64,000 nucleotides of DNA, taken from positions 1,263,001-1,327,000 of the forward strand of contig NZ_CP050699.1 in NCBI RefSeq assembly GCF_005116675.2, given 5' to 3'. The notes beneath the pieces were generated by a model that saw only the letters and a list, made by a program, of their open reading frames with translations, made no database searches and was not told the DNA's origin. Position numbers and translations under genes: made by a program. Below, in pieces: positions 1-64,000 of this stretch. Numbering within the stretch: the first letter of the stretch is position 1; every line of letters begins with the position of its first letter. The DNA comes from Desulfosediminicola ganghwensis. GTDB taxonomy: Bacteria; Desulfobacterota; Desulfobulbia; Desulfobulbales; Desulfocapsaceae.

Positions 1-241
1 CCAAATTGTTTCCGCAAAGAACAGGTGGTTCATCTATTTCGAAAACTATAGGGTCTCGGGTATCATCTTCCTGACAGGCACCATAAAAACTCTTTATCGT
101 CGCTCTATTATGAGTACCGTCGATCCATCGATTTGTTGCACAAAATTTAAACTGAGCAATTTCTGGTTTTTCTTTAATGAGCTCTATCGTACTGAATAAC
201 TGGTCTACATTGATTCCATTGATTTTCTTTTCCTGTTTCAT
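1..241 (-). CDS. OsmC-family protein, N-terminal part (runs off the left edge)
   Basis: The minus strand from an ATG at 239-241 stays open to the window edge (80 codons). It begins MKQEKKINGINVDQLF and contains ATNRWIDGTHNRATIKSFYG followed by an acidic stretch and DEPPVLCG. This layout (NGINVDQL, then a WIxGxHNR-like segment, then DEPPVLxG before the missing Cys-containing half) matches the start of OsmC-like redox or organic-hydroperoxide proteins. A clear ribosome-binding site, complement of TCCTCC at 249-254, precedes the start. The catalytic Cys of the family would lie beyond the edge, so peroxidase function cannot be judged. Family assignment is from remembered homologues. Confidence 0.7.
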   Translation of the reverse strand, partial: MKQEKKINGINVDQLFSTIELIKEKPEIAQFKFCATNRWIDGTHNRATIKSFYGACQEDDTRDPIVFEIDEPPVLCGNNL

Positions 242-702
242 CGTAATATCCTCCAATAAGATGGATATAAGTTGTCAGTATGTACTCCTGCATTCAAATT
301 GAAAACCACAATTGCTCAACACAATAGACTTATATAAATTTTGCAAAATGATGAGCGATTTCAGGTGGAAACAACTTGTCAGGGAGGAGTGGCCGGAATC
401 CTTGTAATTTCTCATCATGAAGTACAAAAGTTGCAAAGTAGGCATACACAGTTTTTATCAAGCAAGATAGACTGACTGTCATTCTTACCATATCAAGACA
501 GATAAGAACTGCCCCTAAGCCAAGCAACACTTCAATTACTTTTCGTTAGTCAAGCCGATGCGTAAGTGCTTAAATCAGGCAATAAGGCCTATAGAGCGGT
601 CGTTGATGTTAACAAAGCCAATAGCTGGAAATACGGTTATATAGCGCAACATTTCAGAGATGACTCATATTGCCAGAAAATGAATTCGAGCATGGAAATG
701 AG
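242..702. other. Intergenic, no gene recognised
   Basis: 461 bases between the OsmC-like start and the 3' end of the ferredoxin operon. A 66-codon minus-strand frame at 330-530 is hydrophobic but has no ribosome-binding site and no recognisable motif. The promoter of the OsmC-like gene should lie in the first ~100 bases, but no clear -35/-10 pair was seen. Confidence 0.5.
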
Positions 703-1455
703 TTAAAAACCAAAGTCTTCGACGCCAATCTTCTCTTGTTTAAAAACTTTAGGCTTTTCTGCCTTTTCATGAATATCCATCCGGTCGATGTATATGGCGA
801 TTTTGCGTACCGGGCAGATCGACTCGCAACCACCGCAACCGATGCAAGCCTCTTTGTGAACTATCTCAGGCTTGGTAATACCCGGCTTATAGGGCACCAT
901 TTTAAGGGCGCCTGTGGGACAATGTTCAGCGCACGCCCCACAGGCCTTGTCGTCTTTTTTGACAATACACTCATCTATTACCAGCTTTGCAATGCCGATT
1001 CTGGTTACTTTCTTTTCTGCCAGGGACATTGTGCCAAGTGCCTTGGTCGGGCAGATCTCAATGCATTTTCGACATTGGTAGTCACAGAAGTGGTGGATTC
1101 CATATTTGAGTACCGGTTGCATGAATCCAGCGATACCGTTTTCAAGAAAAGCCGGTCGTAGTACTCCGGAAGGACATTGACTGACACAGAGTTGACAGGC
1201 AGTGCAGCTCCTGCGGAATGCCTTGAGGGATCCGGCACCGGGTGGAATGGGCGCAGAACCTTTACCTGATGCCGATATCGTTGGTGCATTGGGTGTATCA
1301 AGTAGATTCGGTGGGGTTGGTGGGGCTCCACCTTCCGCTGCTGTCGATAATCCTGGCAGGGGAAGTGTGCAGACGACAACAAGGCCGGTATGCATCAATT
1401 TAAGAAACTGCCTTCTTCCCATTTGAGCCGTCGTACTCATATCGATTGAACTCAT
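703..1455 (-). CDS. Tat-exported 4Fe-4S ferredoxin-type protein
   Basis: 250 residues. The N-terminus carries a twin-arginine motif (GRRQFLKL) followed by a hydrophobic stretch, so export as a folded Fe-S protein is likely. After a Pro-rich linker (about 45-75) come several Cys clusters: CTACQLCVSQCP, CDYQCRKCIEICP, CGACAEHCP and CIGCGGCESICP, enough for about four [4Fe-4S] clusters as in NapG/NrfC-like electron carriers. It overlaps the upstream membrane Fe-S gene by 4 nt (ATGA), so the two are translationally coupled. Role inferred: periplasmic electron transfer between the membrane Fe-S protein and an unknown acceptor. The partner enzyme is not identifiable here. Confidence 0.85.
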   Translation of the reverse strand: MSSIDMSTTAQMGRRQFLKLMHTGLVVVCTLPLPGLSTAAEGGAPPTPPNLLDTPNAPTISASGKGSAPIPPGAGSLKAFRRSCTACQLCVSQCPSGVLRPAFLENGIAGFMQPVLKYGIHHFCDYQCRKCIEICPTKALGTMSLAEKKVTRIGIAKLVIDECIVKKDDKACGACAEHCPTGALKMVPYKPGITKPEIVHKEACIGCGGCESICPVRKIAIYIDRMDIHEKAEKPKVFKQEKIGVEDFGF

Positions 1456-2291
1456 ACCGATTTTCTCTTTATGGGGGAGTTATAAGAAATTGCTTCATAA
1501 TTACAGACGGGCAGGCAGTTAAAGCAACAAACACAGTTACTGGAGTCCACCTGCTCTGTTTGGAGGGTGATTACCCCAGCTTTACAATGTTGCTCGCAAA
1601 GACCACAGGAAACGCATCTCTCATCATTTATGGTTACTCGAACAAGAGGTTTTATAGCAGCCAAACTCAGCACTGTGCCTACAGGACAAATGGTATTGCA
1701 CCAGAACCTTGGTCCATAAGCATAGAGAAAGTAACAAATAAGTGACAGTGAGAGCACTGCGACGAGAAGCACGGAAATCCCTGCAAAATGATAATCTTTG
1801 GCCACAACACTGTATATGCCGAACTGATTGAGCACAACAGAGAGCTGGTTATTGGCGAAGGTGAGTGGGGGGACTGCAAACGTCGTGGTCAAGCGCCCGA
1901 AAAGAGACCATGGATCAACAAGCAACAATGCCAGCGACGCCCCGGAAAATATCGATATAACGCATACGGTAAGGATGCTGTACCGTACTATCGCCGGGCC
2001 TTGGCTCGTGTTCTTGACCTTTTTCTTTTGGAACCGGGCCAGAATATCATGCAAGATACCGAGCGGGCAAAGAAAAGAACAGTACCAGCGTCCGAAAATC
2101 ACTGTAAACAAAGTGATTGCAATAACGATTGCAAAAGAACCCGCCATCAGGGCTGGAATGAATTGAATGCGACTGAGCAGGGAAGGATCAAACCCGTAAA
2201 TTTCGGAAAATGTCCCACCAACATATAAAAGCAGCAGTAGAAAAAAAGATCCGGCAAAGATTCGCCGGACCAATTGCAGAGTACGACCCAT
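1452..2291 (-). CDS. Membrane 4Fe-4S protein (NapH-like)
   Basis: 279 residues with about five hydrophobic segments (near residues 10-30, 45-70, 100-125, 165-190). It has the polyferredoxin signature CSFLCPLGILHD after the second helix and a second CNTICPVGTV motif, then two C-terminal cluster motifs (CVSCGLCEQHCK, CVCCFNCLPVC). This is the architecture of NapH/RdxA-type integral membrane ferredoxins that pass electrons from quinol to periplasmic carriers. It starts 10 nt after the DUF362 gene and overlaps the next Fe-S gene by 4 nt, giving a three-gene operon. Electron source and final acceptor are not visible in the sequence. Confidence 0.85.
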   Translation of the reverse strand: MGRTLQLVRRIFAGSFFLLLLLYVGGTFSEIYGFDPSLLSRIQFIPALMAGSFAIVIAITLFTVIFGRWYCSFLCPLGILHDILARFQKKKVKNTSQGPAIVRYSILTVCVISIFSGASLALLLVDPWSLFGRLTTTFAVPPLTFANNQLSVVLNQFGIYSVVAKDYHFAGISVLLVAVLSLSLICYFLYAYGPRFWCNTICPVGTVLSLAAIKPLVRVTINDERCVSCGLCEQHCKAGVITLQTEQVDSSNCVCCFNCLPVCNYEAISYNSPIKRKSV

Positions 2292-2301
2292 AACCGAATT
2301 G

Positions 2302-3228
2302 TTACAGTTTAACGCGCATGATATTTAAAGAAGCCAGGTCAGTTGTGCCAAGACCGCTCTCTTCCCCTTTCTGGATGTGGCTGACGTCGCTCACATCCAT
2401 TGGTCGTAGCTGGGAGAAAAACTTTGTAGCCGCCGTATCCACAGCAACGGGGTCAGATGAGGTGAACATTGCCCTGGTCTGAGCCACATCTTCAACACTG
2501 ATGCCGGATGGCCCGTTGCGCACCATTGTGCGAAAACCATCAACAATATTGAGCGTAGGCTTTTTTTCCCAGGTGCAGAGATCGGCAATACATTGTTGCA
2601 AACCGGATCTGTGGAAAATTCGCCTGTCCCAGACTATGCCCATATTGTTTTTCATGGCAATAGACATGCTCGCACCGCCGTGGTGTTTGAGGGTGGGAAC
2701 ATTGAACCAGACATCACTGTTAATCAGGGATTTATGGATCTTTGTCTCTTTGAGAACTTTACCTTTTGGTAGTGAAACCGATGTATAGTATCGTTCATTG
2801 TTGCCGGGAACCATGGTGCCACCATGGGACTCAACGGCCTCTTTAATGCCACTGAGTTCATAGCAGCTTTTCCACTCCTGACAGGTGTGGTCGAAAACTT
2901 CAACTCGACCAGCGCCAGCTTCAAAAGAGAGCTTAACCAGCTCACCAATAACTTCCGGGCTGGTATTGGCACCAAGTTCAGGTGTTTTTGCCCAGCCGAT
3001 ATTGGGCTTTATAACTACCCGGTCACCTTTCTTTATAAATGCCTCAATACCGCCAAGCTCCTGGACAGTCCGTTGCAGCATATCCACCGGGGAATTGCCA
3101 CCCAAGACCGCTACGAGATCCTTGCCATTTTCTGCGAAGGCCTGTCGTACCCAGAGGGGTAAGCCAAAATCAAGTGAGGTTGCTGCTGTTACCACCATTC
3201 CTGTCTTAATGAAATCACGCCTGTCCAT
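2302..3228 (-). CDS. DUF362 domain protein with Tat signal
   Basis: 308 residues from the ATG at 3226-3228. An earlier in-frame TTG at 3240 is rejected because the ribosome-binding site GGAGGTGA lies between the two codons at ideal spacing from the ATG. The N-terminus MDRRDFIKTG is a twin-arginine signal followed by a hydrophobic core ending near AFA. The body has DUF362 hallmarks: VVIKPNIGW, the segment ending NVPTLKHHGGASMSIAMKN, and NIVDGF. DUF362 proteins often sit beside ferredoxins; their reaction is poorly defined. First gene of the operon with the two Fe-S proteins downstream. Confidence 0.85.
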   Translation of the reverse strand: MDRRDFIKTGMVVTAATSLDFGLPLWVRQAFAENGKDLVAVLGGNSPVDMLQRTVQELGGIEAFIKKGDRVVIKPNIGWAKTPELGANTSPEVIGELVKLSFEAGAGRVEVFDHTCQEWKSCYELSGIKEAVESHGGTMVPGNNERYYTSVSLPKGKVLKETKIHKSLINSDVWFNVPTLKHHGGASMSIAMKNNMGIVWDRRIFHRSGLQQCIADLCTWEKKPTLNIVDGFRTMVRNGPSGISVEDVAQTRAMFTSSDPVAVDTAATKFFSQLRPMDVSDVSHIQKGEESGLGTTDLASLNIMRVKL

Positions 3229-3499
3229 ACTCACCTCCAATTGTCTTGTGGCAGCCAGTGTAGCATGTCTGAAAAGTATACCCGCTTTTTATAAAAATCG
3301 CCGAACCGATCGGGTGTCAATTAAAATGACGGCCATACAATATGATGCGGTCACTGGGATTATGCGGATTGTGGTAGGTTATTTCTGGAGTTCAGAGGAG
3401 GGCAGTGCCCACGCATATAGTGTCAGGAAGTTGAGCCGACACGAGATTGCCAATACAATCATCGGTGGTAGGCCTATTGCGGCAGGTTACTGACCCCTT

Positions 3500-3745
3500 G
3501 TGGATCTGGAGGCTGTGTACAGTCGCATACTGGATGGTAAGATACTCACCCTGGCTCCTTCGGGTTGGACCTGTAAAAACACCTTCCTGTTATATGACAA
3601 AGAGACTATGAGCCTCTGGTGCCCTGAACGTAAAGGATTACGCGGTATCAGCGGTGAACACTACGGCCAATATCTGCCTCTGATCGAGTCGGAAGACACC
3701 AATTGGCAGGAGTGGGTTGAGAAACACCTGATTCAAAACTGTTAA
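3500..3745 (+). CDS. Small hypothetical protein
   Basis: 81 codons from a GTG start. The product is acidic with four Trp and three Cys, reads like a folded small protein (GWTCKNTFLLYDKETMSLWC), and is not a shadow of a stronger frame. No domain is recognised. There is no good ribosome-binding site immediately upstream (only GACCCC near -8), which weakens the case. It lies between the divergent DUF362 operon and a decayed response-regulator fragment, so it could itself be a leftover. Confidence 0.4.
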   Translation: MDLEAVYSRILDGKILTLAPSGWTCKNTFLLYDKETMSLWCPERKGLRGISGEHYGQYLPLIESEDTNWQEWVEKHLIQNC

Positions 3746-3851
3746 AGTGATTGCCGGGCATTTGTTTAACAAGGATTTCCTAATGACTGTCTTGATCGCT
3801 GGCTGTTCCTGGTTGAGCGGGAGAGTGTTTTAACAACCTCGTCCAGCCAGG

Positions 3852-4103
3852 ATGAGCCGCAATTCGTGCTTGATAAATATAGATCTTCTACTGACCGATG
3901 TGATTATGCCTGGTATGAACGGCAGGGAGTTAGCGGATGGATTCAAGGAAATAAATCCGAACCTGAAATGTATGTTTATGTCAGGGTATACCGTCAGCGG
4001 CGTCACTCACCCGAATATACTGGGCCCGGAGGTGAATTTCCTGCAAAAGCCGATTAGCAATAGAAAGCTTGCTCCGGGGATCAGGGAATCCCAGGATAGC
4101 TGA
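3852..4103 (+). pseudogene. Response-regulator receiver remnant
   Basis: The reading frame gives IDLLLTDVIMPGMNGRELAD, then LKCMFMSGYT and EVNFLQKPIS. These are the phospho-acceptor Asp region, the conserved Thr/Ser region and the KP motif of a CheY-like receiver, typical of the C-terminal receiver of hybrid histidine kinases. The first ~45 residues of the domain (including the acidic DD pair) and any kinase part are absent upstream, and the last helix is truncated. No ribosome-binding site was found at the first ATG. Most likely the tail of a decayed hybrid kinase. Confidence 0.7.
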
Positions 4104-4167
4104 AGCACCAGTTCGTTTAAGCGAGGGAGTTCATGGTGATCGCCGCCTGCAAGTATGCAATTGATTA

Positions 4168-4206
4168 GCCTGCAAAATACCAAACACTTTGTGGTATTTT
4201 TCAGGC
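4168..4206. terminator. Bidirectional intrinsic terminator
   Basis: Inverted repeat of 15-nt arms (4168-4182 and 4192-4206, one mismatch, 9-nt loop) containing AAAATACCA/TGGTATTTT. The arms give T-tracts on both strands. It lies just past the stop of the minus-strand flavoprotein gene (4224) and the plus-strand receiver remnant. Confidence 0.75.
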
Positions 4207-4223
4207 CTTTTGCATTTACGTTT

Positions 4224-4874
4224 CTATGGGGTAAGGGTTATCGCTTTGGCCAGGTTTTCCCCAGCCTGGATGACTTTGTCCAGTTGTTCCTGATCGTTTT
4301 TTACCTTGCCCCGGTGAAATATCCTGAAGATTGCTATCTCATCTACTATTTCATAACCCAGGGCTTGAAGCGGCATACGCATCGCCTCCAGGGTAAATCC
4401 CATATCCTTTTTATTTTCCTGTTCACAAATAGCGACAATGACAGCTTTACGATTTTGTTCTGCCAGATTGCTGGACCAGGCTCTGGGAATGGTATCCTGA
4501 AAGTTGTATAAGCAGTATAGCCTGTCAATGAAAGCCTTCATCCAGGCGGTGATGTTGTAGTTGTGAGTAGGGCAGGCCAGCACAAGCCCCTTGGATGAAA
4601 GCAGCGGTTGATACAGCATCGACATACCATCGAGAAGTCCTGTACAGATCTTATCCTTCCGGCACATCTCACAACCGATACAACCTTGAAATTGGATATC
4701 CCTGAGTTGATACGATTCAGATTGCACTCCCTGCCGGGAGGAACCTTTGAGGGCATTTTTCAACAGTATGTCTGAGTTGCCGTTTCGTCGGGGACTACCG
4801 CCGATGCCGAGAATCTTATTATCTGGTGGGGTGGAGGTCGAAAGCTCTTTAAGCATGGCGTGTATTGAATTCAT
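4224..4874 (-). CDS. Iron-sulfur flavoprotein (NADPH-dependent FMN reductase family)
   Basis: 216 residues. After a short N-terminal extension the flavodoxin-like fold begins with ILGIGGSPRRNGNSD, the FMN-phosphate-binding loop. Next comes CIGCEMCRKDKIC, the compact CX2CX2CX5C motif of iron-sulfur flavoproteins, which binds one [4Fe-4S] cluster. CPTHNYNITAWMKAFIDRL follows, the usual second FMN contact. Proteins of this family pass electrons between ferredoxins and small acceptors in anaerobes. Monocistronic, with a terminator at its 3' end. The start is uncertain because no strong ribosome-binding site precedes 4874; an ATG at 4856 is an alternative. Confidence 0.85.
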   Translation of the reverse strand: MNSIHAMLKELSTSTPPDNKILGIGGSPRRNGNSDILLKNALKGSSRQGVQSESYQLRDIQFQGCIGCEMCRKDKICTGLLDGMSMLYQPLLSSKGLVLACPTHNYNITAWMKAFIDRLYCLYNFQDTIPRAWSSNLAEQNRKAVIVAICEQENKKDMGFTLEAMRMPLQALGYEIVDEIAIFRIFHRGKVKNDQEQLDKVIQAGENLAKAITLTP

Positions 4875-5549
4875 AGAGAAGCCTTGAAGACGAATTGGGC
4901 TGGTGAATCAGGGGAATTGAGAATGAGGTACACACTGGGCGATACAGTTGCAATGTATTCTGCTTGAAAGGTACATCAGAACGCAGTTGATGGTAATTGA
5001 ATCGCCAAGTGGATCAATTTGAAATCATAGCAGAGAGTAGTGCCACCCCTATTTTTGTTTCAGCAGTCATGTGCCGGGAAATCGGTCAGCGGTATCAATA
5101 TGCCACTGCAGAATAGCATAGTGCCTGACAAGTATGTGCTGGACTAAAGTGTCTGGCCGTTGTAGAAAAATATATGTAATAACGATTTTTTGTCTGGTAC
5201 TTTGTGGGGTTTTCGATGGAGGTGAATATGCAATCTCCGCTTGAAGGCAGACCACTAAGTTATCCTGCCCGGTTGTCTGCCCGAGTACAGGCTGTAAGAC
5301 AAAGTCCGGGATACATGCGCCTGACGGTTGGCACGGGTCTTTTTACCGGTGTCGGGCAGGGGACGAACCATTCTGCCTTCTCCACGAATTTCAGTAAGAC
5401 CTCCTCTCAATTATGTTTCTTCACCCTTCAATTACAAGGGGTTCCGCGTCGGTCAATTGCCGCTGGAGTCATTAAGATCATCTGCTGCAGTACTAAGAAC
5501 GCATCTGGCAAAAAGCTGTTCAACTTTCACTTCAACCGCAGGAGGAAGT
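4875..5549. other. Intergenic, no gene recognised
   Basis: 675 bases upstream of the multiheme cytochrome. Long open frames cross it on the plus strand (from 5204 and 5328), but their translations are basic, low in structure and lack ribosome-binding sites, so they are taken as non-coding extensions. A TGGCACG string at 5333-5339 resembles a sigma-54 -24 element, but the matching GC at -12 is absent. Confidence 0.45.
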
Positions 5550-6893
5550 ATGAAAATTGCTTTTAAAACAATTGTTGTAGTTTTCGCTGTGGTGGCATTT
5601 GCACCATTCGGCGTATATGGGGCCGGGGGCCCCAGGCCCGAACCTCCTCCAAAGGCGAAAACTATCGCCGAGCTGGCAGAGCGTTATGATTCGGAGAGAT
5701 GTGCCGACTGCCATGAAGATGTCCATGACGAATGGTCTGAGTCGCTCCACTCGAAATCTATTCTGGGTTCTCCGCGTACAGCGCCAACTATCATCACTGC
5801 CATCGAAAAGGGGTTAAAGCGTTTCCCGTATTCGGGTGTGAAAGAAGATTCTGATATCACGGTGGAACATCTGATGATGTGCATGAAATGTCATCTTCCC
5901 CAACTCGATGAGGCAACAGATGACGTTGCTCGTGAGATCGTCGCTACCATCAGGGGTTGGCAGCAGGCATACAGGGATGGAGATGAAGACAAGGCAGAAG
6001 AACTGGAAGAGACAATCGCCAGCCTGAATATCGGTTGCATGGTTTGCCATAACAAGGTGGCAATCATTCACAAATATGCAGATGGCTACCCCCAGCCGGA
6101 TACGGTATACGGTGCTCAGGAAGGTGAGCATGAGGACGAGGAATATCAAAAGATGGCAGAGGCTCCGGCACTTGGCGAGTCTATCTTCTGTGGGCAATGT
6201 CATGGTCAGGGGCCGAACTTCGAGTTGGACCATCCCTCGCAGTGCGCCACCGCCTATGGCAGTTATCTTTTTGCCTATGCAGCCCATGGAGGCTCCGAGT
6301 CGTGCCAGGAGTGCCATATACACAAGTCTGAGCTTGGGCATAACATGCAGTCGTATCGTAATGATGCCATGATCGAGATGGCGCTCGATGTCCGCGTCGA
6401 GGGCCGGTCGTTATTCTGGCGCAAAAACAAGACAGAGGGTGTATTGCCTATCGGTATTATCGATGTTGAGATCTACAATAAGACGGGACATGGCGTCCCG
6501 GATGGCTGACCCACCCCGAACCGGCTGGTCCTGGATGTGACCGCGAAAACAATGGATGACGAGGTGGTGTTTAACGAGCAGAGAATTTACATGCCATTCC
6601 CAGGTCGTTTTGGCAGGGGCAAGGAGATGGGCAGAGGGCCCTACGAGAAGAGTGGGTTGCTTAGGGAAACAAGCATTCCGCCGCTTGCCAGGGTGCATGA
6701 AACATTTGAAATCACCTACCCATTTGAAGATGTCGCTAAGGGCGATTCCACCCGCAGAGAGTTGGTAAATGACGAACTGAAAGTCTCTGTGGTGCTGTGG
6801 TATGTGCCCTTTGGCGAGTTTGACGGTAATGAAGTCGCTTTTTTTGAAGAAGAGAGAACGCTCGACCTGAAGACCGAGTGGGTCTGGAGATAA
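5550..6893 (+). CDS. extKL: Five-heme c-type cytochrome with in-frame UGA (probable selenoprotein, ExtKL type)
   Basis: ATG at 5550 follows AGGAGG. Residues 1-24 form a signal peptide. Five CXXCH heme motifs start at C51, C111, C163, C214 and C252, so this is a periplasmic or cell-surface multiheme cytochrome. Codon 320 is TGA (6507-6509) inside GHGVPDG-x-PTPNRLVL. The same frame stays open for a further 127 codons to TAA at 6891-6893, with protein-like sequence and no new start or ribosome-binding site near 6537. A small hairpin with GG in its loop lies 18-19 nt past the TGA, the spacing used by bacterial SECIS elements. I therefore call one 447-residue protein with selenocysteine at 320. 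The family name is recalled from the Geobacter ext electron-conduit genes and is the least certain part. The alternative is a pseudogene split by a nonsense mutation. Confidence 0.75.
6510..6539 (+). promoter_or_regulatory. SECIS-like hairpin downstream of UGA codon
   Basis: Arms CCGG (6521-6524) and CTGG (6531-6534) enclose the loop CUGGUC, with an outer CAC/GUG pair (6512-6514 with 6537-6539). The loop GG falls 18-19 nt after the UGA, almost the same distance as in the E. coli formate dehydrogenase SECIS. The stem is short (4 bp including one G-U, then 3 bp), so the call depends on position and context. Confidence 0.55.
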
Positions 6894-7032
6894 GGGAGGC
6901 TTGAGCTATTCGATGATCCGGCCCGTGCGTACAGTCGTGAACTGCTACGTGCGGGTTGCAGTGCTGGTACAGAGCTTATTTGTGAGATAACGTTCTATCG
7001 GTTCCCCAAAATTGAAGAAAAGGGGGCGTTAC

Positions 7033-7479
7033 ATGAGAATTCTCATCGCGTGTGTTCTGTTGGTGCAGGCTGCTGTGTGTTTCGCGACTGAAGATTGCCC
7101 AAATCATGACGCATTCAGGGAACAAGGTTGGGTAATCCATGATAAGGAAGAGTTCAATCAGATACTCACCCAGCGTCTGGAGGACTTTTTACCACAGGTG
7201 GGTCAAGACCTGGTCCTCGATCAGGATGAGTACTATAAATCATGTTATTGCTATGATGACTACCTGATAATGCAGATCGTTATTTACGACCGGCTTTCAA
7301 CCTGTCGGGATGAGATGTGGGGCGATGTGGCCTTTGCCCTGACTGGTAATTTCGACGGAGATTACGTTGAACTGCGCTGGTATGATCCGGTGTCGAAAGA
7401 AAAACATATTGTGTGCAACCCAGATTATGTGTGCTGTGTAACCACCAAGGTGCCTCTGGCGGTGAATACTATTTTTTAG
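7033..7479 (+). CDS. Small secreted Cys-rich protein, unknown function
   Basis: 148 residues from ATG 7033, preceded by AGGGGG. The upstream in-frame TTG at 7012 has no ribosome-binding site. Residues 1-17 (MRILIACVLLVQAAVCF) form a signal peptide. The mature part is acidic with Cys pairs, including SCYCYDDY and CNPDYVCC, suggesting disulfides in the periplasm. It does not carry CXXCH, so it is not a cytochrome. It lies 140 nt after the UGA-containing cytochrome on the same strand and may be co-expressed with it. No family recognised. Confidence 0.6.
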   Translation: MRILIACVLLVQAAVCFATEDCPNHDAFREQGWVIHDKEEFNQILTQRLEDFLPQVGQDLVLDQDEYYKSCYCYDDYLIMQIVIYDRLSTCRDEMWGDVAFALTGNFDGDYVELRWYDPVSKEKHIVCNPDYVCCVTTKVPLAVNTIF

Positions 7480-7596
7480 GTTCGGCTCTGGGCGCACTTG
7501 CATTAGTAGGAAAACGGCACCAGCTGGACTCGCAGGGGGATGTGTCAAACCAGTACTATTGATCCCCGCCGCCTTTACTCGACCCATTCAGCATTT

Positions 7597-8493
7597 TCAG
7601 CCAATGGGGGCAATATAGTAGCGGCCGGAGACGCCCTCAATATCATGATGATAATAGAAACATTCGGGATCGGCCCCTTCAACAGCTTCTATGAGTTGGG
7701 GTAATTCTTCGTGGGTGATAATGGTTCTTACCATCTTGAATGATTCCCCGCTGCGACCGCCCAGCCCGGGTTGTACTGTATAGGTACGATGGTCGAGGGT
7801 GGAGGTGATCGTTTCTCCGACAATTTCGAACTTCCGGGTTATTATCGCGACCATTATGATCTTAAATTTTCGATAGAGATTATTCAGCGTCTGGGTAGAA
7901 ATGAAAATGTAAATACAGGTGTACATCAGCGTGTTTATAGCGGCTTCGAAGTTGCCGTTTTTCATGAAATCCATGAGCAAACCGAAGCTGGTCGAGCCGA
8001 TAGCTGCAAAAACGGCGATTGAGCCGACGGGTTTTAAATACTTCATGGCAAAGTAGGCGCCCAGTATATCTTCGTCACCCGTTGAGCCCCGCCTTTGGAA
8101 GGCAATTGCCTTTGCCACACCAGCCAGGAGACCACCAAATATGACGAGTATGATGCGCTCATTCTGAGGTTCCGGTTCCGCGAATTGTAATTCAGGCAGG
8201 AAGGCTAAAAAGAGTACAACGGTTATAACGATAATGAGTGAGCGCGTGGCAAACATGGAGCTGACTCGAAGAAACGCGAAAATCAGTAAAATGAGTTGAA
8301 ATACTAGGTATAAGGCGATGAATAACCAGTAACTGTCGAAATAATAGGAGAGAGCGGAGGCGACTCCTTCAGTGCCTGTCAAAATCACTTTTGAGGGTAA
8401 TACGAAGTACTTCAAGGCGATAGCGTACAAGGTGCCGGCACCGATAATCATCGAATAATCAACCAGACACTGTTTGATTGTTTTAAGTTTCAT
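7597..8493 (-). CDS. YitT-family membrane protein (DUF161/DUF2179)
   Basis: 298 residues. About five transmembrane segments occupy residues 10-185, with the family motif ILTGTEGVASALSYY near residue 38 and QRRGSTGDEDILG near 133. The cytoplasmic C-terminus (from about 200) is the DUF2179 domain, ending RTIITHEELPQLIEAVEG and YYHHDIEGV. Function in the family is unknown; transport or signalling is assumed. Starts with ATG after a modest ribosome-binding region. Transcribed alone and convergent with the secreted-protein gene at 7033. Confidence 0.85.
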   Translation of the reverse strand: MKLKTIKQCLVDYSMIIGAGTLYAIALKYFVLPSKVILTGTEGVASALSYYFDSYWLFIALYLVFQLILLIFAFLRVSSMFATRSLIIVITVVLFLAFLPELQFAEPEPQNERIILVIFGGLLAGVAKAIAFQRRGSTGDEDILGAYFAMKYLKPVGSIAVFAAIGSTSFGLLMDFMKNGNFEAAINTLMYTCIYIFISTQTLNNLYRKFKIIMVAIITRKFEIVGETITSTLDHRTYTVQPGLGGRSGESFKMVRTIITHEELPQLIEAVEGADPECFYYHHDIEGVSGRYYIAPIG

Positions 8494-8966
8494 TTTGCGA
8501 TTCAGCTCACTCGGTGAGTAACATGCCGGGCATTTTTGTCAGTTCAGGCGAAGGGAGGTCTTCGTTGAGTCGAGAGATTAACTGCTGTTTCCGGCATGAG
8601 TTTTCCAGAAAAATGCACGGCAATGAATAGGGAGTATGCTTTGATTGTACGCTGACAATCACTTGAACTACAGGATATTCTGATAGCATGCACCATTTGT
8701 TGGTTGCGCATTCAGGTTGAGCCTGAACCGGTTAGAGAAGGCTTCATTGAGAATAGTTGTAATGCGAACAACGGTTATTGCGTTGGAATGTTGAGTTCCA
8801 TGTCGTTGATCGAAGAGGTTGCCCGGGGGGAATTGAAAAGCACCAATAGGCTTGATTCACTGTTTTGGCTCATCGCCGCCAGAGTAATTGGATTTGCCCT
8901 TTTGCATAGTGATTTTAGATGATAAGTGAAATCAGGCAAGTTTCAAGTTCTGAATTGTTTACCTTG

Positions 8967-8995
8967 TTGACAGGTTGAAATGGGCTTACTATCAT
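8967..8995 (+). promoter_or_regulatory. Sigma-70-type promoter
   Basis: TTGACA (8967-8972), a 17-nt spacer and TATCAT (8990-8995): a perfect -35 and a good -10 at ideal spacing, 28 nt before a 23-codon ORF with a strong ribosome-binding site. Confidence 0.5.
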
Positions 8996-9022
8996 GAAGT
9001 TGATAACGTACAAGGAGGTTTT

Positions 9023-9094
9023 ATGCTGAACAGTTCAATGGATCTTGTGGTTGCAGTTGCTGGAAGGAATGCAGCTCAGCGCACAGGCAATTGA
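9023..9094 (+). CDS. Possible 23-residue peptide
   Basis: ATG CTG AAC AGT... to TGA, encoding MLNSSMDLVVAVAGRNAAQR and three more residues. It is preceded by AAGGAGG at 5-6 nt spacing and by a near-consensus promoter. A strong promoter plus strong translation signal in front of such a short frame suggests a leader peptide, a small protein or the stump of a deleted gene. The residues show no hydrophobic helix or run of one amino acid that would define an attenuator. Confidence 0.35.
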   Translation: MLNSSMDLVVAVAGRNAAQRTGN

Positions 9095-9476
9095 TCAAGC
9101 AATTTGTAGTATTAAATTCCAAAGATCGTAGATGATATCTTTGAATTACCCACTCCGAGTTGGTTCGATCGAACCTATGCACCATTTTTGCGTCTTTTTT
9201 CAGCAACACTTTTCCGATAGTAACTACAGTATCTTTGAGGTGGCTGCAGGCAGCAGAATGGATGTTGGCAATCAGGCCGAATATTTCATGAAAATGAGCC
9301 GGGATTATTCGTTGTCAGGGATCTGCAGTAAACAATTAGAGCTGCATCCTTGATGCCTTAATCGTGGCAGAAGCAAAAAACGTGAGATATTCGGGATAAC
9401 GTCAATTGCTCTCCTACATGCTTCTGACAGTGGCCGATCATTGTTTGTCAAAAACAAACGACTATTTGGAAGTGCA

Positions 9477-10595
9477 ATGAAATCAACACAGAACAATATG
9501 CAGACAATTTCACAGGGAAATACCACCCACCTGAACCGTCTTGGCTGGTCTCCATTTTTTCAGGATCAGCTGGGCAATGAGGATATTGCATCCGGCATTG
9601 CAAGGGTCATCGGAGTGAGGAGAAACAGCTTGGTGGTGAGTCAGGGGGCCAGCGAGATGCTGGTGACTGTCTCCGGAAGTATCACTAATACCCGCGAAGC
9701 TGCCTACCCGGCAGTCGGGGACTGGGTTCTGTTGCAGGACTCTTTTATTATAACCGTTCTTGCCAGGCAGAATGCTCTTGTGAGAAAGGAATCCGGCAGA
9801 AAAAAGCATAAGGAAAACGATAGGTTGGGTCAGGATCAGGTTATCGCCGCAAACCTGGACAGAGTTTTCATTGTTTGCGGGCTCGATCGGGATTTCAACC
9901 TGCGGCGAATAGAACGGTACCTTACCCTGGTTTATAACTGCGGTATTTCACCTGAAATCATACTGACCAAAGCTGATCTACATCAGAACCCGGGTGAATG
10001 TCTCGATGAAGTCGAAACCGTGGCCTGCGGTGTGCCCGTTTACCTTGTTTCAGCTCGGGACGATGAGGGCGTGCTGGCGCTGAAATCGAGTCTTCCGGCC
10101 GGTGAAACTGCTGCTTTGATAGGTTCATCCGGTGCCGGTAAATCCACCTTGATCAATCGGCTATATGGCAAAGATATACAGACTACCGGCTCGGTGAGTG
10201 AGAACCTTGGTAAGGGAAAACACACAACTACCAACCGTGATCTCATCATCCTGCCGACTGGTGGAATGTTGATTGATAACCCGGGAATACGGGAGGTGGC
10301 GCTGGCAGCAGGAGATGCGAATTCGCTTTCTGCCTTTCCGGATATTGAGAAAGTGGCGAGATCCTGCAGGTATCTGGATTGTACTCATACCCATGAGCCG
10401 GGGTGCCAAGTATTGATAGCTGTTTCCAACGGGGAACTGAACGACGAAAGGCTGAAAAGTTACCAGAAAATCCGTGATGAACTCAGGTATATCTCAGATC
10501 GTGAGGTGAAAAGTGCCGCGCGGGTGGAAAGGGAACGATGGAAAGGGGTAGCACAGAAAATTAAGACCATTAACAAGAAGAAATATCATAGATAA
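9477..10595 (+). CDS. rsgA: Ribosome-dependent GTPase RsgA (YjeQ)
   Basis: 372 residues from ATG 9477, with GGAAG 4 nt upstream; an in-frame TTG at 9441 has no such signal. OB-fold region near residues 40-100, then a circularly permuted GTPase: the G4-like TKAD near residue 160, G1 GSSGAGKST, the switch segment GKGKHTTTNRD and G3 DNPGI. The C-terminal zinc-binding part reads CRYLDCTHTHEPGC. RsgA matures the 30S subunit and couples GTP hydrolysis to rRNA decoding-centre checks. Monocistronic in appearance; the next gene is on the opposite strand. Confidence 0.95.
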   Translation: MKSTQNNMQTISQGNTTHLNRLGWSPFFQDQLGNEDIASGIARVIGVRRNSLVVSQGASEMLVTVSGSITNTREAAYPAVGDWVLLQDSFIITVLARQNALVRKESGRKKHKENDRLGQDQVIAANLDRVFIVCGLDRDFNLRRIERYLTLVYNCGISPEIILTKADLHQNPGECLDEVETVACGVPVYLVSARDDEGVLALKSSLPAGETAALIGSSGAGKSTLINRLYGKDIQTTGSVSENLGKGKHTTTNRDLIILPTGGMLIDNPGIREVALAAGDANSLSAFPDIEKVARSCRYLDCTHTHEPGCQVLIAVSNGELNDERLKSYQKIRDELRYISDREVKSAARVERERWKGVAQKIKTINKKKYHR

Positions 10596-10709
10596 TGCTC
10601 TTTTTTGCTAAAGAGCGAAAAAGCTACAGCCTTGTTGCGTTGCTGGTCAGCGGGGCTGTGGCAACGTAGCAAAAAGCAGGTCTTTTTTGATGCAACAGGC
10701 ATATCAGCC

Positions 10710-10937
10710 TTATTTCCTGACTTCTCTGATTATACTGTCGGCCTTATCGCTCTGGTGAGGCAGAAGGTGCTGTGGACAGTGGTTGGCACCCACTTCCACA
10801 GCAATCCTGTATCGAGCACATTTCTGATAATTTGTATTGCAATATTCCTGCTTACGACGATCGAGGAGTTCGGGGATCTCCTCAAAAACTCTGCAATTGA
10901 AGTAGTCGCAGACGTCAGCAAATTCACACTTATCCAT
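10710..10937 (-). CDS. Small Cys-containing protein, uncharacterised anaerobe family
   Basis: 75 residues from ATG 10937 with GGAG 6 nt upstream; a frame-extending ATG 12 nt earlier overlaps that site. The sequence starts MDKCEFADVCDYFN and later has EYCNTNYQKCARYRI, VGANHCPQHLLPHQ and a C-terminal DKADSII. I recall this pattern (KCEF...C, then YC...CARY.V...LG...P..L.PNQ.DRA) as a recurring short protein in sulfate and metal reducers, with no assigned function. The four N-terminal/central Cys could bind a metal or cluster, but a C-X2-C knuckle is not present. Confidence 0.65.
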   Translation of the reverse strand: MDKCEFADVCDYFNCRVFEEIPELLDRRKQEYCNTNYQKCARYRIAVEVGANHCPQHLLPHQSDKADSIIREVRK

Positions 10938-11267
10938 TGTACGCTCCATGCACAGTAGTTAATACCTACACTCATTTTATCCCAGGCCCTGCTGCTTTTC
11001 AAAGTCTGTATCAAAAAACAGGTGAGAAGTGATATAGAGGTAAGGTGCATTTTCGTAGGTATGTTTTCTGATTGGATTTGATCCTTGCCACGATCTACCA
11101 GAAACCTGCGATTCAGAGACTTACGGTGTCTCGTTGAGAATGTTGTTTTCATCGGGCATTTCAACGATTGCAGGGTACATTCCCGAACAATTCAGCCGGT
11201 AACAACGAGTTGAGGAAAAAGGGCTTAGTCTGACAGGCTCCTGGTGTAATGCAGAAACGAAAAAGAG

Positions 11268-11357
11268 ACAGTAACGCTGCAGGTGGCAGATGAAGAGGAG
11301 GCTGCAGCGTTACTGTGGTGTAGGCGAGTAACACAAAATCAGAAAAAGTGTTACTCG
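11268..11357. repeat. Tandem pair of related stem-loops
   Basis: First: perfect 15-bp stem, arms 11268-11282 and 11302-11316, 19-nt loop. Second: perfect 10-bp stem, arms 11325-11334 and 11348-11357, 13-nt A-rich loop. Both stems contain the related core AGTAACRC/GYGTTACT. They lie in the 538-base region between two minus-strand genes. Neither stem is followed by a T-run on either strand, so they are not simple terminators. Confidence 0.7.
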
Positions 11358-11387
11358 TTATGTTGCCGGAATATCAACAAGCTGTCA

Positions 11388-11428
11388 AGAAAAAAAACTT
11401 CGTGAGTTTAGAGGATCATTATCGAAGT
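11388..11428 (-). terminator. Intrinsic terminator of the CNNM/CBS gene
   Basis: On the minus strand ACTTCG (11423-11428) pairs with CGAAGT (11397-11402), followed by an eight-base T-run, about 50 nt past the stop codon at 11476. The stem is only 6 bp with a 20-nt loop, so efficiency may be modest. TCATTATCGAAG is directly repeated in this stretch. Confidence 0.5.
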
Positions 11429-11475
11429 GGTCATTATCGAAGAGGTACTGCCCAGGATTAATCCCGTCTGTCGTC

Positions 11476-12807
11476 TCACGAATTGTCGGCCTCATCGGAC
11501 CCGTTTGCACCATTGGTATCAGCTTCAGGTAATCGACTTGCCATGACTTTATCAACACGATTGCCGTCAAGATCGACAATTTCCAGCCGCCAGCCCTGCC
11601 ATTCGGCAACATTCCCGGAATGTGGGACTCCCCCAAACAAGCACATCATCATTCCACTGAGTGTGTGATAGCGTTTTTTCTTCTCCTCGGGAACACTCTT
11701 TAGTTCAAGGAGATCTTTGAGTTCCGGGACAGGGATTAACCCGTCTATCAGCCAGGATCCGTCTTTACGTTGTACTGCCCAGACATCTTCCCGATCGTCA
11801 GGCTTGAATTGTCCCGTCAATGCTTCAAGAATGTCCTGCAAGGTGATCAGGCCAAGAATCTGGCCATATTCATCAACAACAAAGACCATTTGGATATCCG
11901 ATTCGCGGAACTGTTCCAGCAGTTTCATGCCCGAGAGTGACTCGGGTACATAAACAGCCGGTAGTAGATGATCGGTAATATGTTCAGTCAATTCCCCTCT
12001 GAGGTGCTGCTTCAATAGCTCTTGCGCGGTAATTACCCCGAGGAGATTGTACATTCCACCACGGCAGACAGGGAGGCGGGAGTGATCGGAATAAGCAAGC
12101 ATTTCAAGGTTTTTCTGAAATTGCTGCTCAATATCCAGGAATACAATTTCGCTGCGAGGTGTCATGAGGGAGGCAATCTGGCGGTCATCGAGGCGGAACA
12201 CATTGCGCAGCATTTCGTGCTCTTTCTCTTCGATGATTCCCGCTTGGGAACTTTCCTTCAGTATTGCCCGAATGTCCTCTTCTGTGAGGGATGCACTGTT
12301 CAAATCCTTTTTACCGAGGAGCTTCAGAATAATATCGGTTGATTTGGAGAGCAGATAGACAAAAGGCCTGGACAGTTGCGCCAATATCGCGATGGGGCGG
12401 GCCATCATCCTGGCGATTCCTTCGGCGTTGAATTGAGCGAGTCGCTTGGGTACCAACTCGCCCAGCACGATGGTCAAATAAGTAATAGTGACCACAACGA
12501 TAGTGGTTGCCGCAATCGCACTGCTCTTTGGCGCCAGGCCGAAACCTGAAAGCAGTTTGGCCAGGGGACCGGCAAGCGCAGCCTCACCAACGATACCATT
12601 CAGGATGCCGATGGCCGTGATTCCGATCTGAACGGTGGAGAGGAACCGGGTAGGCTCCTGACCAAGTTGTATGGCAACAGCAGCTGAGCGGTCACCCTCC
12701 TCGGCAAGCCTCTGCAGACGGCTTTTTCGAGCAGTGACCAGGGCGATCTCCGACATGGCGAAGATACCGTTGAGAAATATAAGAGTGATAAGTATGGCGA
12801 TCTCCAA
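11476..12807 (-). CDS. CNNM/CBS-domain membrane protein (CorC/TlyC-like hemolysin family)
   Basis: 443 residues. N-terminal CNNM (DUF21) domain with about four hydrophobic segments (1-25, 55-80, 95-125, 135-155) and the motif SEIALVTARKSRLQ. Two CBS domains follow (MTPRSEIVFLD near 215 and YVPESLSGMKLLEQF with VFVVDEYGQILGLITLQD near 300). A C-terminal CorC_HlyC domain with DGSWLIDG and a variable acidic tail ends the protein. CNNM proteins are linked to Mg2+ (and other divalent) efflux or homeostasis; the hemolysin name is historical. It is 47 nt downstream of a Ca/Na antiporter gene on the same strand, so a cation-homeostasis operon is likely. Confidence 0.9.
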   Translation of the reverse strand: MEIAILITLIFLNGIFAMSEIALVTARKSRLQRLAEEGDRSAAVAIQLGQEPTRFLSTVQIGITAIGILNGIVGEAALAGPLAKLLSGFGLAPKSSAIAATTIVVVTITYLTIVLGELVPKRLAQFNAEGIARMMARPIAILAQLSRPFVYLLSKSTDIILKLLGKKDLNSASLTEEDIRAILKESSQAGIIEEKEHEMLRNVFRLDDRQIASLMTPRSEIVFLDIEQQFQKNLEMLAYSDHSRLPVCRGGMYNLLGVITAQELLKQHLRGELTEHITDHLLPAVYVPESLSGMKLLEQFRESDIQMVFVVDEYGQILGLITLQDILEALTGQFKPDDREDVWAVQRKDGSWLIDGLIPVPELKDLLELKSVPEEKKKRYHTLSGMMMCLFGGVPHSGNVAEWQGWRLEIVDLDGNRVDKVMASRLPEADTNGANGSDEADNS

Positions 12808-12854
12808 GTATCTTCTCCTTTAAGTTAAATGAGTTTATTCCAAGGTATCCTGTC

Positions 12855-13823
12855 TTAACCAAACGTAGTGCTGACCAGATAGACCGTATACCCGGCATAG
12901 AAGAAAAGCAGCAAAATTCCTTCAATACGGTTGATACGGCCGGGGCCGCGGAACCCATAACCGATGGCAAACAGTGACAGGGTCAACACTGCCAATACCG
13001 GCATGACATGGCCTAAAACTTCAGGCCCTATCGAAATCGGATGAATGGTCCCGGCGATTCCAACCACCGCCAGGGTATTAAACAGGTTAGAGCCAATTAC
13101 GTTTCCCAGGGCGATGTCGTGCTCTCCTTTGCGAGTGGCGATAACAGCCGATGCCAGCTCTGGAAGAGAGGTGCCGACAGCGACAATGGTCAGACCTATT
13201 ATCAAGTCGCTCACGCCAAAACTGTAGGCTATTTCCACGGCACCCCAAACCAGAATTCGGGAACTGATGATCAGCAGTATCAGTCCTGCTGCTAGCCAAA
13301 ATAGTGCTCTCTTGATTGGCATGGTAGTTGTTTTCAGCTCCTGCGCCATTTCGACTCCCAGGGTATCCTGACTTTTATGTAGTCCCTGCCGGATGGTCCA
13401 GATCATCAGCCCAGCAAACAGGAAGAGCAATATCGCCGCATCCACTCTGGAGAGCATTCCATCCCAGACCTGCCAGGTGGCGAGAGCGGTCACAGCGGTT
13501 AGAATGGGCAATTCTTTGCGCAATACCTGGGAGTGAACCGCGATAGGGCTTATTAATGCAGTGAAGCCAAGGATAAGTGCGATATTGGTGATGTTTGAAC
13601 CGTAGGCGTTACCGATTGCAATGCCAGGGCTTTCCTCAAAAGCTGCAAAAGCCGAGACAACCATCTCAGGTGCGGATGTGCCAAACCCGACCACAACCAT
13701 ACCGATTAAAAGCGGAGGCATGCCGAAATGGCATGCTGTAGAAGCGGCACCTTCGACAAAACGGTCTGCGCTTACGATGAGCAGTATGAGTCCCAGGACC
13801 AACGCAAGACTTGGTAGTAGCAT
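12855..13823 (-). CDS. Calcium/sodium antiporter (CaCA family, YrbG-like)
   Basis: 322 residues from ATG 13823, preceded by GAGG at 5-nt spacing; an upstream ATG at 13859 lacks spacing for its purine run. Two homologous halves of about five helices each carry the alpha-repeat signatures GFGTSAPEMVVS (near 50) with GNAYGSNITNIALILG, and VAVGTSLPELASAV with GNVIGSNLFNTLAVVG (near 220-255). These conserved acidic and Ser/Thr/Asn positions form the ion sites. It exchanges Ca2+ for Na+ or H+ across the inner membrane. Same-strand neighbour of the CNNM protein. Confidence 0.92.
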   Translation of the reverse strand: MLLPSLALVLGLILLIVSADRFVEGAASTACHFGMPPLLIGMVVVGFGTSAPEMVVSAFAAFEESPGIAIGNAYGSNITNIALILGFTALISPIAVHSQVLRKELPILTAVTALATWQVWDGMLSRVDAAILLFLFAGLMIWTIRQGLHKSQDTLGVEMAQELKTTTMPIKRALFWLAAGLILLIISSRILVWGAVEIAYSFGVSDLIIGLTIVAVGTSLPELASAVIATRKGEHDIALGNVIGSNLFNTLAVVGIAGTIHPISIGPEVLGHVMPVLAVLTLSLFAIGYGFRGPGRINRIEGILLLFFYAGYTVYLVSTTFG

Positions 13824-14294
13824 TTTTTCCTCAATAGTCGTGCTTTTTTCAAATATCATCCTGCTATTTCGTGCCGATTATCAGAAATGCAGCATGTATC
13901 CATATGATAAAGGTAGACGGGTATGCCTGGCAATGGTATGTGTCCGGCACCTGACAGCCTGGATCGGTCTGGCATGATATCGTTGAAAGAATGCGAATTA
14001 ATTCCAATGCACAGCTGAAGATTTGTGAACGGTGAGGCGAAAGGGCGATAGTAAATCCTCGGATATTGTTTATTTTGTCAGGGGATTGTTTGGGAAAGTC
14101 TCCCCAGGATAGGCAATGCATGTGCTACGCTATGTTCCAGGTCTCACTCTTTTTTCTTTCAAATCATCGGTAAACGCAATTAGTGAGCAACGGGGAATAC
14201 CAACAACCAATTGGAATCTGCAGGCTCACTCAGATATACTTGCCGGAATTTCAGGAAATGGCGTATATAACAACCTTGGCGTTTGGGAATGAAT
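13824..14294. other. Divergent intergenic region
   Basis: 471 bases between the divergently transcribed Ca/Na antiporter and the TVP38 gene. It should hold both promoters. No clear -35/-10 pair, riboswitch core or inverted repeat longer than 8 bp was recognised. Confidence 0.4.
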
Positions 14295-14999
14295 ATGGTG
14301 AAAAACAAGAAGTTCAGTCAAGCAGTGTTCTTAGGTTTTCTGGCGTTGATGGGGATACTGTTCTTCGGCTTTGACCTTCATCATCTGCTCACTTTCGAAC
14401 GTTTGAAAGCATCCCAGGCGGAGTTCGCCGCCATGTTCAGCGATGAGCCGGTGAAGGTGATCGTTGCCTACTTTGCAGTCTATATCCCCTATGTTGTCCT
14501 TAACCTTCCGGGAGTAATCATTCTCGGGCTTGCCGCCGGTGCCATGTTCGGAGCCGGACTTGGTACTCTCATTGTCTCCTTTGCAAGTACGATTGGCGCT
14601 GCACTTGCTTGTATAATTTCACGTTACCTGTTGCGAGACTGGGTGCAGGCCAGGTTTGGCAGCAAGCTCGACAGTGTGCATCGGGGAATCGCAGAGGAAG
14701 GACATTTTTATCTTTTTTCTCTTCGCCTTATTCCGGTGATTCCGTTTTTTGTGATCAACATGGTGATGGGGGTGACCCATATGCCGCTGCGCACGTTTGT
14801 CTGGGTTTCCATGCTTGGCATGTTGCCGGGTACTTTTGTGTTTGTTAATGCCGGTAGCCAGCTGGCCAAGCTTGACTCTGGTACCGGAATACTTTCCCCA
14901 GGCTTGTTGCTTTCATTTGCCCTTCTTGGTAGTTTCCCCCTTGCTGTCAAAAGAATGTTGTGTGATTACAAGAGAAGGAGGCGTTGGAAAGATGAGTAG
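14295..14999 (+). CDS. TVP38/TMEM64-family membrane protein
   Basis: 234 residues from ATG 14295, with GGGA about 6 nt upstream (ATG 14289 is an alternative). Hydrophobic segments near 10-30, 50-70, 75-110, 145-165 and 185-205. The family core is present: LPGVIILGLAAGAMFGAGLGT, a GAALACIISRYLLRDWV helix and RLIPVIPFFVINMVMGVTHM, including the FxxR..P-type half-hairpin found in DedA-superfamily lipid scramblases. The exact substrate in bacteria is unknown. The next gene begins inside its last codons (8-nt overlap), so the two are coupled. Confidence 0.88.
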   Translation: MVKNKKFSQAVFLGFLALMGILFFGFDLHHLLTFERLKASQAEFAAMFSDEPVKVIVAYFAVYIPYVVLNLPGVIILGLAAGAMFGAGLGTLIVSFASTIGAALACIISRYLLRDWVQARFGSKLDSVHRGIAEEGHFYLFSLRLIPVIPFFVINMVMGVTHMPLRTFVWVSMLGMLPGTFVFVNAGSQLAKLDSGTGILSPGLLLSFALLGSFPLAVKRMLCDYKRRRRWKDE

Positions 15000-15657
15000 T
15001 GTGAGGAATACCGGGCTCGACCATCTGGTGATTGCTGCCCATACCCTTGAACATGGCGTTAACTATGTGGAGAAGCAACTTGGTGTAACTTTGCCGTATG
15101 GTGGCGAACATCCAAAGATGGGTACCCATAACCATCTGGCCAGGATTGGTAATGATATCTTTCTGGAAATTATCGCTATTAACCCGGCCGTCGGCCATCT
15201 TGAGCGGCCCAGATGGTTCAACCTTGATGACCGGCGAATGCAGCAGAGCCTCAAAGAGTGCCCGCGGCTGATCAGCTGGGTGGTGAACACCGGTGATCTG
15301 GGCAGCCTGCTTGAGGGGGCGCACTGTTCCTTCGGTACACCAGAGCCGATCAGCAGGGGGGAACTCAGCTGGCATTTCGCGCTGCCTGCAGATGGCAGGC
15401 TTTTAGGGGGTGGCTTTCTGCCGTACCTGATTCAGTGGCATGTCGATAGCCATCCGGCCGGGAGAATGGCGGAGGTGGGGCTGCGACTGAAGTCGCTTAC
15501 TTTGTATCATGACAACCCGATGTGGTTGCTGGGCATGCTGACCTCTATCGGAGCCGATAGGCTGGTTGAGGTCAAAGGAGCATCAGGGGCGGAGCCGCAA
15601 AGCATTCGGGCCGTATTTGACACCCCTCTGGGAGAGGTGGAGCTAAGCTCCTTGTAA
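14992..15657 (+). CDS. VOC-family (glyoxalase-like) protein
   Basis: 221 residues from ATG 14992, with AGGAGG about 10 nt upstream and a GGAAAG closer in. The sequence starts with the glyoxalase-like pattern GLDHLVIAAHTLEHGVNYVEKQLGV and continues GGEHPKMGTHNHLARIGND and FLEIIAINP, giving the His and Glu ligands typical of VOC metal sites. The second half (WHFALPADGRLLGGG, IQWHV) supplies a further module. Reaction unknown; it resembles the glyoxalase-like domain group with relaxed assignments. Translationally coupled to the TVP38 protein. Confidence 0.8.
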   Translation: MSSVRNTGLDHLVIAAHTLEHGVNYVEKQLGVTLPYGGEHPKMGTHNHLARIGNDIFLEIIAINPAVGHLERPRWFNLDDRRMQQSLKECPRLISWVVNTGDLGSLLEGAHCSFGTPEPISRGELSWHFALPADGRLLGGGFLPYLIQWHVDSHPAGRMAEVGLRLKSLTLYHDNPMWLLGMLTSIGADRLVEVKGASGAEPQSIRAVFDTPLGEVELSSL

Positions 15658-15660
15658 AGA

Positions 15661-15698
15661 AAAGGTGGGGCCGGGGTGGCGTTGACCCCATCCTTTTT
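15661..15698 (+). terminator. Intrinsic terminator after the VOC gene
   Basis: AAAGGTGGGG (15661-15670) pairs with CCCCATCCTTT (15686-15696, one bulged T), followed by a short T-run. It lies between the convergent VOC and ferritin-like genes. Confidence 0.6.
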
Positions 15699-15742
15699 CA
15701 GGAAATTCTTTTTTGGCGGAAGAATCCTGGCCTGGCATGTTT

Positions 15743-16225
15743 TCAGCCACCCCAGGGCATCTCAGTGTACTCTTGAAAAATCTTATCGTGTAATTCTTTA
15801 AAAAATACTTCGTGACCACGCTCCCATTTGGCAAGCATTGAAAGTGCCTGTTTGGCGTTGCCGGTGGCTTTTTCTGCGGCGTGTCTGTAAAACTCGGAGA
15901 GATCTTTTTCGATCAGGTAGGCGGTACGCAATACGGCTACATCGGGGATCATCGATTCGATCAGGGTCTGGTCGAGTAGCTCTTTCTGGGCACGCCCCTC
16001 AAACCAGCCATCTTTCTCCAGAGCGGCAGCAACCTTTCCCACCTTTTCGTCGGAGTTGCTGAGCAAGCCCTGGATGTATTCAATATGTTTGAGCTCTTCT
16101 TCTGCCAGCTTGGTAAAAACAGCAGCGATCGTTGCATGCGATGACTTATCGGCGTTTGATTTGAAGAACTGGTACCCCTCTTTTTCTCTCTGCAGGGCAT
16201 ATTCGTATATTTTCTGTACGTTCAT
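15743..16225 (-). CDS. Ferritin-like/rubrerythrin-family diiron protein
   Basis: 160 residues from ATG 16225, 7 nt after AGGAGGTGA; upstream in-frame codons to 16312 are rejected. The four-helix bundle shows Ex(2)EGYQFF at 14-19, EEELKHIEYI near 43, an EKDLSEFYRHAAEKA helix near 105 and WERGHEVFFKELHD near 137. The paired E..H motifs fit the diiron site of rubrerythrins, but the C-terminal rubredoxin domain (two CXXC knuckles) is missing, so it is a rubredoxin-less member. Likely role: peroxide or iron handling in the cytoplasm of an anaerobe. Confidence 0.85.
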   Translation of the reverse strand: MNVQKIYEYALQREKEGYQFFKSNADKSSHATIAAVFTKLAEEELKHIEYIQGLLSNSDEKVGKVAAALEKDGWFEGRAQKELLDQTLIESMIPDVAVLRTAYLIEKDLSEFYRHAAEKATGNAKQALSMLAKWERGHEVFFKELHDKIFQEYTEMPWGG

Positions 16226-16457
16226 GCTGTCACCTCCTTGAGCCTTGGTGGTCTGATGGAAAGGTTTCCGGCAGTTATCCAGTGTCTCGCACCTGGAAGG
16301 GTATATACACATTCGTAATCTATCGAAATTATATCGTTACAATACGCTAATTGATAATAATTCACAACTAGCATGTTATTTTATTTTCTTGCCGATACTG
16401 GTGTGGTATATTTCTCCTATCTGAATTTGAAGGGATTCTTATCATAGGGATTTCACC

Positions 16458-16535
16458 ATGACACGCACTGTAATTACTGCAAATCTTCGTAAGAGCTATC
16501 GCTGCCTGTACAACTGTTGCATGTTGTACCACTGA
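16458..16535 (+). CDS. Possible 25-residue Cys-rich leader peptide
   Basis: ATG at 16458 preceded by GGGA (7-nt spacing) opens a 25-codon frame ending YRCLYNCCMLYH. Three Cys and two Tyr fall within the last ten codons, and the frame ends 155 nt before the glycyl radical enzyme gene. This arrangement resembles leader peptides that sense cysteine or aminoacyl-tRNA supply. No obvious alternative stem pair overlapping the Cys codons was found, so this is a suggestion. Confidence 0.3.
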   Translation: MTRTVITANLRKSYRCLYNCCMLYH

Positions 16536-16566
16536 CCTCTTCTTCTCCCCACGAACAATTCCGTTA

Positions 16567-16584
16567 TTAAGGGGTACGCCTTAA
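16567..16584. promoter_or_regulatory. Palindrome upstream of the glycyl radical enzyme
   Basis: TTAAGG-N6-CCTTAA, 18 bp, with GTAC at the centre and only one mismatched pair overall. It lies 107 nt before the start codon at 16691 and is a candidate operator. No dedicated regulator is encoded beside it. Confidence 0.4.
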
Positions 16585-16690
16585 AGCGTGCTCTAAGTTC
16601 ATTTGTAGTTACTTGCTATTCTACCACTCCTGCAGATATTTGTTGTAGGCGGAGAAAGCAGGGACGTTTCAGATCTATGGAGAAAAAGTT

Positions 16691-19165
16691 ATGTTTGAAC
16701 AGCTGAAAACCACCAACACCACACCTGAGCGGGCCGCTTCCGCAGAAGGAAATTTCTACCCTTCCACGGAGAATTCAGCATGCAATACGATAGGGCCGGG
16801 CATGAATACGCGCATCCAGCGGTTGCGCAAACTGTCCGTTGATACCGTCCCGACTATTTCCATTGAGCGTGCCCTGCACGAGACCGAATTCTATAAAGAA
16901 AATTACGGAAAGTATTCTATTCCTGTGCTGCGGGCGCTGACCTTTCTTGATCATTGTCAGAGAAAAACGCTCTATCTGGGTGATGACGAGCTGATTGTCG
17001 GAGAGCGCGGACCTGAGCCGAAGGCGATCCCGACTTTTCCTGAACTGACCTGCCACAGTGTTGAGGATTTTCATGTGCTCAATACCAGGGAGATGCAGCG
17101 CTATCTCACGACCCAGGAGGATATTGATACGTACGCGCGAGAGGTAATTCCCTACTGGCAGGGTCGCACCCAGCGTGAACGCATTTTTTCCCATGTGCCC
17201 GAAGAGTGGAAGGCGGCCTATGAGGCGGGGCTCTTTACCGAGTTTATGGAGCAGCGTGCTCCCGGCCATACTGTACTGGATGGTAAAATCTATCAGCGGG
17301 GTATGCTCGACTTTAAACGGGAGATCGAGGAAAATATCGCGGGGCTCGATTACCGGAACGATCCCGAAGCCACAGATAAGGCCGAGCAGTGGAAGGCCAT
17401 GGCTATTTCCTGTGATGCGGTGATTGTTTTCGCCGAACGGCATGCTGAACTCGCAGAGAAGATGGCCGCAACCGAGCAGAACCCGGAAAGGGTGGCTGAA
17501 CTGAAAAAGATTGCCGGAGTGTGTCGCCGCGTTCCTGCCCATAAGCCGGAAAATCTCTGGGAAGCTTTACAGATGTACTGGTTTGTCCACCTTGGCACCA
17601 TCACCGAATTGAATGGCTGGGACGCCATGAATCCCGGGCATCTCGATCAGCATCTGGAGCCGTTTTACAAAAAGGAACTGGCTGCGGGCACTCTTACCCG
17701 TGAGCAGGCCAAGGAGTTGATTTGCTGTTTCTGGATCAAGGTCAACAACCATCCGGCACCACCCAAGGTTGGTGTGACCGCTCGTGAAAGTGGCACCTAT
17801 AACGACTTCACCAATATTAATATCGGTGGTGTGAAGCGGGACGGTTCCGATGGCGTGAGCGAGGTATCCTATATTATCCTGGAGGTGATAGAAGAACTGC
17901 ACATCCTGCAGCCGGGCTCCTCGGTGCATGTTACTTCTAAAACCCCAGACAGCTTCCTGCATTCTGCTGCCAGAGTTATCCGTCAGGGACATGGCTATCC
18001 CTCGGTATTTAACCCGGATACGTACATCATGGAGATGGTGCGTCAGGGCAAGTCCCTTGAGGATGCCCGCGAAGGCGGTTGCAGTGGCTGTATTGAGGTT
18101 GGCGCTTTCGGTAAGGAGGCTTTTCTGCTGACGGGTTACCTGAATGTGCCAAAAGTTTTCGAGGTAACCCTCAATAACGGTATCGATCCTGTTACCGGCA
18201 AAAAGGTCGGTGTCGAGAGCGGTGATCCCCGGGAATTCAAGACCTATGAGGATCTTTATAACGCTTTTCTGGAGCAGATCCACTTCGTTGTTGACCAGAA
18301 GATCAGGGTTTCCAACTACATTGACAGGATGTTTGCCAAGTATGCACCGGCACCGTTCCTGTCAGTGGTAATTGAGGACTGCATCAGCAAGGGACGCGAC
18401 TATTATGATGGTGGACCTCGTTATAACACCAGCTATATCCAGTGCTGCGGGTTAGCCACAGTTGCCGACAGCCTGGTGGCAATCAAGAAGCACGTTATTG
18501 AGGATGGCCGATTCACCATGGACGCATTGCTGAACGCCTGCGCCAACAATTTCGAGGGTGACGAGTTCATGCGGCAGACCATCATGAACAAGACCCCGTT
18601 TTTCGGCAATGACAATGACTATGCCGATGATATCGCGGTGAAGGTCTATGATGACCTGGTTGCGGCGATTGATGGTAATGACAACATCAAGGAAGGTGGT
18701 AAGTATCACCTGAATATGCTTTCCACCACCTGCCATATCTACTTCGGCAAGGTCCTTGGGGCTACCCCGAACGGGCGAATGGCCGGTAAGTCTATCTCTG
18801 ATGGTACATCCCCATCACATGGTGCAGATACCAGCGGGCCGTCGGCGGTGATCAAGTCGTTGGGCAAACTTGACCAGATGAAGTCTGGAGGAACTCTGCT
18901 CAACCAGCGCTTTCTGCCAAGCCTCATAAAGCGGGACGAGGATATCGTGAAACTGGGTCAGCTGATTCGTTCCTATTTCTCTCTGGGGGGGCATCACATT
19001 CAGTTTAACATCGTTGACACCGCGACTCTTCTGGCGGCACAAAAATGCCCGGATGATTACAAGGATCTGTTGGTTCGTATGGCGGGGTATAGCGATTACT
19101 TCAATGATATGAACGGGGATTTGCAGCAGGAAGTGATTGAGAGAACGGAGAATGACGCCTTTTAG
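16691..19165 (+). CDS. hypD: Glycyl radical enzyme, trans-4-hydroxy-L-proline dehydratase (HypD) type
   Basis: 824 residues. PFL-like fold with the thiyl-radical Cys at C467 in GGCSGCIEVG, the catalytic-base Glu at E469 and the radical Gly at G799 in VRMAGYSDYF. HypD-specific stretches recalled from the Clostridioides enzyme are kept: the FTEFMEQRAPGHTV segment, WDAMNPG, TYNDFTNIN, and FGKEAFLLTGYLNVPK. HypD removes water from trans-4-hydroxyproline to give 1-pyrroline-5-carboxylate. The first ~37 residues have no counterpart in that enzyme; ATG 16802 is a possible shorter start, but GGAG 8 nt before 16691 supports the long one. The activase gene follows. Other dehydratases of this clade act on related substrates, so the substrate is inferred. 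Confidence 0.8.
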   Translation: MFEQLKTTNTTPERAASAEGNFYPSTENSACNTIGPGMNTRIQRLRKLSVDTVPTISIERALHETEFYKENYGKYSIPVLRALTFLDHCQRKTLYLGDDELIVGERGPEPKAIPTFPELTCHSVEDFHVLNTREMQRYLTTQEDIDTYAREVIPYWQGRTQRERIFSHVPEEWKAAYEAGLFTEFMEQRAPGHTVLDGKIYQRGMLDFKREIEENIAGLDYRNDPEATDKAEQWKAMAISCDAVIVFAERHAELAEKMAATEQNPERVAELKKIAGVCRRVPAHKPENLWEALQMYWFVHLGTITELNGWDAMNPGHLDQHLEPFYKKELAAGTLTREQAKELICCFWIKVNNHPAPPKVGVTARESGTYNDFTNINIGGVKRDGSDGVSEVSYIILEVIEELHILQPGSSVHVTSKTPDSFLHSAARVIRQGHGYPSVFNPDTYIMEMVRQGKSLEDAREGGCSGCIEVGAFGKEAFLLTGYLNVPKVFEVTLNNGIDPVTGKKVGVESGDPREFKTYEDLYNAFLEQIHFVVDQKIRVSNYIDRMFAKYAPAPFLSVVIEDCISKGRDYYDGGPRYNTSYIQCCGLATVADSLVAIKKHVIEDGRFTMDALLNACANNFEGDEFMRQTIMNKTPFFGNDNDYADDIAVKVYDDLVAAIDGNDNIKEGGKYHLNMLSTTCHIYFGKVLGATPNGRMAGKSISDGTSPSHGADTSGPSAVIKSLGKLDQMKSGGTLLNQRFLPSLIKRDEDIVKLGQLIRSYFSLGGHHIQFNIVDTATLLAAQKCPDDYKDLLVRMAGYSDYFNDMNGDLQQEVIERTENDAF

Positions 19166-19350
19166 GCTGATTTTTTCATGAGCATCAGAGATGCGCACCG
19201 GAGGTCAGCCCAGATATCGTCATCTTTTTCAGTGTTTAAGCAGCATGCATAGTTTACTATAGCGTGCTGCTTTAAATTTCGAATCTGACGCTTTATGAAT
19301 TGATGAGAAACAAGACTAACAAGTTACAAAAGTTTATAGGTACTGTAATT

Positions 19351-20259
19351 ATGCAATCAGGTTTGATTTTTGACATAAAACGTTATGCGATCAACGATGG
19401 GCCGGGTATCCGGGCCACGATATTTCTAAAAGGGTGCCCGTTGCACTGTGCCTGGTGCCACAACCCGGAGAGTATCTCGACAAAAATCCAGAAAATGTAC
19501 AACCGGGACAAGTGTATAGGCTGCAAGGCCTGTGAAGATGCCTGTCCTGAGCACGCCTGTGCATTGACGAAAGAGGGCATTGTCACTGATCTGAGTTTGT
19601 GTACCAGCTGCGGTGATTGCGCCGAGGTGTGCCCGACCCTGGCAACCGAGATGTCAGGTCGGGTGGTTACCGTAGAAGAGATGGTGGCCGAGGTGGAAAA
19701 AGAGCGGGTGTTCTTTGATCAGTCCGGCGGCGGGGTGACTGTCTCAGGCGGTGAGCCGCTGCTGCAGAGTGATTTTGTCTGTGCGCTCTATGATGAGCTT
19801 GGCGCAGGAGCCATTCACCGGGCAGTTGATACCACCGGCTTTACCAGGACCGAAACTCTGCTTGAAGTGGCGAAACGGACCGATCTGTTTCTCTACGACC
19901 TGAAGATGATGGACTCCGAACGTCATAAGAAATGGACCGGTGTTCCCAATGAACAGATTCTGAAAAACCTCAAAACCCTGGCTGAAACTGGAGCTGATAT
20001 CAATATTCGCATCCCGCTGATCAAGGGCGTCAATGCGGATGATGCAAACATAGAGCAGAGCGCGAATTTCATAGCCGGGCTGCCAGGTGTCAGGCCGAAG
20101 GTCAATATCCTGCCCTATCACAACATCATGGCCGGTAAATATCTCAGGCTGGGGGAAGCATTCGATTCCACCGGGCTCGAAGAGCCGGACGAGGCGATGC
20201 AGGAACGAGTGCTCGACCAGTTCAGGGCTGTCGGCCTTAAGGCAATGATAGGCGGCTAA
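19351..20259 (+). CDS. Glycyl-radical-enzyme activating protein (radical SAM)
   Basis: 302 residues from ATG 19351, chosen because the family starts QSGLIFDIKRYAINDGPGIR; the frame extends upstream to a TTG at 19300 without a ribosome-binding site. The radical SAM cluster motif is CPLHCAWC (CX3CX2C). A two-cluster ferredoxin insert follows (CIGCKACEDACP, CTSCGDCAEVCP), as in PFL/CutD/HypE-type activases. VTVSGGEPLLQ binds SAM. It abstracts H from Gly799 of the upstream enzyme. The pair is ended by a terminator at 20270, separating it from the next operon. Confidence 0.93.
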   Translation: MQSGLIFDIKRYAINDGPGIRATIFLKGCPLHCAWCHNPESISTKIQKMYNRDKCIGCKACEDACPEHACALTKEGIVTDLSLCTSCGDCAEVCPTLATEMSGRVVTVEEMVAEVEKERVFFDQSGGGVTVSGGEPLLQSDFVCALYDELGAGAIHRAVDTTGFTRTETLLEVAKRTDLFLYDLKMMDSERHKKWTGVPNEQILKNLKTLAETGADINIRIPLIKGVNADDANIEQSANFIAGLPGVRPKVNILPYHNIMAGKYLRLGEAFDSTGLEEPDEAMQERVLDQFRAVGLKAMIGG

Positions 20260-20269
20260 TAATCACATG

Positions 20270-20306
20270 ATTGGGCTTACACATATGGTGTAGGCCCAAT
20301 CATTTT
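20270..20306 (+). terminator. Intrinsic terminator after the activase
   Basis: Arms ATTGGGCTTACAC (20270-20282) and 20288-20300 pair over 13 bp (one G-U) with a 5-nt loop, followed by CATTTTG. Confidence 0.8.
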
Positions 20307-21000
20307 GTTCCTCTCTTTACATTTGGTGTGACCGCCAAATGCTCCATTGTTCGCAAGCATGTCAATCGGCAGGCCTGCCTCTTCTGTGTCAGCAAATACT
20401 TTTCCAGCGGAACCCGCCTGACCGGACGTATTATGGCAGAAGGTGTGCCATAGGGTATGCTGATGGTGTCAATTTTGAGAGGGTCTGGTTGTGCGAATTA
20501 CTTCCCATCCACGAGTCTGTAGGACTAAGCCCTTTTTAGCCAACTCATTGTTATCGAGGAAAAAAATAATGCTCGCAATATCAAGAATATGGCTTCGCCA
20601 AATTTTCCTTCGATGCCTCGACTTGAGAGAAAATTGCGATAGTCCGATAGGCTCCTGGGAATTGAATTTTTCATACCTTGAATACTTCTATTCGAAACAA
20701 CATTCGCGTTATGACCATTGGTTAATGATAGAGAGTGTTGAGTCTCTATCATTATCAAAAAAACTTGCATTTATGCCGAGTGCGTAATAATTATAAATGT
20801 CTGCGATAATATCATTATAGAGCTGTGTCATTTTTTGGGGGGCGATAAGGTCCCCCCATGGCATTTTTAAACTGTTCAGCTCTTGTCTCATGAGTTGTCC
20901 TGAAGTAGATGCATTCCCACCCTATCGTATAGCCCTCCAAGGTGAAATACGTTCAAAATTTCTGAAATTCCAAAGCCGATAAGGAGCTAAGGGGTCCGAA
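20307..21000. other. Intergenic, AT-rich, contains a G6/C6 hairpin
   Basis: About 690 bases without a supported gene before the dehydrogenase/ABC operon. GGGGGG (20837-20842) and CCCCCC (20852-20857) form a compact hairpin. A 60-codon minus-strand frame (20709-20891) crosses it, but only a weak ribosome-binding site precedes it and no family is recognised. Its local base composition (AT-rich) differs from neighbours, which may mark old transferred or decayed DNA. Confidence 0.4.
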
Positions 21001-22215
21001 ATGGATAAACTTAAAATAGGAATAATCCGAGAAGGAAAAGTGCCAACTGACAAGCGGGTTGCTCTTCCGCCGTCTCATGCCAGAAAAGTGCAGGAAATGT
21101 TTCCCCATGTAGAAGTCGTGGCGCAAAAAAGTGAGATTCGCTGTTACAATGACGACGAATATCGTCAAGCGGGGATCAGGGTTGTTGACTCTCTTGATGA
21201 GTGCGATGTGGTAATTGGTGTGAAAGAAGTACCGGTCTCGGATCTGTGTGCGGAAAAAACATACTTTTTCTTCAGTCACACAATAAAGAAACAGGAGTAT
21301 AACAGGGGATTACTGCGTGAGGTTATCCGCAAAAATATAACTCTTGTCGACTATGAAACAATAACAGATCAGAGCGGTAAAAGAGTTATAGCATTTGGTC
21401 GTTGGGCTGGTATCGTGGGCGCGTATAACGGTGTCTGGGCCTATGGACAACGTTATAATCTTTTCGATACCAGGCGTGCCTGCGACTGTTTTGATTTGGA
21501 AGATTTGAAAAGTGAATTGGCAAAAATAGATTTGCCGCCAGTAAAAATTCTTCTCACGGGCGGTGGCCGGGTTGCAAAAGGCGCAATCGAAGTTCTTACA
21601 GGCATTGGCGTGAGACGAGTGACTCCCCGGCAATTCAGAGAAGAATATTTCGATTTTCCGGTTTTTGCGCTGCTCAATGCCAGGGATTACAACTTGAGAA
21701 AAGATGGCGGTGAGTTTAGCAGAACTACATTCTACGGTAGTCCCCAGCAGTTTGAATCCAACTTTTTACAATATAGCAGTGCAGCCGACCTGCTTATTGC
21801 CTCAGCGTATTGGGATCCAAAAGCGCCTGCTCTTTTCGAACGAAAAGATATTATGAGTGATGATTTCAAGATAGCAGTCATTGCAGATATTACCTGTGAT
21901 ATTGACGGTTCCATCCCATCTACAAAACAGGCTAGTACTATCGGCGAGCCTTTATATGATTACAACCCATGTGACGACAGAGTTGAACCTCCACTGACTG
22001 ATGAGGGAAATATTACTGTAATGGCAGTTGATAACCTGCCATGTGAACTTGCTCGTGATGCTTCAGAAAGTTTTGGTACGATGCTTTTAAATAACGTCTT
22101 GCCGGAGCTTATTACTGGAGACAAAAATGGCATTATCGAGAGAGCAACTATCGCCCGAGGTGGGAAGTTGAACGAGCGGTATACCTATTTGCAGGATTAT
22201 GTGGATGGCAACTAA
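21001..22215 (+). CDS. NAD(P)-dependent oxidoreductase, alanine dehydrogenase/saccharopine dehydrogenase-like
   Basis: 404 residues after AAGGAG/AAGGGG. The N-terminus IGIIREGKVPTDKRVALPP is the AlaDH/PNT N-terminal domain, with the substrate-binding KR and later GVKEVP, FFFSHTIKKQ and FGRWAGIVGAYNG. A Rossmann motif (ILLTGGGRVAKGAIEVL) sits near residue 185, and the C-terminal part carries VIADITCDIDGSIPST, TVMAVDNLPCELARDAS. This matches the ~400-residue group between alanine dehydrogenase and lysine-forming saccharopine dehydrogenase. It likely interconverts an amino acid (or opine) and a 2-oxo acid with NAD(P)H. First gene of a probable operon with aapJQMP, so its substrate may be what that transporter imports. 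Confidence 0.82.
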   Translation: MDKLKIGIIREGKVPTDKRVALPPSHARKVQEMFPHVEVVAQKSEIRCYNDDEYRQAGIRVVDSLDECDVVIGVKEVPVSDLCAEKTYFFFSHTIKKQEYNRGLLREVIRKNITLVDYETITDQSGKRVIAFGRWAGIVGAYNGVWAYGQRYNLFDTRRACDCFDLEDLKSELAKIDLPPVKILLTGGGRVAKGAIEVLTGIGVRRVTPRQFREEYFDFPVFALLNARDYNLRKDGGEFSRTTFYGSPQQFESNFLQYSSAADLLIASAYWDPKAPALFERKDIMSDDFKIAVIADITCDIDGSIPSTKQASTIGEPLYDYNPCDDRVEPPLTDEGNITVMAVDNLPCELARDASESFGTMLLNNVLPELITGDKNGIIERATIARGGKLNERYTYLQDYVDGN

Positions 22216-22347
22216 AAGCAAATCTCTCGCTGATCGACGTGGGGGCGGTCAGTTGGGAAGATAAACAGCCTGAGTTGCTCTCAGGCGAATGGCATTATCA
22301 CAGCGGCAACCGGCCGCAATATGAAACTAAGAAGAAGGAGAGATGAG

Positions 22348-23367
22348 ATGAAAACAATCAAGTCACTGATGGCTGCATCTGTAGTTGCGGCCATCTGTTT
22401 GTCCGGAACCGCCTTTGCCAACACCTTGGAAGAGGTTAAAGCGAAAGGCTATGTGAACTCTGGTGTTTCCGGAAAAGTTGCTGGATTTTCAGCACCTGAT
22501 GCAAAAGGACACTGGACTGGACTGGATGTAGATTTTACCCGCGCGGTAGCCTCTGCAATTTTTGACGATCCCAATAAGGCACGTTTTACCCCTGTGGCAT
22601 TTAAAGAAGCGTTCACCGCTCTACAGTCGGGTGAGATTGACATGCTGACCCGTAATACAACCTGGACCTTCCAGCGTGACGCTAAACTCGGCCTTGAGTT
22701 TGTTGGAACCATCTTTTATGACGGCCAGGGTTTTATGGTCAGAAAAGATCTTGGAGTAAAAAGCGCCCTTGAGTTGGATGGTGCCAGCGTATGTACCCAG
22801 GCTGGAACCACGACTGAGTTGAACCTTTCTGATTATTTCCGCTCAAAAGGCATGACCTATAAGCCGGTAGTGTACGAGAGTGCAGATGAAGCGACTGTAA
22901 TTTATGAATCAGGTCGTTGTGACGTTTACACCACCGATACCTCAGGCCTTGCGGCTAGAAGAACTACTCTGAAAGCAACTGAGGACCACATGATACTTCC
23001 TGAAGTGATTTCCAAGGAACCTCTCGGACCTGCAGTTCGGCAGGGCGATCAGCAGTGGAGTGATATTGTCAGGTGGACTCTCTTTGCCCTCATTAATGCT
23101 GAAGAACTTGGAATTACCTCTGAGAACGTCGATGAAATGCTGAAGTCAAGCAATCCTGCTGTCAAGCGTCTGCTTGGTGTTGATGTAGATTTCGGTCAGC
23201 ATCTCGGTCTGACTTCAGATTGGGCATACCGCATTATCAAGCACATGGGCAACTACGGCGAAATGTATGAGCGGAACGTGGGTGTAAACACTGTTCTTGG
23301 TCTTGAGCGTGGCGTGAATGCACTGTGGACCGAGGGTGGATTGATCTACGCTCCTCCCGTGAGATAA
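22348..23367 (+). CDS. aapJ: General L-amino-acid ABC transporter, periplasmic binding protein
   Basis: 339 residues from ATG 22348, with AAGGAG at 8-nt spacing; an in-frame ATG at 22321 overlaps that site. Signal peptide ends near AFA (residue 24). The mature part has the PBP2 amino-acid fold with GHWTGLDVDFTRAVASAIF near 55-75, CTQAGTTTELNLSDYF and the Arg/Asp residues that clamp amino-acid alpha groups. It is longer than HisJ/GlnH types (~260), as expected for AapJ/BztA. Next genes are the two matching permeases and the ATPase. Confidence 0.92.
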   Translation: MKTIKSLMAASVVAAICLSGTAFANTLEEVKAKGYVNSGVSGKVAGFSAPDAKGHWTGLDVDFTRAVASAIFDDPNKARFTPVAFKEAFTALQSGEIDMLTRNTTWTFQRDAKLGLEFVGTIFYDGQGFMVRKDLGVKSALELDGASVCTQAGTTTELNLSDYFRSKGMTYKPVVYESADEATVIYESGRCDVYTTDTSGLAARRTTLKATEDHMILPEVISKEPLGPAVRQGDQQWSDIVRWTLFALINAEELGITSENVDEMLKSSNPAVKRLLGVDVDFGQHLGLTSDWAYRIIKHMGNYGEMYERNVGVNTVLGLERGVNALWTEGGLIYAPPVR

Positions 23368-23446
23368 TTGTGCAACAAAGCAGTATGGGGCCTTTCAGTT
23401 GAGCTGAAGAGCCCTCTATTGCTTTCAGTAAAGGTGACTAAGACCG

Positions 23447-23469
23447 GCCGCACCACATCCTGGTGCGGC
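23447..23469 (+). terminator. Stem-loop between binding protein and permease genes
   Basis: GCCGCACCA (23447-23455) and TGGTGCGGC (23461-23469) form a perfect 9-bp stem with a 5-nt loop and no strong T-run after it. Such hairpins after binding-protein genes usually cause partial termination or protect the upstream mRNA, giving excess binding protein over permease. Confidence 0.65.
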
Positions 23470-23542
23470 TGAGTTGTTCCTTGAGTTCTGATATGAATCT
23501 TCATGGGATTGCAGAAATAGGTTGGTTAACTCCGGTGGCGAA

Positions 23543-24709
23543 ATGTATGAACAAAAGAGCACACTGCTCAATGACGCGAGAGTAAGGGGTTGGATAGCAC
23601 AAGCTCTTGTACTGATTATTCTTTTGGGGCTCTCTTGTTATGGCATCTATAACGTAGGACAAAATCTCCAAAAGTCAGGAATAACAACTGGTTTCGGCTT
23701 TTTGTCTGAGCCGTCAGGATTTGATATCAGCCAGACGCTTATCCCCTATTCAAGCAAGAGTTCATATCTTGATGCTCTTAAGGTCGGTGTTCTAAACACT
23801 CTGCTTGTTTCCGTTTTCGGCATTATCGCTTCCACGATGCTGGGCTTCTTCCTCGGAGTCATCCGTTTGTCTCCCAATTGGCTTGTTGCCAAGATGGCAG
23901 GGGCGTACACGGAGATGATACGTAATGTGCCGTTGCTACTTCAGATCCTCTTTTGGTATCTCGCAATTCTGGCGCCCTTGCCAGGGCCTAAAGCCGCGTT
24001 GAATTTCCAGGATGTCATTTTTCTCTGCAACCGGGGTATGCAGATTCCCAAACCAATTTGGGGGCCTGGTTGCGAAGTGGTTCTCGCCAGTCTGATCGTC
24101 GCTGTTTTAGTGTCCATCGGCCTCATAATCTGGGCTGGGAAAAGACAGAGAATGACAGGTAAACGCTTTCCCGCTTTCTGGGTTTCCCTGATTCTGGTTG
24201 TCAGTGTGCCGTTCACGGTTCTTGCCGTAACCGGTTTTCCTGTTGGTTGGGATGTCCCGGCACTTCGCGGCTTCAATTTCCGTGGGGGGGTGACAATTTT
24301 ACCTGAACTTATAGCCCTATGGCTTTCTCTGACCCTGTATTCTGCAACGTTTATTGGTGAGTATGTGCGCGCGGGCATCATGGCTGTTGATAAAGGGCAA
24401 CGTGAGGCGGCACAGGCTCTGGGATATCGTCCCTGGCTGATGTATCGGATGGTAATTATTCCGCAGGCGATGCGTGTGGTTACCCCTCCCCTGATTGGCC
24501 AGCACCTGACCCTTATTAAAAACTCTTCACTGGCGGTTGTGATTGGTTATCCTGATCTCGTTCATGTCTTTGCAGGCACTGCATTGAATCAGTCAGGCCA
24601 GGCGGTTGAGATAATTTGTATTACTATAGCGGTTTACTTGACCATAAGCCTTGTCATTTCAGCCTTTATGAACTGGTACAACAATAAATATGCCCTTCGT
24701 GGTCTGTAA
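23543..24709 (+). CDS. aapQ: General L-amino-acid ABC transporter, permease 1
   Basis: 388 residues from ATG 23543 (GGTGG 5 nt upstream; the upstream TTG at 23522 is ignored). About eight helices. The family insertion between helices is present (about residues 145-245 here). The C-terminal EAA loop reads QREAAQALGYRPWLMYRMVIIPQAMRVVTPP, contacting the ATPase. Length ~400 fits AapQ/BztB rather than the ~220-residue HisQ type. It is 9 nt before the second permease gene. Confidence 0.92.
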   Translation: MYEQKSTLLNDARVRGWIAQALVLIILLGLSCYGIYNVGQNLQKSGITTGFGFLSEPSGFDISQTLIPYSSKSSYLDALKVGVLNTLLVSVFGIIASTMLGFFLGVIRLSPNWLVAKMAGAYTEMIRNVPLLLQILFWYLAILAPLPGPKAALNFQDVIFLCNRGMQIPKPIWGPGCEVVLASLIVAVLVSIGLIIWAGKRQRMTGKRFPAFWVSLILVVSVPFTVLAVTGFPVGWDVPALRGFNFRGGVTILPELIALWLSLTLYSATFIGEYVRAGIMAVDKGQREAAQALGYRPWLMYRMVIIPQAMRVVTPPLIGQHLTLIKNSSLAVVIGYPDLVHVFAGTALNQSGQAVEIICITIAVYLTISLVISAFMNWYNNKYALRGL

Positions 24710-24718
24710 GGAATAGGT

Positions 24719-26158
24719 ATGACCAAAGAAAAATGGCAGCCGAGGCCCTCTTTACCATCTCCAAATTTCGGTACGGGGGTGGTCGGATGGTCAAGGAAAA
24801 ATCTGTTTTCAACTCCCTGGAATTCGCTTCTCACCCTATTGGGAGTCGCCATTCTTGCGATATCGATTCCACCTTTTATCCAGTGGGCAATATTGCAGGC
24901 TAACTGGCTCGGAGATTCTCGCGAGGTGTGTGATGCTGCGGCGGCAAAAGGCAGTGCAGGTGCCTGCTGGGTATTTATCAATGTAAGGAAGGATGTCTTC
25001 CTTTACGGATTTTACCCTGAATTGGAGCGCTGGCGAGTCAATTACACCTTCCTGCTATTGGCTTTCAGCCTTTTGCCCTTACTCCTGCCAAATTGGTTTA
25101 AGCGTTTACAGAATCAGTTTGCGTTGGGAATTGCGGCAATATTGTGTGCCTTTATTATTTTTGGGGTGAAGGCAGCTGTCTTTACAGGTGCGTATCTTTT
25201 CCTGCCGATAATCATGGCCAGACTGGTTGTGCAGAACATCGGTGGCCTCGGCAATGGAAATGGCAGGTTCAACACCCTGCTGCGGCTTGGTTTGACGGTA
25301 GCTGTCGGGCTGGTTGCGTACTATTTTGTTTTTGCCCTGGTCGACCCCAATGGCGCGCTACCCATAGCCATGGCTGTAGCAGTGATAGCCCTGTTTCTGC
25401 TGTTTATGGGAAAACTGGATATAGCCATCTGGCGCTGGATTTTTCTTTTCACCGTATTTCCGGTAGTCGCCTTTTTCATGTTGTCCGGTGACGTCTTTGG
25501 GTTGCCACTTGTAGAAACGCATTACTGGGGTGGTCTCTTCCTGTCACTGGTTGTTTCGGGAACCGGGCTTGGTACAGCACTTCCTATTGGTATTCTGCTG
25601 GCTCTGGGCAGGCGGTCAGAGCTTCCTGTGATACGAGTGGTATGCGTTACTTTTATTGAGTTTATCAGAGGTGTTCCGCTGGTCAGCGTATTGTTTCTGG
25701 CATCGGTCATGTTTCCACTTTTTCTGCCGGACAATTTCAGTATTGATAAGCTGCTTCGGGCGCTTGTGGGAATAGCATTTTTTTACGCGGCGTATATGGC
25801 AGAGGTTATTCGTGGTGGCTTGCAGGCTATTCCAAAGGGACAATATGAGGCCGCAGAGGCCCTCGGCTGGACCTACTGGAAGATGATGGGATTAATCATT
25901 TTACCCCAGACCCTGCGAGTGGTTATTCCGGGCTTGTCGAATAATTTCCTGTCACTTTTAAAGGATACCACCCTGGTGGCCGTTATAGGATTGCTTGATC
26001 TTCTGGGAATTGCCAAGGCAGCTATGGCTGATACCGAATGGCTTGGCTTTACCAAGGAGGCGTATATTTTCGCGGGAATTGTTTTTTGGATTCTCTGTTT
26101 CGCCATGTCCCGCTATTTCGTGTATTTAGAAAAAAAATATCACATGAATTACCAGTAG
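24719..26158 (+). CDS. aapM: General L-amino-acid ABC transporter, permease 2
   Basis: 479 residues, ATG 24719 after TAAGGA. An N-terminal hydrophobic block (residues 35-60, 100-210) unique to AapM/BztC precedes the conserved permease core, which starts near residue 270 (GGLFLSLVVSGTGLGTALPIG). Its EAA loop is KGQYEAAEALGWTYWKMMGLIILPQTLRVVIPG. Longer than the usual 380-430 residues of AapM, due to the enlarged hydrophobic first half. Pairs with AapQ as the membrane heterodimer. Confidence 0.92.
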   Translation: MTKEKWQPRPSLPSPNFGTGVVGWSRKNLFSTPWNSLLTLLGVAILAISIPPFIQWAILQANWLGDSREVCDAAAAKGSAGACWVFINVRKDVFLYGFYPELERWRVNYTFLLLAFSLLPLLLPNWFKRLQNQFALGIAAILCAFIIFGVKAAVFTGAYLFLPIIMARLVVQNIGGLGNGNGRFNTLLRLGLTVAVGLVAYYFVFALVDPNGALPIAMAVAVIALFLLFMGKLDIAIWRWIFLFTVFPVVAFFMLSGDVFGLPLVETHYWGGLFLSLVVSGTGLGTALPIGILLALGRRSELPVIRVVCVTFIEFIRGVPLVSVLFLASVMFPLFLPDNFSIDKLLRALVGIAFFYAAYMAEVIRGGLQAIPKGQYEAAEALGWTYWKMMGLIILPQTLRVVIPGLSNNFLSLLKDTTLVAVIGLLDLLGIAKAAMADTEWLGFTKEAYIFAGIVFWILCFAMSRYFVYLEKKYHMNYQ

Positions 26159-26261
26159 GGAATTCGTGGAAGATTGAATTTGAGAGCTGCAAGGGTGACC
26201 TTGTTGGGCAACCAGCAAGACAACTCGTAAGATTATTACCACGTGGCGAGGTGCAGGTAAC

Positions 26262-27029
26262 ATGATGTCAGAACAGGATACTAAAGTGAAAAGCGAAGAG
26301 ATTATCACCATTTCCAACCTGAACAAGTGGTTTGGTGACTTTCATGTCCTCAAAGACATAAATATGACGGTTGGCAAAGGGGAGAAAGTCGTTGTCTGCG
26401 GCCCATCGGGGTCTGGCAAATCGACACTCATCCGTTGCATAAACAGGCTGGAGAAGCATCAGCAAGGGCAGATTATAGTTAATGGGGTGGAGTTGACCAA
26501 CGACGTCAAGAGGATCGATCAGGTTCGTAGGGATGTCGGGATGCTGTTTCAGAACTTTAATCTGTTTCCCCACATGACCGTTTTGGAAAATTTGACAACA
26601 TCTCCAGTCTGGATCAGCAAAATGCCGCTTAATGAAGCACGGGAACTCGCCTTTCATTACCTTGAACGGGTACAGATTCCGCAGCTTGCTGATAAGTTCC
26701 CCAGCCAGTGTTCGGGTGGACAGCAACAGCGTGTCGCCATTGCCAGATGTCTTTGCATGAACCCCAAAGTGATGCTTTTTGACGAACCGACTTCCGCCCT
26801 TGATCCAGAGATGATCAAGGAGGTACTGGACGTAATGGTTGACCTGGCCGAGTCGGGCATGACTATGATTTGTGTAACGCATGAGATGGGCTTTGCCCGT
26901 ACAGTTGCTGATCGCATAGTCTTTATGGATTGTGGCGAGATTGTCGAACAGAATGATCCTGAGAACTTTTTTAATAATCCTCAGTATGATCGCACCATCA
27001 ATTTCCTGGGCCAGATCATCTCGCATTAG
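26262..27029 (+). CDS. aapP: General L-amino-acid ABC transporter, ATP-binding protein
   Basis: 255 residues. Walker [10 protein letters not shown] near residue 47, Q-loop in [13 protein letters not shown], signature [15 protein letters not shown] (Cys for the usual Leu at the first position), Walker [15 protein letters not shown] and the H-loop in VTHEMGFA. Two adjacent ATGs (26262, 26265) are possible starts. It lies 103 nt after aapM, close enough for the same transcript, and ends the operon before a stem-loop at 27084. Confidence 0.93.
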
Positions 27030-27083
27030 GGGGCTCGATTTTACGAATTGGGTTCCTTTCTTGTTGCTGGCGTGAGGGTATTT

Positions 27084-27121
27084 CCACCAAAATTGTTGGT
27101 TCGGTTTGATAATTTTGGTGG
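27084..27121 (+). terminator. Stem-loop after aapP
   Basis: CCACCAAAATT (27084-27094) pairs perfectly with 27111-27121 over 11 bp, with a 16-nt loop. The 3' arm itself carries TTTT. Probable terminator of the aap operon, though no T-run follows. Confidence 0.5.
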
Positions 27122-27199
27122 ATTCTGTTTATCTGCCCGTTCGTAACATAGACGGTCTGGGTTTCAAGATATCTATTATTTTTGTACAGGATGCCAGCG

Positions 27200-27406
27200 A
27201 TGAAAGATGTAGAAAAGCTCAAGGAGCAGATTGCCAAAACCGAGAAAATTCTGGTGGAGGCAAAAGAGAATTACGAAAAGAACCCTGAAGAATATAGTGC
27301 ACAACTGCTGCTGCTGAGTACGGAGAATTACCTGAATGATCTGCTGCAGCAACTCGATTTTCTCATGTTGCAGAACAAAGACTGGAGCGTCTGCAAAGAT
27401 TCCTGA
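27200..27406 (+). CDS. Small coiled-coil hypothetical protein
   Basis: 68 residues from ATG 27200, with AGGA 8 nt upstream (ATG 27191 is an alternative). The sequence is charged and helical: VEKLKEQIAKTEKILVEAKE with heptad-like spacing, then AQLLLLSTENYLNDLLQQLDF, so it probably forms a helical hairpin or coiled coil. One Cys near the C-terminus. No signal peptide and no recognised family. Confidence 0.55.
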   Translation: MKDVEKLKEQIAKTEKILVEAKENYEKNPEEYSAQLLLLSTENYLNDLLQQLDFLMLQNKDWSVCKDS

Positions 27407-27443
27407 TGCCTGTCAGGTCCGGTTCCTGTTTGTTGATGATATA

Positions 27444-27492
27444 CTGCTGACCTTGCCGTATACGCCCGATGGCGAAAGGGGAAGGTCAGCAG
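27444..27492. repeat. Inverted repeat between convergent genes
   Basis: CTGCTGACCTT (27444-27454) pairs perfectly with 27482-27492 over 11 bp; an inner GCC/GGC extends the hairpin. It lies between the coiled-coil protein and the outer-membrane protein gene on the opposite strand. No T-run follows on either strand. Confidence 0.5.
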
Positions 27493-27503
27493 GCAGGGGG
27501 TAG

Positions 27504-28841
27504 CTAGAAGGGATGACCAAACATGGCCCACATCGAAACTCCTTCCTCTGATGCCGCCACATCGAGCCGGACAACCGCTCCGGCGGTCATGGCCCGAAGG
27601 CCGACACCGCCGTCGTACTTCCAGTCGGAAAAGAGTTCACCGAGATCATAATCGCCTGCAACCCGGCCACCTTCGGCGAATGCCACCACCTGGAACCAGT
27701 CGAGCTGCAGCCAGTTCAGCCAGTTTACTCCTTCGGCCGGATTCCACTTCAGGGTATGGCGATATTCAGCAGTGGTATAAATGACCGATCGGTCATTAAA
27801 ACGATTGTTTGGGTAGGCACGCATGCGATAGAAGCCTCCCAGACGGGACCCCTCGAAGAACGGTGGATTTTTACTCACAAATCTGTCACCGTTCTCATCG
27901 GTTTCCTCTGACCAGGAGGGTGAGGTTCCGGTCCAGAAGTTCAGGGCCAGAACCCTCTGTCGCGAGCTCTCGGATGTGCCGAGATCGATATACTTGCTCG
28001 CTTCAAATTCAATAAACGACCAGTCGCTGGCATCTGAATCCTTGCTGAAGTCCTGGGTGAAAGCGATATATTGCGAACTTCCCCGGCTGGGATTGGTCGG
28101 AAAGTCGGTATTGTTGTAGAGAAAACCGACCCGAAACGGGGTGGTGTCGGCATCGTAGGTCAGTTCATCACTCTTATAGCTCTGATACCTGCCTTTAAAG
28201 CCGAACATCGCAACAGAAATTCCGGAAGTCAAAGGATTCCAGGCATCACCGCCGGTGGCGCCGGATTGCAGAATGCCGTTTTTCAAATAGTACTCAGCTA
28301 TGCTCGAATGCTGCATACTGCCTATGGGCAGCACATATTCCAGTTTTATTTCAAGCCAGTTATCGTCCCCATTCTCCTCAACGTAATCATCTTTATCGGA
28401 GTCGTTTGAGCCTGGCGGGGCAGGTCTGCTGCCGGATGGCCTTCTCGGCAGTTCTGTATAGGCACGTTGGTTGGGGAAATTGGAAATGCCACCGAGCATG
28501 GAGAAGTACAATCGCTCCGTTCCAGGAATCCTGTAATCCCAGAATGCCCCTATAAAACCTTTGGCGTCTTCGTTGCTGCCGAAAACAGTCCCGGCTATGA
28601 GAAGCTGGTCCTGGTGGTAACCTTTCATCATCCCGCCCACGCCTACTGTGGTTCCCAATGAGTCCGAAGGGAAAGCATAAGGTATGATGAGTTTTTCTTT
28701 GCCGCTATTGGCCCTTTCGTCTCGGTTTACCGAAGATTTTACCGATGCTGCCGGTTTGCCGAGACAGGGATAGGTGATTCCGAGAGTGAGGACAGAACTC
28801 AGAAAAACAATGGTGTAATAATGCATTCTTTTATTTGTCAT
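27504..28841 (-). CDS. Outer-membrane beta-barrel protein (BamA/TamA-like surface antigen)
   Basis: 445 residues. A signal peptide precedes a mature part rich in alternating aromatic/hydrophobic strands that ends in Phe (MWAMFGHPF), the C-terminal signature read by the Bam machinery. The segment PFFEGSRLGGFYRMRAYPNN, with GGF-RxRAY, resembles the Omp85 substrate-channel motif (RGF/RGY type), and GGVGLRAMTAGAVVRLDVA is the typical penultimate hairpin. There are no POTRA domains, so it is a short 16-strand-type barrel of unknown role. Acidic insert PGSNDSDKDDYVEENGDD is probably an exposed loop. Divergent from the OmpA-family gene at 29320. Confidence 0.8.
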   Translation of the reverse strand: MTNKRMHYYTIVFLSSVLTLGITYPCLGKPAASVKSSVNRDERANSGKEKLIIPYAFPSDSLGTTVGVGGMMKGYHQDQLLIAGTVFGSNEDAKGFIGAFWDYRIPGTERLYFSMLGGISNFPNQRAYTELPRRPSGSRPAPPGSNDSDKDDYVEENGDDNWLEIKLEYVLPIGSMQHSSIAEYYLKNGILQSGATGGDAWNPLTSGISVAMFGFKGRYQSYKSDELTYDADTTPFRVGFLYNNTDFPTNPSRGSSQYIAFTQDFSKDSDASDWSFIEFEASKYIDLGTSESSRQRVLALNFWTGTSPSWSEETDENGDRFVSKNPPFFEGSRLGGFYRMRAYPNNRFNDRSVIYTTAEYRHTLKWNPAEGVNWLNWLQLDWFQVVAFAEGGRVAGDYDLGELFSDWKYDGGVGLRAMTAGAVVRLDVAASEEGVSMWAMFGHPF

Positions 28842-29319
28842 AAGTATTTATAAACCACTTCCTGAAAATCTTTTATCAACAACAATTGTCGGATGGTCTT
28901 GAAAGGTGGAGCTGGTTTGAGCTGCATGAGAAACGATTTTTATGCAAATGCGTTGTTGTATCCTTAATACAACGTACACCGTCTATAGGCCTGAACCTTC
29001 ACTTCAAATGTGCGGAGTTGCCTGGGGGGGCTGATACCAGAAAGCATTTGATGATCTATCATACTATCGCGGAACTCAGCAAACTGTGAAAAGTATATCA
29101 CGGATTAAATACCAGGCGGTTAGTTTTCCGAAACATCCTGCAAAAGATTAGCTGCAGCGATGTGGCCAATTCCTCGAAGTAATATTTCATCATTTTTCAT
29201 ACGCAGATAAGCATTGTTATTCATTTCAATGACATACTTTTGTCTCATAGTGCTGGTCAGTTAACGATTAAACAATTGATTCATTCACTGACGAAGATAT
29301 TACTACAAGGAGAAAGAGT
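28842..29319. other. Divergent intergenic region
   Basis: 478 bases between the barrel-protein gene and the first OmpA-family gene. A 67-codon plus-strand frame at 28886 has no ribosome-binding site. Both genes' promoters should be here, but no strong consensus was recognised. Confidence 0.4.
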
Positions 29320-30225
29320 ATGTGGAAAAAGACAATGTATATGGCACTGACGGCCTTGATGTTCGGTTCATCAGCGATGGCAATTGAAATCCCTGAAAAT
29401 CCGGCAGTCAATTTCAATAAGGAATCGACCGCATATTCATCAAATGGGTTTAATCAGGTACTGGAAGCATATGGTCTTTCATTCATGACCGAGCTTGCGA
29501 CAGAAGTCCCTGCAGGTTATGCGAAAGTACAGGGTGCAGAGCCTGTCTTTAATGATCTTGGTACAGCATATTCACCGAAGGACTACCATGATATCTTAAC
29601 TGCATATGGCCTTGAACTGACGGTTGAAAATGCTGGCGGGATTGTGGTGCGACCATACGTGCAACTCGTTGCGGAAGGGCGACTGGAATTCGAAGATAAT
29701 GTATCAATAGCCTATGCCAAACAGGAGTGGCAGAATATTCTAAGCGCGTATTCCCTTGCAATTGTGGAAGAAGTCGCTGTCACCGCGGTGACTGAAGAGT
29801 TTGACAACTCGTCGGAGCAGTCAGCAGTTATTGCAGTTGATTGTCCTGAAGCACCGGAAGGTGCCAAGGTGAATGAACGTGGTTGCTGGGAATATTCTTC
29901 GGATGTTCTTTTTGGTTTCGACAAGTCCACCGTGAATCCTGATTTTCATGTGGGGTTACGTGATATTCAGAGAGTGTTTGAACTGAATCCCGGTTTGAAG
30001 ATTGTCGTGGAAGGGTATACCTGCAATGTAGGCAGAAGTGAATACAATCAGCTTCTCTCAGAAAGAAGAGCCAAGGCCGTCGTCGACTATCTGGTTGATG
30101 TGGTGGGTGTTCATCCCGACACTGTTACCTGGACAGGCTTTGGTGAAGATCGACCCGCATACAGCAATGAGACCGCAGAGGGCAGAGCGAAAAATCGCCG
30201 GGTCGAACTCAAACGCTGGGAATAA
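29320..30225 (+). CDS. OmpA-family protein with N-terminal triple repeat (paralogue 1)
   Basis: 301 residues after AAGGAGAAAGAGT. Signal peptide to about residue 21. Residues 29-155 hold three copies of a ~25-residue unit with the pattern F(N/E)xxxxAYxxxxxxxILxAYxL: NFNKESTAYSSNGFNQVLEA, VFNDLGTAYSPKDYHDILTA and the divergent third copy ending NILSAYSL. The C-terminal OmpA domain (from about 195) has the peptidoglycan-binding core VEGYTCNVGRSEYNQLLSER and ends GRAKNRRVELKRWE. The short linker DCPEAPEGAKVNERGCWEY carries one Cys pair. Close paralogue of the gene at 35383. It likely tethers the outer membrane or an exposed repeat region to peptidoglycan. The repeat is not one I recognise. Confidence 0.85.
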   Translation: MWKKTMYMALTALMFGSSAMAIEIPENPAVNFNKESTAYSSNGFNQVLEAYGLSFMTELATEVPAGYAKVQGAEPVFNDLGTAYSPKDYHDILTAYGLELTVENAGGIVVRPYVQLVAEGRLEFEDNVSIAYAKQEWQNILSAYSLAIVEEVAVTAVTEEFDNSSEQSAVIAVDCPEAPEGAKVNERGCWEYSSDVLFGFDKSTVNPDFHVGLRDIQRVFELNPGLKIVVEGYTCNVGRSEYNQLLSERRAKAVVDYLVDVVGVHPDTVTWTGFGEDRPAYSNETAEGRAKNRRVELKRWE

Positions 30226-30252
30226 GGTTTTTTGAAGCTGTATAACCATGAG

Positions 30253-30283
30253 TCCTCCTTGCCTTTGGCAGGGGGGATTTTTT
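30253..30283 (+). terminator. Intrinsic terminator
   Basis: An 11-bp stem (30253-30263 with 30267-30277, several G-U pairs), TTT loop and six-base T-run after the first OmpA-family gene. Confidence 0.85.
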
Positions 30284-30426
30284 CATTGATGCCTATCCTC
30301 TTGATGCGCTGAAGCTGTTTCTCCACTCCTTTCTGAATTGATGCCGACGACCCTGCCTTCTGACATGCACGCCTGGTGGTGGAAAAAAGACGAATCTTAC
30401 AGATCATATACACAATAAAGGTTGCT

Positions 30427-30482
30427 TAGATTCAATCTAGCCAGTGGCTAAATTTAATTCATTTGACACTGCATTGGTGCAG
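30427..30482. promoter_or_regulatory. Cluster of three small palindromes upstream of the SLC13 gene
   Basis: TAGATTCAATCTA (30427-30439), TAGCCAGTGGCTA (30438-30450) and CTGCATTGGTGCAG (30469-30482). A TTGACA at 30463-30468 directly precedes the third. The centre spacings are about 11 and 31 bp. Likely operator region for the permease gene starting at 30638. Confidence 0.4.
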
Positions 30483-30637
30483 CGCTAAGTTCGGCCAGGA
30501 CATCAGGATATTCTAAAGGAAATTGATGATATTTATGCTGATAGGTATGTTGAATATACCGATCATTGATCTGTTCCGCGACCAAGATTTGCTCCCCCTT
30601 TTATGCTACTCATTCTCTGATCAGAGGAAGGATTGTA

Positions 30638-32671
30638 ATGTCACAAGTAGTCTTAAAATCAAGCAGCCCCCTGTTATCCATCCTGGCAAGCTCCAAAGAC
30701 AGGGTGAAAATTCGCATTACAAGCTCAAAATCATTTCAGAAAAATACCACAGCTGCTGTTCTTTTCATGATGGTGGCAGCCTGCCTGGCATTTTATGTAC
30801 CCTCTGTGGAGATTGCCTGGATCACGACCATCTTATTGTTGACCATTTATCTTTTTGCCTTTGAAATTGTTGAAATAGATGTGGCTGCCATCACCATTCT
30901 GGTATTGCTTGGGCTAAGTAGTTGGCTTGCCCCTGTGATGGGGCTGGAACATGGACTGGTTACACCTGACAAGCTGTTTGACGGATTCTCGAGTAACGCA
31001 GTGATGTCTATAATCGCTGTGATGATCATTGGTGCGGGGCTGGATAAAACCGGTATTATGGGTAAGGTTGCGTCTTCTATTCTCAATATCGGCGGAACGT
31101 CTGAAAAACGAGTTATTCCTATTGTGTCGGGAGCGGTTGCTATTATCTCATCGTTTATGCAAAACGTTGGGGCAACGGCTCTATTTCTGCCGGTTGTATA
31201 TCGTATCTCCCAGCGTTCCGGTTTACCCATGTCGCGCCTGCTCATGCCAATGGGCTTTTGTGCCATTCTCGGCGGCACGGTCACCATGGTCGGCTCTTCA
31301 CCTCTCATCCTGCTCAATGACCTCATCCTTGCCTCGAACAGTACTTTGCCGGCTGAGCAGCAGATGCAGACCTGGTCGCTGTTTTCCACGACACCCATCG
31401 GTCTTGCCCTGGTTGCTGCCGGAATTATCTATTTCCTCATTGCTGGTCGCTTTGTATTACCAGCCAGTAAAAAATCTGATGACACAGGCCGAAAGGGCAA
31501 CACCATGCAATATTTCAATAACGTCTATGGCGTTGACTATAAGATGCATGAAGTGGTTGTTCCGACACAGAGCTTTCTTATTGGAAAAACATTATCGGCG
31601 ATAGAAGACCAATATGCCATTCGCGTCATTGCCACTCAACTGCCAGGAAGAGACACGAAGGTAGGTCCGGGGGCGATGCATTGCCAGACCGTCATTTCTG
31701 CGGGGATGGTGCTGGCCATTGTCTCTGAAGAGAATGGCCTCACTGCGTTTGTAGAAACCTACCGCTTGAAAGTTCGTGACAAGCTGCAGACATTTGCAGA
31801 AGATCTTTCGGCAGGTAAGGCCGGCTTTGCCGAAGTTGTTCTGCCTCCGGGTTCCAGTCTTATCGGTAACACGAGCCGCGATGCGGGGTTACGCAAAACC
31901 CACGGCATTGCCATGCTGGGCTTGCATCGTGATGGCAAGACCATGCATGAAGACGAGGATATCAGTCATGTGGAGCTGCATTCCGGCGATACTCTGGTGG
32001 TGCATACCACCTGGAGCAGTCTGATGCGGTTGGAAAAATCTGCTGATTTCGTGGTTATTACCAGGGAGTACCCGCGGGAAGTGGAGCGTCCCCACAAGCT
32101 CGGTTTCGCAGCGCTCTTTTTCGCGATTTCTCTCTCGATGGTGTTGTTCACCGACATTCGCTTATCTGTGGCTCTGCTGACAGGCGCAATCGGTATGATC
32201 TTAAGCGGTGTTTTGAGTATGGACGAGGCGTATCGCTCGGTTTCATGGAAAACGGTGTTTCTGCTTGCGGGTCTCATACCCCTGGGACTTGCTGTAGAGC
32301 AGACCGGTACCGCCCGGTGGATAGCAGACCAGACCATTATGGTGGTGGGTGAAATGCCTGTATGGGTTATTCAGTTCGCGATTGCCATGCTGGCGACATT
32401 CTTTACCCTGGTTATGTCAAATGTCGGAGCAACTGTATTGCTGGTGCCTCTGGCTGTAAACATTGCTTTGGGGATTGATGCGAACCCGGCTGTCTTCGCC
32501 CTGACTGTCGCCATCGCCACCTCAAATGCCTTTATTCTTCCCACCCATCAGGTCAGTGCGCTTATTATTGGCCCTGGCGGCTATAGGGTTTCAGATTTTA
32601 TTCGGGCGGGCAGCTTTATGACCATCCTCTTTCTGGTGATTTCCATAGGGATGATGAACGTGATTTTTTAG
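30638..32671 (+). CDS. SLC13-family permease with two RCK_C (TrkA-C) domains
   Basis: 677 residues from ATG 30638 after AGAGGAAGGA; a longer frame from 30566 lacks a ribosome-binding site. Two hydrophobic halves flank a cytoplasmic insert. The first half has SIIAVMIIGAGLDKTGIMGK and MQNVGATALFLPVV, the second VMSNVGATVLLVPLAVNIA, the paired SNxGAT-like signatures of the DASS/CitMHS fold. The insert (about 280-440) has two TrkA-C units (VVPTQSFLIGKTLSAIEDQY and VVLPPGSSLIGNTSRDAGLR). Members carry dicarboxylates, sulfate or other anions with Na+; the substrate cannot be read here. Confidence 0.85.
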   Translation: MSQVVLKSSSPLLSILASSKDRVKIRITSSKSFQKNTTAAVLFMMVAACLAFYVPSVEIAWITTILLLTIYLFAFEIVEIDVAAITILVLLGLSSWLAPVMGLEHGLVTPDKLFDGFSSNAVMSIIAVMIIGAGLDKTGIMGKVASSILNIGGTSEKRVIPIVSGAVAIISSFMQNVGATALFLPVVYRISQRSGLPMSRLLMPMGFCAILGGTVTMVGSSPLILLNDLILASNSTLPAEQQMQTWSLFSTTPIGLALVAAGIIYFLIAGRFVLPASKKSDDTGRKGNTMQYFNNVYGVDYKMHEVVVPTQSFLIGKTLSAIEDQYAIRVIATQLPGRDTKVGPGAMHCQTVISAGMVLAIVSEENGLTAFVETYRLKVRDKLQTFAEDLSAGKAGFAEVVLPPGSSLIGNTSRDAGLRKTHGIAMLGLHRDGKTMHEDEDISHVELHSGDTLVVHTTWSSLMRLEKSADFVVITREYPREVERPHKLGFAALFFAISLSMVLFTDIRLSVALLTGAIGMILSGVLSMDEAYRSVSWKTVFLLAGLIPLGLAVEQTGTARWIADQTIMVVGEMPVWVIQFAIAMLATFFTLVMSNVGATVLLVPLAVNIALGIDANPAVFALTVAIATSNAFILPTHQVSALIIGPGGYRVSDFIRAGSFMTILFLVISIGMMNVIF

Positions 32672-32736
32672 GAAATAGTGCTCGACTCCGAATGATTACG
32701 ATGTGGGCCTGTCTGGGATGTTGCACAGGTTCAAAC

Positions 32737-32780
32737 AATCCCCCTTATCTTCTCCAGAACCGGGATAAGGGGGATTTTAT
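32737..32780. terminator. Bidirectional intrinsic terminator
   Basis: Perfect 13-bp stem (32737-32749 with 32764-32776) between the convergent permease and dehydrogenase genes; TTTTA follows on the plus strand. Confidence 0.85.
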
Positions 32781-32812
32781 GATGCTGTTTTTCAGCTCTG
32801 AACACGTTCTTT

Positions 32813-33814
32813 TTAGAGAACCAGTACCTGCTTACCCATCATCGTGCCGCTTTCCTGCTTGATGTGCATGGCCTGGATATTTTCAGGGGTCAGGCCATGC
32901 AAGGTTTCCTGACGGGTACTTATCAGGGTACCGCCATCAAGTAACTCGGCAACTTTCGAGAGGAGCTTGCCCTGCTCCGCCATGTCATCGGTCTTGAACA
33001 TCGATCTGGTATACATGAACTCCCAGGAGATGGAGACGCTTTTACGTTTGAAGACAGTGATGTCCAGTGGCTGGGTTGGATCATCGATAAGCACAATCCT
33101 CCCCTGGGGGCGAATGCAGTCGGCCATGGCTTCCCAGTGTCTTTCCATCTGGGTTGTACAGAATATGGCATCAACTGTTTCGGTTCCGGCGGCTTTCAGC
33201 TCTTCGGCGAGATTATTTCTGTGATTGATGGTAACGTCGGCGCCGAGTTTTTTACACCAGTCAACGGTTTCCGTTCTTGAGGCGGTTGCGAAAACCTTCA
33301 AACCTGCCCAGTGAGCCAACTGTGTTGCTACGGAGCCAACTCCGCCCGCACCACCTACGATCAGGATGGATTTGCCTGTATTGGCGTCTGCTTCCGGAGT
33401 AAAGCCGAGTCTGTCAAATAAACCTTCCCAGGCGGTGATCGATGTTAACGGCATGGCAGCCGCATCTTCAGGGGAGAGTTTTTCAGGAGCAATTGCGGCT
33501 ATCCGCTGATCCACCAGATGGTATTCGCTGTTGGTTCCCGGGCGGGTGAGATCGCCAGCATAGTACACAGTATCCCCTTTCTTGAAACACTCCACGTCAT
33601 TGCCGGTTTTTTCTACAACTCCGTAGGCATCCCACCCAAGCACGCCATCAGCTGGCATTCGTTCGCGAACCTTGGTATCCACCGGGTTCATACTGATGGA
33701 AACTACCTTTACCAGAAGATCCTGAGCTCCTGGTTCGGGTATTGGTTGATCTGCGAGGGTAAAGGCATCTGTATCCTGTGCTTTACTACCAGTTTTTGCG
33801 ATTATAGCTTTCAT
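32813..33814 (-). CDS. Zinc-type alcohol dehydrogenase-like oxidoreductase (MDR, quinone reductase group)
   Basis: 333 residues from ATG 33814 with GGAG 6 nt upstream; the TTG at 33826 overlaps that site. N-terminal GroES-like fold (PEPGAQDLLVKVVSISMNPVDTKVR), then WDAYGVVEKTG, AAMPLTSITAWEGLFDRLG and the NAD(P) loop GGAGGVGSVATQLAHW near 158. The catalytic-zinc ligands of classical ADHs are missing (NPVD in place of CGTD), so it is a zinc-independent reductase despite the family name. It probably reduces enones or quinones with NADPH. Divergent from a LysR gene 144 nt away, the likely regulator. Confidence 0.88.
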   Translation of the reverse strand: MKAIIAKTGSKAQDTDAFTLADQPIPEPGAQDLLVKVVSISMNPVDTKVRERMPADGVLGWDAYGVVEKTGNDVECFKKGDTVYYAGDLTRPGTNSEYHLVDQRIAAIAPEKLSPEDAAAMPLTSITAWEGLFDRLGFTPEADANTGKSILIVGGAGGVGSVATQLAHWAGLKVFATASRTETVDWCKKLGADVTINHRNNLAEELKAAGTETVDAIFCTTQMERHWEAMADCIRPQGRIVLIDDPTQPLDITVFKRKSVSISWEFMYTRSMFKTDDMAEQGKLLSKVAELLDGGTLISTRQETLHGLTPENIQAMHIKQESGTMMGKQVLVL

Positions 33815-33958
33815 GTGTTTCTCCAATTCAGATTCTATCGATTAGATGATTGACTATTCACCTGGATTGTATGCCGGTGTTAATCAACTCTATTACCTTT
33901 CGCTCATCACGCAAATTAATAGTTGTTATGCCAAACATGACTGATTATCATCGATGCT

Positions 33959-34822
33959 ATGATGCAAGTAAACCTCGATATAGATATGCTCCGCTGTTTT
34001 GTGGAAGTTGCCCAAACAGGAAGTTTCACCAAGGCAGGAAAGAATATTGGCTTAACCCAGTCCGGCGTGAGTGTAAAAATACGCCGCCTGGAAGATCGGT
34101 TAAGTAGACAAATATTCAATAGAAAAAGTAAGAAGCTATCGCTCACCCTTGATGGCGAAATTTTACTGGAGCATGCCGGGCGCATTCTGGCAGTCCATGA
34201 CGAAGCGGTGATCCGTTTCACAAGGCCCCAGGCTTCCGGGGAACTGCGAATAGGGCTCATTGATTACTTTTTACCGGAACTTCTCCCCACCATCCTCAGC
34301 AAGTTCAGAAAGCAGTACCCGAATATCCATCTGAAAATACAGACAGGTGTCGGCATAAATCTCATACCGCTCTTTGAAAATGGAGAACTGGATTTGGTTG
34401 TTGCCGGCAAAGATTCCTATCATGGCAGAAGCCGGGTCCTTGCCCGGGAACCTTTAGCGTGGGTTGTAGGCAAGGACAGCGACCCAGCCATGGAAGAGCC
34501 GTTAAATCTTGTAGCATTACCATCTCCCTGCAGTTTTCGAAAAATTGCCACAGAAAGTCTTGATAAGGCAAAACGGAAGTGGGAGGTTCTTTTCACCGGA
34601 ACATCCATTGCCAACATCCAGGCTGCAGTTCAGGCTGGAATGGGGTTGTCGATTCTGCCCCAGGGAGCTGTAACGGAAGGTCTGAGAAAGGCGCCATCCC
34701 AACTTGGATTGCCGGAATTACCAATGTACTCGATTGCGCTTATTATAGATGAGCAGAAGTCCAACGAGGCCAGAGATGTGTTTGTCAGCTACCTGGAGGC
34801 CGAGCTGAATACTCTCCGGTGA
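33959..34822 (+). CDS. LysR-family transcriptional regulator
   Basis: 287 residues. Winged HTH at 8-65: MLRCFVEVAQTGSFTKAGKN then LTQSGVSVKIRRLEDRLSRQIFNR. The effector-binding domain (90-285) starts LRIGLIDYFLPELLPTIL. Divergent arrangement with the MDR oxidoreductase is the classic layout in which a LysR protein controls both genes from the shared region (33815-33958). No clear T-N11-A palindrome could be singled out there. Confidence 0.9.
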   Translation: MMQVNLDIDMLRCFVEVAQTGSFTKAGKNIGLTQSGVSVKIRRLEDRLSRQIFNRKSKKLSLTLDGEILLEHAGRILAVHDEAVIRFTRPQASGELRIGLIDYFLPELLPTILSKFRKQYPNIHLKIQTGVGINLIPLFENGELDLVVAGKDSYHGRSRVLAREPLAWVVGKDSDPAMEEPLNLVALPSPCSFRKIATESLDKAKRKWEVLFTGTSIANIQAAVQAGMGLSILPQGAVTEGLRKAPSQLGLPELPMYSIALIIDEQKSNEARDVFVSYLEAELNTLR

Positions 34823-35382
34823 AAAACCGCATTGCCATTTAGCGTGCAATAGCATGTTTTCTCCATCCCTACTCTCTCCATCATTCACCTGCTACCCCCT
34901 TAGAAGCCAAAACAGCAACGAAAGGTTCTGGAGCATGTCCTGTAGTAGTTTGTAATTGTTTGTAATTATGCTGCTTGTCAGGCGCTACGCTGAAGTGTGG
35001 TTAGGGTTCAGAGTAGCGCCTTGAGCCATCCTGTCGATTTTTAAGAGTTGAGTCGTTCCGTGGTATTATCTTAAAAAAATATCATTTGTTTCGAAAAAAT
35101 TATTGTTGCTGCATGATTTGATGAAGCCACTATGAAGACAAATGCAATTTATAAATTGTCTGCCAGGAACAGGTGTATATCGTGTAATTATCTATGTTTC
35201 CAAGGCAAACCACCCCTTGTGGTGGCTTCAATATTGTTTATCTTCTTCCGAAAGTTGCTCCTTTTTGCAGGAATGCTGAAGTCGAAATCATGGTTGATCG
35301 TGATAAGGAAGCAATGTGTCAGAAAAAGGATGGTTGAAGAACTAATAGATAAGATTGATAAAAATGTGTTTAGGAGAAAAGT
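34823..35382. other. Intergenic, no gene recognised
   Basis: 560 bases before the second OmpA-family gene. A frame from 35132 overlaps the start of that gene in another register and is not credible. TTGTAATT is tandemly repeated near 34949-34966. No terminator with a T-run was seen for the LysR gene. Confidence 0.4.
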
Positions 35383-36282
35383 ATGTGGAAGAAAGCAGTA
35401 TATGTGTCACTGGCAGCCTTATTGTTCAGCTCACCAGCCATGGCTATCGAGATGCCTGCCGATCTGGCTGTTACATTTAACAATGAATCATCTGCTTATC
35501 CTTCAAATAAGTTTGATCAGATACTGGAGGCGTATGGCCTTTCATTTATTGCCGAAAATGGTGAGACTGTTCCAGTTACTTACGCAAGCGTAAACGGTGA
35601 AGAGCCAGTTTTTAACGATCTCAGCATAGCCTATTCTCCGAAAGACTATCATAAAATTTTTACCGCCTACGGGTTGGAACTCACCGCTGAGAAGGCAAGC
35701 AGCTTAATGGTTCAATCCTATGCCAGAGTGGTTGAGGATGAAGTTGTCTTTGGTGATAGTGTATCCATAGCTTACAACAGTTGGGAGTGGCAGGATATCC
35801 TGAGCGCGTATACTGCAATATCAGCCAAGGAAACCATGGCGGTTGCAGCGGTTGCTGAACCCGACACCGATGGTGACGGAGTAATTGATATTCGTGATGC
35901 CTGCCCTGACACTCCTAAGGGTGTCCAGGCCAATGAGCGTGGTTGCTGGGAATATTCGGGCCTTGCTTTCGAGTTGAACAGTGCTTCTATTAAACCGGAA
36001 TATTACGAGACATTACGTGGTGCAAAAAAAGTATTCGATCTCAATCCGGGTCTGAAGGTGGTTATTGAAGGTCACACCTGTGATCTTGGTGCTGCTACCT
36101 ATAATCAGGGCCTTTCCGAAAGACGTGCAAAGGCTGTAGCGGATTATCTGGTCAACGAGGTAGGTGTTGATGCCGATTCTGTAAAATGGGCTGGCTTTGG
36201 TGAAGACCAGCCTGCTTACAGCAATGCCACCGAAGAGGGCAGAGCGAAAAACCGCCGGGTTCAGTTCAAACGTTGGGAATAA
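35383..36282 (+). CDS. OmpA-family protein with N-terminal triple repeat and calcium-type linker (paralogue 2)
   Basis: 299 residues, ATG 35383 after AGGAGAAAAGT. Same plan as the paralogue at 29320: signal peptide, three ~25-residue FNxxSxAYxxxxFxxILxAYGL-like units (TFNNESSAYPSNKFDQILEA, VFNDLSIAYSPKDYHKIFTA and the divergent third copy VFGDSVSIAYNSWEWQDILS), then an OmpA C-terminal domain ending GRAKNRRVQFKRWE. The linker differs: DTDGDGVIDIRDACPDTPKG, a thrombospondin-type-3 calcium-binding motif absent from paralogue 1. The pair probably arose by duplication with linker divergence. Confidence 0.87.
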   Translation: MWKKAVYVSLAALLFSSPAMAIEMPADLAVTFNNESSAYPSNKFDQILEAYGLSFIAENGETVPVTYASVNGEEPVFNDLSIAYSPKDYHKIFTAYGLELTAEKASSLMVQSYARVVEDEVVFGDSVSIAYNSWEWQDILSAYTAISAKETMAVAAVAEPDTDGDGVIDIRDACPDTPKGVQANERGCWEYSGLAFELNSASIKPEYYETLRGAKKVFDLNPGLKVVIEGHTCDLGAATYNQGLSERRAKAVADYLVNEVGVDADSVKWAGFGEDQPAYSNATEEGRAKNRRVQFKRWE

Positions 36283-36327
36283 GCAGAGATGAAATAGAAA
36301 GTAATTGGTAATACTCAATTCTTTTAT

Positions 36328-36366
36328 CCCCCATGTCCTTTTCCTCTTCGGGCATGGGGGATTTTT
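36328..36366 (+). terminator. Intrinsic terminator
   Basis: CCCCCATG (36328-36335) pairs with CATGGGGG (36353-36360), followed by ATTTTTG. It ends the second OmpA-family gene, just before the convergent dioxygenase-like gene. Confidence 0.8.
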
Positions 36367-36391
36367 GTTTGTTGTAAACCAGCATATGACT

Positions 36392-37216
36392 TCAGCCAAT
36401 TTTAACCGAAGTCATCGAGAGTGAGCCCCCAACCGGCTGATCATTGAATAGGGTAATCTCATCTTTACCATCCGTAAGAGCAAGCGCGTACAGAAGTGGC
36501 AGATAGTGCTCGGGCGTCGGGATTGCGAGTCGGAACGCTTTGCCAAGCTTTGAATAGTCGATCAGTTTTTGATGATTGCCATCGAGGATGTATCTTTTCA
36601 TCCGGGTCGATGCTTCCTCGGCCCACTCATGCGCATAGTTCTGGTCCAGCTTATCCCATGCTATCAGTTCCAGGTTATGCACCAGATTACCGCTGCCAAC
36701 GATGAGTATTCCTTTCTGGCGCAGCGCCCGGAGTTCTCCGGCAAGTTCATAGTGATACTTCGGACCCTGGGTTGAGTCGAGGCTGAGCTGGATTACCGGA
36801 ATATCCGCCTTGGGGTACATGTGTCGGAGTACTGTCCAGGCCCCGTGATCGAGCCCCCATTTATCATCGAGATGTACCTCGGTTTTTGTAATCAGTTCTC
36901 TGGTATGTTTGGCAAGATCGGGACTGCCGGGCGCTGGATAGTGAATTTCATAGAGTTCCTGGGGAAATCCATAAAAATCGTGGATTGTGACCGGTGCCTC
37001 CATGGCCGTGACCATGGTTCCCCGTGTTTCCCAGTGGGCAGAAATACATAAGATGGCATTCGGCCTTTCGATCTGTACTGATACCTTTCTAAGACCCTGC
37101 ACAATCTCATCATCTTTGATGGCATGCATCGGACTGCCATGTCCCAGGAAAAGCACCGGCATCGTGGTCGTGCTTTCAAGGGGTTCTGCAATATTGTTCA
37201 GATCGTTCAGTTTCAT
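36392..37216 (-). CDS. ygiD: Extradiol ring-cleavage dioxygenase family (LigB/YgiD type)
   Basis: 274 residues from ATG 37216; upstream codons to 37258 are dropped on family length (~260-275). Conserved metal-site residues appear in FLGHGSPMHA (His near 29), ISAHWETRG, GLDHGAWTVLRHMYP (second His) and LVHNLELI. YgiD-type enzymes open DOPA-like catechol rings with zinc or iron. In an anaerobe the true substrate is doubtful, and a role in detoxifying catechols is possible. Same strand as YceI but separated by two large stem-loops. Confidence 0.85.
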   Translation of the reverse strand: MKLNDLNNIAEPLESTTTMPVLFLGHGSPMHAIKDDEIVQGLRKVSVQIERPNAILCISAHWETRGTMVTAMEAPVTIHDFYGFPQELYEIHYPAPGSPDLAKHTRELITKTEVHLDDKWGLDHGAWTVLRHMYPKADIPVIQLSLDSTQGPKYHYELAGELRALRQKGILIVGSGNLVHNLELIAWDKLDQNYAHEWAEEASTRMKRYILDGNHQKLIDYSKLGKAFRLAIPTPEHYLPLLYALALTDGKDEITLFNDQPVGGSLSMTSVKIG

Positions 37217-37288
37217 AATCACCAACCTTGCACCAAGAGCAGTGCGTTGTAAAGACAAGGTGCTTTTTCAGGTGAAAAGATTGTAAAT

Positions 37289-37375
37289 TCGGCTCATTAT
37301 TCTGCCGAACAGATAATGAGCCGATAGAGGCATCGGCCCCTGGGTGGGGCAAGTACCCACCCAGGGGGCCGATGC
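37289..37375. repeat. Tandem pair of long stem-loops
   Basis: First: perfect 12-bp stem, arms 37289-37300 and 37313-37324, 12-nt loop. Second: arms 37330-37348 and 37356-37375, 19 bp with one bulged G and 7-nt loop. The second begins 2 nt after the yceI stop (minus strand) and has no T-run. They fill the space between yceI and the dioxygenase-like gene. Confidence 0.75.
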
Positions 37376-37376
37376 A

Positions 37377-37973
37377 TCAGTTCTGGATAAACTCAAGGTC
37401 TACGCGCACTTCTGCGATATCGCCAATCAGGAGATTGCCACCTTTGAGGACTGAGTTGTAAATGATGCCGAAATCTTCACGGTCAATTTCACCAGTAATC
37501 TCCGCACCTTTACGGTTATTGCCCCAGGGATCTGTTACTTCAACGTCTAATCCTTCCAGTAAAACCGAGACGGTTTTGGTTATGCCGTGCATATCCAGTG
37601 TGCCTTCAACCTGATATTTGCCATCGGCCACGGCAACAACCTTGTCGGAAGTGAAAAGGATGTTCGGGAACTTCTCGACATCAAAAAAATCGGGGCTTCT
37701 CAGGTGGTCATCGCGCTTTTTAACACCGGTATCGACGGATACGGGATCAATGGTAATCTCCAGAGTAAACGGGTTAGGTCCGGACTCGTGAAATTCAATA
37801 GTTCCTGCTACATTGCTGAAAGTCCCTTTGACCTTACTGATGGCCATATGCTGAATGGCAAAATTGGCAGCCGAGTGATCGGTATCAATCTTCCAGGTTG
37901 AGGAGTATGCCCCGGTAACTCCGCCGGCCAATATCAGTACTGCACTTATTGCTACCACAACTATTTTTCTCAT
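37377..37973 (-). CDS. yceI: YceI-family periplasmic lipid-binding protein
   Basis: 198 residues from ATG 37973, with AAGGA about 7 nt upstream. Signal peptide to about residue 24. The lipocalin-like fold begins WKIDTDHSAANFAIQHM and includes KVKGTFSNVAGTI, KKRDDHLRSPDFFDVEKFP and the terminal DLEFIQN. Family members bind isoprenoid lipids; one is stress- or pH-induced in E. coli. Divergent from the LysR gene at 38098, which may control it. Confidence 0.92.
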   Translation of the reverse strand: MRKIVVVAISAVLILAGGVTGAYSSTWKIDTDHSAANFAIQHMAISKVKGTFSNVAGTIEFHESGPNPFTLEITIDPVSVDTGVKKRDDHLRSPDFFDVEKFPNILFTSDKVVAVADGKYQVEGTLDMHGITKTVSVLLEGLDVEVTDPWGNNRKGAEITGEIDREDFGIIYNSVLKGGNLLIGDIAEVRVDLEFIQN

Positions 37974-38097
37974 TTTCAATTCCTTTAATAGAGTAAGGTT
38001 GACTGAAGCTGCTTAAGAACAGCGTCTCTTGTACCACAATGTAGTCTGTGCTAAGATGCATATCAATTCGCAAAAAACGCAAAAGAGGATTGCAAAA

Positions 38098-38997
38098 ATG
38101 CACAACAAGGCCAACTGGGACAACTATCTCTATTTTCTTCGGGTGGCACGCCTTGGCTCTCTGAGCGCGGCGAGTAAATCCCTGCAGGTGAATCACTCTA
38201 CGGTGTTGCGTCGAATTAACAGCCTTGAGGAAAAACTTGAAGCCAGGTTATTCGAGAGGCTGAATAGCGGATATGTACTGACGCAGAGCGGTAAAGAGAT
38301 TCTGAGCCGTGTCGATCATATCGAAGGGGAGTTTCTGGCGATTGAGAGAACGATCTCGGGTAGAGATATTCGCTATGAGGGGAAAATTAAACTCTCTACC
38401 ACAGACACCCTGGGAGAGTATTGGCTACCGCCATACGTGAAAAAATTCAAGGAACTGCAACCCGGCATTCAGCTGGATATCGATATCAGAACCGATTATA
38501 CGGATCTGACCAAAAGAGAAGCGGATATAGCCCTGGTGGCAGTGAATCGTCACCCGGAATATGTAGTTGGTAAATCCCTGGCCCCAATCAGGCTCAAACT
38601 CTATGCGACCAGGGAATATATACAAACCCATGGAAAGCCAACCTCCCATGAACAACTGGCTGAACACAGAATACTCATCCTCAACGAGAGACTCGGGCGT
38701 ATCGGCTTTAATGAATGGCTGAAGAATCTGGTGCCCAAATCCGCAATAGCCCTGAGTTGTAATATGCTTACTACTCTTTACCACTACACTCACCAGGGAT
38801 TGGGCATAGCCCCATTACCGACCTATGTTGGTGATCAGGACAAAGACCTGGTTGCTGTTCTGGATGTGCCTGAGAAGTTTCACCATAAAATCTGGATGTT
38901 GACACACCCTGACCTGAGAAATACCATGAGGATCAAGGCGTTTATGCAGTTTATGTACAACGAGACTGCTGTTAAGGGAAAAAGCGCCTCACGTTGA
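38098..38997 (+). CDS. LysR-family transcriptional regulator
   Basis: 299 residues from ATG 38098 (AGAGGAT upstream); longer starts from 38029 fall in the yceI promoter region. HTH: YLYFLRVARLGSLSAASKSL then VNHSTVLRRINSLEEKLEARLFERL. The effector domain follows from about 95 (KIKLSTTDTLGEYWLPPYV). The LNHSTV-like recognition helix and DNYLYFLRVA are typical of the subgroup related to AmpR/GcvA-like cousins regulating neighbouring genes. It faces yceI across 124 bp. Confidence 0.9.
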   Translation: MHNKANWDNYLYFLRVARLGSLSAASKSLQVNHSTVLRRINSLEEKLEARLFERLNSGYVLTQSGKEILSRVDHIEGEFLAIERTISGRDIRYEGKIKLSTTDTLGEYWLPPYVKKFKELQPGIQLDIDIRTDYTDLTKREADIALVAVNRHPEYVVGKSLAPIRLKLYATREYIQTHGKPTSHEQLAEHRILILNERLGRIGFNEWLKNLVPKSAIALSCNMLTTLYHYTHQGLGIAPLPTYVGDQDKDLVAVLDVPEKFHHKIWMLTHPDLRNTMRIKAFMQFMYNETAVKGKSASR

Positions 38998-39044
38998 TAG
39001 CTACTGCGAAGGTAATGTGTCGATTATTCTCAATCCGCTGATGC

Positions 39045-39095
39045 TGTTCCCGATCGGGAACAACCCTCCCCTGTGTTTGTTCCAAACCCGGAACA
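39045..39095 (+). promoter_or_regulatory. Two enhancer-like palindromes (TGTTCC-N6-GGAACA)
   Basis: TGTTCCCGATCGGGAACA at 39045-39062 is a perfect 18-bp palindrome. A second site with identical arms sits at 39078-39095. Their centres are 33 bp apart, about three helical turns, so dimers would lie on one DNA face. Paired sites 75-140 bp upstream of a sigma-54 promoter are the usual arrangement for NtrC-family activators. Confidence 0.7.
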
Positions 39096-39169
39096 GAAAC
39101 TCATTTTCGGAATCGATCTGTTCTGAATAAGATCTAAGATATCAATTGCATAGCGATTGTTGTGGTAGC

Positions 39170-39184
39170 TGGCATACGGCTTGC
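39170..39184 (+). promoter_or_regulatory. Sigma-54 promoter of the YeiH-type exporter gene
   Basis: TGGCATACGGCTTGC fits the -24/-12 consensus TGGCAYR-N4-TTGC, with the GG and GC exactly 10 nt apart. A sequence near the IHF consensus (TATCAA-N4-ATA, 39140-39152) lies between it and the upstream palindromes. The start codon is 132 nt downstream. Confidence 0.75.
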
Positions 39185-39265
39185 GATAGTAGCTCTCAAG
39201 AAATCAGGACGTGCGTGATAGGGAAATGCCTGCTGTATACGACAACCCGTTCGAGCATGGAAATA

Positions 39266-39294
39266 CGCAGAGGTGAGTGTAACTCACTTCTGCG
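39266..39294 (+). promoter_or_regulatory. Hairpin in the 5' leader of the YeiH-type gene
   Basis: Arms 39266-39278 and 39282-39294 pair over 13 bp (one G-U) around the three-base loop GTA. The stem ends 12 nt before the GAGG ribosome-binding site (39307-39310). It could protect the mRNA 5' end or tune translation. It is too close to the start codon, and lacks the T-run, to be a terminator. Confidence 0.55.
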
Positions 39295-39316
39295 GAAGTT
39301 TGATAATGAGGAAACT

Positions 39317-40399
39317 ATGTCACAAGCAAGTCACACCATCAGCGGTGTGAGCGCTCAGCGCTCATTGTTTAACACGGTGGCTGAAAGTCTGCCCGGCCTG
39401 TTACTGGTGGTATCGGTAGCGGTTACAGCATATCTGACAGCACCGCTTCTTCAGCAGTATGATTTTTTTAAAACCTATCTGTCGATTAAGGATTTTATTC
39501 TGGCGATTCTGATAGGTATCGCAATCCGCAATACTGTCGGCGTGCCGACCATGCTGCAGCCGGGTCTGCGCTATTCAACCATTATGACCAAGACCGGCAT
39601 TGTGGTGATGGGCGCCAAGTATTCGCTTGCAGGGCTGGTCACTGTTGGCAGTCAGGCTTTGATTATGATTGTGGTGTTCCTCTTTGGCTCCGCGATACTG
39701 TTGATGTGGGCCGCGCAGAAGATGAATATGTCCACTTCACTCAGTGCCTGCATCGCGGCAGGGTTGTCAGTTTGCGGTGTATCAGCAACAATCGCAGTGG
39801 CTCCTGCGGTGGGTGCCAAAAAAGAAGAGATGGCCTACTCGATTGCGGTGGTGCTGATGTTCGGTCTCCTGGCACTGATTGTATTTCCGCTTGTGGGTAA
39901 TGTCCTGCAACTTTCCGATGCTCAATATGGTGCTTTTGCCGGTGTGGGCATCGTCAACTCGGCTCAGGTACTGGCGGCTGGTTTTGGTTACAGCGACGGA
40001 GCCGGTCTTATCGCCGGTGTGTACAATATCGGCCGGGTGATTTTTCTCCCCTTTGTCGTTTTGATGCTGGTCATTATGGCAGCGTCGCGGGAAGCGACGA
40101 GCATGGGCAGTCAGCAAAGCGTCAACAAGTGGCGCATAATCGTCGATAAATTTCCGGTCTTCGTACTGGGCTTTCTGTTCGTGGTGTGCCTCAATACCGC
40201 AGGGATGCTGAACGAGGCGGATATTAACGTGGCGAAGACGTTCATGAACTGGGCGTTCCTACTGGGTTTTGCCAGCATAGGTTTGACCACCAGACTCTCT
40301 GATTTGAAGGCGGCGGGCCTTTCCGGTTTTGTTCTTGGCTTTTTTATCGCGTCTGCCAAGGCAGCCCTGGCTCTACTGGTAGTTCTCTACTTTTTCTAA
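39317..40399 (+). CDS. YeiH-type putative sulfate exporter family transporter
   Basis: 360 residues from ATG 39317 (GAGG 6 nt upstream); the frame continues upstream to 39146 through the leader and is not translated. About ten helices. UPF0324/PSE family features: ILAILIGIAIRNTVGV, KTGIVVMGAKYSLAGL, SACIAAGLSVCGVSATIAVAPAVGAKKEEMAYSIA and FMNWAFLLGFASIGLTTRL. The family is called putative sulfate exporter, with links to sulfur compounds such as cysteine, sulfite or taurine metabolism, but the substrate is not proven. Controlled by the sigma-54 promoter and twin sites upstream; followed by a small membrane peptide, a universal stress protein and a sensor/regulator triad. Confidence 0.88.
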   Translation: MSQASHTISGVSAQRSLFNTVAESLPGLLLVVSVAVTAYLTAPLLQQYDFFKTYLSIKDFILAILIGIAIRNTVGVPTMLQPGLRYSTIMTKTGIVVMGAKYSLAGLVTVGSQALIMIVVFLFGSAILLMWAAQKMNMSTSLSACIAAGLSVCGVSATIAVAPAVGAKKEEMAYSIAVVLMFGLLALIVFPLVGNVLQLSDAQYGAFAGVGIVNSAQVLAAGFGYSDGAGLIAGVYNIGRVIFLPFVVLMLVIMAASREATSMGSQQSVNKWRIIVDKFPVFVLGFLFVVCLNTAGMLNEADINVAKTFMNWAFLLGFASIGLTTRLSDLKAAGLSGFVLGFFIASAKAALALLVVLYFF

Positions 40400-40426
40400 T
40401 ACCCAAAATTTTATAGAGGAACAGTT

Positions 40427-40540
40427 ATGTTAAATAAAATTAAAAGCCTTTCAGCTTCACGAAAACAGGATCTCGCAGTGTGTATTATCGCTATTTCTCT
40501 GATCTGCGTTTCGAAGGTTGTGGGCGGTTTTATGGTTTGA
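40427..40540 (+). CDS. 37-residue single-helix membrane peptide
   Basis: ATG 40427 with AGAGGA 6 nt upstream, 27 nt after the exporter stop. Product starts MLNKIKSLSASRKQDLAVC and continues into a hydrophobic helix (about residues 17-36) ending GGFMV. The basic N-terminus and C-terminal helix suggest an inner-membrane peptide with the N-terminus inside. Strong translation signal and tight spacing argue that it is real and part of the exporter operon, perhaps as an accessory subunit. No family recognised. Confidence 0.6.
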   Translation: MLNKIKSLSASRKQDLAVCIIAISLICVSKVVGGFMV

Positions 40541-40671
40541 TTGTTTCAACGAATTATCTACCGATGGAAACAGGCAAGGACGGAGTGCTGCAGCAAAATC
40601 GGCTCTACCAAAGGGGTTTTGGCACTTCTGTCCTGTCCTCCATCTACTAACAGATAGATACCAGGTGAAAA

Positions 40672-41121
40672 ATGAGTAAAAAAGTGCTTCTGGCCACCAA
40701 AGGAACACCATCTTGTTCTAACGCAGAAAAGTCTGCCATTTCGTACTGCCGGGCAAACGACGCTGAGTTAGTGGTTCTCCATATTGTGGATTCTTCCCTG
40801 AAGCACTTTGGCCAGATAGATCCGCTTGCGACAGAAATTGACAAGTCACATTTTGTGGAATACATAGATAGGCTCTGTGAGTATGAAGCAAAGGAACGGT
40901 TTGAAAGTCTCAAGTCTCTGGCGGATTTGTCTGCTATACCTCTTCAGTTAAGGATATGTGATGGCTCACCGTTGCAAACAATCGTGCAGACTGTCAGAGA
41001 AGTTGAGCCGGAGCTCCTGATTATTGGTGGTAAAGCCAGACCAGCATATCGTTTTTTCAGTTTATCCAACAGGATCCACCGCAAAGTTCGCTGCCCGGTT
41101 CGCCAGGTTTATTATGCATGA
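40672..41121 (+). CDS. Universal stress protein (UspA fold)
   Basis: 149 residues after AGGTG. Rossmann-like alpha/beta: KVLLATKGTPSCSNAEKSAISYC, LVVLHIVDSS, a dimer-type helix region, LRICDGSPLQTIVQTVREVEPELLIIGGKA and a terminal VRCPVRQVYYA. The ATP loop G2xG9xG(S/T) is not intact (GGKARPAYRFFSLSNRI), so it probably does not bind ATP in the usual way. Usp genes often accompany transporters as regulators. It is 131 nt after the 37-residue peptide and 45 nt before the binding-protein gene. Confidence 0.85.
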   Translation: MSKKVLLATKGTPSCSNAEKSAISYCRANDAELVVLHIVDSSLKHFGQIDPLATEIDKSHFVEYIDRLCEYEAKERFESLKSLADLSAIPLQLRICDGSPLQTIVQTVREVEPELLIIGGKARPAYRFFSLSNRIHRKVRCPVRQVYYA

Positions 41122-41166
41122 TGGTAAAAGAAGAAAAATAATTTTTATGAAGAACAGGTTGCTGAA

Positions 41167-42039
41167 ATGCGACGACTTGTAGTGGCACTGTGTGTCCTTC
41201 TCTTTTGCCTGACCATTACGAACTCCACTGCGATTGCCCGTGACGTCCTGCGGTTCGGAGTCATTACCCTCAATCATCCGCTGGTGATGTACCGGCATTA
41301 CCTCCCGTTTACCGATTACTTAGCCAAGCGGCTGGGAATAGAGATAGAGCTTGTGCTCGCGGCAGATTATCAGGGGATTGTCGATGCCATGGCAGAAGAG
41401 CGGGTTGACATTGCTCTTTTGGCAGGTGTCTCTTACCTCAAGGTTCAGGAAACTACAGCCACCCGTTTGATCTGCGCAGTACGTTCCCAGGAGGGAACGC
41501 CAACCAGTCGTTCTGCGATTGTAGTACGTGCTGACCGTCAAGACATTCGCTCTCTTCATGAATTAAAAGGCCATTCTTTTGCGTTTGGCTCAAAGGATTC
41601 GACTTCCAGCTATCTTGGGCCTCTGGGGTATTTGGTTAAGCATGGAATTACCCCGGAAGATTTTTCCCACTGGCAGAATTTCAGGACCCATGATGCGGTG
41701 ATACGAGCGCTGTTGCTCGGGAAGGTTGATGCCGGCGCGGTTTCCAAAGAGGCATTGGCAAAATTTCCTGCAGAAAGTCTGAAGGTTTTGGCCATAACAC
41801 CTCAACTGCCTGGTTTTGTGCTGGTCAGTACTGCAAATGTTCCGGAAGATCTTCATGCCCGGTTGCAGACCCTCTTGCTGAATCTTAACTATCAGGATCC
41901 AGAACTGGCCAGTTCCCTTGAGCGCTGGAGTCCGATGCTTCGTGCGGGATTTACCGGAGTTGATGAAAGTCATTATGCTCCGGTACAAAAACTGATGCAT
42001 GAACTCGAGGCACAAGGATTTTATGGTGATAAACGATGA
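41167..42039 (+). CDS. Periplasmic PhnD-like binding protein (sensor component)
   Basis: 290 residues. Signal peptide ends near TAIA-R (residue 23). Mature part: LRFGVITLNHPLVMYRHYLPFTDYLAKRLGIEIELVLAADYQGIVDAM, GSKDSTSSYLGPLGYLVKHGI and a VDAGAVSKEAL segment, matching phosphate/phosphite/phosphonate binding proteins (PhnD/TorT-like). No ABC permease or ATPase is near. Instead its stop overlaps the start of a histidine kinase by 4 nt, so it most likely acts as the ligand-sensing partner of that kinase. The ligand is unknown; anions such as sulfite, phosphonate or sulfonates are guesses from the family and the exporter. Confidence 0.85.
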   Translation: MRRLVVALCVLLFCLTITNSTAIARDVLRFGVITLNHPLVMYRHYLPFTDYLAKRLGIEIELVLAADYQGIVDAMAEERVDIALLAGVSYLKVQETTATRLICAVRSQEGTPTSRSAIVVRADRQDIRSLHELKGHSFAFGSKDSTSSYLGPLGYLVKHGITPEDFSHWQNFRTHDAVIRALLLGKVDAGAVSKEALAKFPAESLKVLAITPQLPGFVLVSTANVPEDLHARLQTLLLNLNYQDPELASSLERWSPMLRAGFTGVDESHYAPVQKLMHELEAQGFYGDKR

Positions 42040-43553
42040 TAACCGCAGGGGGGATTCGGGCAAAATTTGTTCTGCTGGCATTCTTTTGCGTGTTCTGCAC
42101 GGTAGCGAGCATCAGCTATAAGGTTTTTGATCGGGAGCGGAATCTGCTTGAAAAAAATACGGAACAACAAGCCCTGCTTTTAGCAAAAAGCTCTGCGATT
42201 CTTTTTATAAACGCTCTTGTTTACGAAGAGATAGGCATCGCAGACAACGATGACATAACAGAGTTTCTGGATTTTTACGTGTCTGATGTAATGGCCATGG
42301 ATTCGCGAATCAAATCTTTTATGGTTTTTGATCGCGAACTTCGAGTTGTGAGTCATGATGATCTGAAATATTACGGCACACAGCTTAAAGCGTCAAAGTA
42401 TCGGCAAGTACTCAGCAGTAGCGAGGATAGAGTAGAGCGTTTCAGTAGAGATGGGTGGCCAATGCTTGAAGTTTTGGTTCCTCTGGCTATCGAATCTAAA
42501 AACTGGGGTGGTTGCAGAATCATTTTCTCGTTGAGTGAGATAGAGGCGGCCAGTCGCGATTTGCTCAACAAGATACTTGCTGCGGCCGCAGTAGCTTTGC
42601 TGATGTCTCTGATTATCATAGGTTTTGCCGCAGAATATTTTATTCGGCCCATTAAACGGCTTTCAGACAGGATGGAGCAGATGACCTCCGTGGGAGATGT
42701 CTCAACGCCCATGCCTGACTTACCGGCCAGAAATGATGAAATAGGGCAGTTGCAACAGAGCTTCTCCTGGATGGTGGCCCGTCTGCAAAAAGAGGAGCAG
42801 CGCCGCAGGCAGACGCTGGAGAAGTTGCTGCATACAGAGAAGATGGCCTCGGTAGGTCAGCTGACAGCTTCTATCGCCCATGAAATTAATAACCCTTTAG
42901 GTGGTGTGATTCTCTGCTTCAATAACCTTGTTGACGGCAAACTCGACGAAAAGAGTCGACAGCAGCATATCGAGGTCATTCAGCAGAGTCTGGACAGGAT
43001 GCGCGATACCATGCGCGGTCTGCTCGATTATTCGCGCCAGCCTGAGTTGACCTTGCAGAGAGTGTCCATAGCCGAGGTTATTGTTAAATCGACAGCTCTA
43101 TTGGAAACGATGCTGCGGCGCAGGGGAATCGGGCTGGAGGTGAATCTGGAAGAGGGGTTGCCGCTGATGTCGATTGACAGTCTGAAAATTCAGCAGGTCA
43201 TCGTCAATTTGCTACTGAACGGGGCTCATGCTATCGAGCGCCGGCAGCAGGCCTGTGAGGGGGGAGTGCTGCGTATTGAAGCACGACAAACTAACGATAG
43301 CGTATTGCTTTCTGTGTCTGACAATGGTCATGGCGTACCCGGGGAGCTTCAGGAGAAAATTTTCGAACTTTTCTTCAGTACCATGCAACAGGGCAAGGGA
43401 ACCGGGCTGGGACTGGCTGTATCCAGATCCATTGCCGAGCAGCATGGCGGTCGGCTTTGGCTCAGTGAGAGCAGTGCCGACGGATCAACTTTTACACTTT
43501 CGCTACATATTGAGGACGAAGCAGATGGAGAGCAGGCGTATACTCCTGGTTGA
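42036..43553 (+). CDS. Sensor histidine kinase with HAMP domain
   Basis: 505 residues. TM1 near residues 9-29, an extracytoplasmic domain (30-175), TM2 near 178-200, then a HAMP linker (RPIKRLSDRMEQMTSVGD...). The HisKA box SVGQLTASIAHEINNPLGG has the phospho-His at H282. The ATPase domain shows the N box (VNLLLNGAHAIE), G1 (SVSDNGHGVP) and G2 (GKGTGLGLAV). Start ATG overlaps the binding-protein stop (ATGA), and its end overlaps the response regulator by 29 nt, so all three are made together. The periplasmic domain probably docks the PhnD-like protein. Confidence 0.93.
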   Translation: MITAGGIRAKFVLLAFFCVFCTVASISYKVFDRERNLLEKNTEQQALLLAKSSAILFINALVYEEIGIADNDDITEFLDFYVSDVMAMDSRIKSFMVFDRELRVVSHDDLKYYGTQLKASKYRQVLSSSEDRVERFSRDGWPMLEVLVPLAIESKNWGGCRIIFSLSEIEAASRDLLNKILAAAAVALLMSLIIIGFAAEYFIRPIKRLSDRMEQMTSVGDVSTPMPDLPARNDEIGQLQQSFSWMVARLQKEEQRRRQTLEKLLHTEKMASVGQLTASIAHEINNPLGGVILCFNNLVDGKLDEKSRQQHIEVIQQSLDRMRDTMRGLLDYSRQPELTLQRVSIAEVIVKSTALLETMLRRRGIGLEVNLEEGLPLMSIDSLKIQQVIVNLLLNGAHAIERRQQACEGGVLRIEARQTNDSVLLSVSDNGHGVPGELQEKIFELFFSTMQQGKGTGLGLAVSRSIAEQHGGRLWLSESSADGSTFTLSLHIEDEADGEQAYTPG

Positions 43554-44877
43554 AGATGAACTGGCAATGCGCATAGGCATGCAGCAGACCCTGAGTACAG
43601 CAGGATATGAGGTGGACGCATATGAAGACGCCGAATCTGCCCTGCAGACGCTGCGTTCAGTAAGTTTTGAACTGCTGATTACGGATGTGCGCTTGCCGGG
43701 TATGTCCGGGTTTGATTTGCTCGATCAGGTCCATGAACTCTACCCAAACATGGGGACCATCCTGATTACCGCTTATGCCGAGGTAGAACTTGCAGTAAAG
43801 GCCATGCGCGGTGGAGCGTATGATTTCCTGTGTAAGCCGTTTTCGAATGACGGTCTTCTTATTGCCGTGGAGCGTTACTTCAATTTCTGTGAGCTTTCCC
43901 AGCAGAATCAGCAGTTGAAAGCAGAAAAAGGGCTGGAGGATATGGTTGGCGGTCCTGCCATGCAGGAGGTCTTCAACCGGATTCGTGCCGTTGCCGACTC
44001 TTGTGTTCCCGTGCTTATTCAGGGGGCGAGTGGCACCGGCAAGGAGCTGGTGGCAAACGCACTGCATAGGCTCAGTTCACGAAGGAACAATGAATTTTTG
44101 AAAATCAACTGTGCTGCATTGCCTGAACTGTTGTTGGAATCAGAACTGTTCGGTCATGAAAAGGGGGCCTACACCGGGGCGCACAACAGGCGAATAGGAA
44201 AGTTTGAGGCAGCCAATAAGGGTACTTTTTTCTTTGACGAAATAGGGGATATGCCCTTGGCGCTGCAGGCGAAACTTTTGCGGGTTCTCGAAGATGGTGA
44301 AATCACCAGGTTGGGCGGTAATGTGCCTGTTAAGGTAGATGTGCGGGTGATATTTGCCACGGCTACGGATATAGAAGAAGCTGTGGCAAGAGGTGAGTTT
44401 CGCGAAGATTTAAGCTATCGAATCAATGTAGTGCCAGTGCGTTTGCCCGCACTTCGTGAACGTGGAGATGACATCATTGCCCTCATAGACCACTTTCTGC
44501 GTGAATCATCACAGCGCTATGGTAAGCCGGATACGGTGCTTTCTCCACAGGCTGCAGAAGCACTCCGGCTTTATGATTACCCTGGCAATATCAGGGAACT
44601 ACGGAATGTTTTTGAGCGGGCGGTGCTTCTGGCACAGGATGGTGTGATAAGGCTTGGTCATTTGCCGAGAAAAGTTCAGGAGCATGGTGCTGTTGCAGAG
44701 CTATGCCGTGATGCTGAGAAGGGACTAGGCCTCGAGGAAGGGGTGCATCGCTATGAACGAAACCGAATAATCGATGCGCTGGAAAAAGCCGGGGGTAGAA
44801 AACAACGCACTGCAGAAAGCCTTGGCATCAGCAGAAAGGTGCTCTGGAAAAAGATGAAAGATCTAAATATTTCCTGA
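43525..44877 (+). CDS. NtrC-family sigma-54-dependent response regulator
   Basis: 450 residues from ATG 43525, the start of the canonical receiver (RRILLVEDELAMR); the frame extends upstream inside the kinase gene. Phospho-acceptor D54 in LLITDVRLPGMSG, K in LCKPF. The AAA+ domain (about 140-370) has Walker A GASGTGKE, the sigma-54 loop as GAYTGA (Phe to Tyr variant of GAFTGA) and Walker B TFFFDEIGDM. A Fis-type HTH ends the protein (GGRKQRTAESLGISRKVLWK). Probable activator of the sigma-54 promoter at 39170, binding the twin palindromes at 39045 and 39078. Confidence 0.95.
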   Translation: MESRRILLVEDELAMRIGMQQTLSTAGYEVDAYEDAESALQTLRSVSFELLITDVRLPGMSGFDLLDQVHELYPNMGTILITAYAEVELAVKAMRGGAYDFLCKPFSNDGLLIAVERYFNFCELSQQNQQLKAEKGLEDMVGGPAMQEVFNRIRAVADSCVPVLIQGASGTGKELVANALHRLSSRRNNEFLKINCAALPELLLESELFGHEKGAYTGAHNRRIGKFEAANKGTFFFDEIGDMPLALQAKLLRVLEDGEITRLGGNVPVKVDVRVIFATATDIEEAVARGEFREDLSYRINVVPVRLPALRERGDDIIALIDHFLRESSQRYGKPDTVLSPQAAEALRLYDYPGNIRELRNVFERAVLLAQDGVIRLGHLPRKVQEHGAVAELCRDAEKGLGLEEGVHRYERNRIIDALEKAGGRKQRTAESLGISRKVLWKKMKDLNIS

Positions 44878-45026
44878 CACTCGACAAGAAACAAAGGTGT
44901 ACGACTACCCTTGCGGATTCCCATCGAGTCACCATTGTTTCTTCAGTTTCGATTTCATCAAGAGAAAATTTATTTCGTTTATGCTTCAGCTGTTTGACGG
45001 CAGGTGGAGCGTGAGGTTCACATATA

Positions 45027-45692
45027 ATGATAAAGGCATTCATCTTCGATATGGATGGGACTCTTGCAGATACAGAGCCCCAACATTATCGGGCTTGGCG
45101 GGAGATCCTGCTGAAAAATGGGGCAGGGGAGTTCAGCTTTGAAACATTCCTCACCTATGTCGGTACCAGTAATGAGAAAGTGGCGGGTGACCATATTGAA
45201 AATACGGGTATTACCAAGAGTGTTGAGCAGCTCATCCGGGAGAAACAGGAACTCTACCTGGAGATGATCCCGGAAATTCAGTTGTTTGCAGGTGCAAAGC
45301 AGGTAATTGAAACCTACGCAGATCGGATGACCTTTGCGGTCGCCTCATCGTCCCACCATCGCGAGCTTACTGAAATTCTACGTTCTAACGGCATTTTCGA
45401 TTTTTTCAGCTCAGTGATCGGTGGAGATATGGTGAACAGGCGTAAGCCTGATCCGGAGATATACCTGAAGACAGTTGATGCGATCGGTGTTCCGGCTGGT
45501 TCATGCCTTGCCTTTGAAGACTCGACCCACGGAGTGAATGCGGCAAAGAACGCGCAAGTCCGCGGTATCGCCATCCCCAATGAGTTTACCCGTAATCACG
45601 ACTTCAGCCGTGCCGACCGTATGATAACCAGTTTCCATGACGTAAATGATGAGCTGCTGCAAAGTCTCATGGAGGGTAATTCGGGCTTCTAG
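45027..45692 (+). CDS. HAD-family hydrolase (beta-phosphoglucomutase-like)
   Basis: 221 residues. Motif I FIFDMDGTLADTEP supplies the two catalytic Asp, motif II VASSSHH the Ser, motif III RRKPDPEIYL the Lys and motif IV CLAFEDSTHGVNAA the acidic pair. The alpha-helical cap lies between residues 15 and 85. Class-I cap HADs of this size act on sugar phosphates or phosphoglycolate. The substrate cannot be set from sequence. It follows the two-component locus by 150 nt and appears independent. Confidence 0.9.
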   Translation: MIKAFIFDMDGTLADTEPQHYRAWREILLKNGAGEFSFETFLTYVGTSNEKVAGDHIENTGITKSVEQLIREKQELYLEMIPEIQLFAGAKQVIETYADRMTFAVASSSHHRELTEILRSNGIFDFFSSVIGGDMVNRRKPDPEIYLKTVDAIGVPAGSCLAFEDSTHGVNAAKNAQVRGIAIPNEFTRNHDFSRADRMITSFHDVNDELLQSLMEGNSGF

Positions 45693-45960
45693 GAGCCTTT
45701 TCAGCAGGTCGCTGTTCCCCTCACCTCTCAATTTTTACTGAAATTGTAAATCTGTTAGGAGAAAGAGCTCTTTAACTACTGGAAAATTAACTCAAATATC
45801 TCTGAATGTTTCAATATCAGGGAGCTTTGTGATACCTTTATAGAAAAAGAATTTCCCGCTGTACTTTTTCATCTTTGAAGTATCAGTAGAATCTCGGAAG
45901 TGTTTCCCTGAACTGATTCATTCCAACCCGGCACCTTGGATCTTTGGATGGAGAACGCAT

Positions 45961-46290
45961 ATGAGTATTGTTCTGGCAATTGGATTTTTTGTTACGATTC
46001 TTTATCTCTTCATTCAGTTTGCACGGCAGGAATACCTGCAGGAATATTATGAAGAGGCTATTTTCGATGTTGAGGGGCGTCTCGAATGGGCCCGCACCCG
46101 GACCTCATTTCCCTTTGGCATGAAAGCGCAGATGGACGTATCACTGGAACTTTTGCGCAAATCCCAAAAGCTTTGGGAAGAGAACAAATGGGACAGGGCA
46201 TATCTGGTATCCCTGCAGTCCCGGGAGGCTATGGATAAGGCTCAGTCCATTTACAGTTCAGCTATCAGGGCTCGCCAGAGGAAAGAATAA
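45961..46290 (+). CDS. Small membrane-anchored hypothetical protein
   Basis: 109 residues after GGATGGAGAACGC. One N-terminal helix (SIVLAIGFFVTILYLFIQF) anchors a charged, helical cytoplasmic part with EGRLEWARTRTSF, RKSQKLWEENKWDRAYLVSL and a basic tail RARQRKE. The helical repeat region resembles TPR-like helices but is too short to assign. No family recognised. Confidence 0.6.
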   Translation: MSIVLAIGFFVTILYLFIQFARQEYLQEYYEEAIFDVEGRLEWARTRTSFPFGMKAQMDVSLELLRKSQKLWEENKWDRAYLVSLQSREAMDKAQSIYSSAIRARQRKE

Positions 46291-46378
46291 GAGTTGCCCT
46301 GATCCGTAACCATGACTCACCTGATATGGCGTTGGGCAGGCGGTTGCTTTGTTCAGAAGGGTAGAGCAATTCCACTTG

Positions 46379-46463
46379 AGCTTGTCATGCATTGTTTTTG
46401 ACAAGCTTGAGATGGTCTTTAGATATCGTGGCCAAGTGTGTCGAATCCACTTGGCCACGATAT
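46379..46463. repeat. Tandem pair of stem-loops
   Basis: First: AGCTTGTCA (46379-46387) with 46399-46407, 9 bp. Second: perfect 16-bp stem 46423-46438 with 46448-46463, 9-nt loop, followed by TTTTGG. The second is a good terminator for the gene ending at 46290; the first is extra. Confidence 0.7.
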
Positions 46464-46844
46464 TTTGGTGATTTCAACTCAGTATGAGTTCCTCATGTGA
46501 TTGTCACAAATCCTCAGCTTAAGATTTGTGAGGGGCAGGAAAAAGGTGACAGGAGTAACAACGTAAAGCCGTAAAGCCCTTCTCCACAAGCCGGTTGCAT
46601 TATGATTTCAGGGATTGGTCACTTGCCAATCGGTCACGTCTCACATCTCGCGTCTATCACTTCACGTTTTCAAGTTGAAGATTGTGCTGATCAGATTTTT
46701 CATTACAGCATTTCTGGGGTAGGCACATAGTGTCTGAATCAAGCTCCGGGCCTGATTGATCTCTCGTAGACGGTTATGGAAAACAGGGGTACAATGATTG
46801 GATAAATTAAGATTTTCTTACTTTTTTTAACGTGATCTGCTGCC
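46464..46844. other. Intergenic upstream of a sigma-54 regulator
   Basis: About 380 bases without a gene. It includes GTAAAGCC repeated in tandem (46563-46578) and a pyrimidine-rich stretch of TCAC/TCTC units (46629-46668). No clear promoter was recognised for the regulator at 46845. Confidence 0.4.
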
Positions 46845-48248
46845 ATGTATAATATCTTTGTTTTCAGTTCCGTCCAGGTGCTTGAAAAGTTGCGTGCCGA
46901 ATTTTCATCATCCACCTGCAGGGTTATCCATATAGAAAAGGCGCTTGAGTTCTATTCCATCGCCTTCTCCCGGGTGTTTGATCTATGGATCTTTGAAGCT
47001 TCCCATCCCGGATTTAGTGAACTGACTCTTGATGAAGTGGTCAGTATCCAGAACGTTCCGCATCTTTTGGTCCTGGGCGCGGATGACAATATCAAAGCCC
47101 AGGCGACACCGTATGCCGATAAAATCAGTTTTGCAGAGTCAGACGATATTGCAAAATGTCATGCCCTCTTTCTGCAATTGATGCATAACAGACAACAGCA
47201 AAACCGTGAGCGTTATCTGGCAGGGTTTATCCAGCAGTATCCAGGCCTCGAGACTCTGGTTACCCAGAGCCCTCTGATGGAAAACCTGATTGATCTGGTA
47301 AAGGATGTGGCTCCTGTTGAGTCCCCTGTTTTTTTGATTGGTGAAACCGGGACAGGTAAAGAGCTACTTGCTAATATTTTTCACAATGTCTCGCGCAGAA
47401 AATCCGGTCCATTTATGGCGGTCAATTGCGGAGCCTTGCCTGACGCCCTTCTTGAGTCAGAATTGTTCGGATATGAAAAGGGGGCGTTTACCGGTGCCTC
47501 GGAACGACGCATAGGCAAGATTGAACATGCTGCAGGGGGAACGCTCTTCCTTGATGAAGTTGAGGCGATGTCTTCTGCCATGCAGATTCGGCTTTTACGG
47601 GTTCTGCAAGAGCGAACCCTGCAAAGACTTGGCAGTAATGTGGACATAAGTGCTGATTTCAGAGTGGTTGCGGCTACAAATTCTGATCCCGTTGAATTGC
47701 TCAACAATGGTACCTTGCGTTCAGATCTCTATTATCGTTTGTCCGTGTTTCAGATTCATATTCCACCTCTTCGTGACCGAACTGAAGATATTCCTATCCT
47801 GGTACAGCACTTTATCAACCGCAAGAAGAGGAACGGTCGTGAATACGTTAAAGGTCTTGATAACCAGGCAATGAATCTGTTGCTTTCAGTACCCTGGTTT
47901 GGCAACGTAAGGGAATTGCAGAACGTTATAGAACGTGCTGTTATGCTTGCGGTATCAGACACAATTACCGCAGATCTTATTCAGATTCCAGGCGTTCCCA
48001 TCAGCGACACCTCAGTAGATGTCGGCAATCTGACCGATACAGCTTTCAGGCCGGGTACTACCCTGAAATCGTATAAAAACCTGCTTTCACAATCTGCAGA
48101 GAGAAAATATCTGGTGGAGTTACTCGACTACACGGATGGACGCATTGGTGAGGCTGCGCAATTGGCCGGCCTTACACCGAGGGCTCTCTATAATAAAATG
48201 AAGATCCACGGTTTGAAGAAAGAAGATTTCAAAAAATCGGAAAAATAG
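46845..48248 (+). CDS. Sigma-54-dependent activator with degenerate receiver domain
   Basis: 467 residues. The N-terminal ~120 residues follow a receiver-like alternation, but the acidic pair is replaced by SS (8-9) and the phospho-acceptor position reads IFEAS, with Glu (E51) for Asp. The AAA+ domain (about 140-370) is intact: GETGTGKE, GAFTGA, TLFLDEVEAM and WFGNVRELQNVIERA. The Fis-type HTH ends RIGEAAQLAGLTPRALYNKMK. With no kinase beside it and Glu in the acceptor site, it may be active without phosphorylation or gated by protein contacts. Target genes are unknown; a weak sigma-54-like site lies just downstream at 48421. Confidence 0.92.
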   Translation: MYNIFVFSSVQVLEKLRAEFSSSTCRVIHIEKALEFYSIAFSRVFDLWIFEASHPGFSELTLDEVVSIQNVPHLLVLGADDNIKAQATPYADKISFAESDDIAKCHALFLQLMHNRQQQNRERYLAGFIQQYPGLETLVTQSPLMENLIDLVKDVAPVESPVFLIGETGTGKELLANIFHNVSRRKSGPFMAVNCGALPDALLESELFGYEKGAFTGASERRIGKIEHAAGGTLFLDEVEAMSSAMQIRLLRVLQERTLQRLGSNVDISADFRVVAATNSDPVELLNNGTLRSDLYYRLSVFQIHIPPLRDRTEDIPILVQHFINRKKRNGREYVKGLDNQAMNLLLSVPWFGNVRELQNVIERAVMLAVSDTITADLIQIPGVPISDTSVDVGNLTDTAFRPGTTLKSYKNLLSQSAERKYLVELLDYTDGRIGEAAQLAGLTPRALYNKMKIHGLKKEDFKKSEK

Positions 48249-48420
48249 CGACACTTCGGAAAATTCTGTTCAAACAAGAAAAAAGAGCGTCATAGCATCT
48301 TTCTCCCCCCTATCCCGCCTGATTCATCGGAATATTTTGTTCACAACCCCTGTTGATAGTCTGTCCAGTTAACCCATTGTAAGTAATCGGAAAAATTGCT
48401 TTTTTTCGCTTTGGTTCTTC

Positions 48421-48436
48421 TGGCATGATTTTTGGT
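48421..48436 (+). promoter_or_regulatory. Possible sigma-54 promoter
   Basis: TGGCATG-ATTT-TTGGT matches the -24/-12 spacing, with GG at -24 but GG instead of GC at -12. It is 82 nt before the zinc-ribbon gene and downstream of a sigma-54 activator gene. Confidence 0.35.
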
Positions 48437-48517
48437 ATATCGTTTTTTGAAATTTGTAGATTGGTTTTGGATTTAACCTCAAGGAATTTAACCTGCGAAT
48501 ACGCAATGGAGGCGGGG

Positions 48518-48742
48518 ATGGGCAAATTCAATAAGCATCAGAGCGACAGAGAGAGGTTTGGCAAATGCCAGATATGTCTGTGCTATATCCCGGTCGAATA
48601 CTACTTTGGTCAGGGAGATGAAATTGTCTGTTATGAGTGTGGAACGGAATACACAATCCTTTCCAAGAATCCGGTCAAGTTAGCAATGATCGAGGATAAA
48701 TATCATGATGAGTTTTATGGAGAAAATCTATTTGACGATTGA
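48518..48742 (+). CDS. Small zinc-ribbon protein
   Basis: 74 residues from ATG 48518, chosen because GGAGGCGGGG sits directly before it; the longer frame from 48425 overlaps promoter sequence. The two CXXC knuckles are CQIC and CYEC, 22 residues apart (C-x2-C...C-x2-C), a rubredoxin- or zinc-ribbon-like pair. The tail is acidic (GENLFDD). It could bind Zn or serve as an adaptor. No family name recalled. Confidence 0.7.
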   Translation: MGKFNKHQSDRERFGKCQICLCYIPVEYYFGQGDEIVCYECGTEYTILSKNPVKLAMIEDKYHDEFYGENLFDD

Positions 48743-48873
48743 TGATGGAAATGGGCTGCGCTGGGCCTCCGGATACATGCTTGTTGCAGCTGGATAACGT
48801 GTGTACTTGATTGAAGCAGGAAATTAATATTTCCTGCTTTTTATATGAAGCATCCTATAAAGTTTTGTTAAGA

Positions 48874-49452
48874 ATGGATTTTACAGAAATATTTTATAAT
48901 ACAGACTGGGCTTACGGGTTCCTGATTTTTGCTGCGCGGGTGGTTGATGTCTCCCTGGGTACCTTGAGGACTATTGCCATTGTTCATGGCAGAACGCTCA
49001 TGTCTTTCTGGCTTGGATTTTTTGAAGCTGCAATCTGGCTTGTGGTCGTATCCGGTATTGTACAGGTTGTCACTCAACAGCCAGCGCTTGGCCTCGTCTA
49101 CGCTTTTGGGTTTGCCACTGGAAATCTGGTTGGCATCAAGGTGGAGAAGTTCATCGCCATGGGGCATATGATTCTCAGGGTAAACAGCAACAACGATGCA
49201 GCTGGAATTGCCAAAGCCATGAGAAATCAAGGTTATAATGTTACTTCATTTACGGGCGAGGGGCAAAAAGGGCCGGTTACGGAGCATTACGTGGTGTGCC
49301 GTCGCCGGGAATTGAAAGAGTTACTGGCAACGGTTACCGCTCTGGACCCATATGCGTTTTACGTCACCGAGCAGGCGGGGTCGGTGAGCAGCATCACTCG
49401 ACCGATCATGCAACCTGTTACGGGCTGGCGGGCTGTGATTAAGAAAAAGTGA
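48874..49452 (+). CDS. UPF0316/DUF2179 membrane protein
   Basis: 192 residues from ATG 48874 (weak ribosome-binding site; a TTG at 48811 is the alternative). Three helices in the first 100 residues with [39 protein letters not shown] and [22 protein letters not shown], the UPF0316 signature. The C-terminal DUF2179 part has the [19 protein letters not shown] stretch, related to the C-terminus of the YitT protein at 7597. Function unknown. Confidence 0.85.
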
Positions 49453-49535
49453 CCCCCTTGGATTTGTGGGAATGTGCTTCGTGAGCGCTCTACAAAAAAT
49501 TAGAGGCGCTCGTTACCTTGTATGGCAGTTAACAA

Positions 49536-49572
49536 TTCCGATCTCAATTGATATTGAGATCGGAACTGTTTT
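49536..49572. terminator. Intrinsic terminator
   Basis: Perfect 13-bp stem (49536-49548 with 49553-49565), TGAT loop, then CTGTTTT. It lies between the convergent UPF0316 and acetyltransferase genes. Confidence 0.8.
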
Positions 49573-49592
49573 GGGCTGAATAGGGTTGTCGC

Positions 49593-50087
49593 CTAAGAAT
49601 TTATTTCTTCTTTATAGATCCGCATGCCCCGTGCCTGATAATTTCTCAGTGCGCCTGGATGATCGAGGGTGCAGGTATGCACCCAGACTCGCCTGACCCC
49701 TTCCCAGCTCCAGGCTTTTCTGATGGCCTCGGTTAGCAGATACCCTCCACACCCCTTGCCAATGAATTGTTCGGCAAGCCCGAAGTATATTATCTCTACC
49801 TCATCACCTTCTCTGAGTAGTTCAAAATACCCGGCAATGGCACCGTCCTTATACGCGACCCAGGTGCGCAGATTGTCGCTTGCCACATAGTCCTGCCACT
49901 CTTCATCGCTTAAGGCGAGCTTGTCCGTCCAGAGCCATTTCTCGCCGATAAATTGATAGAGAAATTTGTTGTACTGATACTGACGTATAGAGCATTCGCG
50001 AATATCTATCTCGATCTTTGGCGATGAGGGACAAAGTGCCTCAGGCTCAGTCATTTGCAGGTAATAGATGGTTACTGGTTCATTCAT
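49593..50087 (-). CDS. GNAT-family N-acetyltransferase
   Basis: 164 residues from ATG 50087 with AGGA 8 nt upstream; frames to 50207 are rejected. GNAT core: WVAYKDGAIAGYFELL (strand 4), EVEIIYFGLAEQFIGKGCGGYLLTEAIRKAW with the acetyl-CoA loop QFIGKGCGGYLL, and VWVHTCTLDHPGALRNYQARGM, the LDHPxAL-NYxxxGM motif of one GNAT subgroup. Substrate unknown. Monocistronic. Confidence 0.9.
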   Translation of the reverse strand: MNEPVTIYYLQMTEPEALCPSSPKIEIDIRECSIRQYQYNKFLYQFIGEKWLWTDKLALSDEEWQDYVASDNLRTWVAYKDGAIAGYFELLREGDEVEIIYFGLAEQFIGKGCGGYLLTEAIRKAWSWEGVRRVWVHTCTLDHPGALRNYQARGMRIYKEEINS

Positions 50088-50700
50088 GTTCATTTCCTGA
50101 ATCATTTTTTCCGTAGTCAATATAGCCCCGGCTGCCGGCAGCACTGTCTGATATTCAGCTTGCAGACAGTCAGGGAACAGATTATCGCGGCAGACCATAC
50201 CCCGCATCTGTAAGCTGACGACCCGTTTTTACTCTCAGCAGGGGTATGATTTTTACGCGTTCATCCTGTCCTTCGTCTCACTCAAAGTAAAATACCCTGA
50301 TAGTTCAATGAATGGAACCCGAGCCCACCGAAGTGAGACAATAATCAACCTGCGACAGGTACGGCGAGTGCCAGCGAAAGAGCTGGTGATTAAGGCCAGA
50401 TTCCAAATTATTGCACCGGCTGAAAGAGTTGACGTTGGCGTTGGGAATTAGAGGGCAATGCTGTCCTCCAGATTGTCGGGAGAAACAAGCGGTGATGGTT
50501 TTCGCTTCTCTCAACCCCATAGGGACAACGCTCATACAGCTTCTCTGGAGTTCAGCCACGATTGCAATGCTGAAGTTGCTGTGTTTGCGGGGCCTCCAAT
50601 GATTTGAAAGAAAGACCTGCAGCGCCTAACATAGGAAAAGAAAGGTAAGGCTGCGACTAAAGGGCGATTAATTCAGATTTTGACCTTCCTGGCGCCATAA
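50088..50700. other. Intergenic, no intact gene
   Basis: About 610 bases between the acetyltransferase and the TctA remnant. Short frames (50305-50559 minus, 50411-50602 plus) have no signals or motifs. It probably holds debris from the same decay event as the TctA fragment. Confidence 0.4.
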
Positions 50701-50841
50701 ATCATCTTTATGACCGTACTCGGTGCCCATGCGATCGCCAGCACCAGGCTCGATGTCTGGATCATGTTCATCTTTGGTATCATCAGTTTTATCAGCAGGA
50801 CGCTGAATTTTCACCCTGCACCTATCGTTCTCGGTCTGATC
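50701..50841 (+). pseudogene. Fragment of tctA
   Basis: The translation IIFMTVLGAHAIASTRLDVW...FISRTLNFHPAPIVLGLI is nearly the same as residues near 400-445 of the intact TctA encoded at 52289-53803. The nucleotide match to 53476-53620 is roughly five in six by eye. Only about 47 codons remain, and the frame then diverges. A terminator hairpin at 50970 resembles the one after tctB. Confidence 0.8.
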
Positions 50842-50969
50842 GACCGTGCCTTTTTTTCAGTGCTGACGATCAATAGGTATTCACCAAACTGGAGTACATC
50901 ACCTTCTGCGATTCGGTGATTGAGTCAAACAGCATTTATCCATACGTAGTGCCAAGATCGCTTCGTTGA

Positions 50970-50995
50970 AAGCCGTCCAAGCATGTGGGCGGCTT
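50970..50995 (+). terminator. Terminator-like hairpin after the tctA fragment
   Basis: AAGCCGTCC (50970-50978) pairs with GGGCGGCTT (50987-50995) over 9 bp with one G-U. Its GCCG.CC/GG.CGGC core is like the hairpin at 54421 behind tctB. Confidence 0.55.
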
Positions 50996-51258
50996 AATTT
51001 ATCCATTTTGTTCGATAGCTTGGATGTGCCGAACCTGGTCCAACCAATATTGGGCACAGTGGTGAATATTCGGCATCAAATGCGATAGGCAGGGAGGGCG
51101 AAAACCTATTAAACTCCCTGAATTGCAACAGTTTTAAAGGTTTGGGGCAAGTAGGTCTGGTTTTTGCTTTATAAAACTCTGTACTCACCGACAATCTGGA
51201 AACCTGGTTTTCCGATCTAACGCAAGTAATTGATCCACACTTTAAGGAGGAAGTACTA

Positions 51259-52200
51259 ATGAAGAGTTTTCTTTTAACCGCAGCTGTAGCATTTGCCACT
51301 CTGATTACCAGCCCTGCAATGGCTGCTTTCCCGGAAGAGCCAATCACCTACCAGATTCCATTTGGTCCCGGTGGTCAGTCAGATCTTGAGGCTCGACGCC
51401 AGCAACCTATGCTTGAGGACATCCTTGGCCAGAAGGTGGTGATCGAATACAAGCCGGGCGGCGGTGGTTCTCTTGGCTGGTCTGAGCTGGTGCGCAAGAA
51501 GCCGGATGGTTATTACATTTCAGGAATCAACGTCCCACACATCGTGCTTCAGCCACTTGCCCGTGGTAATGCCGGTTACTCCACCGATCAAATCAAGCCG
51601 GTAGCGTTCTTTCAGGCTACGCCAATCGGTCTGGCGGTAATGAAGGACAACCCTATCCAGTCGCTAGAGGATCTGTTGGCATTTGCGGGCAAGAATCCTG
51701 GTGGCATGATCATTGGAGGTTCCGGTACCTGGTCTGGTCACCACGTGGCACATCTTCAGCTCTCCAAGCTGGCTGAAGTCAACATGACCTATATCCCAAG
51801 CACTGGTGCCGCCCAGAGTATTGCTGATTTCCTCGGCGGTCATGTACAGGCGGTATGGGCCAATAGCAACGACCTGGTTCAGCATGCGGACAAGATTCGT
51901 GTTCTTGCCTTTGGCTCCAAGGAACCTTTTGAAAACATGCCAGAGGTTCCGACTTTCAGTAGCAAAGGTTATGAAATGTATGCCTCAATCGACCGTGGAG
52001 CAGCAGTACCCCAGGGGACCCCGGATGAGGTTGTAGCCGCGCTCGAAAAGGCATTTATCGCGATTGCCTCAGATCCGGAAGTTGTCAAACAGATGCGCGA
52101 AGACGGTTTTGTTCCGCTGACCATTGGTGCCGAAGAAGCACAGCAATATATCGACGAGAAGGTCAAGCAGTGGGCTCCGATTGTTGAAGAGTTCAAGTAG
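51259..52200 (+). CDS. tctC: Tripartite tricarboxylate transporter, periplasmic binding protein
   Basis: 313 residues after AAGGAGGAAG. Signal peptide ends near AMA-A (residue 22). The mature protein has family features: ITYQIPFGPGGQSDLEAR, a GGGGSLGWSELVRKKPDGY stretch and PSTGAAQSIADFLGGHVQAVW. TctC proteins deliver citrate or other carboxylates to TctAB. The usual substrate Asp-Thr pair region differs (GGQSDLEAR), so the ligand need not be citrate. First of three co-oriented genes C-A-B. Confidence 0.93.
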   Translation: MKSFLLTAAVAFATLITSPAMAAFPEEPITYQIPFGPGGQSDLEARRQQPMLEDILGQKVVIEYKPGGGGSLGWSELVRKKPDGYYISGINVPHIVLQPLARGNAGYSTDQIKPVAFFQATPIGLAVMKDNPIQSLEDLLAFAGKNPGGMIIGGSGTWSGHHVAHLQLSKLAEVNMTYIPSTGAAQSIADFLGGHVQAVWANSNDLVQHADKIRVLAFGSKEPFENMPEVPTFSSKGYEMYASIDRGAAVPQGTPDEVVAALEKAFIAIASDPEVVKQMREDGFVPLTIGAEEAQQYIDEKVKQWAPIVEEFK

Positions 52201-52288
52201 GATCAGATCTATCTGATCAAATTGTAGTTCAATATGCCCGGTACGCCCTATCCGGCGCACCGGGCGATTTGCTTTGATGAGGCGTGAT

Positions 52289-53803
52289 ATGTTTGATGTT
52301 GTTTTACAAGGCCTGCAGCAGGTCTTTGTGCCGCTGAACTTCATCCTGCTTTTTGGGGGTGTTTTTCTGGGCATCACGTTCGGGGCGCTACCCGGTCTGA
52401 CTGCGACCATGGGACTTGCACTGCTGGTTCCTTTTACCTTTACCATGTCACCGGAAACCGGACTGATCATGCTGGCCGGAATTTATGTAGGTGCCATGTA
52501 TGGCGATGCTATTCCGGCCATCCTGATCAACACTCCGGGCACACCATCCGCCATTGCCACCACATTCGATGGTTTTCCCCTGGCACAAAAGGGTATGGCC
52601 CAGCATGCACTGGTAACAGCCGCCCTGGCCAGTACCGTCGGTTCATTGCTGGCCAATGTGGTGCTGGTTGTGGCCGGGCCACCCCTGGCTGCTGCCTCCT
52701 TAAAATTTGGTCCACCCGAATATTTCTGGCTGGGTATCTTCGGCCTGACCATTATCAGTGCCCTCTCTTCCGGTAGTGTGATTAAGGGCTTCCTGGCCGG
52801 TTGCATAGGCATGGTGTTGTCTGTGGTAGGTATGGCAAGCATCGGCGGCGATGTACGTTTGACCTTTGGTTTTCCGGTCCTGCAGGGTGGAATTGACCTG
52901 ATCGTTGCCCTGATTGGTTTCTTCTGTCTGCCGGAGATACTCTCCAGCGTTATTGGTAAACGTCAAAAAACCTATACCGATAAGGCGGTTGAACCGAAAC
53001 TGGGGGTTATTGGTGAAGTGGCCCTGCAAGTGATCAAAAAACCGGTCTTGCTCATTCGTTCGGCAATCATTGGCACCATTGTAGGTTTTGCGCCTGGCGC
53101 AGGTGGGAATATTGCCAGCATGGTCTCGTACAACGAGGCGCGTCGCTGGAGTAAAGACCCGGATAAATATGGCAAAGGCACCATTGACGGTGTTGCCGCC
53201 AGTGAGTCTGCCAATAGCGCCATGGCCCCTGGTTCACTCATTCCGCTGCTTACCCTTGGTATTCCGGGTTCACCGGCTGCGGCAGTAATTCTGGGTGCGC
53301 TGATGGTGCATCGCCTTAAGCCGGGCGCAGAACTCTTTACCGGGCCGGAAGCGCCGATTATCTATTCCTTTCTGATGGGTCTTTTGGTTGCAGCCTTTCT
53401 GGTGAGTTTCATAGGCGCATTCGGTAGTGTCATTTTTTCGAGGATCATCAATATTCCTTCTCGTTACCTGGCACCCGGAATCATCTTTATGACCGTACTG
53501 GGTGCCTATGCGATCCGTAACTCCATGCTGGATGTCTGGATAATGTTCGTCTTTGGCATCATCGGTTTTATCAGCAGGAAACTGAATTTTCACCCGGCAC
53601 CAATCGTGCTTGGTCTTATTCTCGGGCCATTCATCGAAGAGGGTCTGGTGAAATCTGTACTCGCCGGTCAGTTCCAGGGCGTGTTCAATTACATGGTATT
53701 TAGACCGATCAGCGGTTTTCTGATTGCTCTGTGTGTGCTCTCGCTGTGTTGGCCCCTTATTGCCTCCTGGCGTGCGAAAAAGAACAAAGGCGAGGTGGCG
53801 TGA
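52289..53803 (+). CDS. tctA: Tripartite tricarboxylate transporter, large membrane subunit
   Basis: 504 residues from ATG 52289 after TGAGGCG; upstream TTG/ATG codons at 52274-52277 are inside the leader. Family length is about 500. Twelve helices are predicted, with LPGLTATMGLALLVPFTF, the GDAIPAILINTPGTPSA motif, FAPGAGGNIASMVSYNEARR and SLIPLLTLGIPGSPAAAV. Its stop overlaps the tctB start by 1 nt (TGATG). Works with TctB to drive cation-coupled uptake. Confidence 0.95.
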   Translation: MFDVVLQGLQQVFVPLNFILLFGGVFLGITFGALPGLTATMGLALLVPFTFTMSPETGLIMLAGIYVGAMYGDAIPAILINTPGTPSAIATTFDGFPLAQKGMAQHALVTAALASTVGSLLANVVLVVAGPPLAAASLKFGPPEYFWLGIFGLTIISALSSGSVIKGFLAGCIGMVLSVVGMASIGGDVRLTFGFPVLQGGIDLIVALIGFFCLPEILSSVIGKRQKTYTDKAVEPKLGVIGEVALQVIKKPVLLIRSAIIGTIVGFAPGAGGNIASMVSYNEARRWSKDPDKYGKGTIDGVAASESANSAMAPGSLIPLLTLGIPGSPAAAVILGALMVHRLKPGAELFTGPEAPIIYSFLMGLLVAAFLVSFIGAFGSVIFSRIINIPSRYLAPGIIFMTVLGAYAIRNSMLDVWIMFVFGIIGFISRKLNFHPAPIVLGLILGPFIEEGLVKSVLAGQFQGVFNYMVFRPISGFLIALCVLSLCWPLIASWRAKKNKGEVA

Positions 53804-54282
53804 TGAGCGATATCCAAAGTGATGGAAACCAGAAAAAGATTAACAGTGATCTGGTAATTTCGGTTATCGGTCTTGTTCTGGCTGCTGGGGTCTACTATTT
53901 TACCCGTGACCTCAGCCGGCTTGGTGTGATTTTTGTCAATTATGTTCTGATCGGCCTTACTGTTTTTTCGATGCTGACACTGATTACGGCATTCACCAAA
54001 CCGGAGTATATTACCTTCTTCGATTCGGTGATCGAGCGAAACAACATTGTCATAGGTGTGGGAATACTGCTTTGCTATCTGCTGATGTTACCTGTGATTG
54101 GCTTTTTGCCCTCGAGTTATATCTTCTACTTCGCCTTTAATCTCTACCTGTCGGAAGAGCGATTCACCCGCAAGGGAATCCAGACTTCGCTGCTGTTATC
54201 AGTTGTCGTGGTGACTGTGTTCTATTGCATCTTCCAGCTGGGGCTGGGAGTGCCGTTGCCGACGGCTATGTGGGTGGATTAG
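53803..54282 (+). CDS. tctB: Tripartite tricarboxylate transporter, small membrane subunit
   Basis: 159 residues from ATG 53803, with AGGTGGCG upstream; a longer frame lies within tctA. Four helices (near 20-40, 45-65, 80-105, 120-150) of the TctB fold. SYIFYFAFNLYLSEER is the central loop region. Ends the transporter operon before the terminator at 54421. Confidence 0.93.
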   Translation: MSDIQSDGNQKKINSDLVISVIGLVLAAGVYYFTRDLSRLGVIFVNYVLIGLTVFSMLTLITAFTKPEYITFFDSVIERNNIVIGVGILLCYLLMLPVIGFLPSSYIFYFAFNLYLSEERFTRKGIQTSLLLSVVVVTVFYCIFQLGLGVPLPTAMWVD

Positions 54283-54420
54283 TTTCAGGCGGAAAACGTT
54301 GTATTCCCTCTAACCCTTTTTGCTCGGTTTGGAAGGATTGCTCAGGTTTCTGAATGAAACCAAGCTCATGTAGGATTCAACCTGATTAGTAATCACGGCA
54401 TATGCGAATTATGCCACAAG

Positions 54421-54452
54421 GCCGCCCAATTACTTTGGGCGGCTTTATTTTT
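54421..54452 (+). terminator. Intrinsic terminator of tctCAB
   Basis: GCCGCCCAA (54421-54429) pairs perfectly with 54435-54443, followed by TTTATTTTT. Confidence 0.88.
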
Positions 54453-54544
54453 CTCCAAACATCTACATGGAGCTTCAAAAAGCTTGGCAACTGCGCTACT
54501 ATTTTTCTAATAGTACACAAACTCAAACCCATAAGGAGGTGTGT

Positions 54545-54895
54545 ATGTCAGGTGCAGCCGTTCATATGAGGTCCATCAACATTCCCAAAGCTTCAAGCGG
54601 TAAAGGATTGCGGGAAGAGATCAAGGCGCTGGCAGATGCCAGGGCGGTAACTGTTTCAAAAATTTTCAATCAGGTTCTGGGGTATGCCTTGAAGAACCGT
54701 GAGGATTTCCCGGGCGAAATCAGCCCGAGAGAAAAGCCGGGTAGGCATATTGCCACCAAGGTTTCTGTGTTTAGAGCAGAAGAGCTGCGTGAGTGGGCAG
54801 AGGAGCTTGGCAGAAGTCGTACCGCCCATTGCTGTTTTCTGCTGGAAGCGGTGATGGCAGATGAGGAGTTGAAAAAGAAGGTGTTCCCGAGTTAG
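54545..54895 (+). CDS. Small helical protein, possible ribbon-helix-helix type
   Basis: 116 residues from ATG 54545 right after AAGGAGGTGTGT; a longer frame from 54467 precedes this strong site. Two similar helical units: GLREEIKALADARAVTVSKIFNQVLGYAL (30-58) and AEELREWAEELGRSRTAHCCFLLEAVM (80-108). The internal similarity and the R-x-V-x-V-S-K pattern suggest a duplicated RHH-like DNA-binding module, but this is not certain. It has its own terminator. No family name recalled. Confidence 0.6.
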   Translation: MSGAAVHMRSINIPKASSGKGLREEIKALADARAVTVSKIFNQVLGYALKNREDFPGEISPREKPGRHIATKVSVFRAEELREWAEELGRSRTAHCCFLLEAVMADEELKKKVFPS

Positions 54896-54972
54896 TAGGA
54901 TTGCTTGTCAAAAGAGTTATTTGACAGAATGTAACTATCGTTCATGGACTCTACGGGAAGTAGTAGAAATAT

Positions 54973-55013
54973 AAAATGCCGCTATTTGCTTTCGCAGATA
55001 GGGGCATTTTTTT
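54973..55013 (+). terminator. Intrinsic terminator
   Basis: A ~15-bp interrupted stem (AAATGCC..GCTATTTGC with GCAGATAG.GGGCATTT) and a T-run after the helical protein gene. Confidence 0.85.
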
Positions 55014-55116
55014 GATTTCACCTAACCTCTAACCTCTGGCATCACGCTTCATTCCATGATGCCGTGAATGTTGCTATCGAGAAGATTATGGTGTGAGAAA
55101 ATACTTGGTCGGGAAG

Positions 55117-56130
55117 TTATCCGTTGAAGAGTATTTTGCTATCAACAGCTGAGGCCTTGCCGGTACCAGTCAGCACCATCGCCTGTTTCAGCTCACTGTG
55201 GATGCTATCAATGTAGCTTTCAACTCCGTCTTGCAGGCCACCTACTGCGGCAACGGAAAACGGTCGACCTATCATTACTGCATCCGCTCCCAGGGCAAGC
55301 ATCTTCAGTACGTCATTGCCAGTGCGGATACCGCCGTCTGCGAGAATTGTGATTTTCCCTTTCACTCTTTCGGCAATGGCGGGCAGTACTTCAGCAGTTC
55401 CCGGCGCGTGATCGAGCACACGCCCCCCATGATTGGAGACGACAATAGCGTCGGCTCCGGCTTTACATGCAAGCTCGGCTTCGTCCGCGGTCATTACCCC
55501 TTTGAGGATAAATTTCATCCCAATCTTTTTGATGATGTCGGTGAGTTCAGCAAGTGGTTTAGGGGATACCGGACGTCCCATTTTTCGTAACGTGATGAGG
55601 CCGGCGGCGTCGATATCCATGCCTATTGTGTCTGTCCCGGTTGCTTTGGCCAGCTCGATCTTTTGGAAGAACTCTTCATCTTCCCATGGCTTGATGAATG
55701 GTATACCGTATCCATCGGCCAGTTTAACGGCGTTGAAGCCTGCACTGGAGAGCCACTCCGGAACCCCATCCCCGGTGCAGCCGATGATGGACCTGGCCTT
55801 ACAGCCGTTGACGATTGACTGGATATAGTCATCCTCGCTGATTGCCTCGTTCATGTTGAAGGAGACACCGCCGATGGGGGCGGCAATAAGGGGCAGGGCG
55901 AGCTCTTTTCCGAGAATACTTACTGTGGTATCCGGTTCGACAACATTATGGATCAGTCTCATGTTCAGGCGAACGTTTTCAAGAGCTGAGAGGTTGTTTC
56001 TAAAAGAGGCGCCGGTGCCGAGACCGCCCATTCCAGGTACTTGTCCGGCACAGGCCCTGCCGTTACAGACTGCACATACCTTGCATTGATTTCCCATTAA
56101 TTTTCGCGCATTATCTCGAATTTCTTTCAC
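55117..56130 (-). CDS. FMN-dependent alpha-hydroxy-acid oxidizing protein
   Basis: 337 residues. TIM barrel of the 2-hydroxy-acid oxidase/isopentenyl isomerase-like family: PLIAAPIGGVSFN (strand 1), FILKGVMTADEA (Lys that contacts FMN N5), IVVSNHGGRVLDHAP (catalytic His and substrate Arg), ILADGGIRTGNDVLK and AVMIGRPF. The Cys-rich N-terminus (CKVCAVCNGRACAG) replaces the usual start and may hold a metal or cluster, a trait of anaerobe members. Last gene of the minus-strand operon, 70 nt after the amidohydrolase. It may oxidize a 2-hydroxy acid made in the pathway. Confidence 0.88.
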   Translation of the reverse strand: MKEIRDNARKLMGNQCKVCAVCNGRACAGQVPGMGGLGTGASFRNNLSALENVRLNMRLIHNVVEPDTTVSILGKELALPLIAAPIGGVSFNMNEAISEDDYIQSIVNGCKARSIIGCTGDGVPEWLSSAGFNAVKLADGYGIPFIKPWEDEEFFQKIELAKATGTDTIGMDIDAAGLITLRKMGRPVSPKPLAELTDIIKKIGMKFILKGVMTADEAELACKAGADAIVVSNHGGRVLDHAPGTAEVLPAIAERVKGKITILADGGIRTGNDVLKMLALGADAVMIGRPFSVAAVGGLQDGVESYIDSIHSELKQAMVLTGTGKASAVDSKILFNG

Positions 56131-56200
56131 GATCTACTCCTGCAGTTATGTTGTGATATTTCATAATCTTCTCTGGCAATGAGGTTTGAAGCATCCGGTG

Positions 56201-57559
56201 TTATTTGCTTCGTGGCAGGTAGGTGCCATATCCGGGTTCCACCAGGATCTCGCCCTTATGGGCGACTACTGTTCCCCGGATGACGGTCATCACCGGCCAT
56301 CCGCTCAGCTGTCTGCCAAAGTACGGTGACCAGTCGCATTTGGATTTTCGATCAGCATCGGTAAAAGCTTTAGTCAAGGAGAGGTCTACGACGGTGAGGT
56401 CGCAGTCTGAACCAACCTGAAGGGCACCTTTTTGCGGGTGAAAACCGTAAAGTTTTGAGGGATTGAAACTGGTGATCTCCACGATCTTCTCAAGGGAGGT
56501 GTAGCCTTTGCTGACACCGTCAAGGAGAACAGGCAGCATCACCTCCAGGCCGGGAATGCCGTTTGGTGCCTCGAAAATATTGTCAAGGCCTGCTTCCTTT
56601 TCTTCCCGGGTGAATGGGCAATGGTCCGAGCCAATGGTGTGAACATATCCGGCATCGAGTAGTTCCCACATTTTCAGCCTGTTTTTTTCGTCGCGCATGA
56701 CTGGGGAAAACTTGAGGAAAGGGCCGTGTTCGTTCATGTCTTCACGGATAAAGGTGAGAAAGTGCGGACAGGTTTCAGCCCAGATGCCTATTCCATCGTT
56801 GCTGGCTGCACGGATAAGTTCAAGGCCTTCTGCTGTGCTGACGTGAACGATCAGGGCTTTGGCGCCGGTCTGCTTCAAGAGCTGAATTGTTTTGTTGATT
56901 GCGGCAATCTCGACTTCTTCGGGGCGGGATTCATTGTACGCCAGGGGATCAGTTCTGCCCTCCCTGCGGAGCCTTTCTTCCTCTTTGCTGATCATCTCGC
57001 CATCTTCGCAATGAATCATGGCCAGCCCGTTATTTTGGGCTACGTGGGTCAGGATGTCGCGCATGCTGTCATCGTGAACAAAGGGGAATTCCTTTACGGA
57101 AAAGCACATGAACATCTTTATAGAGACTGCGCCGGTCTTGTTCCAGAGATCTGCGATAGAGTTGACATTGTCGCGGGTTCCTCCACCGTGAATCGCGTAA
57201 TCTACGATGGATTTTCCTGAGTATGCGGCACGATTGATCTCGAACGAGTCGATATCGAGCACTGCCGGATCGTTGACTGGGTGTGATATCGCTGTGGTGA
57301 TCCCTCCTGCCGCACATGCAGCGGTACCGTGTGCCATATCATCGCGTTCGGTGAATCCAGGGTCCTGGAAGTGGATGTGCCCATCGATTACACCTGGGAG
57401 TACGTGGAGTCCGGCCAGGTCAACTGTTTCCGTGGCTTCGATCCCTTCTGTCGAGGTTTCGATACAGGCGATCCTGCCATTGACTGAGCCTATGCAGCCG
57501 ATAAATCTGCCGGTGTGGGTCACAATTGTTGCATTGATAAAGAGTTTATCTACTTTCAT
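56201..57559 (-). CDS. Cyclic amidohydrolase (dihydroorotase/allantoinase/hydantoinase group)
   Basis: 452 residues from ATG 57559, with GAGGT 7 nt upstream. Binuclear zinc amidohydrolase: H61 and H63 in GHIHFQDPG, the carbamylated K148 in SIKMFMCF, H183 in MIHCEDGE, H239 in LIVHVSTAEG and D312 in GSDHCPF. The HIH-F-QDPG motif and size fit allantoinase/dihydroorotase-like proteins (AllB/PyrC class I). With no purine or pyrimidine genes near, a ring-opening step on an imported cyclic amide or hydantoin is more likely. It belongs to the RpiR-controlled operon. Confidence 0.9.
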   Translation of the reverse strand: MKVDKLFINATIVTHTGRFIGCIGSVNGRIACIETSTEGIEATETVDLAGLHVLPGVIDGHIHFQDPGFTERDDMAHGTAACAAGGITTAISHPVNDPAVLDIDSFEINRAAYSGKSIVDYAIHGGGTRDNVNSIADLWNKTGAVSIKMFMCFSVKEFPFVHDDSMRDILTHVAQNNGLAMIHCEDGEMISKEEERLRREGRTDPLAYNESRPEEVEIAAINKTIQLLKQTGAKALIVHVSTAEGLELIRAASNDGIGIWAETCPHFLTFIREDMNEHGPFLKFSPVMRDEKNRLKMWELLDAGYVHTIGSDHCPFTREEKEAGLDNIFEAPNGIPGLEVMLPVLLDGVSKGYTSLEKIVEITSFNPSKLYGFHPQKGALQVGSDCDLTVVDLSLTKAFTDADRKSKCDWSPYFGRQLSGWPVMTVIRGTVVAHKGEILVEPGYGTYLPRSK

Positions 57560-57819
57560 TTGATGTACCTCATCTGTTCTGCCTAAAAGCCCGACAAAAA
57601 TGCGGGTATGCCAGGGACAGTCGTTGGGTCTTCTCCGGAATATCCACCAGGGATGCAACTGCTACAGCTGAGTGCAATCCTCTGGTGAAAGAGAGATGAC
57701 GTGAACAGTAATTTCTGGGGTTATCGGAATATTGAGTTGCCCCGCACTCTTATGGGAACTGGGGGAAGCCATCACAGCAAAGGCTGCAACTCAAGACGAT
57801 AAAGGGGTTAACAGGAATA

Positions 57820-58680
57820 TCAGCAGTCGATCTCGTCGAGCAGTATTTCTTCTCCGTTTAATCGTTTTCTATAGCCGATGCCGATAGCCAGGGATTGCAC
57901 AATGCACATGGAGGCTGTCAGGGAGCGGAAGCCATGGAGCACTGCGTCATGCACCTCGATGATCTGTTCTGCTTCATGGGCAATTATGCCAAGGGGGTCG
58001 TCGGTTATTGCCAGAATCCGAACACCGGCAGCTCTGGCCTTTGCGCAGAACTCGACGGTGGCCTCTGCGTAAGGCGGGAAGCTCATGACTATCAGCAAGT
58101 CGCCGGCCTGCATGAGATCGAGCTGGTCCTCGGCGAACCCGGCAAGCCCGGTGATCAGGGTGTTGGCGATTTTGAAACGATACAGTGCATAGCTGAGATA
58201 GGTGGCAAGAGGGAAAGAACGGCGCAGGCCCAGGATGGAGATACTGGGTGCTGCAAGTATCAGGTCTATGGCTTTATCCAGCTCAAGATCCTCCGAATTT
58301 TCCCGAAGATAATCCAGTGAAATCTTATTGGCTCTGGCGAAAGAGTCGATCAAGGCCCCACCATTATTGGGGTCTGAGAGGTGTTCTTCACCCTGGCAGT
58401 GGCGGATTCGCTCCGAGTAGCTCGGGGTACTTTTTTCTATGAGGGGCTCGCGAAAAATCTTCTGCATTTCGCTGAACCCCTTAAACTCCAGCGCCTGCGC
58501 CAGGCGAACAAACATAGCGGTGGCAATTCCGGACAGTTTGGATATTTCCGTCAGGGAGTTGAAGGCAAGATCATTGGGATGATTCAGCGCGAAGTCGGCT
58601 GCTTCCAGCTGACGTGCTGTCAGCATGGCCCTGTTTTTAAGGACTGTATCTTTGAATTCAGAAAGATTACCGGGTTTCAT
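57820..58680 (-). CDS. RpiR/MurR-family transcriptional regulator
   Basis: 286 residues from ATG 58680 (AGGTGGAG directly upstream); the frame extends to 58833 inside the next gene. N-terminal HTH_6 domain with LTEISKLSGIATAMFVRLAQALEFKGFSE, then a SIS sugar/phosphate-binding domain (about 120-260) with ISILGLRRSFPLATYLSYAL and GDLLIVMSFPPYAEATVEFCAKA. The SIS ligand need not be a sugar. Probable binder of the twin palindromes at 62404 and 62540, which lie before the first gene of the same operon. Confidence 0.9.
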   Translation of the reverse strand: MKPGNLSEFKDTVLKNRAMLTARQLEAADFALNHPNDLAFNSLTEISKLSGIATAMFVRLAQALEFKGFSEMQKIFREPLIEKSTPSYSERIRHCQGEEHLSDPNNGGALIDSFARANKISLDYLRENSEDLELDKAIDLILAAPSISILGLRRSFPLATYLSYALYRFKIANTLITGLAGFAEDQLDLMQAGDLLIVMSFPPYAEATVEFCAKARAAGVRILAITDDPLGIIAHEAEQIIEVHDAVLHGFRSLTASMCIVQSLAIGIGYRKRLNGEEILLDEIDC

Positions 58681-58726
58681 TTTCTCCACCTGGGGGCCTT
58701 GGGATAAATATCTGCTGCGAATACAG

Positions 58727-59956
58727 TTAGGCCAAAACCTTCTCGAGCGCTTCTGTAAGCTGATTGAGTTCATCGAGGCTATTATAATGGGCCATGGAAA
58801 TACGCACCACTCCATTTTGTTTATTGAGATCAAGCTCTTCTATGAGTCTTTTGGCATAAAAATCACCATAGCGAATACCTATGCCGTAGCAGTCGACCGC
58901 ATCGACGATATCCTTGGACATACGCCCCTTGACCACAAAGCTGACTGTCGGCAGCCTGCGGCCTCCTTGTACGGACTTTTCGCCAATAATGCGAACGTCA
59001 TCCCTGCCGTTCAGGTAATGGAGCAACTTTTCGGTCAATTCATTTTCATGGCTTTCAAATGCGTCAAAAGCTGCCTGCATCATCTCTCTCGGGCTACCTG
59101 AGCAGCCTAATTCTTCAGCGATTGAAAGCAGGTAATCGACAATGCCCATGCAGCCGTAGGAGAGCTCGTAATTGACATTCCCAGGCTGCAGTTTGTACGG
59201 CATGACATCTTTGCCGATGAAATAGTGGTTGAGGCTCGGCAGGCCGGCGAAAAGTTCACCATCACACCAGAGAACGGCAAAATGCGGGCCAAATGTCTTG
59301 TAGAAGCTGTATACATACATGTCAGCTCCGGAGGCCTGGACATCGACCAGGCGATGGGGGGCATAGGCTACGCCGTCGACGCAGAGCTTTGCTCCTGCCC
59401 CGTGGACAAGCTGGGCGATTTTCGCTACCGGGGTTACAGAACCAAGAATGTTCGAGGCGTGGGTTACGCTGACCCAGCGGGTCTTTTCGGTCAGCAAATT
59501 TTGAAGTTCCTCCAGTTCAAGCTCAAAGCTTTCTGGATTAACGTTCCAGAATTTGATGACGGCACCATGTTTGGCGAGGTTGAGCCAGGGGCCCACATTA
59601 GCTTCGTGGTCAACGTTGGTGACGATGATTTCGTCGCCCGGTTCAATGGTCTGGCCGATGGCTTCACAGGCAAGATGGAGCAGGAGGGTGGTGGAACCGC
59701 CCATAACAACTTCCTGGTCATGGGGAGCATTAATAAGAGACGCGATAGCTTTTCGTGCCTCAAACACCCGTTCCTGGGCGATAACAGAGTCGCGATAGGT
59801 TGCTCCGGTTTGCACACTGGAGGTGAGCAGGTAACTGCTGATCCGTTCGGCAACTTGCCGTAATACGGCAGAACCTCCGGCATTGTCGAAGAGTATGTCG
59901 CTATGGGCAAGCGCTGGAAAGTGACTTCGAACCACATTGATATCTAAAGACTTCAT
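58727..59956 (-). CDS. Class V aminotransferase / cysteine desulfurase-like PLP enzyme
   Basis: 409 residues. Fold type I PLP enzyme: MGGSTTLLLHLACEA, VTNVDHEANVGPW (His stacking on PLP), THASNILGS, LCVDGVAYAPH (Asp to the pyridine N) and SFYKTFGPHFAVLW with the PLP Lys at K220. It belongs to the cysteine-desulfurase-like group without the usual SufS Cys loop being obvious. Reactions in this class include transamination, C-S cleavage and ring-opened amino-acid breakdown. Located 52 nt after the ABC ATPase gene and 46 nt before rpiR, so it is part of the operon. Confidence 0.9.
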   Translation of the reverse strand: MKSLDINVVRSHFPALAHSDILFDNAGGSAVLRQVAERISSYLLTSSVQTGATYRDSVIAQERVFEARKAIASLINAPHDQEVVMGGSTTLLLHLACEAIGQTIEPGDEIIVTNVDHEANVGPWLNLAKHGAVIKFWNVNPESFELELEELQNLLTEKTRWVSVTHASNILGSVTPVAKIAQLVHGAGAKLCVDGVAYAPHRLVDVQASGADMYVYSFYKTFGPHFAVLWCDGELFAGLPSLNHYFIGKDVMPYKLQPGNVNYELSYGCMGIVDYLLSIAEELGCSGSPREMMQAAFDAFESHENELTEKLLHYLNGRDDVRIIGEKSVQGGRRLPTVSFVVKGRMSKDIVDAVDCYGIGIRYGDFYAKRLIEELDLNKQNGVVRISMAHYNSLDELNQLTEALEKVLA

Positions 59957-60008
59957 GATCTATCCTGTTGTTTTAATAAGGTTCCGGTGAGAAAAACGCT
60001 GAAAGAGC

Positions 60009-60743
60009 TCAATGATTCTGAACAGCCTGCTGAAATGTCCTGAGTCGTTCATTGGTTGAGTTGTCGAAAAAATTTTCAGGGGTCTCATCGACGAGGATGC
60101 GGCCAGTCTCCATAAAAAGAACCCGGTCTGCAACTTTTCTGGCAAAGCCCATTTCATGGGTGACGACAATCATGCTAACCCCTTCCGCGGCAAGATTCTG
60201 CATTACCTCCAGGACCTCTCCAACCATCTCCGGGTCAAGGGCGGAGGTGGGCTCGTCAAAAAGGAGCACTCTTGGTTTCATGGCCATTGCCCTCGCGATT
60301 GCGACGCGCTGCTGCTGGCCGCCGGAGAGCTGATCCGGATATTTATGGATGTGGTCTTGTAAGCCAACTTTTTCGAGGAGCATCATTGCCCGCTCCTCTG
60401 CCTCAGCCTTTCCCAGGTGACGTACCCTGATTGTGGGCTGGGCAACATTTTTCAATATCGTCATATGAGGGAAGAGATTGAAGCTCTGGAAGACCATGCC
60501 GATGTCGGCCCGGATGTCCGGCAACTTCGGCCCGTCTTCAATCGGGTACTCATCGAGCAGGATCTTTCCCGCTGTCGGCTTTTCCAGATAATTGATGCAA
60601 CGGATCAGGGTGGATTTGCCGGAGCCCGATGGCCCTACGATAACGATGACCTCTTTTTCATACATGGTGAGGTTTATGTCGCAAAGTGCGTTGAAATTGC
60701 CGAAATTTTTATCTAAGTGTTCGATCTCGATTATAGGTCTCAT
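60009..60743 (-). CDS. Polar amino-acid ABC transporter, ATP-binding protein
   Basis: 244 residues. Walker [10 protein letters not shown] near 36, Q-loop [12 protein letters not shown], signature [14 protein letters not shown], Walker [15 protein letters not shown] and H-loop VVTHEMGFA. GlnQ/HisP type. Starts within the permease stop (ATGA overlap of 4 nt). Confidence 0.95.
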   Translation of the reverse strand: MRPIIEIEHLDKNFGNFNALCDINLTMYEKEVIVIVGPSGSGKSTLIRCINYLEKPTAGKILLDEYPIEDGPKLPDIRADIGMVFQSFNLFPHMTILKNVAQPTIRVRHLGKAEAEERAMMLLEKVGLQDHIHKYPDQLSGGQQQRVAIARAMAMKPRVLLFDEPTSALDPEMVGEVLEVMQNLAAEGVSMIVVTHEMGFARKVADRVLFMETGRILVDETPENFFDNSTNERLRTFQQAVQNH

Positions 60744-61414
60744 CGTTTCTTACCCGTATTCAGATAGGATTCCAGTCTGCTCACCAGGTGGACCAGTGGC
60801 AGGAGTAGTATCAGGTACATGAGTGCTGCCCCGATGAGTGGTGAAGGGTTGGCTGCAAGGGCCTGGGCCTGTGTTGCCTGTTTCAGTAGATCGGGCATTG
60901 CAACGACCGAGGCAAGGGCCGTGTCTTTGACGACGTTGATACAGTTGCTTGTCAGCGGTGGTATGACGATCTTTAGCGCCTGGGGCAGGATGATGTCTAC
61001 CAGTGAGGGGATGAATCGATATCCCAGGGCCTGTGAGGCCTCGATTTGGCCACGTGGAATTGCTTCAATCCCGGAGCGAAAAATTTCTGCAGTATAGGCT
61101 GAAGAAACAAGTGAAAGTGTGACGACTGAAGCGGTGAATGCCGAGAGACGAATGCCGACAAAGGGCAACGCGTAATAGATAAGAACCAGGAGCACCAGAA
61201 TTGGGATTGACCGAAAGACATCGATATATCCACATGCAATCAGACGCAGTATGCGGGGTCCGTAGATTCTCACCAGGGCCAGAACAAGCCCGGCCACCAA
61301 GCCAAGTACGATGCTCACGGCACCCAGGGCTATGGTGATTCCGAGTCCCCGTAGCAGCATAGGGAAGGAATCGATGAGTACCGGGATATTAAAAAATGTA
61401 TCAAAAATATTCAC
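60740..61414 (-). CDS. Polar amino-acid ABC transporter, permease
   Basis: 224 residues from a GTG at 61414 with AAGGGG 5 nt upstream. Five helices; EAA loop RGQIEASQALGYRFIPSLVDIILPQALKIVIPP. HisM/GlnP type, about 220 residues. It probably works as a homodimer because no second permease is present. It follows the binding-protein gene after a terminator-like stem at 61484. Confidence 0.94.
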   Translation of the reverse strand: MNIFDTFFNIPVLIDSFPMLLRGLGITIALGAVSIVLGLVAGLVLALVRIYGPRILRLIACGYIDVFRSIPILVLLVLIYYALPFVGIRLSAFTASVVTLSLVSSAYTAEIFRSGIEAIPRGQIEASQALGYRFIPSLVDIILPQALKIVIPPLTSNCINVVKDTALASVVAMPDLLKQATQAQALAANPSPLIGAALMYLILLLPLVHLVSRLESYLNTGKKR

Positions 61415-61483
61415 GTAATCCCCTTGTTGCTCTCGAAGAAGCTGTTGGTTGTCTCCAGGCGTAAGCGACCTGATGAGAAAAAC

Positions 61484-61516
61484 GGGCTGTCTTTTCAGAT
61501 GGTTTGTCGACAGCCC
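61484..61516 (-). terminator. Attenuator-like terminator between binding protein and permease
   Basis: On the minus strand GGGCTGTC (61516-61509) pairs with GACAGCCC (61491-61484), 8 bp with a 17-nt loop, followed by GTTTTTC. Its position after the binding-protein gene suggests partial termination to make more binding protein than permease. Confidence 0.7.
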
Positions 61517-61541
61517 GATCAGGCAATTACAGCATTGGCTG

Positions 61542-62324
61542 CTATTTGCCGGGAAGTGGTCTCAGCTCGACAGTCGATGATGTCTCCGGGGCTGGGAAGC
61601 CGAACCATTTTTCATGTGTTTTGGCTATAAAGCCCTCATTTTTCAGTTCGGTAAGGATAGAGTCAACTTCTGCTACCAGCGGAGCATCTTTAGCCAGCAT
61701 CATTGAATACTGCTCACCTGTAGGGATGCGCTCTGCGACAGCATATTGTGGTTTGTCCTGGATGTAGTACTGTACTGCCGGGATGTCGCTGATATAGGCG
61801 TCAATTCTGCCTGCAGCAAGATCGAGCATTGCCGGAGCAAGGCCCTCGTAACGGCTGATGCTTTTCGGTTTGTACTCATCTTTACGTTCAGAGATCCACA
61901 TGTCACCGGTAGAACCAGTATCAACACCTACGATTTTGCCTTTCACCTCGCCGAGGTTTGCAACTCCATTTGAGCTGCGGGTGGTCAGGGACTGGTCGCT
62001 GTCGTAATATGGCTGGGCAAAGGAGACCGACTCCAACCGTTTGGCGGTGATAGTGATCGAGGAAACTGCAATGTCGATACGACCGGACTGCACTGCAGAA
62101 AACAAGCCGTTGAATGGGATGTTCTCCACCACGACGTCTCTGCCCAACCGCTTGCCGACTTCCTCTGCAAGGTCAATTTCAAAACCTGCATTCTGGTTGT
62201 CTTTGTTTACAAATTCCCAAGGTACATTTCCGAGATTGGCGCCAACAACAAGATCTTTTGCAACTGCAGTCTGTGCCATTGTTGCGACCAGGATACTTCC
62301 AAGCAGAATACTTCCGAGTTTCAT
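61542..62324 (-). CDS. Polar amino-acid ABC transporter, periplasmic binding protein
   Basis: 260 residues from ATG 62324 after GGAGGAG; a TTG-initiated frame to 62336 overlaps that site. Signal peptide ends near AVA-K (residue 23). PBP2 family motif 3: VPWEFVNKDNQNAGFEIDLAEEVGKRLG with the substrate-facing Phe and Arg, and IDIAVSSITITAKRLESVSFAQPYY, the classic HisJ/GlnH stretch. Binds an amino acid or related compound, identity unknown. First gene of the operon. Confidence 0.94.
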   Translation of the reverse strand: MKLGSILLGSILVATMAQTAVAKDLVVGANLGNVPWEFVNKDNQNAGFEIDLAEEVGKRLGRDVVVENIPFNGLFSAVQSGRIDIAVSSITITAKRLESVSFAQPYYDSDQSLTTRSSNGVANLGEVKGKIVGVDTGSTGDMWISERKDEYKPKSISRYEGLAPAMLDLAAGRIDAYISDIPAVQYYIQDKPQYAVAERIPTGEQYSMMLAKDAPLVAEVDSILTELKNEGFIAKTHEKWFGFPAPETSSTVELRPLPGK

Positions 62325-62403
62325 GTTCTCCTCCAAATCGTTCGTGTGATGTGTACCACCTGTAATAGATGATGCAAAGTAGCAGGAATTTCGCCGTCAA
62401 TGT

Positions 62404-62427
62404 TGAGTGAAAAAAATATTTCACTCA
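62404..62427. promoter_or_regulatory. Operator 1, 24-bp palindrome
   Basis: TGAGTGAAA-N6-TTTCACTCA, perfect 9-bp arms, 80 nt before the binding-protein start. Its 16-bp centre TGAAAAAAATATTTCA is identical to operator 2. The GAAA/TTTC arms resemble RpiR-family sites. Confidence 0.7.
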
Positions 62428-62510
62428 GGGGGCAATTAAATGATCGGTAAATACCCTTGAGCTAATAGATACATCTATGCAAGTGCTGCGATGATGTATG
62501 AGATAAGCAT

Positions 62511-62526
62511 TGCAAATATTCGTCCA
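62511..62526 (-). promoter_or_regulatory. Possible sigma-54 promoter between the operators
   Basis: On the minus strand TGGACGA-ATAT-TTGCA keeps the GG and GC spacing of 10 nt, with two mismatches from TGGCACG. It sits between the two palindromes, 187 nt upstream of the start. A TTGACG at 62394-62399 (minus) may instead mark a sigma-70 -35. Confidence 0.35.
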
Positions 62527-62539
62527 AAATAAAACATTT

Positions 62540-62555
62540 TGAAAAAAATATTTCA
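62540..62555. promoter_or_regulatory. Operator 2, 16-bp palindrome
   Basis: TGAAAAAAATATTTCA, same 16 bases as the centre of operator 1, 132 bp away. The pair could support DNA looping by an RpiR oligomer. Confidence 0.65.
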
Positions 62556-62836
62556 GCAGGATTGGGGAATGACAGAAAAATAGTGAGATGGCGTCCTGGG
62601 TGGAGCGGTGTCCTCTCAAAGGAGGGGGGGGCGCTTGGGATTAATCCCGGCTGAATTTACATAATTGTTGTTAAGTGTGCAGGTAAAACACAAAAATGTC
62701 CCGTATCTACACCTGCCAGTTGCGGAAGAGAGTAGCACCGGGTTGGAAAATCAAAAGTGTCTGGGGGAGAGAGTGTGGAAAATTGGATATGAGGTCGCCG
62801 TGAGTGGCTGGAAGACAACCCACGGCGACAACTGGA

Positions 62837-63715
62837 TCAGATCATTGAACGAACGTGAACCCGGTCCAGATCACCTGCATTGCCGCTATCAAGCGCCTGC
62901 TGCAGAGTGCCAATGAAATGCTCGCGATCAGCAGGGATATTGCCCGAAATCGAGACGGTGTTGGTGGGGTGATTGCCTAAAAAGACCACGTCGTCCAGTT
63001 CAATAAGCGATATCACCTCTACCTCTTCTTCGAGTATCTCGCGGGCGGTTGCCTCCTGGAAATTGCCGTTTTCCCGTTCATGCCAGAGATCAGTGTCTTT
63101 AGTAATTGTAAGGCTGCCGAACCAGATCATCTGAGGTTTGGTTCTATTGATAAACGCAGCATTCTTTCGAGCGTTCTCAATCCCGTTGCCGGTACCGGCA
63201 CCGCCCAGAATATACATGTCACGGTGGTTGATGCCAAACCTGTTCAACCTCTCCATCTGGCTGTATGCCTCTTCAGCAGTGTGACCTTTGTTCATCAGGT
63301 TAAGCACTTTATCCCAGCCACTTTCTACGCCAACATAGAGATCATTGATGCCCGCAGCCCGAAGTTGAATCAATTCATCGTCACTCTTGCTCATGATATT
63401 ACTGATCGATGCATACATGCTGACCGTCTCACATTCTGGCGCATGCTTTTTGATCAGCTCGACTACTTCCAGGAGCCTCTCAGCCCGCAGCACAAAAGGA
63501 TCACCATTGACCAGATAGATCCTGGGCATTCTGAAATGCATGAGTTTCAGTTCGATGATGTCCCGTTCTATCTGTTCGAGAGTCTCAACAGCAAACTGTA
63601 CATCCCGGTACATATCACAAAACGAACAGCGGTTATGCGCACAACCGGCTGTTACCTGCAACAGCGGGGTAAAGGCTTCCGGTGGTGGGCGGTATGTTGT
63701 TCCTGTATATTTCAT
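62837..63715 (-). CDS. Radical SAM protein with CX4CX2C motif
   Basis: 292 residues. TAGCAHNRCSFCDMY gives a CX4CX2C spacing instead of the usual CX3CX2C, as in a subgroup of B12-less radical SAM proteins recalled from anaerobes. SAM-binding elements follow (YLVNGDPFVL, DLYVGVESGWDKVL, DMYILGGAGTGN). No B12-binding domain and no SPASM cluster. Substrate unknown. Not obviously linked to the neighbouring operon (about 510 nt away, divergent regulation region between). Confidence 0.85.
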   Translation of the reverse strand: MKYTGTTYRPPPEAFTPLLQVTAGCAHNRCSFCDMYRDVQFAVETLEQIERDIIELKLMHFRMPRIYLVNGDPFVLRAERLLEVVELIKKHAPECETVSMYASISNIMSKSDDELIQLRAAGINDLYVGVESGWDKVLNLMNKGHTAEEAYSQMERLNRFGINHRDMYILGGAGTGNGIENARKNAAFINRTKPQMIWFGSLTITKDTDLWHERENGNFQEATAREILEEEVEVISLIELDDVVFLGNHPTNTVSISGNIPADREHFIGTLQQALDSGNAGDLDRVHVRSMI

Positions 63716-63859
63716 GGCTCAGTTACCCTTGATGTGGATAGAATATCTGTGATGCGAAAATATGGTTAGAGCAATAGGTTACACAATAAACAGAACCAAC
63801 AACCACGAAAGAGGGGGATGAGCTTTTTTCAAAGAGAAAGTCGTGCATGGGGTTTCCGA

Positions 63860-63911
63860 GGATTCCCGGTCAGGTCGGGAAGTTTGAACCGCTCAGCCAG
63901 CGCTACTCCCC
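63860..63911 (-). other. tRNA-Ser-like 5' half, degenerate
   Basis: Read on the minus strand, GGCTGAGCGGTTCAAAC matches the D-arm of many tRNA-Ser genes, and the next bases form a 6-bp hairpin (TTCCCG/CGGGAA) with a loop holding TGA, the position of a Ser anticodon. The variable arm and T-arm are absent, and the loop lacks the normal U33, so it is not a working tRNA gene. Confidence 0.25.
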
Positions 63912-63954
63912 TATTTCACTGCTTATCTCTGGTAAGCGTAACAGCGAGCTTTGC

Positions 63955-63990
63955 GAAGAAAAAAAGGACTGTCTCTATCAAGACAGCCCT
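63955..63990 (-). terminator. Terminator of a gene beyond the right edge
   Basis: On the minus strand AGGGCTGTC (63990-63982) pairs with GACAGTCCT (63973-63965, one mismatch), followed by TTTTTTTCTTC. It should end a minus-strand gene or RNA that starts outside the window. Confidence 0.75.
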
Positions 63991-64000
63991 CCTCTTATTT

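Follow-up and report, generated by a model that had tools for sequence, protein, structure and literature searches.

GSU2937 and GSU2936 of Geobacter sulfurreducens were together proposed as a possible selenoprotein in 2007, in a report whose passages on the pair state that no SECIS and no homologue without selenocysteine (Sec) was found, and which left a conserved operon open (PMC1914089). The name ExtKL followed in 2018, for a protein with five hemes and a predicted Sec (excerpts of PMC5877670 and PMC6148476). In these excerpts PMC5877670 places the gene in extHIJKLMNOPQS, treats ExtKL as a proposed selenoprotein, makes use of an anti-ExtKL antibody, mentions a preliminary study that linked ExtKL to selenite reduction, and reports impaired reduction of selenite and tellurite when ExtI is lost. 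The family, NF040886, stands among the prokaryotic selenoprotein families in the excerpted portion of a 2026 review (PMC13188914). A 2025 paper, in its passages on ExtKL, groups the protein with the pentaheme cytochromes of cable bacteria and counts it among cytochromes with pentacoordinated hemes (PMC11976967); it describes ExtKL as a two-gene structure, and the words selenocysteine and selenoprotein are absent from its text. In the PDB, entries 9wt8 to 9wtc hold a homologue named 'multiheme cytochrome c selenoprotein (MccSep)', including a 'MccSep U325A' mutant. Our literature search returned no paper describing MccSep, and we compare it here by PDB chain names and sequences only.

The gene that we describe, extKL, lies at positions 5550 to 6893 on the forward strand of a 64,000-nt stretch of the Desulfosediminicola ganghwensis genome, hereafter the window. 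It is best explained as encoding an exported five-heme protein of the ExtKL family whose in-frame UGA is translated as Sec through SelB, tRNA-Sec and a downstream hairpin, and to this reading as a whole we assign a probability of about 0.94. The data support it by a single frame through the UGA, conservation of Sec or Cys only at the site, the Sec machinery other than selA, conservation of the hairpin and homology to a selenoprotein in the PDB; the function of the Sec in ExtKL we infer. extKL is a real selenoprotein gene and a clear genomic example of Sec in a multiheme cytochrome. It is also largely known, since its family is already catalogued and homologue structures have been solved. An initial sequence-only reading had correctly suggested the name ExtKL and supposed that this member might be undescribed, which does not hold for a family proposed in 2007, named in 2018, listed in a review in 2026 and represented by a homologue with PDB entries. 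Within the limits of our literature search, novelty is confined at most to three items: the Cys homologues, the pair of SECIS registers and the set of invariant residues that accompany the Sec. The first two are modest additions, both missing from the excerpted 2007 report (PMC1914089).

Reading frame and family membership

The extKL frame comprises 447 residues and a stop, and its only internal stop is the TGA at 6507 to 6509 on the forward strand (residue 320), which the codon counts of the family and the alignment with PDB 9wt8 and 9wt9 identify as a Sec codon. An AGGAGG stretch resembling a ribosome-binding site immediately precedes the ATG, and the product begins with a signal-peptide-like stretch. 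All five CXXCH heme-binding motifs of the translation (5700 to 6317, forward strand; first Cys at residues 51, 111, 163, 214 and 252) come before the TGA. Past the TGA the product reads on as PTPNRLVLDVTAK. The sequence-only reading had claimed that there was neither a frameshift nor a new start; the frame is indeed single and broken by the TGA alone, but a GTG at 6537, 3′ of the TGA, opens an ORF of 118 aa.

With U written as C, the product matches the NCBIfam profile NF040886, 'multiheme c-type cytochrome (seleno)protein ExtKL', at 574.7 bits, against a curated cut-off of 250 bits. The match covers positions 4 to 423 of the 423 in the profile and keeps its register across the TGA, residues 7 to 319 corresponding to profile positions 4 to 314 and the part after the TGA to positions 316 to 423. 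Searched alone, the two halves score 432.8 bits (before the TGA) and 116.6 bits (after it). The earlier claim of a five-heme cytochrome frame that reads through an in-frame TGA was thereby borne out, as the TGA is the sole interruption and both halves match in register. Pfam matched the cytochrome part only, with Cytochrome_C7 as the best family, and gave no match to the product after the TGA. A score above the cut-off, five CXXCH motifs and a Sec in a PDG-U motif are all found in the window copy, and with the same Sec position the protein shows no difference of substance from the ExtKL family. The G. sulfurreducens protein has likewise been named as a five-heme selenoprotein candidate (excerpts of PMC1914089, PMC5877670 and PMC6148476).

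Based on these matches and on those to MccSep in the PDB (E 4e-150 for 9wt8 and 2e-150 for 9wt9), we annotate the product as a secreted five-heme c-type cytochrome selenoprotein. The MccSep chains (9wt8, 9wt9, 9wta, 9wtb and 9wtc) align over residues 32 to 433 of the window protein, Sec to Sec. Residue 320 falls on an X in 9wt8 and on the Ala of the U325A mutant in 9wt9.

The codon at position 320 and the selenocysteine machinery

A class-wide search of 257 genomes yielded some match in 185 and a match over the cut-off in 96. The 107 family places considered below are the over-cut-off rows, of which the window copy and its paralogue are two; lower-scoring rows were left out, and L133, with a frame break upstream, and L137, with an extra in-frame TAG, were kept. 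At position 320 the codon is TGA in 100 of the 107 places (window copy and paralogue included) and TGT or TGC, for Cys, in the remaining seven, counts that are not independent events because the loci are related by descent. All 107 places therefore carry U or Cys at this position, as the sequence-only reading had predicted for a selenoprotein family. The Q, W or R codon that it had named as contrary evidence was looked for and found in none of the 107, and neither was TAA or TAG. The seven Cys homologues (L056 to L062) all belong to one genus, and relatives of the same class carry Sec. We note that two of the genomes with Cys homologues, G035 and G051, hold a Sec copy too.

The same codon was scored in the best 80 of 272 loci from the genome_contigs search. 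TGA stands at position 320 in 79 of them and L174 could not be scored; this set overlaps the 107 places, and one of its two search patterns demands a Cys codon at 320. Judged by record titles, on which our taxon words for these relatives rest, the 80 loci include Desulfuromonadales, Nitrospirae, Thermodesulfobacteriaceae and Myxococcales. The nearest named relatives of the extKL gene are from Desulfobulbaceae, Desulfopila, Desulforhopalus and Desulfofustis.

This distribution bears on the possibility that the stop is a nonsense mutation or a sequencing error, the affected codon being one for Cys or another residue, in either a pseudogene or a correct gene. Nothing beyond the stop itself speaks for such an event, and the same TGA recurs in 100 of 107 family places across many genera as well as in the genome's own paralogue, which is only 34% identical. 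The downstream half moreover still matches NF040886 when searched alone. We consider this explanation scarcely credible.

The other way to dispense with Sec is to take extK and extL as two genes of a conserved operon, the first stopping at the UGA and the second restarting at GTG 6537. The passages of PMC1914089 name this possibility and those of PMC11976967 give a two-gene structure; the GTG opens the 118-aa ORF, and the restart codon is GTG in 99 of the 100 Sec loci. We compared the nine codons from the TGA to this GTG among 51 PTPNR-type loci (37 distinct) and obtained a pS of 0.35 versus a pN of 0.08, whereas pS was below pN for the same stretch in two shifted frames. These values point to selection at the protein level, indicating that the stretch is translated in the extKL frame, which a restart at the GTG would not accomplish. 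Further, the motif keeps a single frame across the site in 107/107 places, with TGA or a Cys codon and never TAA or TAG, and the solved homologue is a single chain through the site. Two separate genes are therefore very unlikely.

The genome searched for Sec machinery is one contig of 5.65 Mb, 97.9% complete. It contains a tRNA-Sec gene (RF01852, 75.4 bits, anticodon UCA), selB (384.7 bits; cut-off 242.25) and two selD genes over the cut-off, both of them interrupted in frame by a TGA at residue 10 or 11 of their matching stretch. Both of these selD genes with a TGA near the start (L019 and L020) belong to one genome. No match was obtained in this genome for SepSecS, nor for selA with TIGR00474 or PF03841. 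The sequence-only reading had called for selA, selB, selC and selD, and the last three are present.

A congener (same genus) has its selA flanked by an rRNA operon and a gene for a TPR protein. The matching TPR gene is present in our genome (45% identical), and the stretch adjoining it, where the congener keeps selA, reads N in the searched sequence, so that the absence of selA cannot be claimed. We accordingly rejected the notion of a genome without selA, and selA is likely present. Among the 93 family genomes, 72 have a selA match, which is over the cut-off in 70. We also observed selA no more than about 700 bases from the start of a contig in more than 20 of the genome places searched (compare L121); its position beside an rRNA operon in one single-contig congener would explain such broken assemblies.

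Read-through by another tRNA, either as general UGA suppression or with a different amino acid, could draw on the failure to see selA in the searched sequence, although the syntenic stretch is the one that reads N. Arrayed against it are the genes for tRNA-Sec, SelB and the TGA-bearing selD, a conserved hairpin of the bSECIS kind, Cys as the replacing residue in relatives and a homologous PDB chain that is named a selenoprotein with U325, and we hold it to be extremely unlikely. On the evidence against each, nonsense mutation, sequencing error, the two-gene operon and general suppression were all rejected. The selenoprotein reading is supported by the 100 U and seven Cys, by tRNA-Sec, selB and selD and by the MccSep homologue.

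Two registers of the putative SECIS hairpin

We place a putative bacterial SECIS hairpin at 6524 to 6544 on the forward strand (GC-U-GGUCC / UGGAU apical loop / G-U-GACC-GC). The conserved hairpin pairs GC-U-GGUC (6524 to 6530) with GACCGC (6539 to 6544) and exposes a GG (6533 to 6534) in the apical loop, which comes 22 nt after the UGA. Its four core pairs are formed in 93 of the 100 Sec loci. When synonymous codons were redrawn according to the usage of the gene concerned, the mean was 14.7 loci and the maximum 25 (300 draws), and a repeat with 500 draws gave a mean of 15.6 and a maximum of 27. With the partner strand displaced by 1 to 6 nt in either direction, none of the Sec loci forms the core stem. 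In L074 one core pair has changed on both sides, G-C having become A-T, and two genome_contigs loci have A-T at this same pair. The seven Sec loci of the GGCA type break the core stem as drawn. The stem is formed in 0/7 Cys loci (null 0.0), which is no clean contrast because the amino acids under the hairpin differ too.

Folded alone, the window hairpin is unremarkable (z of +0.61 and −0.68 against shuffles), and RNAalifold returned no consensus structure on the 69 distinct sequences among the 100 Sec loci. It is only through the comparison across relatives that the window hairpin appears to go beyond chance.

The sequence-only reading had also seen a hairpin just past the UGA, which agrees with the conservation in 93/100 Sec loci, and had put the GG at 18 to 19 nt past the UGA in its loop, which does not. 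That GG (6527 to 6528) lies in the stem of the conserved hairpin. A hairpin with the GG at 18 to 19 in the loop can be drawn in the window, and its four pairs are formed in 33/100 Sec loci (null 9.7, maximum 20); compared with 93/100 for the conserved hairpin, this makes it the weaker candidate in the window's class.

The GG at 18 to 19 does sit in the loop in a second group of relatives. Of the 79 scored genome_contigs loci, 18 (9 distinct 30-mers) encode Ser nine codons past the TGA, with titles that include Desulfuromonas, Desulfuromusa, Geotalea and Geomobilimonas (L184, L186-L188, L190, L191, L194-L197, L199, L203, L209-L211, L217, L219 and L220). The hairpin of this Ser type, ACCGAC/UGGUUCU/GUCGGU, has the GG in its loop in all 18, and its six pairs are formed in 18/18 compared to a null of 0.52 and a maximum of 4 (500 draws). 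The Arg codon within it is CGA in 17/18, and elsewhere in the same genes CGA accounts for 9 of 248 Arg codons. The 18 loci were chosen by amino acid, and a choice by nucleotides, using part of the stem, gave the identical 18.

Geobacter-like relatives (e.g., L196 and L197) thus use the other SECIS register, unlike the window copy, and MccSep, whose ninth residue past the Sec is Ser (LVLSV), is of the same type as these 18 loci. Both registers fit the bSECIS rules as given in the excerpts of PMC13188914, which describe an apical loop of 3 to 9 nt with G in its first two positions, an upper stem of 4 to 16 bp and a loop 16 to 37 nt from the UGA. Together, the seven Cys homologues and the two conserved hairpin registers answer both doubts raised in the excerpted 2007 report, the missing SECIS and the missing non-Sec homologue (PMC1914089).

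Conserved residues, proposed role and gene neighborhood

In 146 distinct homologues, four of the CXXCH motifs are invariant and the first is present in 144. H67, H264, H314, C232 and residue 320 are invariant as well; apart from the initiator Met, they and M360 are the only His, Cys or Met residues outside the CXXCH motifs with more than 85% conservation. As only three such His are invariant, some of the five hemes must lack an invariant distal His.

In an AlphaFold model (Cys in place of Sec, 30 sequences, mean pLDDT 71), the heme domain is helical and a beta sandwich comes after it; residue 320 lies in the loop that follows the strand formed by residues 297 to 310. The best fold match of the model is the pentaheme cytochrome c552 of Thermochromatium tepidum (PDB 5ze8; E 4.4e-09, TM 0.45-0.50), which is a weak sequence match too, with 18% identity in the fold alignment, and is not called a selenoprotein in its listing. 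9wt8 is absent among the 50 fold matches listed for the model (fold library to 8 April 2026).

Our best explanation runs as follows. SelB and tRNA-Sec decode the UGA at 6507 to 6509 as Sec, guided by the hairpin 15 to 35 nt downstream. The exported product binds five hemes c within its N-terminal two thirds, and a beta-sandwich (Ig-like) domain with the GHxxPDG-Sec loop forms its end. A heme may be ligated by the invariant His314, which precedes the Sec by six residues, and Sec320 may then sit next to a heme whose site is open or exchangeable, perhaps forming a pair with the invariant Cys232. The protein could carry electrons out of the periplasmic pool of cytochromes and onto a small acceptor (selenite or tellurite, for example), or take part in extracellular electron transfer.

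A more specific hypothesis joins these elements, and we put it forward tentatively, as a possibility that we ourselves doubt. ExtKL proteins would be Sec-dependent heme enzymes that carry out the reductase step in periplasmic reduction of selenium and tellurium (or metals), with Sec and Cys232 serving as a redox pair, or as an axial ligand, at a heme that lacks a conserved distal His. The SECIS would have moved within the same codons, from a loop at nt 17 to 23 (Ser type, Geobacter-like) to one at nt 23 to 27 (window type) or the reverse, with the Sec unmoved. As Cys forms, Sec forms and a U325A structure all exist, one can test directly what a selenol does next to hemes in anaerobic electron transfer.

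In the window, extKL stands apart from any ext-like cluster; the extHIJKL-like placement described for Geobacter, where the excerpts of PMC5877670 put ExtKL in extHIJKLMNOPQS, is not found here, and it is not a defining feature of NF040886. The link to selenite reduction is therefore carried over from another organism. On one side extKL is flanked by genes for NapH- and NapG-like ferredoxins, a DUF362 protein and a protein of the FMN-reductase family, and on the other by genes for a small secreted protein without a family and a YitT-family protein. By family matches, the neighbors tested from 703 to 8493 include neither a cytochrome nor a porin. We note that the genes for the NapH-like and NapG-like ferredoxin proteins and the DUF362 protein, which has a TAT signal, stand in a row on the minus strand (703 to 3240) and may form a redox operon.

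The small secreted protein, encoded downstream of extKL at 7033 to 7479 on the forward strand, is Cys-rich and has no Pfam or NCBIfam match. Five other loci among the 82 compared (window included) have a relative of it, 50-56% identical, downstream of extKL, and upon clustering of neighbors its gene was the sole shared one near the window copy.

The second ExtKL copy of this genome lies outside the window (L118:9104-10342) and is of a PDG-U-LWS subtype. It is flanked on one side by ABC-exporter-like genes, as judged from translations only, and on the other by two genes, one for a protein with a rhodanese domain and one whose product weakly matches Lcl_C. L137, an ExtKL-paralogue gene, has an in-frame TAG besides its Sec TGA and is perhaps decaying or affected by a sequence error.
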